Shown: positions 1 to 30,180 of the stretch, in pieces | Layout of the letters: every line of letters begins with the position of its first letter | Position numbering within the stretch: the first letter of the stretch is position 1 | Position numbers and translations under genes: made by a program | IMG/VR virus record: IMGVR_UViG_3300047562_000303 | Location: 1 to 30,180 of that record | Source: a virus | Length of the DNA: 30,180 nt | Reading direction: 5' to 3' (one strand) | The notes under the pieces: generated by a model | What the model was told of the DNA's origin: nothing | Seen by the model: the letters and a program-made list of their open reading frames with translations, nothing else | Database searches by the model: none

Positions 1-1594
1 GTCCGACTTCAACCGCCACGTCAAACTTCGCTTCGCTCAGGTCGTTCTCGTGCTCGATCTCGCCTTCTTCGCTCATTTTAGGGACCATCAGTTCAACGGT
101 CCGCATTTCTCCGGCGTCAGTGATTCCCTTCATTTTGCGCTTAGGCTCGACGTACACGTCACGCGCCATGCTCAACCAGATCTCACCCGCACGTCGGACG
201 GCCTTGGCAAAGTTGCTCATGTAGATATACGCCTGCATGTCCACGCGCTGCTGGATCATTTCAACAGCCTTGCCGCTGATGTTGGACACCATCTTGTCAG
301 CGCCTGACGGGTTCCCCAGGATATCGTTCATGTCCTGTTCGGTCAGTTGCAACAAGGCGGCCAAGGCTGGCGGGATGATCGGCGGCTTGGTGTAGCCGAG
401 CGGACCAGATGCGACTTCGTTGCCGTCTGGACCGGTGATCTTGTTGACCAGCACGTAGGGATAGTTCTTCAGGTTGTCCTCTGCCCACATGACCTGATGA
501 CCGGCAACCTGATCAGGCGTGAAGATGGGCTTCTCGACGCTTGACAGTGCGCTGATCTCGCCAAGCTTGGACAACTGCATGTTCTTGAGGCGCTGCGCGT
601 CTTTCGCCAGTCTGACGTGACCCATGCAGCGCTCAACGTTATCGATGAACCAGCGCTTGCCGTAGACCGGCACGATCGGAATGCAAGACCCTGCGATGTA
701 GCCTGAGTCTTCCAGTATCTTCGCACCTGACATAATGTACTTGCGGACCTTGCGGACCTTGATCGGCTTTTGCCTGACCTCAACGGACCCAATCGCCGCC
801 AGTGTGTCCTCCAAGTTCGGGTCGTTCTCGAAGTCTGCTTGACGGTAGCGTTCCTCGCTGCCGTCCAGCGCTTGGAAGATCCGCACCGTCTCGCGCTTTT
901 CCTCGACGCGGTAATACTCTGCGACATAGACCACATCAGGCGTCAGCCAGTCGAACTCGAACTGGTGAATCTCTTTCGGCCAGCTAGCCGGGTCGTCGCC
1001 CCACTCGTCCTGGTACGCTTTGCGCGTGACAGCGGTCAGCACGAAACAATGATTAGCGTCGGCCTTGTCCTGTCGCTTGGCGTTCAGGTCGAAGAACACG
1101 GACGAGTCGGCATCGTAGATGGGCTCAATGCGAATACGCTGCCGCTCGTCCTCGTCGTCTTCTTCGTCTTCGTACTCGGTGCGCAGACGGAAGGCGCCAT
1201 AACCACCTCCGACCGCTTCCTCGAACGCATTGTCGTAGGCTTCCTCGGCACAAGAGTCCTGCTCGTCTGCGCGGTAAAGATCATCACACGTATCGGCCAG
1301 GTCGTCGTACTCGTCGCCCTCTTTGCTCACGAAGTCAACGCTGATGCGGTTGTTGCGGTATTCGTTGATGATGCGGATAACAGCAAGGTGAATCTTGTTG
1401 ACTTCAAACTTGGGGCGATTCTCGAACTGCTCTCCGAGCGGTCCTTCCCACTGCGCGCCGCAGATCGAATAAAAGCGCCGGTCTTGGAGACATTGCAGGC
1501 GCTCGTCGCGAAGGGCAGACTGGATGTCATCGAACTGCGCCATCGCTTCGGCATGAATGTTCGCGTGTCGCTGTTCTTTGCTCAGCCTTGCCAT
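1..1594 (-). CDS. P22-like portal protein (C-terminus cut by window edge)
   Basis: This frame starts at an ATG at 1594, one base after the large terminase stop, with GGTGG just upstream, and stays open to the left edge (531 codons). The portal forms the dodecameric ring at the capsid vertex through which DNA is packaged and ejected. The translation resembles the P22 gp1 family: an N-terminal NKIHLAVIRIINEYRNNR segment, a YDADSSVFFDLNAKRQDKAD segment typical of the clip and wing region, and a later CIPIVPVYGKRWF / HVRLAKDAQRLKNM / SKLGEISALSS stretch. An acidic run (about residues 138-150, mostly D and E) is notable. P22 gp1 is about 725 residues, so roughly 200 C-terminal residues, including the barrel, would lie outside. 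Position directly after terL is the standard packaging order. The family call is firm; the end is not seen. Confidence 0.9.
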   Translation of the reverse strand, partial: MARLSKEQRHANIHAEAMAQFDDIQSALRDERLQCLQDRRFYSICGAQWEGPLGEQFENRPKFEVNKIHLAVIRIINEYRNNRISVDFVSKEGDEYDDLADTCDDLYRADEQDSCAEEAYDNAFEEAVGGGYGAFRLRTEYEDEEDDEDERQRIRIEPIYDADSSVFFDLNAKRQDKADANHCFVLTAVTRKAYQDEWGDDPASWPKEIHQFEFDWLTPDVVYVAEYYRVEEKRETVRIFQALDGSEERYRQADFENDPNLEDTLAAIGSVEVRQKPIKVRKVRKYIMSGAKILEDSGYIAGSCIPIVPVYGKRWFIDNVERCMGHVRLAKDAQRLKNMQLSKLGEISALSSVEKPIFTPDQVAGHQVMWAEDNLKNYPYVLVNKITGPDGNEVASGPLGYTKPPIIPPALAALLQLTEQDMNDILGNPSGADKMVSNISGKAVEMIQQRVDMQAYIYMSNFAKAVRRAGEIWLSMARDVYVEPKRKMKGITDAGEMRTVELMVPKMSEEGEIEHENDLSEAKFDVAVEVG

Positions 1595-1595
1595 T

Positions 1596-2846
1596 TCACC
1601 ACCTGTTTGCTGTCGCCATCGGCGCGAATCCTTGCGGCTGTGTCGTCTTGGCCGCTCGTCTCAGACCTTCCAGCGCATAACGCAGCGCGTCGATGACGTG
1701 GTTTTTCTTGTCTTCCAGAACTGGAAGCACTGCACCCGTCGTCGTGTCGGTCTTGTACGAGTATAAGCTTAACTCATCAATCGTGTGCGTGCATCGTGGA
1801 TGAACGACAATATCATATGATTTCAGCCACTCAATACCTTCTTCGACCGACTTTTGCCCCTTCACCGCCGCCAGCATCTTAGGGAATCCATGTCGGCGCA
1901 TGTGGCTGATGGTTTCAGGCCGGGAACTGTCAGCCACGATAGGCCACTTCTCAGCGCCCTGAATGCTCATGAACAGTTCAGGCGTGTCGATGATATCGCA
2001 CCCGATCTGCCACGCCTCCTGATCGATGTAGAGCGTTCTGCCGTCGATGTAACAGCGGACAAGCACTGTCGGATCTGAAGCAAAGCCCCAGTCCGCCCCA
2101 AACCTGAACATCGCATTGCTTGGCGTGTCGAAGTCTTCCACCTTCCAGTTGCGGAACACTCGGGCCTCTGAGTTGCGCAGATACTCGCCGCGCCAGATGT
2201 GTTGGAACTTGTCGGGGTCGCGCTTGCGGTCGTACTCCATTTCGTCCCTGAGCACGTCAGGGAACCAGGGATTGTCCTCGAAGTTGACGCGCTGAATGAT
2301 TGCGTCAGGCGGCGGGTTGTCACTGCGGAGCAAGGCATCCACCGGGTCGGTGGAGTTGCGTGGGTTCCAGGTGAACCAAAGTTCGCTGCCTGGCTTACGG
2401 ATCGTCGGTCGGAGCATGTCCAGCGACTTCTGACTGAGGCTCTGCGCTTCTTCCACCCACGCGCAGTCGAAGCCCTCCAAGCTCTTGATACTGTCTGCGG
2501 TGTGGTTCTGCATCCCCTCGAAGATGATCAGGCCGGAGCCATGTTTGTTCTTGATCATCTTGTCTTGCACCTCGAAGCAAGACCCGACGTTCAGCGCCTC
2601 GATCTTCATCTCGAGCAGGCGCTTGACCGATTGCTTTAGGGACTTCTGATACTCACGCACGCAGACCGTAGAGCGTGACGGGTCAAGGATGTGCGCCTCG
2701 ATGACCATCTGGGCAAACTCATGACTCTTTCCCGTTCCTCGCCCGCCCCAGGCGCCTTTGTAGCGCGCAGGCTTCAGGAACGGCAGCGCCCAACGTGGCG
2801 TCGGGATCTGTAGACTGCCTTCAGTCTTCGTCTTCGGTCTTGGCAT
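1596..2846 (-). CDS. Terminase large subunit (packaging ATPase/nuclease)
   Basis: A 416-residue terminase large subunit of the Terminase_3 type. It powers DNA translocation into the prohead and cuts the concatemer. The Walker A motif GGRGTGKS is at residues 34-41; a Walker B with catalytic glutamate (CAWVEEA) lies near residue 130, followed by a coupling-motif-like LWFTWNPRN. The nuclease domain begins near FGADWGFASDP (about residue 248) and ends with the NHVIDALRYAL segment, which carries the last metal-binding Asp. Length is normal for the family. The ATG lies inside the end of the small terminase gene (26-bp overlap), which suggests coupled translation. It is followed one base later by the portal start. 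Confidence 0.96.
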   Translation of the reverse strand: MPRPKTKTEGSLQIPTPRWALPFLKPARYKGAWGGRGTGKSHEFAQMVIEAHILDPSRSTVCVREYQKSLKQSVKRLLEMKIEALNVGSCFEVQDKMIKNKHGSGLIIFEGMQNHTADSIKSLEGFDCAWVEEAQSLSQKSLDMLRPTIRKPGSELWFTWNPRNSTDPVDALLRSDNPPPDAIIQRVNFEDNPWFPDVLRDEMEYDRKRDPDKFQHIWRGEYLRNSEARVFRNWKVEDFDTPSNAMFRFGADWGFASDPTVLVRCYIDGRTLYIDQEAWQIGCDIIDTPELFMSIQGAEKWPIVADSSRPETISHMRRHGFPKMLAAVKGQKSVEEGIEWLKSYDIVVHPRCTHTIDELSLYSYKTDTTTGAVLPVLEDKKNHVIDALRYALEGLRRAAKTTQPQGFAPMATANRW

Positions 2847-3201
2847 CGATGACCACGCGCTCTATGCGCTGGAACGTGATTGGCTGACCGTCTGCGCCAG
2901 TGTGCTCCAGTCGGTCCGTCTCGCGCCAACCTGCCTGCGTCTTCAAGTAAAACATCATGCACGCAGAGTCGCCTGATTGCGCCTTTTGAAGCAAGCCACG
3001 CGCTACCGATCCGATAGCTTTTGCCTTGCCCCTTTTATAGCGTTCAAGAATGTCAGGGTCGCGCTCCATCATTGCTGTGAATGTGTTGCGCACGATTCCG
3101 AAATAGTCCGCGATTTGTTCCTTGGTCAAGACCGACGCCAAGGCTTCAACCTGGATCTTCTGTTCTTCAGTCAGTTGCTTTGGCTTTCTGCCTGCTCTCA
3201 T
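2821..3201 (-). CDS. Terminase small subunit
   Basis: A 126-residue protein with an N-terminal helix-turn-helix (TKEQIADYFGIVRNTFTAMM, about residues 26-45) and a segment GDSACMMFYLKTQAGWRE near residues 82-99 that is typical of phage small terminases. This subunit recognises the packaging start site and loads the large subunit. The start ATG overlaps the stop of the upstream ParB/methyltransferase gene in an ATGA arrangement, and the 3' end overlaps terL by 26 bp, so the three genes look translationally coupled. Assignment rests on the HTH, size and position immediately before terL. Confidence 0.9.
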   Translation of the reverse strand: MRAGRKPKQLTEEQKIQVEALASVLTKEQIADYFGIVRNTFTAMMERDPDILERYKRGKAKAIGSVARGLLQKAQSGDSACMMFYLKTQAGWRETDRLEHTGADGQPITFQRIERVVIDAKTEDED

Positions 3202-4463
3202 GGCTTTAGCCTCTCTGCTGATAGTTGCTCGAAAGTTTGACCGGATGATTCTAAAACGGCTTGCTTGCCGGTGAAGTCCTGCCAGCGTTTAATAATTACG
3301 TCGCAGTATTTCGGGTCGAGTTCCATCATGCGGCATTCGCGGGCGGTCTTTTCGCAGGCGATAAGGGTGCTGCCGCTGCCACCGAATAGATCAAGCACGA
3401 TTTGGTTGTTGCGGCTGCTTTTCTCAATGGCGTGCTGCGGCACTGCTACGGGCTTTTGTGTCGGGTGCCCAGTTTTTTCTCCGCCTTGTTGCTTGTTGAT
3501 GCGCCAAGTGCTTGGCGAATGCTGTCCATTTTCTGCGTTGAAAACGTGCTTGCCACGCGTTGCATATGGGATCAATTCTGTATCCCAGGTCCAATGCCGC
3601 TTTGTCAGCGAGGGCATTGGATCTGGCTTACTCCAAACGCAGAACGAGTGATAATCGGACCATTCCTTCATCCACGCCCAAATCCTGCCAGCTAGATGAT
3701 GCAATGTGCAGATATAAACTGCGCAATCCTTCGCCATAACTGCAAGCGCACAATTTAACGGTGCTTCAATTTGAAAATCTTTATCCCAATCCGCTGCCAT
3801 AAGGTCTTTGTGTGCTTTTGAGACGTTTTGAGCGACGCCTTTGTTTTCACTTCCAACATTATACGGCGGATCGGTGAACACCATGTCAGCCTGCTGTCCA
3901 CCCATCAACTTTTCAACCGCATCAATGCTCGTGCTATCCCCACACATCAGCCGATGATTTCCCAACACCCACACGTCACCCTCGACTGTGACCGGCTGCT
4001 CTGGCACGTCTGGAACGTCGTCCTCATCCGTCAAGCCTGCTGTAATTTCTACCGGCTTGAGCGCGTCCAGTTCCTCGTCACTAAATCCCGTCAAGCCAAG
4101 ATCGAAACCAAGTTGATCAAGATCGGCAATCTCAAGCCCTAGTAACTCCTGATCCCATCCTGCATTCAACGCCAGTTTGTTGTCTGCGATGACGTAGGCT
4201 CGCTTCTGCGCGTCGGTCCAGCCTGATGCAATCAGGACCGGCACCTCGGATAGTGCTAGCTTGCGTGCTGCCATGACGCGACCGTGACCCGCGATGATCT
4301 GGCCTGACTCGTCCACCAGTACCGGCGTCGTGAAGCCCCATTCCTTGATGCTGGCTGCAATCTGCGCGACCTGCTCGTCGCTGTGCGTGCGCGAATTCCT
4401 GGCGTAAGGGATCAATGCCTCAACGGGCATCTTCTGGATAGGATCAGTTGGTGATGGTTTCAT
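3198..4463 (-). CDS. ParB-like domain fused to beta-class DNA methyltransferase
   Basis: A 421-residue fusion. Residues about 10-130 form a ParB/Srx-like domain (ALIPYARNSRTHSDEQVAQI, then IIAGHGRVMAARKL and YVIADNKLALNAGWD). The C-terminal half is a DNA methyltransferase with motif IV DPPYNVG near residue 197 and motif I DLFGGSGST near residue 356. Motif IV preceding motif I is the beta-class order, and DPPY usually means N6-adenine methylation, with N4-cytosine possible. ParB-methyltransferase fusions are common in phages and mobile elements; the ParB part may help site choice or cleave. The ATG has AGGG just upstream (CAGGGAAAC). It is the first gene of the packaging operon and shares an ATGA junction with terS. 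No partner restriction enzyme is adjacent. Confidence 0.94.
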   Translation of the reverse strand: MKPSPTDPIQKMPVEALIPYARNSRTHSDEQVAQIAASIKEWGFTTPVLVDESGQIIAGHGRVMAARKLALSEVPVLIASGWTDAQKRAYVIADNKLALNAGWDQELLGLEIADLDQLGFDLGLTGFSDEELDALKPVEITAGLTDEDDVPDVPEQPVTVEGDVWVLGNHRLMCGDSTSIDAVEKLMGGQQADMVFTDPPYNVGSENKGVAQNVSKAHKDLMAADWDKDFQIEAPLNCALAVMAKDCAVYICTLHHLAGRIWAWMKEWSDYHSFCVWSKPDPMPSLTKRHWTWDTELIPYATRGKHVFNAENGQHSPSTWRINKQQGGEKTGHPTQKPVAVPQHAIEKSSRNNQIVLDLFGGSGSTLIACEKTARECRMMELDPKYCDVIIKRWQDFTGKQAVLESSGQTFEQLSAERLKP

Positions 4464-4627
4464 GTTTCCCTGTCTCCGGTTGTGCGTCCGGGTTCGCGTT
4501 GAGGTTCAGATCGTGGAGTGTCCACCAGGTGAAGTAGTCACCGTCCCCGCAATCACACCACAACAGCAACCGAGAGTCAAACACCACGGCGAAATGCGCA
4601 AAAGTGCGCAATGTGCGCAGAAAGCGC

Positions 4628-4746
4628 AAAGTGCTCAAAATTTCTTGTATTACTCATATACGAAATTACGATATTCATACGACCCTTTTCCCCCTATTTT
4701 TCTCTCTCCCCTATTCCCTGCTATTTCATTATATTTTGAGCACTTT
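4628..4746. repeat. 13-bp inverted repeat flanking the AT-rich promoter region
   Basis: AAAGTGCTCAAAA at 4628-4640 and its exact reverse complement TTTTGAGCACTTT at 4734-4746 are separated by 93 bp. A third, shorter copy, GTGCTCAAAA, lies at 4850-4859 across the primase stop codon, and a partial AAGTGCTT adjoins the second arm. The arrangement brackets the candidate -10 box and looks like paired operator sites that could loop, although function is inferred. Confidence 0.7.
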
Positions 4747-4756
4747 AAGCACTTTT
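4728..4756 (-). promoter_or_regulatory. Candidate promoter for the methyltransferase-terminase-portal operon
   Basis: The minus strand has a perfect -10 hexamer TATAAT at 4728-4733. At normal spacing there is no good -35 (AAAAGT or AAAGTG at 4750-4756). The spacer contains one arm of a 13-bp inverted repeat, so the promoter may depend on a bound activator or be blocked by a repressor. It is the best candidate upstream of the packaging genes after the terminator. Confidence 0.45.
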
Positions 4757-4810
4757 AGTTAGTTATAGAAATAAAATCAATAACTTAGGAAGGTGCGCAA
4801 AGAGGTGCGC

Positions 4811-4842
4811 AAAACAAAAAGGGGCGCAAAGATTGCGCCCCT
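4811..4842 (-). terminator. Rho-independent terminator after the primase gene
   Basis: On the minus strand, 11 bases after the primase stop codon, a perfect 10-bp stem forms between 4833-4842 and 4820-4829 (AGGGGCGCAA paired with TTGCGCCCCT), with a 3-base loop, followed by TTTTGTTTT. This is a textbook intrinsic terminator for the leftward cro-primase transcript. It separates that transcript from the methyltransferase-terminase operon. Confidence 0.9.
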
Positions 4843-4853
4843 AGCCTTGGTGC

Positions 4854-7319
4854 TCAAAACGGCGCTATCTCGTCGGGTTCATCGTGGAATTGTCGGACAA
4901 TCTGGCGCGCTTGCCCGTCAGTGACGTTTGGCGTCCTGTAGATGTAGTGATTGACCTTCGTTTTGGCGATTCTGATGCGCCGTCCCTCGATCAATTCATA
5001 GCCCAAACGCTCCATGATTTTGCTCAAGGCGCGCTTCTGTGGCAGCGGGTCGTTCTCCATGTCGCACAGATTCCGCAACCAGGTAACGTCCACCACGTCC
5101 TTGCTGATGATCGCGCAGTCGTGCTTATCGATAGCGTCCTCAACCTCATTCTGCTCTGGTGAGACATTCATCTCGCGCATGATCGCCTTCGCTTTTGTCT
5201 CTGGCGCTCGTCCTTGTGGCCTGAAGTCTGGAGACACTTTCCGGTCCATGAAGTACCGCCGCAGCGCGTCGGGTCGCTTCTGGCTCAAAGCAAACAGCCG
5301 GTCAAAGTAGCGCGACGCTTCCTCGCGTCCACCTGTGGCGGCGAACAGTTGCTCCTGGGTCTGAATGTCCGAGAAGATGACCGCATAACGCCGGTCGCCT
5401 TCGACCAGCGGAATCGCGTCTTTGTGGTTGCTGAGAAAGATGAAGCTTGAGAAGTTGGCGACCACCCGATGATCGCGGCCCTTTTCCTCAATCTGAATGG
5501 TGTCGTTGGTGATAAAGGGTTTCAGCCGGTCGATGACTTCCCATTTATTTTGACCGCTGATCCTTATTTCTTCGACCGCTACCACAAGCGAGCCATGCGC
5601 CCATGAGGTAAAGCGTCCGCTGATCGCTGATGCTTCCACCGTCTTCACGGCATCGCGCATTACATATTGGAGGGTATTGACGACATACGACTTGCCGATC
5701 CCTTCCGCGCCTTGGATGAACAGCGCCCAATTGATCCGCTTGCCTGGATTGTTGATGACGTAGGTCATCCAGTCCAGCACGATTCCGCGCTCCCCTGCGT
5801 CCGAGAACAGCATCGCCATTTGACCTTCAAACAGCGCGACCAGTTCAAGCGCCTCATCGTCCCACACGTCCAGAGGCTCCACGCGCCGGTCAATGTAAGA
5901 GTTGACCATCAGTTTGTCTTCGTACTCGAACAGGTCAGCGGCGCCTGGAAAGTAGAAGTCGTCAACGACCGTCTGCAAGCGCATGTCCACCAGGGCATAG
6001 TCCGCTGCACGCTTCTCTGCCATGATGACCTCGGGCATCCGGTCGAACTTGGCGTTGAATGCCTCGCGCTTGATTCCATAGCGTTTGTCTATGCTGTAGA
6101 ATAGCGTCGGTCTCTCGATGTATACCCAATCCTTGAGCCATGCCGGGCGCTGAACTTCCCCGTCAGCGTCCGGCTCCCCAACCACCTCGCGCTTAACCTT
6201 CCCTGGTGCAAAGGCTCTCTTGATCTGCCCGAGCGCGACACCTGCACCCTTCGCCCAAATGTCCCAGACCTCTTTTGCAATCATCTCGCGCAAGTCTGGC
6301 GGCAACTGACGCACGCCCAAACGCCCCACGCGCTCTTTCAGGCGTTGGTACGCCTCCACCCCATCAACGCTTCGCGCATCCTGCAAAACGTCCTCAAAGA
6401 GCGTCTGGTCGCCTACCGCTGCAACTTCACGCAACCGCCCACCAGCGGCCGCTATCACGTAGTCAAAGCGCACCGGCTTGGTCATGGACCGCTGCCCGAA
6501 CGAATGCCACTTCCGTTTGATCTCGTCCCCATCGAACTCGACCCGCCGACCCTCGGCGTTGCATAGTTCGCGCTCGTCGCACTGTCGAGACCATGCGGCC
6601 CACATATTCGCGCCACGCACCGCGCCTCCGACCTGGTGGTGTATCGCCATCCCGACTTTGACCCACTTGTCGTAAGTCGTCAGGTACTCATCCCCAAGTC
6701 GGTCCAGGTACTCCTGAATCTCCGCGTCCCCAATCCCATCCAACGGCTGCGAAGCGATAGCGACCTCAAGCCCTGAGAGTCCATCATCGCCAAAACCTTC
6801 ATCCTCAACGACCGCCACGCCCGACTTGCCGTTGATCGCCTCCACCGCTTCCATCGGCAACACCGGAAAGTCTTCCTCCCACAGCGCATCCGGCAAGCCC
6901 AACACGGTCAAGTCTTCGTAGCCATCCCCTGAGCATATCCATCCCTTGCCCGTAGCCCTGGTGTCAAAGCCTGACACGCCTAACAGTGAGTCGCCCTGGC
7001 GCACCACCGCACCCTCTGGCAGTACAAAGCAATAATGCTCACCACCCGACACCGTCCGCTGAATCCTGGCGCCGTCCCAATCCAACGTCACGCCCAAGGC
7101 CGCGTCAATCTGATCTGTCGTCGTACCTTTGTAGGCGTCAACGTCCACCACCACACGGCCTGCCGGGATACCAAGGCCAAGGTTCTCTGACCGATCAATC
7201 TCCGCCGCTGTGGCCTCGTAGCCTTGCCATGACCCGCGAACCGCTGGCCGCTTGTTCCATTTCTTTTTCGTCTTGTCCCAGACCTTCACTACCGGGAAAA
7301 TTTCACGTCCTGTTTTCAT
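4854..7319 (-). CDS. Primase-polymerase with C-terminal SF3-like helicase (NrS-1-type replication protein)
   Basis: An 821-residue multidomain replication protein. The N-terminal PrimPol domain shows the acidic metal site VVVDVDAY near residue 62 and the signature SGGEHYCF further on. A PriCT_2-like linker follows (EYLTTYDKWVKVGMAIHH). The C-terminal helicase domain has Walker A GAEGIGKS near residue 535, Walker B LVVAVEEI and a sensor/arginine-finger stretch FIFLSNHKDAIPLVEGDRRY. It probably synthesises primers and unwinds DNA at the origin. A start at 7340 is possible, but ATG 7319 is preferred because it forms an ATGA overlap with the upstream Cro-like gene and has AGGACAGGAC as ribosome site. 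It lies directly after the repressor gene, as replication genes do in lambdoid phages. Confidence 0.93.
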   Translation of the reverse strand: MKTGREIFPVVKVWDKTKKKWNKRPAVRGSWQGYEATAAEIDRSENLGLGIPAGRVVVDVDAYKGTTTDQIDAALGVTLDWDGARIQRTVSGGEHYCFVLPEGAVVRQGDSLLGVSGFDTRATGKGWICSGDGYEDLTVLGLPDALWEEDFPVLPMEAVEAINGKSGVAVVEDEGFGDDGLSGLEVAIASQPLDGIGDAEIQEYLDRLGDEYLTTYDKWVKVGMAIHHQVGGAVRGANMWAAWSRQCDERELCNAEGRRVEFDGDEIKRKWHSFGQRSMTKPVRFDYVIAAAGGRLREVAAVGDQTLFEDVLQDARSVDGVEAYQRLKERVGRLGVRQLPPDLREMIAKEVWDIWAKGAGVALGQIKRAFAPGKVKREVVGEPDADGEVQRPAWLKDWVYIERPTLFYSIDKRYGIKREAFNAKFDRMPEVIMAEKRAADYALVDMRLQTVVDDFYFPGAADLFEYEDKLMVNSYIDRRVEPLDVWDDEALELVALFEGQMAMLFSDAGERGIVLDWMTYVINNPGKRINWALFIQGAEGIGKSYVVNTLQYVMRDAVKTVEASAISGRFTSWAHGSLVVAVEEIRISGQNKWEVIDRLKPFITNDTIQIEEKGRDHRVVANFSSFIFLSNHKDAIPLVEGDRRYAVIFSDIQTQEQLFAATGGREEASRYFDRLFALSQKRPDALRRYFMDRKVSPDFRPQGRAPETKAKAIMREMNVSPEQNEVEDAIDKHDCAIISKDVVDVTWLRNLCDMENDPLPQKRALSKIMERLGYELIEGRRIRIAKTKVNHYIYRTPNVTDGQARQIVRQFHDEPDEIAPF

Positions 7320-7513
7320 GTCCTGTCCTGTGTCTCGCATTCGCTGATCTCCACTGCCTTGAAGTGTCCCGCCGTTAGGCGCTCAATCTGTATAGCCCTT
7401 TTTGGTGGAATTTTCCCGTCGAGCAACCACTGAAACACCGCCTGCGGCGACACGCCAAGCGCCCTTGCTGTTTCGCTCTGTCCCCCAAACCAACTCACAA
7501 CATCATTAACCAT
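7316..7513 (-). CDS. P22-Cro-like / YdaS-like repressor
   Basis: A 65-residue DNA-binding protein. The sequence NDVVSWFGGQSETARALG followed by VSPQAVFQWLLDGKIPPKRA matches the layout of P22 Cro (short helix, FG, HTH with A-A-L-G turn, SQW-like recognition helix, then I-P and a LTAG stretch). Such proteins bind operators at the early divergent promoters and turn down early transcription. The frame extends 32 codons upstream, but ATG 7513 is chosen because GGAGG sits four bases before it and the HTH begins right after. The gene is transcribed leftward, upstream of the primase-polymerase with an ATGA junction. Likely autoregulated through the palindrome at 7569-7589. Confidence 0.85.
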   Translation of the reverse strand: MVNDVVSWFGGQSETARALGVSPQAVFQWLLDGKIPPKRAIQIERLTAGHFKAVEISECETQDRT

Positions 7514-7532
7514 ATGTCCTCCGATTTTCTGC

Positions 7533-7561
7533 TTGAAACCGTCCCGAGCATAGGCTACTCT
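7533..7561 (+). promoter_or_regulatory. Rightward early promoter candidate for the replication cassette
   Basis: On the plus strand TTGAAA (7533-7538) and TACTCT (7556-7561) are separated by 17 bp, placing a start near 7568 and the first ATG at 7624. The -35 lies within GCTTGAAAC (7531-7539), a repeat of the operator half-site. This promoter would face the leftward one and overlap it, so the two would interfere. The -10 is weak, so confidence is moderate. Confidence 0.4.
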
Positions 7562-7575
7562 CCAAACTGTTTCAA
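7547..7575 (-). promoter_or_regulatory. Leftward early promoter for cro-like and primase genes
   Basis: On the minus strand TTGAAA (7570-7575) and TATGCT (7547-7552) are separated by 17 bp, a sound sigma-70 spacing, giving a start near 7540 and a leader of about 27 nt to the ATG at 7513. The -35 lies inside the palindromic operator at 7569-7589, so binding there would block RNA polymerase. Confidence 0.65.
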
Positions 7576-7589
7576 GCCTAGCTTGAGAC
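7569..7589. promoter_or_regulatory. Palindromic operator, probably for the 65-residue Cro-like protein
   Basis: GTTTCAAGC (7569-7577), a CTA centre and GCTTGAGAC (7581-7589) form a 21-bp near-perfect palindrome (8 of 9 positions paired). A third half-site GCTTGAAAC is at 7531-7539, the exact inverse of the first arm, and a weaker CTGAAAC is at 7600-7606. The placement over the leftward -35 fits a repressor operator. Confidence 0.7.
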
Positions 7590-7623
7590 TCAACTAGAAC
7601 TGAAACCACAAGGAAACGCCAAA

Positions 7624-7953
7624 ATGCTAGAAGATAAACTGGAACGCATCGCCACCGCCCTTGAGCGCCTGTTACCCTTCGTGGAGCAATACGCTACACA
7701 GAAAAACCTTCCGGCTCCTGCGCCTGAGCCTGAACCAGTCCCCGAAGCGCCACCGGCCAACGTCACCAAACTCAAAGCCAAGACCCCGACGCACGCCGAA
7801 CTCAAGGCGCTGTGTATGCGGCTCGTCAAAGAAGGCAAAGCCGGAAAGGATTCGATCAAGGGAACCCTCGGACTGTTTGGTGTGGCGACCATTGCAGAAT
7901 TAAAGGAAGACGACCTGATCGCCGCTAAGCAAGCCCTGGAGGCGCTGTCATGA
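7624..7953 (+). CDS. Unknown early protein opening the replication cassette
   Basis: A 109-residue protein with no family I can name. Residues 1-28 look like an amphipathic coiled coil (MLEDKLERIATALERLLPFV); residues 30-46 are a Pro/Glu-rich linker; the C-terminal half (about 53-109) looks like a small helical domain (THAELKALCMRLVKEGKAGK, then a LFGVATIAELKEDDLIAAKQ segment) reminiscent of SAP or Rho-N-type folds. The ATG follows AAGGAAA. Its stop overlaps the next ATG (ATGA), tying it to the nuclease gene. Role in replication is inferred only from position. Confidence 0.75.
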   Translation: MLEDKLERIATALERLLPFVEQYATQKNLPAPAPEPEPVPEAPPANVTKLKAKTPTHAELKALCMRLVKEGKAGKDSIKGTLGLFGVATIAELKEDDLIAAKQALEALS

Positions 7954-9029
7954 CCGACCACGCCAAGCTTAGCGCTTCTGGCGCACACCGCTGGATCGCT
8001 TGCCCTGGGTCCGTCAAAGCCGAGGAAGGCATCCCCGAGCAAACGTCTTCCTTTGCCGAGGAAGGGACGCTGGCGCATTCTGTCGCAGAGGCGCTGCTGA
8101 CCGGCAAGACTGCGCCGGAGTTTGATTTCCTTGAGCCTGTCCAGCAATACGTTGACTATGTTCGCCTCGTGTCCCACGGCAACGAACTCTTTGTTGAGAC
8201 CCGCGTGGACTTCTCACCCTGGGCGCCGGAAGGATTCGGCACTGCTGACGCCATCACCATTGATCCCATCACCGGCATCATCCACATCATTGATCTGAAG
8301 TTTGGTAAGGGATTGCGCGTGGACGCCGAGCACAATCCGCAAGGCATGTTGTACGCCTTGGGCGTCTTGAACGACTTTGAATGGGCGCTGGACGGCATCA
8401 GCAAGGTCATGCTCCATATCCACCAGCCACGCCTTGATCACGTCAGTGTGTGGGAAATAAGCGTGGACGATCTGCGCGCTTGGGGCGATTACGTGAAAGA
8501 ACGCGCCGCCCTGGCGCTATCGGACGACGCACCGCGAGTGCCAGGCGAGAAACAATGCCAATGGTGCAAGGCTAAAGCCACCTGCCCGGCCCTGGCTAAG
8601 CTGGTGCAAGACACCATCATCGGAGACTTTGACGGCCTGGAGAATCCCATCGCCATGACTGACGAGCAAATACGCACCGCCCTGGAGAACAAGCGCCTGA
8701 TCCTGTCCTGGTTCGACGCTATCGAAACGCACGTCACCAAGCGCCTCAACGACGGTACCGGCTTTGCCGGGTTTAAACTGGTTGAGGGTCGGAGCCTGCG
8801 CCAGTGGCGTGACACCGACGAAGCCGGAGACAAGCTTGTTTCGCTGCTTGGCGAGGATAAAGCCTACGAGCGCAGCGTCCTCTCACCTGCCAAGGCCGAG
8901 AAGGCGCTAGGGAAAAAGAACTTCGCTAAGGTCTCGGACCTGATCACCACACCACCAGGCAAGCCAACGCTGGTGCCTGAATCAGACAAGCGTCCTGCAA
9001 TCGGAATTTCCGTTGCAGACTTCGATTGA
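7950..9029 (+). CDS. DUF2800 family Cas4/RecB-like nuclease
   Basis: A 359-residue protein of the DUF2800 type, related to RecB/Cas4 PD-(D/E)xK nucleases. It starts with the typical LSASGAHRWIACPGS segment, contains the active-site stretch GTADAITID followed by HIIDLKFGKG (Asp and Lys) and a later NPQGMLYALG (Gln motif), and ends its nuclease domain with a cysteine cluster CQWCKAKATCPAL that with Cys19 could hold an iron-sulphur cluster as in Cas4/AddB. It probably processes DNA ends for recombination or replication in the infected cell. Start is set by the ATGA overlap with the previous gene. It heads the nuclease/SSB/polymerase cassette commonly found in phages of proteobacteria. Confidence 0.9.
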   Translation: MTDHAKLSASGAHRWIACPGSVKAEEGIPEQTSSFAEEGTLAHSVAEALLTGKTAPEFDFLEPVQQYVDYVRLVSHGNELFVETRVDFSPWAPEGFGTADAITIDPITGIIHIIDLKFGKGLRVDAEHNPQGMLYALGVLNDFEWALDGISKVMLHIHQPRLDHVSVWEISVDDLRAWGDYVKERAALALSDDAPRVPGEKQCQWCKAKATCPALAKLVQDTIIGDFDGLENPIAMTDEQIRTALENKRLILSWFDAIETHVTKRLNDGTGFAGFKLVEGRSLRQWRDTDEAGDKLVSLLGEDKAYERSVLSPAKAEKALGKKNFAKVSDLITTPPGKPTLVPESDKRPAIGISVADFD

Positions 9030-9040
9030 TCGCCTATACT
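9013..9040 (+). promoter_or_regulatory. Possible internal promoter before the ssDNA-binding protein gene
   Basis: TTGCAG (9013-9018), 16 bp, then TATACT (9035-9040, five of six consensus bases), ending 46 bases before the ATG at 9087. It could give the ssDNA-binding protein extra expression. The -35 is weak and overlaps the end of the nuclease gene. Confidence 0.35.
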
Positions 9041-9086
9041 GAAAGCGCCGACCAACGGCTCAACCAAAACCAAAAAGGAAAAAACC

Positions 9087-9614
9087 ATGAAAGTCAAAGT
9101 AGCAAACGTTCGTCTGTCCTTCCCTTCCCTGTTCCATCACGCCACGTTTGGCGGTGAGTCCACCGGCAAGTTCGAGGCGACTTTCATTTTGGACAAGAAG
9201 GACCACGCAGCGGTCATTGATCAGATTAAGGCTGAGATATCGCGCATGATGCGTGATGACCTGAAGACCAAGGTTCCCGCCGACAAAATCTGCCTGAAGG
9301 ATGGCGACGAAAGCGACAAAGATGGATACCAAGGATGTTACACCATCAAGGCCAGCACCAAGAAGCGTCCGCTGGTCATCGACCGCGACAAGTCGCCACT
9401 GACGGAAGAAGACAACCGCATCTACGCGGGCTGCTACGTCAACGCCATTTTCTCGCTCTGGGCGCAGAATAACCAGTACGGCAAGCGCATCAACGCGCAA
9501 CTTGATGGTGTGCAGTTCGCCAAAGACGGCGAGCCGTTTGCTGATGGTGGTGTGTCCGTGTCTGAGTTTGATGCGTTCGGAAACGATATGGAGCCGGACG
9601 ACTTCGCGTTCTAA
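9087..9614 (+). CDS. DUF2815 family ssDNA-binding protein
   Basis: A 175-residue protein of the DUF2815 type, considered a phage single-stranded DNA-binding protein with an OB-like fold. Visible features are the start MKVKVANVRLSFPSLF, a KFEATFILDKKD strand-turn-strand, the FSLWAQNNQYGKRINAQLDG segment near residues 127-146, and an acidic C-terminal tail ending MEPDDFAF. An acidic tail with terminal Phe is how bacterial SSB and T7 gp2.5 contact replication partners. A good ribosome site (AAGGA, 8 bases before ATG) and a 57-base leader precede it. Position between a nuclease and a polymerase fits replication or recombination. Confidence 0.87.
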   Translation: MKVKVANVRLSFPSLFHHATFGGESTGKFEATFILDKKDHAAVIDQIKAEISRMMRDDLKTKVPADKICLKDGDESDKDGYQGCYTIKASTKKRPLVIDRDKSPLTEEDNRIYAGCYVNAIFSLWAQNNQYGKRINAQLDGVQFAKDGEPFADGGVSVSEFDAFGNDMEPDDFAF

Positions 9615-9624
9615 ACCGTTCCAC

Positions 9625-9647
9625 CTGGCGCCCTCACCCGGCGCCAG
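9625..9647 (+). other. Strong hairpin between SSB and polymerase genes
   Basis: CTGGCGCC (9625-9632) and GGCGCCAG (9640-9647) form a perfect 8-bp GC-rich stem with a 7-base loop, starting 10 bases after the ssDNA-binding protein stop. No U-run follows, so it is not a classical terminator. It may protect the upstream message from 3' decay or lower polymerase expression. Confidence 0.6.
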
Positions 9648-9677
9648 TCTCCCTAAACCACAAAGAGGCTACCCCTC

Positions 9678-11477
9678 ATGGTCATTATTGATATCGAAGT
9701 CTACCGCGACTATTTTCTCGTCGCTGCCCAACACCACCAAACCAAAAAGCGCAAATTCTGGTCATGCCACGGCGAGACCGGGCGGCTGGATGCCGAGCAA
9801 ACCAAGAGCCTTAAAAACGTCCTCACAAGCGCCACAAGCGTGACCTTCAACGGCAACAACTACGACATGCCCTTGCTCGCTTACGCGCTCTCTGGCGCGT
9901 CCTGCGGCGATTTAAAGCGCGCATCAGACACGATCATCAAGAGCAAGTCACCCGGCTGGCGTGTGCTTAAAGAACTCAAGATCACGGTCCCGCCGACGTG
10001 GGATCACATCGACCTAATCGAACTGCCGATAGGCAATGCTAGCCTTAAGATTTACGGCGGACGCCTGCACGCGCCACGCCTGCAAAGCCTCCCGATCGAC
10101 CCCGACGCCAGCATCACGCCGGACCAGCGCAAAGAGTTGGTCGCGTATTGCGTCAACGACCTGGAGACCACCGGCCTGCTGCTTGACGCGCTCATGCCGC
10201 AGATCGAACTGCGCAAGGCGATGAGCGACCAGTACGGCCAAGACTTCCGAAGCCGATCCGACGCGCAGATCGCTGAACACCTGATTATCAGCGAACTCTC
10301 CGCACTGACCGGCCAAGAGTACAGCAAGCCGAGCATCCCAGACGGTCACGCCTTCCATTACCGCGACCCTGGCTTTGTGTCGTTCGAGACCAAGGCCCTG
10401 ACTATGATTTACCGCCAGATCCTCGCGCATCCTTTCAGTCTTGGCGCGAACGGCTCGGTTGTCATGCCTGCATGGCTGCGGGAGACAAAGATCCGCATCG
10501 GTGAGGCTGACTATCAAATGGGCATCGGTGGACTGCACTCTTGCGAGAAGTGCCAGACCATCTACCGCACGCCCGGAATGGTCCTCGCGGATTACGACGT
10601 GGCGAGTTATTACCCATCAATCATCATGCAACAACGGCTGGCGCCCGACGCCCTGGGCGCCCCGTTCCTGGACCTGTATCAAAGCCTGATCACCCGACGC
10701 CTGGCCGCCAAGCGTAGCGGTGACAAGGTGACTGCCGACACCCTGAAGATTGTCCTCAATGGGTCCTTCGGCAAGTTCGGGAGCAAATACTCTAAACTGT
10801 ACGCGCCAGAACTTTTGATTCAGACCACCATCACCGGCCAGTTGGCGCTGCTGATGCTGATCGAAGCCCTGGAAGGTCGCGGCGTGCGCGTGGTGTCTGC
10901 GAACACGGATGGCATCGTAATCTATCACCCCGAAGACCTTGCGCCAGTGGTTGAGGAACTGATGTTTGACTGGGAACTGGAGACGACTTACGAGCTGGAG
11001 CGGACGGATTACCGCGCCCTTGCATCGCGTGACGTGAACAACTATTGCGCCGTCAAACTTGATGGAAGCATCAAGGGTAAGGGAGTCTTCGCCCCGCCAA
11101 GCTTGGCGAAGAATCCTGACGGCCTGATTGTCTATCAGGCGGTCGCCCGATGGTTTGCAGACAAGACGCCCATCGCTGACACCATCACCCAATGTCGTGA
11201 CATTCGCCAGTTCGTCACGCTGCGCCGGGTTGACGGTGGCGCTGTGTGGCGTGGTGAGGATCTGGGTAAGGCGGTGCGCTTTTACAAGTCGTCGGAAGTC
11301 AACGAGCAGACGTGCATACGCTATGCGCGCAACCAGAACAAAGTCCCGAACTCGGACGGCTGCCGACCGCTGATGGACTTGCCCGACGCATTCCCCGAGG
11401 ACGTTGATCACGGCTGGTACATCGCCAAGGCCGAGCAACTGCGAAACGAAATACTTAATAGAGGCATTCATGCTTGA
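9678..11477 (+). CDS. Family B-like DNA polymerase with 3'-5' exonuclease
   Basis: A compact 599-residue replicative polymerase. Exonuclease motifs: ExoI DIE (residues 5-7), ExoII FNGNNYDMPLL (about 58-68), ExoIII YCVNDLETT (about 156-164). Polymerase motifs: motif A DYDVASYYPSII (about residue 305), motif B KIVLNGSFGKFG (about 357) and motif C SANTDGIVI (about 406). Motif C has Asn where the classical DTD has its first Asp; the second, catalytic Asp is present. It is shorter than typical family B enzymes, so thumb or N-terminal parts are reduced. AGAGG lies nine bases before the ATG. It overlaps the VRR-NUC gene by 8 bp. Together with the primase-polymerase it implies largely host-independent replication. 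Confidence 0.92.
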   Translation: MVIIDIEVYRDYFLVAAQHHQTKKRKFWSCHGETGRLDAEQTKSLKNVLTSATSVTFNGNNYDMPLLAYALSGASCGDLKRASDTIIKSKSPGWRVLKELKITVPPTWDHIDLIELPIGNASLKIYGGRLHAPRLQSLPIDPDASITPDQRKELVAYCVNDLETTGLLLDALMPQIELRKAMSDQYGQDFRSRSDAQIAEHLIISELSALTGQEYSKPSIPDGHAFHYRDPGFVSFETKALTMIYRQILAHPFSLGANGSVVMPAWLRETKIRIGEADYQMGIGGLHSCEKCQTIYRTPGMVLADYDVASYYPSIIMQQRLAPDALGAPFLDLYQSLITRRLAAKRSGDKVTADTLKIVLNGSFGKFGSKYSKLYAPELLIQTTITGQLALLMLIEALEGRGVRVVSANTDGIVIYHPEDLAPVVEELMFDWELETTYELERTDYRALASRDVNNYCAVKLDGSIKGKGVFAPPSLAKNPDGLIVYQAVARWFADKTPIADTITQCRDIRQFVTLRRVDGGAVWRGEDLGKAVRFYKSSEVNEQTCIRYARNQNKVPNSDGCRPLMDLPDAFPEDVDHGWYIAKAEQLRNEILNRGIHA

Positions 11478-11733
11478 GAAGACGATCGAACAGGCGCTAG
11501 TCAAGCGCGTCAAAGAGTTGGGCGGGATGTGCGAGAAGTTCAACAGCGGGATGCGCTCGGTGCCTGATCGCATCGTGACGCTACCAGGTGGCCGCGTGGT
11601 GTTTGTCGAGTGCAAGGCACCAGGGAAGGCGCCCACACCCTCGCAAGCCAAAGACCACAAACGCCGCCGCGCCTTGGGCTGTGATGTGCGCGTCATCGAC
11701 TCGTTGGAAGCTGCGCGTGCCTTCTCGCTCTGA
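11470..11733 (+). CDS. VRR-NUC domain nuclease
   Basis: An 87-residue stand-alone VRR-NUC protein, a PD-(D/E)xK nuclease related to Holliday-junction-type resolvases and FAN1. Visible are an N-terminal EKTIEQALVKRVKELGG helix, the motif VPDRIVTLPGG (catalytic Asp) and VVFVECKAPGKAP (E-x-K), then an SQAKDHKRRRALGCDVRVID segment. It probably cleaves branched DNA made during replication or before packaging. The ATG at 11470 is preferred to an upstream in-frame start because homologues begin with MLEKTIEQ-like sequence and the gene overlaps the polymerase stop by 8 bp. It sits just before the SNF2 helicase, a common pairing. Confidence 0.92.
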   Translation: MLEKTIEQALVKRVKELGGMCEKFNSGMRSVPDRIVTLPGGRVVFVECKAPGKAPTPSQAKDHKRRRALGCDVRVIDSLEAARAFSL

Positions 11734-13057
11734 TCTTCACCCGTACCAAGAGCGGGCTGTGTCCTGGATCGTGGACAAGGAACGCTGTGGCCTGGCCCTT
11801 GAGATGGGCTTAGGTAAGACCGTCTCCACGCTGACGGCCGTGGCTGATCTGCTGGAGTCCTGCGCGGTGCGTCGCGTGCTCATCGTTGCACCCTTGCGCG
11901 TGGCGCTGTCGGTCTGGAAGCAAGAGGCGGCGAAGTGGTCGCACCTGTGGCATCTGAAGATCAACCTTTGCTTAGGCTCGATCCGCCAGCGCCAGGCGGT
12001 TCTCTTTGATCCCGCCGACGTGGTGGTCATCAACCGCGAGAATATTCCCTGGCTGACCGAGCACTATAAACAGCGGTGGCCGTTCGATTGCGTGGTCATC
12101 GATGAGTCCTCAAGCTTTAAGAGCCCAAGCGCCGAACGGTTTAAGGCCCTGCGCCGGGTCATGCCGCTGGTGCGGTACATGGTCCTGTTGAGCGGCACAC
12201 CAAGCCCGAACAGCCTGCTGGATCTCTGGTCGCAACAATACCTGATCGACAAGGGAGACGCCCTCGGGAAGACGTTCACCGGGTTTAAGCAGCGGTTTTT
12301 CGAGCAGTCCTTTAACGGCTTCTCGTGGAAGTTGCGCGACGGGTCCGAGCGGATCATTCACGGCTTGCTGGCTGATACGTGGCTGAGCATGAGCGCATCC
12401 GATTATCTGTCGCTGCCTGAGCGCATTGATTTGGTGGAGCGCGTCCAACTGCCAGCCAAGGTCAAAGACCGCTACACCGAGTTTGAGGCGCAACTACTGG
12501 TCACGCTGGAAGACGGCGAGGAACTGGAGGCGTCAACCGCTGCGGTCTTGGCTGGTAAGCTGCTGCAATGGTGCAATGGCGCCACCTATCTCAACGGCTC
12601 GGTCGCATGGTCTGAAGTGCATAGCGCCAAGCTAGACGCCCTGGCCGATATTGTTGAAGCGAATGATGAGCCGATCCTTGTGGCCTACAACTTCCGGCAT
12701 GACTTGGAGCGGCTGCGCAAGCGATTCCCTGAGGCGGTTGTGCTCGACAAAGACCCGGAAACGCTGCGGCGCTGGAACGCTGGTGAGATTGGAATGCTGT
12801 TAGCCCATCCCGCCTCGGCTGGCCACGGCCTTAACCTGCAAGGCGGTGGGGCGCTGGCTGTCTGGTTTGGTCTCGTCTGGTCCCTTGAGCACTACCAACA
12901 ATTCAACGCCCGTCTGCATCGCCAAGGTCAGACGAAGCCGGTCCGCATCGTTCACCTGATCGCGGAAGGCTGTCTTGATGAGCGCGTAATGGCTGTGCTG
13001 CAAAGCAAAGACGCGACGCAAGCCGCGCTGCTGGACGCGCTACGCGCAAAAAAATAG
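11717..13057 (+). CDS. SNF2-family DEAD/DEAH-type helicase
   Basis: A 446-residue SF2 ATPase. Motifs: Q-like LHPYQERAVSWI, motif I LEMGLGKT (about residues 32-39), motif Ia VAPLRVALSVWK, motif II VVIDESSSFKS (DESS in place of DEAH), motif III LLSGTPSPN, then HPASAGHGLNLQGG (motif V) and QFNARLHRQGQTKPVRI (motif VI). It would translocate on DNA or remodel protein-DNA complexes in replication or recombination. No ATG fits the N-terminus; GTG 11717 with GGAAG just upstream gives a start immediately before the Q motif and a 17-bp overlap with the VRR-NUC gene. The exact start is less sure than the product. Confidence 0.9.
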   Translation: MPSRSDLHPYQERAVSWIVDKERCGLALEMGLGKTVSTLTAVADLLESCAVRRVLIVAPLRVALSVWKQEAAKWSHLWHLKINLCLGSIRQRQAVLFDPADVVVINRENIPWLTEHYKQRWPFDCVVIDESSSFKSPSAERFKALRRVMPLVRYMVLLSGTPSPNSLLDLWSQQYLIDKGDALGKTFTGFKQRFFEQSFNGFSWKLRDGSERIIHGLLADTWLSMSASDYLSLPERIDLVERVQLPAKVKDRYTEFEAQLLVTLEDGEELEASTAAVLAGKLLQWCNGATYLNGSVAWSEVHSAKLDALADIVEANDEPILVAYNFRHDLERLRKRFPEAVVLDKDPETLRRWNAGEIGMLLAHPASAGHGLNLQGGGALAVWFGLVWSLEHYQQFNARLHRQGQTKPVRIVHLIAEGCLDERVMAVLQSKDATQAALLDALRAKK

Positions 13058-13082
13058 GCGCCTGGGGGAAGTCAGACGCCTA
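13048..13082 (-). terminator. Intrinsic terminator for the leftward second cro-like transcript
   Basis: On the minus strand TAGGCG (13077-13082) and CGCCTA (13055-13060) can pair, followed directly by seven T residues (13048-13054). The loop is long (16 bases), so the stem is only moderate. It lies at the end of the SNF2 gene and would stop a transcript from 13447 before it runs antisense to the whole helicase gene. Confidence 0.55.
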
Positions 13083-13116
13083 CGAAGACCAACATCACTT
13101 GAGGAAAGACGCACGC

Positions 13117-13296
13117 ATGATAGCACCCAAACGCCACTACCGCCACATGGACCACGCCAAGGCCGAAAGAATTCGGGAACTGTACTTCAGCCGGAAGATG
13201 AAACAGGCTGAGCTTGCGGAGGTGTTCGGGCTGCGCCAGGGATCGGTGAGTCGGATTCTTTCTGGTCAGGTGTGGCAAACTCCGCCAGCACCTTGA
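13117..13296 (+). CDS. Small helix-turn-helix protein
   Basis: A 59-residue protein. Its core, HAKAERIRELYFSRKMKQAE followed by LAEVFGLRQGSVSRILSG, is a clear HTH of the resolvase/sigma-like type: helix, turn with GLRQ, then recognition helix SVSRI. Related small proteins occur in many phage early regions and are thought to regulate transcription. ATG 13117 is chosen; GAGGAAA lies upstream, though at a rather long spacing. A frame extension to a TTG at 13099 is less likely. The last 110 bases overlap, on the opposite strand, the end of the second Cro-like gene, so at least one of the two has an overlapping tail. Confidence 0.75.
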   Translation: MIAPKRHYRHMDHAKAERIRELYFSRKMKQAELAEVFGLRQGSVSRILSGQVWQTPPAP

Positions 13297-13447
13297 ACTC
13301 GACCACCTGCACCCGGTCGCCCATTTGCTCAACGAAGATATCGCGCTTGTCTCGGATCATGTACGTGATAGCTGCCGGACTCATGCGCATACGGCGAGCC
13401 GTCACGTTGCGCCCGTGGAGGTGTACATAGTCTGAGAGCGTCATCAT
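13187..13447 (-). CDS. Lambda-Cro-like repressor
   Basis: An 86-residue protein whose first 60 residues follow lambda Cro: TLSDYVHLHGRNVTARRM, then the recognition helix SPAAITYMIRDKR, then DIFVEQMGDRVQVVEFKVLA, comparable with the TLKDYAMRFGQTKTAKDLG, INKAIHAGRKIF and beta-strand parts of lambda Cro. Residues after about 62 are a Pro/Ser-rich tail absent from lambda Cro and encoded where the gene overlaps the opposite HTH gene. Starts at 13447 or 13444 both have GAGGAAAAA just upstream. It would repress the divergent promoters at 13478-13523. It is unrelated in sequence to the other Cro-like protein at 7316-7513. Confidence 0.82.
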   Translation of the reverse strand: MMTLSDYVHLHGRNVTARRMRMSPAAITYMIRDKRDIFVEQMGDRVQVVEFKVLAEFATPDQKESDSPIPGAARTPPQAQPVSSSG

Positions 13448-13477
13448 GGGTTTTTCCTCAAGTGGTGAAAAAAACTT

Positions 13478-13506
13478 ACTATAGGGGCTTGACCGTTAGC
13501 AGTCAT
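13478..13506 (-). promoter_or_regulatory. Promoter for the second cro-like gene
   Basis: Minus-strand ATGACT (13501-13506), 17 bp, then TATAGT (13478-13483, five of six consensus bases). Start near 13471 gives a leader of about 24 nt before the ATG. Its -35 touches the TTACTAGTAA palindrome at 13506-13515. Confidence 0.6.
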
Positions 13507-13523
13507 TACTAGTAACCTATGCT
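13489..13523 (+). promoter_or_regulatory. Rightward promoter region for the accessory early operon
   Basis: Two plus-strand options overlap: TTAGCA (13496-13501), 16 bp, TATGCT (13518-13523); or TTGACC (13489-13494), 18 bp, TAACCT (13513-13518). Either would start transcription about 30-40 bases before the ATG at 13558. The palindrome at 13506-13515 lies between the hexamers. Confidence 0.5.
13506..13515. promoter_or_regulatory. Operator-like palindrome TTACTAGTAA
   Basis: A perfect 10-bp palindrome lies midway between the second cro-like gene and the rightward operon. The half-site TTACT recurs at 13476-13480 and 13523-13527, so three evenly distributed sites cover both promoters, as in a Cro-type operator region. 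Confidence 0.55.
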
Positions 13524-13557
13524 TACTGGTTGGGGATAACTGCAAGGAAAAAATACG

Positions 13558-13782
13558 ATGAACATTCACCAAGTACAAGTAGGGGATCGCATCAGAAGTT
13601 TCGACTTCGAGGGCGAGTACGACTGCTATCTTGAAGGGACCGTAGAACAGATTGATGAGTGGTATGTGTATTTCACCGCCGACGTTCAGATGTTCGGCGG
13701 CAAGCTGAACGATGTTCAAAAGCCAGCCCGGACGGCCCGCGAGGTCATCCGCGACTGGTCCGATCGCATCCAAGTAATCTGA
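13558..13782 (+). CDS. Small unknown early protein
   Basis: A 74-residue protein, not recognised. The first half (HQVQVGDRIRSFDFEGEYDC, then YLEGTVEQIDEWYVYFTADV) alternates in a way expected of a small beta-barrel such as an SH3-like or KOW fold; the last part is a basic/acidic helix ending in SDRIQVI. AAGGA is nine bases before the ATG. It is the first gene of the rightward operon controlled by the second divergent promoter region, so an early takeover or regulatory role is possible. A small 6-bp hairpin (13793-13808) separates it from the next gene. Confidence 0.75.
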   Translation: MNIHQVQVGDRIRSFDFEGEYDCYLEGTVEQIDEWYVYFTADVQMFGGKLNDVQKPARTAREVIRDWSDRIQVI

Positions 13783-13827
13783 TAACACCAACGCGCCAAG
13801 GATGGCGCACAAACTGAGGAAAAGACG

Positions 13828-14304
13828 ATGAACCACCACACAAAATCTAGCACGAACCATCGATGGGGCATCAGTCTCGTCGGGGACCTGGCCGAGGTCG
13901 ATCTGATGCGGCCTGTGCAGGGAACTATTAAACATCTCGGCACCGTCGCCGGGTTCGACACTTGGGAAGTTCTGCCAGGCCACACCGGCGAATGGTACTG
14001 GCTGACTGGCGACGTGGAAGTCGTCGGAGGCGCTGTTGTGCTGTCCCAGATGGGACTGCAAAGCAATGGCGAAGCTAACCTGCTCCGGCTGACTGCCGAG
14101 GCTGTAGTCAAAACGTATGGCTACAAGAGGCGCTCGGCCCGCTATTCTGCCTTGATCAATGGCGAGGGGAAAGACATCCCTGATGCTGTCTTGGCGGCGA
14201 TGGGGCTCGTACAAGGCGAGAACGTTCGCCAGGCTGAAGAACTGCCCAAGCCAGAACCGTTGAAGGGCGCGATGGCGTCTGCATTCGCTAAGCTGAGAGG
14301 TTGA
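13828..14304 (+). CDS. Unknown early protein
   Basis: A 158-residue protein, not recognised. The N-terminal half contains segments suggesting beta structure (WGISLVGDLAEVDLMRPVQG, GFDTWEVLPGHTGEWYWLTG). The C-terminal half is helical and basic (LRLTAEAVVKTYGYKRRSAR, then a GKDIPDAVLAAMGL segment). GAGGAAAAGACG directly precedes the ATG. No signal peptide or membrane segment is visible. It lies in the accessory early operon between two other unknown genes. Confidence 0.72.
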   Translation: MNHHTKSSTNHRWGISLVGDLAEVDLMRPVQGTIKHLGTVAGFDTWEVLPGHTGEWYWLTGDVEVVGGAVVLSQMGLQSNGEANLLRLTAEAVVKTYGYKRRSARYSALINGEGKDIPDAVLAAMGLVQGENVRQAEELPKPEPLKGAMASAFAKLRG

Positions 14305-14308
14305 GATT

Positions 14309-14539
14309 ATGAAACGCCGAGGCGCCACACGCATCGCCACAAGGGAAGAAAGAATCCGTAACAGGTGGCTGGTCGTCCTGGCTACCCTGTCCATCGGCGG
14401 ATTCCTAGCCGCTGGCGGAGACGACCCGCAAATGGAAGTGGACATATACTGCTCGATGGTCGAGCTGTATAAGTCGAGCAACGGCGACGCCGGCTGGCCT
14501 GCGTACAAGGGGGAAGCCATATGCGCCCCCTCGAAATAG
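14309..14539 (+). CDS. Small single-pass membrane protein
   Basis: A 76-residue protein with a very basic N-terminus (MKRRGATRIATREERIRNRW), one membrane segment at about residues 20-36 (WLVVLATLSIGGFLAAG) and a C-terminal part with Cys near 50 and 73 that would face the periplasm (MEVDIYCSMVELYKSSNGDA). The positive-inside rule predicts N-in, C-out. AGAGG lies upstream of the ATG. It overlaps a 25-codon membrane peptide gene. Small membrane proteins of this layout are common in phage early operons, for example in superinfection exclusion, but function here is unknown. Confidence 0.72.
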   Translation: MKRRGATRIATREERIRNRWLVVLATLSIGGFLAAGGDDPQMEVDIYCSMVELYKSSNGDAGWPAYKGEAICAPSK

Positions 14540-14598
14540 TGTGGTTGATCGGGCTTTACATTGCAGCCGGGTATCTATTGGTGGAGGGGTTTAAATGA
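14521..14598 (+). CDS. 25-residue membrane peptide
   Basis: A very short gene from ATG 14521 to TGA 14596-14598. The peptide has a short charged start (MRPLE), a hydrophobic core (IVWLIGLYIAAGYLL) and ends VEGFK, a plausible single membrane helix. AGGGGGAAG lies four bases before the ATG, a strong ribosome site. It overlaps the end of the previous gene by 19 bases and shares an ATGA with the PAPS-reductase-like gene, so it fills what would otherwise be a gap in a tightly packed operon. Function unknown. Confidence 0.6.
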   Translation: MRPLEIVWLIGLYIAAGYLLVEGFK

Positions 14599-15542
14599 TC
14601 TTGGTATCTGTAAGTGGAGGCAAAGACAGCACTGCGAGTTTGCTGCTCGCCCTTGAGCAATCAGAGTCCCCCGTGTCTGCGATGTTTTGCGACACAGGGA
14701 ACGAACACGAAGCCACATATGAATATGTGGACTATCTCGAACAGAAGACCGGCGTCAAGATCGCCAGGCTAAAGGCAGATTTCACGGACTGGTGGTGGAG
14801 ACGCAGGGACTACGTCAGAGACAAGTGGCCCGAAAAGGGTGTTGACCAAGCGAATATCGAGCGTGTCTTGGCCGTGTTCGAGAAGGGGCCAACAGGAAAT
14901 CCTTTCCTTGACCTTTGCATCATCAAGGGTCGGTTCCCGAGCCGCATGGCGCAGTTCTGCACGCAGTACCTCAAGCGCGAAGTTGCCGACAAGCACACGA
15001 TGGAAATGCTGAAGGGTCAGAAGTTCCTCGAGTCGTGGCAAGGCGTCCGCGCGGACGAAAGCGCCAGTCGCGCCAAGCTTCCGCAGAGAGACGTTGAGTT
15101 CGGCCAGTGGGAGCCTGAGAAAGAAGGCTTCCTGATCTTCCGTCCAATCTTGCATTGGAATGTTGAGCAGGTCTTCGCCCAACACCGCAAACACGGCGTG
15201 GAGCCGAATCCTTTGTACAAGCAAGGAATGGGTCGCGTGGGCTGTATGCCCTGTATCAACACGAACAAGCGCGAACTGTTCGAGGTTGCGTCGAGGTTCC
15301 CAGAGCACATCGACAGGATCGCGGAATGGGAACTTGTCGTGACGCAAGCCGCCAAGCGAGACAGCTCCACGTTCTTCAAGTACCCATCGAAAGACCCCAA
15401 CACAGACTTTCACGCGCTCGGCAACATTTACAAGAAGGTCGAGTGGAGCAAGACCGGCAGAGGCGGCCACCAGTGGGATATGTTCAAGCTGATGGAGCAA
15501 GATGTTAGCGCCTGTTCATCAACCTATGGGCTGTGTGAATGA
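14595..15542 (+). CDS. PAPS reductase/PP-loop ATP pyrophosphatase family protein
   Basis: A 315-residue protein of the adenine-nucleotide alpha-hydrolase superfamily. The PP-loop SVSGGKDSTAS is at residues 5-15, followed by SAMFCDTGNEHEATYEYVDY, which matches the PAPS reductase second strand. Later features are RFPSRMAQFCTQYLKRE near 114-130, WQGVRADES near 149-157, and GRVGCMPCINTNKREL near 213-228 with a CxxC. Additional Cys near the C-terminus (ACSSTYGLCE) may help bind metal or an Fe-S cluster, as in DndC and some sulphur-transfer enzymes. True assimilatory sulphate reduction is unlikely in a phage; DNA or RNA sulphur modification or nucleotide chemistry is possible. GGAGGGG precedes the ATG. 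Confidence 0.87.
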   Translation: MILVSVSGGKDSTASLLLALEQSESPVSAMFCDTGNEHEATYEYVDYLEQKTGVKIARLKADFTDWWWRRRDYVRDKWPEKGVDQANIERVLAVFEKGPTGNPFLDLCIIKGRFPSRMAQFCTQYLKREVADKHTMEMLKGQKFLESWQGVRADESASRAKLPQRDVEFGQWEPEKEGFLIFRPILHWNVEQVFAQHRKHGVEPNPLYKQGMGRVGCMPCINTNKRELFEVASRFPEHIDRIAEWELVVTQAAKRDSSTFFKYPSKDPNTDFHALGNIYKKVEWSKTGRGGHQWDMFKLMEQDVSACSSTYGLCE

Positions 15543-15742
15543 GCACGTCAAGGTGTTGGTCTTGCGGGTCTGAAGACCTGGCACTGATGCGCACCCTTGA
15601 CCTTAAATACTGCTGCTGCGGCCAGTGGATGCCGTGGCGGCTTGAGCCAGGCCAAGCGCCGGTAGGGTACGCCGTACCGCCAACTAAGAAGACTGAGGAA
15701 AGCAAAGATGAGCAAGCCGAGAGATTGGATATCGACGGGTGA
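15539..15742 (+). CDS. Small zinc-ribbon-like protein
   Basis: A 67-residue protein. CWSCGSED (Cys 6 and 9) and KYCCCGQWMPW (Cys 25-27) form a CxxC...CCC arrangement typical of a small zinc ribbon, followed by a Pro-rich and then acidic/lysine tail. It may be a metal-binding partner of the preceding PP-loop protein, with which it shares an ATGA junction. The 3' end overlaps the next gene by 35 bases. Function is not known. Confidence 0.7.
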   Translation: MSTSRCWSCGSEDLALMRTLDLKYCCCGQWMPWRLEPGQAPVGYAVPPTKKTEESKDEQAERLDIDG

Positions 15743-16028
15743 AGCCGCGAAGATTCTCATGATGAGTAAAAACGTCTTGAGGGCTACTTACTACGGAAAG
15801 GGGGCAGTCTGTGGGTTGGTGCCCGAGAAGGATGCCAATGGTTGGCACCTGAAGTGGGACAAGTTCGAGGTGATCAAAGCGTCGATTCGCAGACAAGCAG
15901 ATTGCACAGTCATGCTTCGGGCGCTGGAGGGTGTGACGGACTGGCTTGGTGAGCAAAGGATTCAGACAGATGACCCACGCATCGAATTTGCTTATGAGGT
16001 TTTGCAGGAACTGGAGGGGAAATACTGA
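15708..16028 (+). CDS. MerR/excisionase-type HTH protein
   Basis: A 106-residue protein. Residues 7-30 (WISTGEAAKILMMSKNVLRA) match the start of a winged-helix HTH of the MerR/excisionase type (the GEAAKIL-M-S pattern). The rest is a mixed helical region with one Cys, ending in a helix (RIEFAYEVLQELEGKY). TGAGGAAAGCAAAG precedes the ATG, a leader like those of 13117 and 13828. It overlaps the previous gene and its stop shares a base with the DUF3310 start. Could be an excisionase-like factor or regulator; no integrase is in the window. Confidence 0.68.
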   Translation: MSKPRDWISTGEAAKILMMSKNVLRATYYGKGAVCGLVPEKDANGWHLKWDKFEVIKASIRRQADCTVMLRALEGVTDWLGEQRIQTDDPRIEFAYEVLQELEGKY

Positions 16029-16240
16029 TGGATAACGTAAACAGTCCGAAGCATTACACCAGCGGAACCATCGAATGCATCGTCGCCATTCAAGCCGCCC
16101 TGGGTGACGAGTTCAAAGGATTCCTTCGCGGTAACGTGATCAAATACCTGTGGCGCTACCAGGACAAGGGAGGCGTGGAGGACTTGCGCAAAGCGAGGTG
16201 GTACTTGGAACGGCTTATCAAAGAGGAAACGGAAGCATGA
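16028..16240 (+). CDS. DUF3310 protein (T7 gp1.7-related)
   Basis: A 70-residue protein with the DUF3310 signature: VNSPKHYTSGTIECI, then FKGFLRGNVIKYLWRYQDKG and GVEDLRKARWYLERLI. This domain forms the core of T7 gp1.7, a nucleoside/nucleotide kinase, and is frequent in phage nucleotide-metabolism regions. The TGATG junction with the upstream gene and the ATGA junction with the MazG-like gene show tight coupling. A role in nucleotide metabolism is likely; whether the isolated domain is active is not known. Confidence 0.92.
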   Translation: MDNVNSPKHYTSGTIECIVAIQAALGDEFKGFLRGNVIKYLWRYQDKGGVEDLRKARWYLERLIKEETEA

Positions 16241-16530
16241 ACGACCTGATACAGAACACAATCGAATGGGCGCGCCTTAAAGGCATCCTGGACAATGGGA
16301 CCCGCGAGGGTCAAGCCTGGAAGACCATCGAAGAAGCGAACGAACTGCTTAAGGCGGTCCAGGAAAACAACGACGCCGAAGTCATTGACGCCATAGGCGA
16401 CGTGATGGTGACAATCATCATTCAAGCCCACATGAATGGCTTGCGCGTGGAGGACTGCCTGAGGACTGCTTACAACGTGATTGCCAAGAGAACCGGACGC
16501 ATGGAGGGGGGAGTGTTCGTCAAGGATTAA
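16237..16530 (+). CDS. MazG-like nucleotide pyrophosphohydrolase
   Basis: A 97-residue protein of the all-alpha NTP pyrophosphatase type. The metal-binding motif is visible: EEANELLKAV (ExxE), then AEVIDAIGDVMVTI (ExxxD), separated by about 15 residues as in MazG/MazG-like enzymes. These hydrolyse (d)NTPs to monophosphates and can lower unusual nucleotides or ppGpp. ATG 16237 (MNDLIQN) is chosen from the ATGA junction with DUF3310; a longer reading from 16150 would overlap that gene almost fully. Last gene of the rightward operon. Confidence 0.9.
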   Translation: MNDLIQNTIEWARLKGILDNGTREGQAWKTIEEANELLKAVQENNDAEVIDAIGDVMVTIIIQAHMNGLRVEDCLRTAYNVIAKRTGRMEGGVFVKD

Positions 16531-16547
16531 AACCCGCACGATTTGAG

Positions 16548-16589
16548 CATGCCCGCTAGGACATAGGCTTGGCGGGTATGTTATTTCTT
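16548..16589 (+). terminator. Convergent transcription terminator
   Basis: CATGCCCGC (16548-16556) and GCGGGTATG (16572-16580) form a 9-bp stem with one G-U pair and a 15-base loop, followed by TTATTTCTT. It closes the rightward early operon 18 bases after the MazG-like stop. The leftward holin gene ends inside the T-rich part, so the hairpin probably serves both strands. Confidence 0.65.
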
Positions 16590-16970
16590 CATCGCTTGCG
16601 CCAAGGACGGCACGATCTTTTCCGCAGAACGCCCGACAATGTAGCCACCGATCCCGATCTCTACGATATCCCATAGCGCCAGGTATTCGGCCTCGCTTAG
16701 TTCTGGCGCTGCAAACCCGAACCATCGAGCGACGATTAACCCGGTAAAGGTCAGCATCGTCAAGGGTCGCCAGTTGGCCGCCAGCCAGTGCGATGACGCC
16801 GCCTCGGTCCTGATGATCTGCCCGGCTGCCTGCTCAATTTCGTGTTGATGCTCCATCAGTTGCGTCAGTGCTGCCGCTTGCGCCTTCTCGCGTGCGTCCT
16901 TGTCCGGTATGGCCTTATCAAGCACCTTGCCGAGTATTGGCGCCAGTACGGGAATGAGCGCCTGGATCAT
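16581..16970 (-). CDS. Holin of the 3TM (GTA holin) family
   Basis: A 129-residue membrane protein. An N-terminal hydrophobic stretch (MIQALIPVLAPILGKVLDKA) is followed by a charged helix, then the family hallmark ANWRPLTMLTFTGLIVARWF (about residues 65-84) and a second segment EIGIGGYIVGRSAEKIVPSL. Such holins make holes in the inner membrane so that endolysin can reach the cell wall. The start shares an ATGA with the upstream 45-codon membrane gene. It is the last gene of the late transcript. Confidence 0.88.
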   Translation of the reverse strand: MIQALIPVLAPILGKVLDKAIPDKDAREKAQAAALTQLMEHQHEIEQAAGQIIRTEAASSHWLAANWRPLTMLTFTGLIVARWFGFAAPELSEAEYLALWDIVEIGIGGYIVGRSAEKIVPSLAQAMKK

Positions 16971-17104
16971 AGCCGACCATCCTTGAAGTCATCCTTCCAA
17001 ATCACTACCAGGCCGGTGTATAGGATGACTAGAGACACCAGCACCAGTAAGACCGGCACGCCAGCAAGGAAGCCGATACTAAGCGCAAGCCGTTGCGCCA
17101 GCAT
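16967..17104 (-). CDS. 45-residue membrane protein of the lysis cassette
   Basis: A short gene read from ATG 17104 to TGA 16967-16969. The peptide has a short basic start (MLAQRLALSIGF), one long hydrophobic helix (LAGVPVLLVLVSLVILYTGL, about residues 13-32) and a charged C-terminus (VVIWKDDFKDGRL). It is joined to its neighbours by a TAATG overlap upstream and an ATGA overlap downstream, which strongly supports translation. It could be a second holin, antiholin or pinholin-like part; the sequence alone does not decide. Confidence 0.75.
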   Translation of the reverse strand: MLAQRLALSIGFLAGVPVLLVLVSLVILYTGLVVIWKDDFKDGRL

Positions 17105-17421
17105 TAGACCAACTTCCCGACGATCATGCTAGCCACAATCCCGACAAGGCCCGTAATGCCTGCAATGACCCAGGTCTTCACCAGGCGCGTGGTCGGCACT
17201 TCCGCCTCCGTTTTGCGTAGCCTGAGTTCGTGATCCTCGATCCTGTTAAACGCCCTGGTCAGACTGTCCCGCGTCTCCTGGTGGCGTTCTTCAAGCCTAG
17301 CCAACGTGTCGAGCGACTTGGCAATGCTGCCCACCGCGTCCTTGATTTCGCGGACTGAGCCCTCCAGCGCATCAAGCCGATATTCGGTCACGTTAGTCAC
17401 GACTTGCTCCCATATAGCCAT
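17104..17421 (-). CDS. XhlA-like coiled-coil membrane protein (lysis)
   Basis: A 105-residue protein. Residues about 12-75 form a long coiled coil (RLDALEGSVREIKDAVGSIA, then LARLEERHQETRDSLTRAF) and residues about 85-104 a C-terminal membrane helix (WVIAGITGLVGIVASMIVGK). This layout matches haemolysin XhlA-type proteins, which work with holins to permeabilise the membrane. It overlaps the end of the endolysin gene by 25 bases and its stop overlaps the next ATG. A spanin component is an alternative, but no lipobox or signal peptide is seen. Confidence 0.72.
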   Translation of the reverse strand: MAIWEQVVTNVTEYRLDALEGSVREIKDAVGSIAKSLDTLARLEERHQETRDSLTRAFNRIEDHELRLRKTEAEVPTTRLVKTWVIAGITGLVGIVASMIVGKLV

Positions 17422-17765
17422 ACAACGTCCGCCGCAAGATGCGGAGAATTATCGAGGTGGATAAACGTCTTGGCAATCCCGACCCGAGGCACTTTTAACC
17501 TGAAGGCGGCATTCAGAATGCGGTGGCGCGTGTTGCTGTCTATCGCTCTCACGTCCACTGCATGCCCGGTGATGTGCGCTGATCTGTCACCACCGCCCAC
17601 GGCGCTGTTATGCGCAACGCACCTGATACTGCTGGTGATGACAAACGGCACGTTGGCGAACTCCCTGCAAGCGTCAAGAAGTTCCAGCGTGTCTGGCTGC
17701 ATGGACTCGATACCGAGTCCACACCCGCAGCCACAACGGAACTCACTCGGCAGGAAGTGCTGCAT
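17397..17765 (-). CDS. Endolysin, M15_3-type peptidase
   Basis: A 122-residue zinc peptidase that would cut peptide cross-links or stems of peptidoglycan. The Zn site is clear: SAHITGHAVDV gives His64 and Asp71, and FIHLDNSP gives His103 with Asp105. The N-terminus (LPSEFRCGCGCG) has four Cys in close spacing (11, 13, 15 and later 33, 49), as in many M15_3 phage enzymes. No signal peptide, so export through a holin is expected. Upstream there is only a weak ribosome site; the start lies inside the 32-codon gene before it, suggesting coupled translation. Confidence 0.92.
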   Translation of the reverse strand: MQHFLPSEFRCGCGCGLGIESMQPDTLELLDACREFANVPFVITSSIRCVAHNSAVGGGDRSAHITGHAVDVRAIDSNTRHRILNAAFRLKVPRVGIAKTFIHLDNSPHLAADVVWLYGSKS

Positions 17766-17841
17766 GGTCTGGTGCGCCAGCAGCCGCGATGACTACGGTC
17801 TTGCCTTGCGGGTTGAATGCGATTTGGCTGTTGGTTGACAT
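17743..17841 (-). pseudogene. 32-codon truncated relative of the 113-residue virion protein
   Basis: ATG 17841 has a strong AAGGAG seven bases before it. The peptide starts MSTNSQIAFNPQGKTVVIAA and stops after 32 codons, in the beginning of the endolysin gene. Its first 20 residues match the start of the protein at 21020-21361 (MASSSQIPFAPLGDTVTFTA) at about half of the positions, with S-Q-I-x-F-x-P-x-G-x-T-V in common. The rest of the 113-residue protein is absent. It looks like the remnant of a duplicated gene kept because its ribosome site drives the overlapping endolysin, or a tiny functional leader gene. Confidence 0.7.
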
Positions 17842-17853
17842 ATTGGTTTCTCC

Positions 17854-18936
17854 TTAAACGATTTTGACGATGATGCGAGCACGACCATCGGATTCGACTG
17901 CAATCACTTTTCCAATAGCGACCTTATATTGATCGAATGTTGGATTGCTGACAGCAATGCCTTTTATTGCTTCTCCATCTTGCTCAGGAACAATGTATTG
18001 GCCTGGAGTAGCACCGAAAACATTGACAGGAACCTGACCTGCAAAAGCAATCCTATCGACTTTCTGGCGTGCGGATTCGATGATCGGATCAATGATAGAT
18101 CTCTCTGCAAGGTACTTATTAATCTCGTCCTTGCTAGCATCTTCTTTCGGATGTGATGGGAACTTGACGCCAAGCGCATCTTCACTTCCCCAAGTGTCAC
18201 CTCCTACATAAGATGGGTTCGTAGATTTAACAACGAACGCGACAGAATCGCTGAACTTGTTTGTAATTTTTCCGTTCGCGTCAATTCCACAAATATCACC
18301 TTTTGCAATTGTGAAATTGCCAGACTTTGTCATGTATTCGGCATAGTCTGTCCCTGATGCGTTGATCGTGCCTCCTGCGTTGATCGAACGACCATTGCCA
18401 CTGATCTTTGATACGTATAGAACTGTGCCGTTCGCATTCCACCCTTGAACGTCGCCAGCAGTTATCAGGACTGAATCTTGCCCGTAACCAGTCGAATAGA
18501 ACGAATGGATCAGAGCAGCAAGACCTGCGCCACCACTTGATGTTGGCGTAGTAATAGTTGGGCTAGTGGCAAGCACATTGCTGCCAGATCCTGTATTTGT
18601 AACACTGACCACTTCCTTGCTCGAATTTAATGCGAGTGCGGTAGAAGCAGTCAGGCCGGAGAGCGTACTGGTTCCAGAAACTAACAGGTTTACAAAGTTT
18701 CCATCTGCGCCACCTTCAACACGCTGCCAGGCAGTACCGTTGAACGTCACCCAATCGCCGATGCCCCAGTTGCTGATGCCGTCCAGCGTAGTGGAACCAG
18801 CAACGCTTACGACGTAATAATCACCCTTGACGCCGACACCTGACGCCAAGGTCGGCGTGTTCGTGCTGGCGTCCCAAGTACCCTTGTAGTTTAACGCGCC
18901 GATGGCGTTGGTGATTGATGAGACGGTCTTAAGCAT
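17854..18936 (-). CDS. Second fibre protein with Peptidase_G2-like C-terminal domain
   Basis: A 360-residue fibre-type virion protein. The N-terminal part (residues 11-75) has the common phage-fibre module with GDYYVVSVAGSTTLDGISNW and GDWVTFNGTAWQRVEGG. A middle Ser/Thr/Gly-rich part includes GSNVLATSPTITTPTSSGG, as in tail-fibre repeats. The C-terminus (from about 195) has SGTDYAEYMTKSGNF, GDICGIDANGKI and a FAGQVPVNVFGATPGQYIV segment, resembling the self-cleaving chaperone domain of Peptidase_G2 that trimerises fibres. Likely a receptor-binding or accessory fibre, following the tailspike. Four bases before its ATG lie in the gap to the 86-residue gene. Confidence 0.78.
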   Translation of the reverse strand: MLKTVSSITNAIGALNYKGTWDASTNTPTLASGVGVKGDYYVVSVAGSTTLDGISNWGIGDWVTFNGTAWQRVEGGADGNFVNLLVSGTSTLSGLTASTALALNSSKEVVSVTNTGSGSNVLATSPTITTPTSSGGAGLAALIHSFYSTGYGQDSVLITAGDVQGWNANGTVLYVSKISGNGRSINAGGTINASGTDYAEYMTKSGNFTIAKGDICGIDANGKITNKFSDSVAFVVKSTNPSYVGGDTWGSEDALGVKFPSHPKEDASKDEINKYLAERSIIDPIIESARQKVDRIAFAGQVPVNVFGATPGQYIVPEQDGEAIKGIAVSNPTFDQYKVAIGKVIAVESDGRARIIVKIV

Positions 18937-18938
18937 GA

Positions 18939-19199
18939 TCAGCAGTCCTGTGCGCCAGTGAATTGAGGTTGTCTTTTGGCGTGCTCGTAAGCTTGTGCAA
19001 TGAAGTTTTTGCCGTCCAGATCAGGAACAAAAACAAAGTCATGCTTAGAAATAAATTCTCCGTCCTTCTGAACGTGCACTTCTGCGATGGCACGAATGCC
19101 ATTTTTTGAGCCAGTCAGGCTTGAGACTTTAATGTAAGCATTCGGCACAGTCACTTGCTGACCGTAGACGTTGATGGTGTAGGTTTTTTTCAGAGCCAT
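18939..19199 (-). CDS. Unknown small tail-region protein
   Basis: An 86-residue protein of a type seen beside fibre genes in many phages, without assigned function. It opens MALKKTYTINVYGQQVTVPN, has strands VSSLTGSKNGIRAIAEVHV and a KHDFVFVPDLDGKNFIAQAY helix, and ends with Cys (QFTGAQDC). AGGAG is well placed before the ATG. It lies between the tailspike and the second fibre, so a chaperone or attachment role is possible but not shown. Confidence 0.75.
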   Translation of the reverse strand: MALKKTYTINVYGQQVTVPNAYIKVSSLTGSKNGIRAIAEVHVQKDGEFISKHDFVFVPDLDGKNFIAQAYEHAKRQPQFTGAQDC

Positions 19200-19215
19200 T
19201 TTTATTGCTCTCCTG

Positions 19216-21018
19216 TCACAGTTTATAGTCGATGTAACCTTCTATTTCGGCCACGCCGACGAAGCCTTGGAATCCAGCAGTGCCATTACAAAGTAAATCG
19301 CACTCTAAAGCAGTTGACGCAATAAATTCTGGAACGGTCGGAGTCCAATCAACCCAAGTGTTTAATGCTTGCGTTGATGCGTCAAACGCTGCATATCTGC
19401 TGTTGTTGGCAGAGTCTCCAAAAAATAACTGCGTGAAGACTGTCGCGTTTGCGCTGAGATAGATTCTCGCTCGCGTCACAACAAGACCGGGTGGTAACTG
19501 ATCAAGTTTTACTGATGAACCGACGCCAACAGCGTATTTTCGACGGAAAACTCTATTAAACGTAAAATTTCCAGCAAAGTTTGCACTGATTTGAGAAGGT
19601 TGCAGAAGCCCCCCATTCAAACCAGCATTAGACGCACCAAGAACAAACTGACTGCTGGACATTGGCCGCGAACCAACAGGCATTGTGATGCGCAACGCTT
19701 CCGGGGAAAGCAGTGTGTTTCCGTCAATCAGCATTGGCCAGTTGAATTGACCACCAACAGTAGACGCATTGAGGCAGTTGATCCAGATATCGCAGTCGCT
19801 CAGAAGAAACTTGTTTCCAACAATAGTTTTGCTATTGTCGCTGCTTGGATTTGCTTCATTAATCTCAATATAAATTCCGGCACCAAAGGCGCTTGGTGGT
19901 TTCTTAAGATTTTCAAACGAACATCCACTGATCATTAGTGATGATTCTTCGTTTGCAATTAAGCCATATTGAGCGTCCGCTAACGTGCATCCAAACAACG
20001 ACAAGTCACCAGAGGTTGTGTCAGTGTTCCAACGAATGCAAGCGTCAGTAATCAAATCGATGGTTGTACCAAAGAACCGCGTTTGACCGCCACGATCAGA
20101 AGCAAGTCCTTGATACAAAGCAAAACCAGTATCGCACTGAGAAATTACGCCACCATAAAAATCGTTGAGATAGCAAATACCAACCAACTCAATACCAGTG
20201 TTAAAGTAGCGGACTTCCAAGTTGGTGAACGTGCATTCACGAATGTGGTAATCGCCACCATTGACTGTCGTGTCGCAGCCAATCCCTCTGACCGAAAGGC
20301 TTGAGTCTGATGGTCCAGTGATCGCCAGATCTTGAAAATTCACGTTGTTCAGACCGTACTGTCCGAACGCATACTGCGCTTGGCTAGCACGAAGTGTGAA
20401 TACGTTTTTTGCAGCATTGGTTTGGCGAACGATCGAGCCGCCAAGACTGTCAATCCATTTTCCCGGCCCGTCTCCGCGAATCGTTATCGCCTTGTCGATG
20501 ATTAGCTCGTCGTCAATGGTGTAAGTTCCTGTCGGAACAACGACACAACCGCCTTCAGGACAGGCGTCAATCGCCGCCTGAATCGCAACCGTGTCATTCG
20601 TCACCCCATCACCTACAGCGCCGAAGTCCTTGACGCTCACCGACTCACGCAACTTTGCTTCGACGGTGCGCTGGACTGCGCCGGAGCCTGACTGAATGAA
20701 CGTCACGAACTCAGATCCCACGCGCTCTGTGACGCTCAGGGACTGGTACACCAGCGCGTTGTTTTTGTTCTTGACCGTAATGCTGTAATCGCCATCAAGA
20801 TAAATCACGCTAGGCGTGCCAGCCCGCGAAGGATAACCCGCCAGGGTTCTGATCGGCTGCGAGGCCGGAATGGTCAGCGCCGCATCCCAATAGACTGTGA
20901 TCGGGTTCGTCACCGGGTCTTGGTTGGCAATCCCGATGTAGATGAACCCGTCCTCGAGAGGCTGTCCTGCCGTGTCCGTAAAGATTGGAAACGGAGGCTT
21001 GACGCTGAGCGCTGTCAT
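19216..21018 (-). CDS. Tailspike with P22-type head-binding domain and beta-helix
   Basis: A 600-residue receptor-binding protein. The first 110 residues match the P22 tailspike head-binding domain: KPPFPIFTDTAGQPLEDGFI, NQDPVTNPITVYWDAALTIP, and a GDYSITVKNKNNALVYQS strand. A linker then leads to VSVKDFGAVGDGVTNDTVAI, the start of a right-handed pectate-lyase-like beta-helix, which continues to about residue 450. The C-terminus is beta-rich. It would bind or degrade host surface polysaccharide. ATG 21018 is chosen; an open frame upstream to 21165 lies within the preceding gene and is not needed. Catalytic residues cannot be named from sequence alone. Confidence 0.9.
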   Translation of the reverse strand: MTALSVKPPFPIFTDTAGQPLEDGFIYIGIANQDPVTNPITVYWDAALTIPASQPIRTLAGYPSRAGTPSVIYLDGDYSITVKNKNNALVYQSLSVTERVGSEFVTFIQSGSGAVQRTVEAKLRESVSVKDFGAVGDGVTNDTVAIQAAIDACPEGGCVVVPTGTYTIDDELIIDKAITIRGDGPGKWIDSLGGSIVRQTNAAKNVFTLRASQAQYAFGQYGLNNVNFQDLAITGPSDSSLSVRGIGCDTTVNGGDYHIRECTFTNLEVRYFNTGIELVGICYLNDFYGGVISQCDTGFALYQGLASDRGGQTRFFGTTIDLITDACIRWNTDTTSGDLSLFGCTLADAQYGLIANEESSLMISGCSFENLKKPPSAFGAGIYIEINEANPSSDNSKTIVGNKFLLSDCDIWINCLNASTVGGQFNWPMLIDGNTLLSPEALRITMPVGSRPMSSSQFVLGASNAGLNGGLLQPSQISANFAGNFTFNRVFRRKYAVGVGSSVKLDQLPPGLVVTRARIYLSANATVFTQLFFGDSANNSRYAAFDASTQALNTWVDWTPTVPEFIASTALECDLLCNGTAGFQGFVGVAEIEGYIDYKL

Positions 21019-21019
21019 A

Positions 21020-21361
21020 TCAGAGTCCCTGACCTGGTGTGATGTAGATGACTGCTGTGCCGCTGGCTGTGTCGCCGCTGAAATACGAATCAGGCGGGAA
21101 ACGCAGGATCTCCACCGCGCCAGGTACAAGCGGAATTGACTTTGCAGGCGTGCCAGAATCCGCATTGGCTTGGGCCTCTGCCGCTGTGGCGCCAGTGCCC
21201 AAGAACACGGTCACTGTGCCAGCGTTGACGATACGAAATTGCCCGACGCTGGTCTCTGTAACCTTAACAGGCGCCTGAACCGCTGCCGGCGGTGTGGTGG
21301 CTGCTGTGAACGTCACGGTGTCGCCAAGGGGCGCGAATGGAATTTGTGAACTGCTTGCCAT
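21020..21361 (-). CDS. Small virion-associated protein
   Basis: A 113-residue protein common beside P22-like tailspikes, function unknown. It starts MASSSQIPFAPLGDTVTFTA, has a Pro/Ala linker (PPAAVQAPVKV), a beta segment GQFRIVNAGTVTVFLGTGAT and a later IPLVPGAVEILRFPPDSYFS, ending with a VIYITPGQG strand. It looks like a small beta-sandwich that could sit on the tail or capsid. GGAGAG is upstream of the ATG. Its stop is one base from the tailspike ATG. A truncated relative lies at 17743-17841. Confidence 0.78.
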   Translation of the reverse strand: MASSSQIPFAPLGDTVTFTAATTPPAAVQAPVKVTETSVGQFRIVNAGTVTVFLGTGATAAEAQANADSGTPAKSIPLVPGAVEILRFPPDSYFSGDTASGTAVIYITPGQGL

Positions 21362-21400
21362 GATGTCACTCTCCGGTTGTTCTGTGTAAATGTAGCAGGT

Positions 21401-23401
21401 TTATTCGGTCGGCGTTTCAGCAAATGATGAACCTTCAAGCGCATCATTGATGCGTTTCTTGAGTTTCGCCTTGTCGCGCCAGTCCTTGCTCGCCTTGATG
21501 ATCGACAACACCGGCGCCGGAATACCCGTCATTGCGAATCCTGCTCCCGTTTCGGCCAGCGCGGCAAGGATCAAGTTGGCGCTGTCGCTGGTGTTGATGA
21601 TCGCCCCAGGTGGAGCCGTTGCGACGTAGCGCGACACCTCTGCCAAGTCACGCATCTGCTGAGCGCGGCTTTTGCCAAAGATCGCCTCAAGCCTGCCGTT
21701 GGCATCAAGTTCTTCAACTGCCCGAGTCAGTCCCGCAGGTGACACAATGCGCTGATCTCTGGAGTCTGTGGCGGTCGTCAGTGCCTTGTCGCGAATATAG
21801 TTGACCGTGGCGGCTTCCAGGTTCTTCCAGGCTTGCTTGCCACGCTTTCCGGTCTTTTTGTTCAGCGTATCCTTGAGGAAGTTGATCTCGTCCAGAGAGG
21901 CGTTCTTGATCGACTTCTCGAAGACCCGCTCAGCCGCCACTCTCGGGTCGTCCATGTTCGAGACGTTCTCAATCAAACGCGCCACCACTGCCCGATTCTC
22001 AAACACTTCTGCCTGCTCTCTGCGAAGCTTGCGCGCCTTCTCGTACAGGTCGCCGCCCTTGCCTTCGGTCAGGTCGTCAATAATGCCTTTGATGATGGTA
22101 GCCTGTCGGACGTTGGTCGGCTCAAGCCCTGCGTTTTTGTTGACTGCCTGACGGAACCGCTCCAGGTCATCGATGTTCACAGTGGAGACGCCAGGTCGAT
22201 TCATTACCGCGTCATAGCCAACTTTCGGCACTGGTCTCAGGTTCCCATCAGGACCGACTTCTGCGAGTTTGTCTCTGATCATGATCTTGCGCAGCGTTTC
22301 AACGATTGGCGCAGTCGCCCGTTCAGCCTGCGCGTCGTTCATGTAGCTGACCAGCGTGTCAACGTCCACGGGTTCTTTTGTCTCGCCTGCTGCCCGCGCC
22401 TTCTGATAGGCGACGTTGACCTTGTTCTTCTGACGCTGCAATCCTTCCTTTAACGAATCAATGACTGTGCGTCCGACTTCTGCCGGGCCTGCGCCAAGAA
22501 TGCGGGCGGCATCTTCGCCCGACATATCGACAAATGCGTCAAAGTTCTGGAGGATCTGGAGGTTATTTTCTTCAATCCTGTCACGCAGCGGACCACCGAG
22601 CGCCTGTTTCATTTGCGCCCGCTCGAAGGTAATCTGATCGGCGTTCCTGGTCGCCGCGCCTTTGGTCAACTCAATGGGGACAGGAAGCCCCCTAGCAGTC
22701 TCCACGCGCCGCCTTGCGCCTTCGACCTCTGCTGCCCCTGCGGAACGTAGCCGCAATTCCTCTGGCGACACTTCACGCGCCATCAGTTGCCCGGCTCGTT
22801 CGCGCATTGCGCCAGTAGCTTCGCCCACGGTCTCACCCGCTGCCCGCACTGCTGGTGCAACGGCGGGACGCGCCAGCCTAGTCGCCGCTGCCAGTTCTGG
22901 CGCCAAGGGCATAACTGGAGGGATGACCGATGCGGCCTCACCAACCGCCTCTAGCATCTCTCTGCCGGCTTCTGTGCGTGGCTGGTACATAGTCAAGCCT
23001 GCGGCCTCTTGCGCCGCCTGTGCGACACGCTGGGCGCCCTGTGGCGTGCCGTACTCGCCAGACATAACCGCACCGGCCAGACCACTAAGCGCACCGGCTG
23101 GCATGGTCACGGCTGCGGGAATGCCAGTTGCCAGGCTGAGTGCTGTTTCACCTGCGCCAACAAGCGTCTCACCGATGCCGCGTTCTGGTTCTTGTGGCGC
23201 TGGGCCTGCGAGGAATTGCGACAAAACCGGATCGGCAACAGGGATCTCACCGGAGAGTTGCTGAGGCGATAGCGCTTGCGCTTGCTTTACCAGATCGTTG
23301 TACAGTTGCGCGGCGGCTTGCAACACCTGTTCATCGCTGGCGCCTTCTGGGCCTTCAACTTCAAGGATTCGACCGTCTGGCGCCTCAATCTCATAAATCA
23401 T
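21401..23401 (-). CDS. DNA ejection protein, gp16-like
   Basis: A 666-residue internal virion protein, in the position and size class of P22 gp16 (about 609). It begins MIYEIEAPDGRILEVEGPEG, has a Gly/Ala-rich hydrophobic stretch (GETALSLATGIPAAVTMPAG, about residues 79-98) suited to membrane passage, then long helical and charged regions (ELRLRSAGAAEVEGARRRVE; EKARKLRREQAEVFENRAVV). A second hydrophobic part near the C-terminus (ANLILAALAETGAGFAMTGI) could also insert. It is ejected into the host before DNA. Its start overlaps the previous stop (ATGA). Assignment rests on order after gp7- and gp20-like genes. Confidence 0.8.
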   Translation of the reverse strand: MIYEIEAPDGRILEVEGPEGASDEQVLQAAAQLYNDLVKQAQALSPQQLSGEIPVADPVLSQFLAGPAPQEPERGIGETLVGAGETALSLATGIPAAVTMPAGALSGLAGAVMSGEYGTPQGAQRVAQAAQEAAGLTMYQPRTEAGREMLEAVGEAASVIPPVMPLAPELAAATRLARPAVAPAVRAAGETVGEATGAMRERAGQLMAREVSPEELRLRSAGAAEVEGARRRVETARGLPVPIELTKGAATRNADQITFERAQMKQALGGPLRDRIEENNLQILQNFDAFVDMSGEDAARILGAGPAEVGRTVIDSLKEGLQRQKNKVNVAYQKARAAGETKEPVDVDTLVSYMNDAQAERATAPIVETLRKIMIRDKLAEVGPDGNLRPVPKVGYDAVMNRPGVSTVNIDDLERFRQAVNKNAGLEPTNVRQATIIKGIIDDLTEGKGGDLYEKARKLRREQAEVFENRAVVARLIENVSNMDDPRVAAERVFEKSIKNASLDEINFLKDTLNKKTGKRGKQAWKNLEAATVNYIRDKALTTATDSRDQRIVSPAGLTRAVEELDANGRLEAIFGKSRAQQMRDLAEVSRYVATAPPGAIINTSDSANLILAALAETGAGFAMTGIPAPVLSIIKASKDWRDKAKLKKRINDALEGSSFAETPTE

Positions 23402-24747
23402 TGACGAACCCTCCGGATCGAAAAGCCTTGTGTGGAGGTCGGTGCGGGTTGAATAGCGGCTGGCGTTGCCGGTTGCTCTCCAGTCGCCATGCCCTTTGCC
23501 TTCATCCGTTCCTGTTCAAGCCAATCTGCCGCCGACCCACCGCGAAGGAAGAATAGCGCCGCGTCTTCCATGTAGGTTGCCAACTTCTCTTGCGCGTCAA
23601 TCTTGCTTTGAATCCAGTTAGACAGTTCTTCCTGATCCATCTTTGTCGGCAGCGCCGTTTGCAATGCAAGCTCAAGCTCTGACTCACTAAGCGCGCCAAA
23701 CGTTGCCGAGTTGATAACGTCAATGCCCAACTGATTGCGAAGATTCAGCAACTCAATGGTGGACGCTCGCCAACTCGGGAAGCGCTCAGCGATGGCGCCA
23801 GTCTGCGCGCCTTCTTTGTCAACAAGTTCTTTGGCGCGCCTAAGGTTTGAAAGGTTGCTGCGGATTTTCGGAATGGTCTCAAGCGCCTGACGCCCTTGAT
23901 CAATGCCAACTTTGGTCACTTCTCGCCCGGTGACTCTTGCACCTTCGCGCAACTCTTGAAGCGTCGCGCCATAATTCTGCGCCTCGCGCACTGCCCTGGC
24001 GGCATCTGCACCGGAAACCACCGCCCCTTGAGGATTGCGAACAACGGTCGAACCATCGGTCAGAACACTGACTGCCGTTCCGTCGTCAAGGATCTTGCTT
24101 GATTGAACCCGCAAGTCAGTTCCTTGTACCGCGGCGTTGTTGGCGTCTCTCAGTTTCTTCTCAAGCTCTTGAATTTCCAGGTCAGTCTTGCGCGCAAGCA
24201 ATGGCGCCGCTTTCGCCGCAAACGCCCGGTCGATGATATCTTTCGACCCTGGCAGCGCTGCATATGACGTGGCGACAATGCCAAGAGCGCCGCCTGGATC
24301 GTTTCTGACAAGCTCTGCTGTTCTGCGAAGATCTTCGCCTTCTGGTGTCCCGCTCAACGCTTCTGCGCGCTGCTCCAACAACATGATCGCTACGTCATTT
24401 TTCTTACCGGCCAATGCGGCCATAACCTGACCGCCGAAGCGCAGTTCATTCTGCTGCTGCTCTTTGGTCTTGCTCTCCCATGCCCCTATCAAGTTTTCAA
24501 ACTGATCTTTCGGAACGTCCAGAGCAATGTTCATTGCTGCCTGATAACTTGGCTTATCCTGAAACGCGGCAATTTTCGCCATTAGCTGTTCTTGCCTCTG
24601 GGCGGCAGCTTGCTCTGCCACTCGCTGAGCCTGAATCTTTCTGGCGTTCTCGATCGCCTGCAATGCGCTTTGCCCTGCCGTGATACCGCCTGTAAAGGCT
24701 TCTATCGGGTTTGGGACGTTGAGCATATAGTTGTAAGGCTGGACCAT
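23398..24747 (-). CDS. DNA ejection protein, gp20-like
   Basis: A 449-residue mainly helical protein at the place of P22 gp20 (about 471). The N-terminus (MVQPYNYMLNVPNPIEAFTG) and QSALQAIENARKIQAQRVAE helix are typical, followed by Gln/Ala-rich coiled coil (AEQAAAQRQEQLMAKIAAFQ) and, near the end, a QEELSNWIQSKIDAQEKLAT helix and AALFFLRGGSAADWLEQERM. Ejection proteins of this kind form part of the trans-envelope channel. ATG 24747 with GGGGG upstream is preferred to a TTG at 24753. Two bases separate it from the gp7-like stop; its stop overlaps gp16. Confidence 0.78.
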   Translation of the reverse strand: MVQPYNYMLNVPNPIEAFTGGITAGQSALQAIENARKIQAQRVAEQAAAQRQEQLMAKIAAFQDKPSYQAAMNIALDVPKDQFENLIGAWESKTKEQQQNELRFGGQVMAALAGKKNDVAIMLLEQRAEALSGTPEGEDLRRTAELVRNDPGGALGIVATSYAALPGSKDIIDRAFAAKAAPLLARKTDLEIQELEKKLRDANNAAVQGTDLRVQSSKILDDGTAVSVLTDGSTVVRNPQGAVVSGADAARAVREAQNYGATLQELREGARVTGREVTKVGIDQGRQALETIPKIRSNLSNLRRAKELVDKEGAQTGAIAERFPSWRASTIELLNLRNQLGIDVINSATFGALSESELELALQTALPTKMDQEELSNWIQSKIDAQEKLATYMEDAALFFLRGGSAADWLEQERMKAKGMATGEQPATPAAIQPAPTSTQGFSIRRVRQ

Positions 24748-24749
24748 GA

Positions 24750-25454
24750 TCAACCCCCAAACAGATTTCCAATACCAGGGAATCCGCCAGCGCCGACGAA
24801 CATTCCCGCCGCACGATAAGGTGCGTTAATGACATCCTGAACCGCTGCGCCCTTCGCCAGTCTTGCGCCCGCTCTCGCTGCGCCAGCTTGTCCCATCAGC
24901 CCGGCAACACTCTCGCCAAGGCGCTGCGCTTGACCGGCTGACCCGGCTGCGGACGCCTGACCGGCTGAAAAAATATCGCCCAACGTACCAAGCCCTGCGC
25001 CAGCAAGCCCACCGAAACGCCCGTATTCCTGCTCAATGGATCGACGCAACATCTCGGGACGGAACTCTGCAAGCGCTCGCTGAATGTTCCCGCCGCGCAG
25101 ACCGCCAGTGGCGGCGGCTTGCTGTAGCAAGGCTTCCTCACCTGCGCGCACTTCCTCCATGAAGCCGGGCCGCATTTGCACACGCTGAATCGCTGCGGCT
25201 TCTGCTTCAGGTCCGAGCAACCCGGCAAGCGCCAACTGCTGCTGATAGGCTTCAGCGCCGCCGCCGATGAAGGGTTGCAGACCTTCCATAGCTGACAAGC
25301 CCGCCTCGCGGTAAGGGCGCAGCATCTCTTGAGCGATATCGAACTGTCGCCGCTGTTCTTCAATGCCCGCCTCTGCGGCTTGCACTTGCGCGCCTGCGGC
25401 TTTCGATGCTGCGCGGCTCTGTGAATAACCGCCTAACAGTGATCCAAGTATCAT
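24750..25454 (-). CDS. DNA ejection protein, gp7-like
   Basis: A 234-residue protein, close to P22 gp7 (229). It is Ala/Gly/Gln-rich: SLLGGYSQSRAASKAAGAQV, then EEQRRQFDIAQEMLRPYREA, then MRPGFMEEVRAGEEALLQQA, and a Gly-rich C-terminus (GGLAGAGLGTLGDIFSAGQA ... ending GIGNLFGG) like a glycine-zipper that could insert in membranes. The N-terminal 20-30 residues may be processed as in P22 gp7. AAGGGGG is upstream of the ATG. First of the three ejection genes. Confidence 0.83.
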   Translation of the reverse strand: MILGSLLGGYSQSRAASKAAGAQVQAAEAGIEEQRRQFDIAQEMLRPYREAGLSAMEGLQPFIGGGAEAYQQQLALAGLLGPEAEAAAIQRVQMRPGFMEEVRAGEEALLQQAAATGGLRGGNIQRALAEFRPEMLRRSIEQEYGRFGGLAGAGLGTLGDIFSAGQASAAGSAGQAQRLGESVAGLMGQAGAARAGARLAKGAAVQDVINAPYRAAGMFVGAGGFPGIGNLFGG

Positions 25455-25482
25455 AATGAGACCCCCTTATACTGTAAGCGTA

Positions 25483-25818
25483 TCACGTTATTTCACGTCC
25501 GCTTGCGCGAATTGTCAACGACGTGGCCGCACTGGCGATAGTCGAAATGAATCCACCCGCCTCCAACACCTGGCCCACCAGTTCCGGGAAAGTATAGGTC
25601 TCGTCTGGGGCGATGGTGCGCGCGTCGACAATCAGGTTTGCCGAACTGGCAGACCCGCCCGACGTGACCAGGTTGACGCTGAGCGTCACGTTGCTGGTTG
25701 TCGTGTTGGTAGCGGTGAACTTGTCAATCACCGCCCGCACGTTGCTGGCTGTGTATTGCGTCGTCTGGCTGTTTTCTGCTTGCTTTGCCGGGATCAACAC
25801 CCGCACTGTGACTGTCAT
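25483..25818 (-). CDS. Small virion protein of unknown function
   Basis: A 111-residue protein in the place of P22 gp14 (tail region). It has alternating polar/hydrophobic beta-strand character: MTVTVRVLIPAKQAENSQTT, RAVIDKFTATNTTTSNVTLS, a SSANLIVDARTIAPDETYTF segment and GQVLEAGGFISTIASAATSL, ending in IRASGREIT. Such proteins are frequent in phages upstream of ejection genes, and may be decoration or tail components. No family function is assigned. Confidence 0.75.
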   Translation of the reverse strand: MTVTVRVLIPAKQAENSQTTQYTASNVRAVIDKFTATNTTTSNVTLSVNLVTSGGSASSANLIVDARTIAPDETYTFPELVGQVLEAGGFISTIASAATSLTIRASGREIT

Positions 25819-25826
25819 GTTGCCCC

Positions 25827-27050
25827 CTAAAGTTGAATCTGGCTCACGGCAATAACACCCGCTGGCGCTGCCGGGTAATCATTCGGCGCAGTCCCTCCAG
25901 CGGCCACGGTCACCAACGCCACGTTAGCGCTGTCAGACTGCCACCACAATTCAATGTAGTCACCCGCCGCTAAACTGAAAAAATCAGATAACGAAATTGG
26001 AGTATACGCAGTGTTGATGCTAACAGTGATGATTCGCGTGGTGTTGGGAATGTTGGTTCCGTTTTTCTTGAACCAGAACCGCACGTTCTTATCCACGCCG
26101 CTGTTGCTTTGCAGTTGCAGCGTCACGTCGAACTGATAAAGGCCCGACTCAATAACGGTCAACTGCGAACTGGACACGATGCTGATGCCGTTGGCAATCT
26201 CGGTGTTGTCCCAGGTGATTGCATAGGACGTGTTAGCTGATGCGGGAGCCGTTGACGCGCCGGTCTTTGTAAACTCGCCGTAATACTGTTGCTGCTCGAT
26301 GGTCGGACGGACAAAGATTGCGCCGTCTGTTGCGTCATCAACCAATACCGCCGCCACCGGAATCACGTTGTCTGGCGCTGTTGGCTTGGTGGCTGTGAAA
26401 GCCCCCGCGCTGGACGGTGAAGCGTAGAGGACATCGCCAACACTGAACGCGCTGGTGTCGATTCCGGTGACGTGTCCCCAGACTGTGCAATAGCCTATCT
26501 CGCCAGCGTTCGGAAGGTCGTGCGCCATCACGCCGAGAATGTACAGGCTCGGGGTTGATCCGTCTGCCAAGTAAGGCACCACCGACAACACACCGCCAGG
26601 ACCGACACCAGAAAATCCCACCACCTCGCCCTTGTCGATGGTCACGCCAGTGGCGTTCTCGACTCTGGCGTAGACGTTCATGCCGATCTGCTGGAGGACG
26701 CCGTAATCCATGCCAAGTTCAAGCGTCTCGTCGGCATCCGACCACGCCAGGCGCCTGATCTTTTGCGCGTGCGGCGCCAGCGGTCGGAAGTCGATGTAAT
26801 CCACCGCCGCCGATGCGTCCTGTGGCTGCGTAGGAGCGCCTTGGAGCACGCCGAGGCGCTGAGATAGGTCATTGATCAAGGTTAGCGCTTGCGTGGCTCT
26901 GGCGCTCGCTGAGGCGTTTCCTTCCTCGTCGATCTCCGACGAGGAAAAACTGTCCACCAGCGCAATCAACCGTTCAAACTGCTTGATGGTCTCAAAGTCA
27001 GGTATGAAGGCTGCCAACTGATTGCGCGTGACGCGCAGACGGTCCACCAT
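25827..27050 (-). CDS. Virion protein in tail-needle position with C1q/TNF-like knob
   Basis: A 407-residue protein right after gp10, where P22 encodes the tail needle gp26. Residues 1-100 are helical (NQLAAFIPDFETIKQFERLI, QALTLINDLSQRLGVLQGAP). Residues about 130-265 form a beta-domain with KGEVVGFSGVGPGGVLSVVP and VWGHVTGIDTSAFSVGDVLY. The C-terminal 130 residues look like a C1q/TNF-type jelly roll: SSQLTVIESGLYQFDVTLQL, then VRFWFKKNGTNIPN and AAGDYIELWWQSDS. The Sf6 needle has a TNF-like knob, so a needle, plug or collar fibre is plausible. No long trimeric coiled coil is seen, which argues for a different type. The start overlaps the gp10 stop (TGATG). Confidence 0.72.
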   Translation of the reverse strand: MVDRLRVTRNQLAAFIPDFETIKQFERLIALVDSFSSSEIDEEGNASASARATQALTLINDLSQRLGVLQGAPTQPQDASAAVDYIDFRPLAPHAQKIRRLAWSDADETLELGMDYGVLQQIGMNVYARVENATGVTIDKGEVVGFSGVGPGGVLSVVPYLADGSTPSLYILGVMAHDLPNAGEIGYCTVWGHVTGIDTSAFSVGDVLYASPSSAGAFTATKPTAPDNVIPVAAVLVDDATDGAIFVRPTIEQQQYYGEFTKTGASTAPASANTSYAITWDNTEIANGISIVSSSQLTVIESGLYQFDVTLQLQSNSGVDKNVRFWFKKNGTNIPNTTRIITVSINTAYTPISLSDFFSLAAGDYIELWWQSDSANVALVTVAAGGTAPNDYPAAPAGVIAVSQIQL

Positions 27051-28453
27051 CAGAAGACCAGCGGCTCAAGCCGCCCCTCGAGTCTGGCGATGCTGATGTG
27101 GGCCTGACTGTCGCCCTGGAACCGCTGCACGCGCCAGTTGCGCATGGCGCCTTGACGGTACCACACCAGGCGCTTCAGGCGGTTGCCGATGGTGCCCACT
27201 GAGATTGTCTTGTCTTGGCTCCATGTCTCGCCGTCAAGCGTATAGCTGGTGCGGATCGTCGGCGCAATACCAAGCGCCACACGTCCCGTCAGCGCAACCA
27301 GCTCAAGCTCATGGAAGATAACGCCCTGCCCTTTGTTGTAGACAATGCTCGTGGCGAACTCCCACCGCACGTCGTCGCCCCAATGATCGCTCGTCTTGGG
27401 GTCAAGGTAGCCGTGTTGGGTCGTCTGCGGGTCTGCCACCAACCAGCGGTCGTAGCAGTAGACGAAGTTCCGCGCCCGATACTGATGATAGCCGTTGATC
27501 GCCGTGGTCAGAATGAACCAGACCGGCGTTCCAAGCGCTTCCGACGCGCCGTGGTCGTACACCAGAGAACGGTCAGGCAAGTGAATGTAAAGATGCTGAT
27601 AGCCTTTATCGTTGCGGGCCTCGACAATCACCTGGCTTAACTGCTGCGTGCTGTAGCCTTCCAAAATCCGGTCAATTTCTTGCGTGGCAATCTTGCGCGT
27701 TTCGCCATTTGCGCCGATGTGGATGCTTGGCGCCTCGTTGCGTCCGCTACCGACAAACGCCAGCGCGCCAAGAAAAGGCGTTACCGCATGCGTGCCCACT
27801 GCACCCTTCTGCATCTGGGCGCCCTCGATGCGTTGAAAGGGAAACAGCGTGCCGCCGATGTTGTCGAACACTTCGATGGTGCTGGTGTTGACGGCATAGA
27901 CCTCGTTACGCAACCGGATAACCGCGACAACCGGGTCGGGGTCGCTCTCACTGGATGCGTACTTGAAGGGATTGACGCTGAAGGGATTGCCAATGTCCGT
28001 CACCACCAAGAACTCGCCATCGGTCGTGAAGAAATAGCCGTCGATCCAGGTCACGTCCAACACCGTCCCAAGATCCGGGTCGGTGACTTGCTGCAAGCCG
28101 CTGGTGCTGTTCCAGTAGTACAGACGCCCACCAGAGGCGATAGCAAGGCGCTCGAAGTCATAGACGATAGTCACCTGCCCGCCTGTGCCAACGTCACCCA
28201 GAACGCTTGTGGTGCCGTCTGCTGCGATGCTGACAAGCTTGGTGCCCATGACCCGGTAACAGACGCCTAGCCACTCAATGCCGCCACGGTCAATGCCGGG
28301 TCCGTCGCCAAGTTTGATCAGCCCATCAGCGGATCTCAAGTAGCTGTTGCTGATGCCGGACGGCTGGACAGTCGGCACCAGGTTGACCGGGAAGCTCACC
28401 CGGAAGTCTGGGCCGTTGTCGGTGTAGATGCCAGTCAGGATAGGCAATTCCAT
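27050..28453 (-). CDS. gp10-like tail accessory / packaged DNA stabilisation protein
   Basis: A 467-residue protein, near P22 gp10 (472). It begins MELPILTGIYTDNGPDFRVS and has NLVPTVQPSGISNSYLRSAD soon after, both hallmarks of the phage stabilisation protein family. The rest is a repeated beta-blade pattern (IVYDFERLAIASGGRLYYWN; DVTWIDGYFFTTDGEFLVVT; ELELVALTGRVALG). It joins the tail hub under the portal and keeps packaged DNA inside. ATG 28453 shares a base with the previous stop (TGATG); a longer reading upstream is a frame shadow of the basic protein gene. Assignment is strong. Confidence 0.93.
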   Translation of the reverse strand: MELPILTGIYTDNGPDFRVSFPVNLVPTVQPSGISNSYLRSADGLIKLGDGPGIDRGGIEWLGVCYRVMGTKLVSIAADGTTSVLGDVGTGGQVTIVYDFERLAIASGGRLYYWNSTSGLQQVTDPDLGTVLDVTWIDGYFFTTDGEFLVVTDIGNPFSVNPFKYASSESDPDPVVAVIRLRNEVYAVNTSTIEVFDNIGGTLFPFQRIEGAQMQKGAVGTHAVTPFLGALAFVGSGRNEAPSIHIGANGETRKIATQEIDRILEGYSTQQLSQVIVEARNDKGYQHLYIHLPDRSLVYDHGASEALGTPVWFILTTAINGYHQYRARNFVYCYDRWLVADPQTTQHGYLDPKTSDHWGDDVRWEFATSIVYNKGQGVIFHELELVALTGRVALGIAPTIRTSYTLDGETWSQDKTISVGTIGNRLKRLVWYRQGAMRNWRVQRFQGDSQAHISIARLEGRLEPLVF

Positions 28454-28848
28454 CAACGCTTCCTCGCGGTCTTTTCCGCAATCTTCTTGGGCTGCTTGCT
28501 GAACTGCTCGCCCTTCTTGATCGACTCGCGCTTGGCTCGGGTCGTCGCGCCGTATTCCTGTGGACTCAGCGCCTCGCGGGCTTTCTTGGGCAAGTAGCGC
28601 TCGCCTGTGGCTTTTGGTCCCTGCGTGGAAGGCTTGCCGGACTTGGTGCCCCATTCCTCTTTCGTCCACTTGCTGAGAGACTTCTGGGTCTTTGTCTTGG
28701 CGCCAGTATAGCCACCGCCAGCCGCTTCGTATTCCTGCGCAACTAGTTGGGCTTTGCGCGCTGACCATTGCCCCGGCTTGCCGCCCTTGTCGGACGCCAT
28801 GACGCGCTTCTTGATCTTCTCTCGCAATTCCGGCTTGGTGTAACTCAT
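28453..28848 (-). CDS. Basic DUF5872-like protein
   Basis: A 131-residue very basic protein. The N-terminal domain has YTKPELREKIKKRVMASDKG, then GKPGQWSARKAQLVAQEYEA and a KSLSKWTKEEWGT segment, which fits the DUF5872 family known from phages and large viruses. The C-terminal half is Lys/Arg-rich (LPKKAREALSPQEYGATTRA, ending TARKR). It probably binds nucleic acid. Position between a fibre-like virion gene and gp10 suggests a virion or packaging-linked role. Exact function is unknown. Confidence 0.78.
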   Translation of the reverse strand: MSYTKPELREKIKKRVMASDKGGKPGQWSARKAQLVAQEYEAAGGGYTGAKTKTQKSLSKWTKEEWGTKSGKPSTQGPKATGERYLPKKAREALSPQEYGATTRAKRESIKKGEQFSKQPKKIAEKTARKR

Positions 28849-28852
28849 GGTC

Positions 28853-29143
28853 TCACCACTTTGCCTTGTCTGCCCAATAGGCCGCGCTCATCTTGCCCTT
28901 TGCGATGTTCTTTGCGTGCCTGGCCTTGAAGCTTGCGCGCTTCTGCTTCATCGCTTCAGACTCGCCTTCCTTGGGCTTGCCTGCTGTCTTCGCGCCCTGC
29001 TCACCGAACCGGATCGTCTTTACCTTGTCGCCTTCTTTGGCGACCACGATGTGAGACTTCTTTGGGTGCGAGGGCGTGCGCTTGGGCTTGTTGTAGCCCT
29101 CCACGCCCGCCCTCTCTAGCCTAGGGTCGCGCTTCTTCGTCAT
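28853..29143 (-). CDS. Basic DUF6321-like protein
   Basis: A 96-residue very basic protein. Conserved segments visible are MTKKRDPRLERAGVEGYNKP, HPKKSHIVVAKEGDKVKTIR and FKARHAKNIAKGKMSAAYWA, as in the small phage proteins called DUF6321. ATG 29143 is chosen over 29155 because it forms an ATGA with the upstream stop and matches the family start. No membrane segment. Paired with the DUF5872-like gene, four bases apart; both may bind DNA, in or near the virion, which is inference. Confidence 0.78.
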   Translation of the reverse strand: MTKKRDPRLERAGVEGYNKPKRTPSHPKKSHIVVAKEGDKVKTIRFGEQGAKTAGKPKEGESEAMKQKRASFKARHAKNIAKGKMSAAYWADKAKW

Positions 29144-30180
29144 GCGATGGTGCATCCGTTGTTGGCGAGGACGATCCAGCCGCCTGCGCCGCCGCTGTAA
29201 AGCAACGTCACAGAGTCGCCCGCGTCGTCAAACGTGACGGTCGATCCCACTAACAGGCTATTGATAGTTGCCACGGCGTTTTGACCACCGTCAGCCGCCA
29301 GGGCGATGAACTTGATCTGCCCATCGACACCGGCCGCCATAGTCATCGCCAGCGGAGAGACTGCGCCCGTTGCGAGGAAGGTCGCCACCTTGTTGATACT
29401 GATTGCACCGTCTACAGTCAGATCCTCGGTCCCGCCGACGATGCGGTTTTCCACGTCGATACTGGTAGCCGTTGCCACGCCAAGGACAGGCGTGACCAGC
29501 GTCGGGCTGGTGGCGAACACCAAAGACCCGCTGCCGGTCTCGTCGGTCACGGCTGCGGCGACTTGCGCCGAGGTGGCGACAAGCGTGTTGGACGCAAGGT
29601 TGATGGTCTTGTTGGTCAACGTCTGCGTGTCGTCAGTCGTCACCAGCGTCTTGCTGGCCGGAACTGTCGTGCCGTTCAGGGTCGTCGTGCTGGTGCTGGT
29701 CAGGGTCGTGAAGTAACCCGGCACCGCGCCGCCTGAGTCGCTGACGTTGTTGCTGCCGATGCAATACCATATCTTCTGACTGGCGCTATAGCGCAATGCG
29801 AAGGCGCTACCAGTCCCGAGGCTGGTAGGCTCACCGACCACATCGATTGCGCCGTTACCGTTGACCGTCAGCGCCGTTACAGCCTGCGTGCAAGCGACGA
29901 TAATCTCTTGCCCGTCCAAGCAGTTCGCGTTAGTCGGCAAGACAATCGTGCCCGCAGCATAGGGCGCCAGCGGTGACAGGATCAGGAAAGTATTATCTCC
30001 TGAATCGTTCACCTGGACGCTGAAGCCAGACGCGGACGGAACCGCCGTTTGCTCTTGGAAGTCCGGCGCGGCATAGGACGCGGCGACCAGGTTCAAGAGC
30101 GTTTGCAGGCTGGCCTTGCGTGCGTCGCCGTTGTTTGTGCTGTAGACCACCATCTGATCGGCGGTCGAAAGCGTGTTAAG
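29140..30180 (-). CDS. Fibre-like virion protein (N-terminus cut by window edge)
   Basis: The frame is open from the right edge to the stop at 29140-29142 (346 codons seen). An internal ATG at 30153 has no ribosome site and the upstream codons read LNTLSTADQMVVYSTNNGDA, a typical continuing start of a fibre-like protein, so the true start is outside. The protein is Ser/Thr/Ala-rich, with repeats of tail-fibre type: DTQTLTNKTINLASNTLVAT, then GSLVFATSPTLVTPVLGVAT. The last part is beta-rich (SLLVGSTVTFDDAGDSVTLL; GGWIVLANNG). Probably a head or tail fibre or decoration protein. Confidence 0.75.
   Translation of the reverse strand, partial: LNTLSTADQMVVYSTNNGDARKASLQTLLNLVAASYAAPDFQEQTAVPSASGFSVQVNDSGDNTFLILSPLAPYAAGTIVLPTNANCLDGQEIIVACTQAVTALTVNGNGAIDVVGEPTSLGTGSAFALRYSASQKIWYCIGSNNVSDSGGAVPGYFTTLTSTSTTTLNGTTVPASKTLVTTDDTQTLTNKTINLASNTLVATSAQVAAAVTDETGSGSLVFATSPTLVTPVLGVATATSIDVENRIVGGTEDLTVDGAISINKVATFLATGAVSPLAMTMAAGVDGQIKFIALAADGGQNAVATINSLLVGSTVTFDDAGDSVTLLYSGGAGGWIVLANNGCTIA

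Follow-up and report, generated by a model that had tools for sequence, protein, structure and literature searches.

Known PP-loop sulphur enzymes and their phage relatives

SspD and DndC are sulphur-inserting enzymes of DNA phosphorothioation systems, where they belong to the multi-protein Ssp and Dnd machineries that include the DNA-targeting partners SspB, SspC, DndD and DndE. Fe-S PP-loop proteins that thiolate tRNA, such as TtcA and TtuA, are also well established. On the side of the sulphur donor, the desulphurase SspA binds SspD (PMC7188994), and DndA can be replaced by IscS (PMC10853773). A kinship of phage proteins with these enzymes has already been noted: the PAPS-reductase homologues of mobile elements have been described as kin to the phosphorothioation enzymes and as deserving study (PMC11437467), and matches to SspD (PADLOC, E 1e-11 to 1e-15) have been reported in methyltransferase-encoding Sinorhizobium phiLM21-like prophages, where they are described as isolated hits of an affiliation that needs verification (PMC12429752). 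The annotation as PAPS reductase is used in many phage papers, for example in PMC10434257. In phage 186, the corresponding gene orf84 is cited as non-essential and of unknown function (PMC10269572), as also stated in the phage record, and the literature searched for a tested function of the phage family gave nothing beyond this non-essentiality.

Here we consider one such gene in a virus record of 30,180 bases, analysed as a whole and referred to as the window, in which profile scans of the open reading frames recognised portal, terminase, primase, DNA polymerase and head-closure genes. What is added to the previous work is a six-cysteine signature, a contrast with CysH in the PP-loop, a measured enrichment of methyltransferases beside the gene and the placement of its small companion genes outside the system.

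Organization of the locus

The first-pass annotation had proposed a PAPS-reductase-like gene coupled by ATGA junctions to a membrane peptide and a zinc ribbon and followed by an HTH gene, and the four genes and their junctions can be read directly from the sequence (Table 1). Indeed, the stop codon of the 25-aa peptide overlaps the start of the PP-loop ORF in an ATGA, the same arrangement joins the PP-loop stop to the start of the 67-aa ORF, and the HTH-like ORF overlaps the 67-aa ORF by 35 nt. Such ATGA junctions are ordinary translational coupling within a compact accessory region.

Table 1. Features of the PP-loop locus in window coordinates
Feature	Position	Strand	Evidence or remark
Hydrophobic membrane-like peptide, 25 aa	14521..14598	+	ORF; encodes MRPLEIVWLIGLYIAAGYLLVEGFK
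PP-loop PAPS-reductase-like protein, 315 aa, PHROG 424	14595..15542	+	Pfam PF01507, phrog_424, AlphaFold2, dN/dS
S-G-G-K-D-S codons (residues 7-12), ATP-pyrophosphatase signature, lacking in CysH	14613..14630	+	Sequence; comparison with DndC, SspD and CysH
C108 (LDLC) to C122 (QFCT)	14916..14960	+	Invariance in 79 sequences; alignment
GCMPC, residues 216-220, candidate [4Fe-4S] ligands C217/C220	15240..15254	+	Alignments
CSSTYGLCE tail, C307/C314, candidate sulphur-carrying pair	15513..15539	+	Invariance in 79 sequences; alignment
Zinc-ribbon-like protein, 67 aa, CxxC...CxC	15539..15742	+	Sequence pattern; relatives only in L002/L173, L003 and L177
HTH-like protein, 106 aa	15708..16028	+	ORF; without profile match
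DUF3310 gene	16028-16240		Directly after the HTH-like ORF
MazG-like gene	16237-16530		After the DUF3310 gene

When compared with the closest relative (L002 and L173, which are one contig, with a PP-loop protein 95% identical to that of the window), the PP-loop gene has a dN/dS of 0.04, the zinc-ribbon gene of 0.32 and the peptide of 0.27, the last value coming from 25 codons, part of them shared with the preceding gene. The peptide, the zinc ribbon and an upstream 76-aa ORF together range from 0.17 to 0.32. Because of these values, the PP-loop, peptide and zinc-ribbon ORFs are probably real, translated genes.

The two genes downstream of the enzyme retain their earlier descriptions only in part. 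The HTH-like ORF is present, and since no Pfam, PHROG, NCBIfam or PADLOC profile matches its product, the label MerR-type is an assignment by eye. Similarly, the 67-aa ORF described as a CxxC...CCC zinc ribbon exists, with the pattern CxxC...CxC, and scans of the same four profile collections gave no confident match, a curated zinc-ribbon profile included. In tblastn searches against phages the HTH-like protein had no match and the zinc-ribbon protein a single weak one, in a Shewanella phage (E 5e-3) where no PP-loop gene is annotated within 3 kb. Separately, a megablast search against phages returned no match.

Family and conserved motifs of the PP-loop protein

The PP-loop protein is a member of PHROG 424, a large family of phages and prophages, whose profile it matches over its full length (residues 2-314, E 2.7e-68), in addition to a match to Pfam PF01507 (E 1.1e-27). 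The gene is present in one copy in this phage and is common elsewhere, since scans confirmed at least 538 viral candidates and at least 495 in bacterial genomes. Relatives include orf84 of phage 186 (44% identity, full-length homology) and proteins of phage P2, Stenotrophomonas phage S1, Serratia phage Parlo and Acidovorax, Agrobacterium and Pseudomonas phages. Members such as 186 orf84 and the P2-like 'cysH' have the same cysteine layout and the same PAPS-reductase annotation as the window protein, whereas the position of the gene differs: in 186 and P2 it immediately precedes replication gene A or the equivalent of that gene, a coupling with gene A being noted in the 186 record, and in the window it is flanked by the peptide and zinc-ribbon genes. 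In a plasmid collection, 1,198 records, mostly conjugative, match the PP-loop protein, only 6 of them covering at least 80% of it.

The extra cysteines that had been noticed in GCMPC and near the C-terminus are real and represent a family-invariant hallmark. In particular, C108, C122, C217, C220, C307 and C314 are invariant in 79 of 79 aligned non-redundant members and, with fragments included, are kept in 91 to 94 of 94 members, and the C-terminal CSSxYGLCE is found across the collected relatives. The AlphaFold2 model of the protein has a mean pLDDT of 94.2 and a pTM of 0.90. The family was then aligned with two DndC, two SspD and six CysH sequences, an alignment of distant proteins that is reliable at the motifs, unsure between them and least sure at the C-terminus. 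C122 corresponds to the Fe-S cysteine of CT-x-x-LK (WCT) in DndC and SspD and to the CC pair of CysH, while C217/C220 align with GCxxC of DndC, SspD and CysH and with CxxC of APS reductase 2goy; Fe-S ligand roles have been described for the aligned cysteines of DndC and APS reductase (PMC12193691). The CSSxYGLCE tail, which lies in the least sure part, is placed opposite the CxxC at the C-terminus of SspD and the catalytic ECGLH of CysH.

Comparison with SspD and DndC

The profiles (PADLOC) that come nearest are those of SspD and BrxP, from systems of the DNA phosphorothioation type. SspD is the top PADLOC profile, with E 2.7e-19 and 67.9 bits over two stretches, a score to be read against the 401-456 bits of the two best whole-genome SspD matches. 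In the other direction, a profile of the phage family gives 76-83 bits to SspD, 42-51 to CysH and 37-41 to DndC. The likeness to SspD extends to the SGGKDS loop, the CT-x-x-LK cysteine, GCxxC, a C-terminal cysteine pair and a similar length. However, the C-terminal pair is C-x6-C in the phage protein and C-x2-C in SspD, and the phage family, unlike SspD, has the additional invariant C108 in a PTGNPFLDLC segment. DndC, like the phage protein, has an unbroken PP-loop and has Fe-S cysteines in corresponding positions (PMC12193691), but its insert bearing Cys262/Cys273 and its long C-terminal region are missing from the phage protein, which scores 15.4 bits with the NCBIfam DndC model TIGR03183, below the cut-off of 290.4. 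Among the scanned ORFs of the window, neither SspA, SspB and SspC nor homologues of DndD and DndE were recognised.

The protein thus combines an intact SGGKDS with cluster-type cysteines at CT-x-x-LK and GCxxC, the marks of the SspD/DndC class. Judged by its sequence, it resembles the sulphur-inserting enzymes SspD and DndC rather than a true PAPS reductase, with a layout nearest to SspD, and as to its class it is likely to be an Fe-S, ATP-dependent sulphur transferase rather than a reductase.

Genomic neighbourhood of the family

Over 93 non-redundant loci, the only strongly recurrent class of neighbour is the DNA cytosine-5 methyltransferase. Of 120 genes directly beside the PP-loop gene, 10 belong to this class, compared with at most 1 among 91 genes at a distance of four to six places. 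The comparison is approximate because the near genes were the 120 longest out of 186 and the distant ones a random sample from which short genes had been dropped. Genes were called by a simple longest-ORF rule. The same 120 neighbours include two D12, two MT-A70, one Dam and one DpdA among the other modification genes. In a profile-based test, 16 methyltransferase genes were found, all on the same strand, 8 of which are directly adjacent to the PP-loop gene when 2.2 are expected (P 5e-4), or 3.4 if only same-strand positions are considered (P 0.008). On a maximum-likelihood tree, the methyltransferase-adjacent cases are scattered among relatives without one, and the association has therefore arisen repeatedly. 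Such clustering may reflect a shared accessory-gene zone instead of a shared pathway.

In the window, the genes adjoining the PP-loop gene are not methyltransferases, and a ParB-domain DNA methyltransferase is found 10 kb away (3198-4463, minus strand). A partnership with this gene is not supported, as the closest relative has the PP-loop gene without that methyltransferase: the matching place (L173, 3291-3707, with terminase, p2821 and primase) has no ParB-methyltransferase. As a separate observation, the immediate neighbour of one homologue is DpdA, of deoxypurine-in-DNA modification, and DUF4406 genes are found next to four.

Alternative readings of the enzyme

As a true PAPS/APS reductase, the protein would boost host sulphate assimilation. 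It has in common with CysH the PF01507 domain, GCxxC and the C-terminal cysteine motif, but the CysH and APS-reductase models of NCBIfam give 13-66 bits overall against cut-offs of at least 154 (65.8 vs 154, 43.5 vs 235, 42.8 vs 165 and 33.6 vs 254), and SGGKDS, which is intact in the phage family, DndC and SspD, is degenerate in 6 of the 6 CysH sequences compared, which differ from the phage protein also by their CC pair. In addition, the six tested hosts bearing a copy all have their own CysH above cut-off, so that the phage gene does not replace CysH. All in all, a reductase is very improbable, and the name under which the gene is listed in hundreds of phages and prophages, the models 186 and P2 among them, is probably wrong; the label 'auxiliary sulphur-metabolism gene' misleads ecological studies. 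An improbable reading, too, is that of a QueC-like enzyme that would change a free nucleotide or precursor base in an ATP-dependent manner, feeding hypermodified DNA or consuming a signal. The weak similarity to QueC over the PP-loop (PF06508, E 1.1e-4) points to it, as do the single DpdA (deazaguanine-in-DNA) and the four DUF4406 genes near homologues and, in the window itself, the nearby DUF3310 and MazG genes; however, the QueC similarity spans only about 60 N-terminal residues, one DpdA per 120 neighbours is no association, and the conservation of the cysteine pair at the C-terminus speaks for a role in handling sulphur. The first-pass annotation had also suggested the depletion of a signalling nucleotide, and no finding points that way.

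For a sulphur transferase, the main rival to a DNA target is tRNA, a base of which could be thiolated in the manner of TtcA or TtuA, with the effect of tuning translation or evading tRNA-cutting defences. The precedent of these thiolases favours an RNA target, together with a motif set that fails to separate DNA from RNA substrates and with the lack of a recognised DNA-targeting partner among the scanned window ORFs. On the other hand, the nearest proteins by profile belong to systems that modify DNA by phosphorothioation, and the enriched neighbours are genes of DNA modification and not of tRNA modification, so an RNA target seems unlikely. DNA is the best-supported target because cytosine methyltransferases adjoin the gene more often than by chance. 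The sulphur-enzyme reading of the first-pass annotation is supported in part, as the likeness to SspD and DndC over a true PAPS reductase and the adjacency of methyltransferases fit a transfer of sulphur to DNA as counter-restriction.

Proposed mechanism

Family membership, the complete PP-loop, the six cysteines that never vary and the excess of neighbouring methyltransferases are observed here, and from them we infer a cluster, a chemistry, a sulphur donor, a DNA target and a benefit. The protein would act on its own as an ATP-pyrophosphatase and sulphur transferase of the SspD type rather than as a PAPS reductase. ATP bound by SGGKDS would activate a substrate oxygen by adenylation, beside the active site a putative Fe-S cluster would be held by C122, C217, C220 and, as the fourth ligand, probably C108, and the C307/C314 pair would carry sulphur supplied by a cysteine desulphurase of the host, for instance IscS. 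Phage DNA would be the most probable substrate, and the most probable gain would be a shield against host restriction, in parallel with the DNA methyltransferases often encoded beside the gene. Taken in full, from SspD-like sulphur transfer to phage DNA and restriction escape, this reading is proposed tentatively. Rather doubtful is its extension to a widespread single-gene phage system that would put sulphur in DNA, in the backbone or in a base, with host IscS and no multi-protein Ssp/Dnd machinery, and, jointly with phage methyltransferases, would conceal the DNA of the phage from restriction. If sulphur were indeed transferred to DNA or RNA, the gene would provide a simple and testable phage modification in well-known laboratory phages.

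The small companion genes

The membrane peptide, the PP-loop enzyme, the zinc ribbon and the HTH regulator had been read in the first place as a coupled unit acting jointly in takeover or counter-defence. The ATGA coupling and the overlaps favour such a unit, and the genes recur together in L002/L173 and, apart from a clear homologue of the peptide, in L003, whose PP-loop protein is 73% identical. These two closest relatives are the only ones in which the companions accompany the PP-loop gene, as well as the only ones with a relative of the HTH-like gene, and the three companions are absent from every other homologue locus examined. Moreover, the order differs: in L003 the zinc-ribbon gene is placed ahead of the PP-loop gene, and the short hydrophobic frame that may correspond to the peptide ends in an ATGA overlap with the zinc ribbon instead, while in L002 an extra gene separates the zinc ribbon from the HTH gene. 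The zinc ribbon can also occur apart from the enzyme, as in L177, a relative by DNA polymerase, where it is located at 6538-6744 (CPQCG...CSDC...PWNLDEGQKP) in a 7.4-kb stretch with no PP-loop gene. Relatives at a greater distance are without the enzyme too, L179 and L182 having no PP-loop gene in stretches that reach about 8 kb past the helicase gene. Comparison of neighbourhoods thus reveals free shuffling for the four-gene unit and not for the enzyme, and changes of order, absence elsewhere and a zinc ribbon without enzyme largely refute the unit, a joint function being highly improbable. The small companion genes are loosely associated neighbours in the same accessory stretch, outside the mechanism.

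Two further features of these accessory stretches were observed. In L002, the ORF between the zinc ribbon and the HTH gene (7136-7606) encodes 156 aa, is acyltransferase-like by eye and is absent from the window. Before the PP-loop gene of the window, two small ORFs that are HTH-like by eye overlap on opposite strands (13187-13447, minus; 13099-13296, plus), and this pair at 13099-13447 is possibly a regulatory switch.
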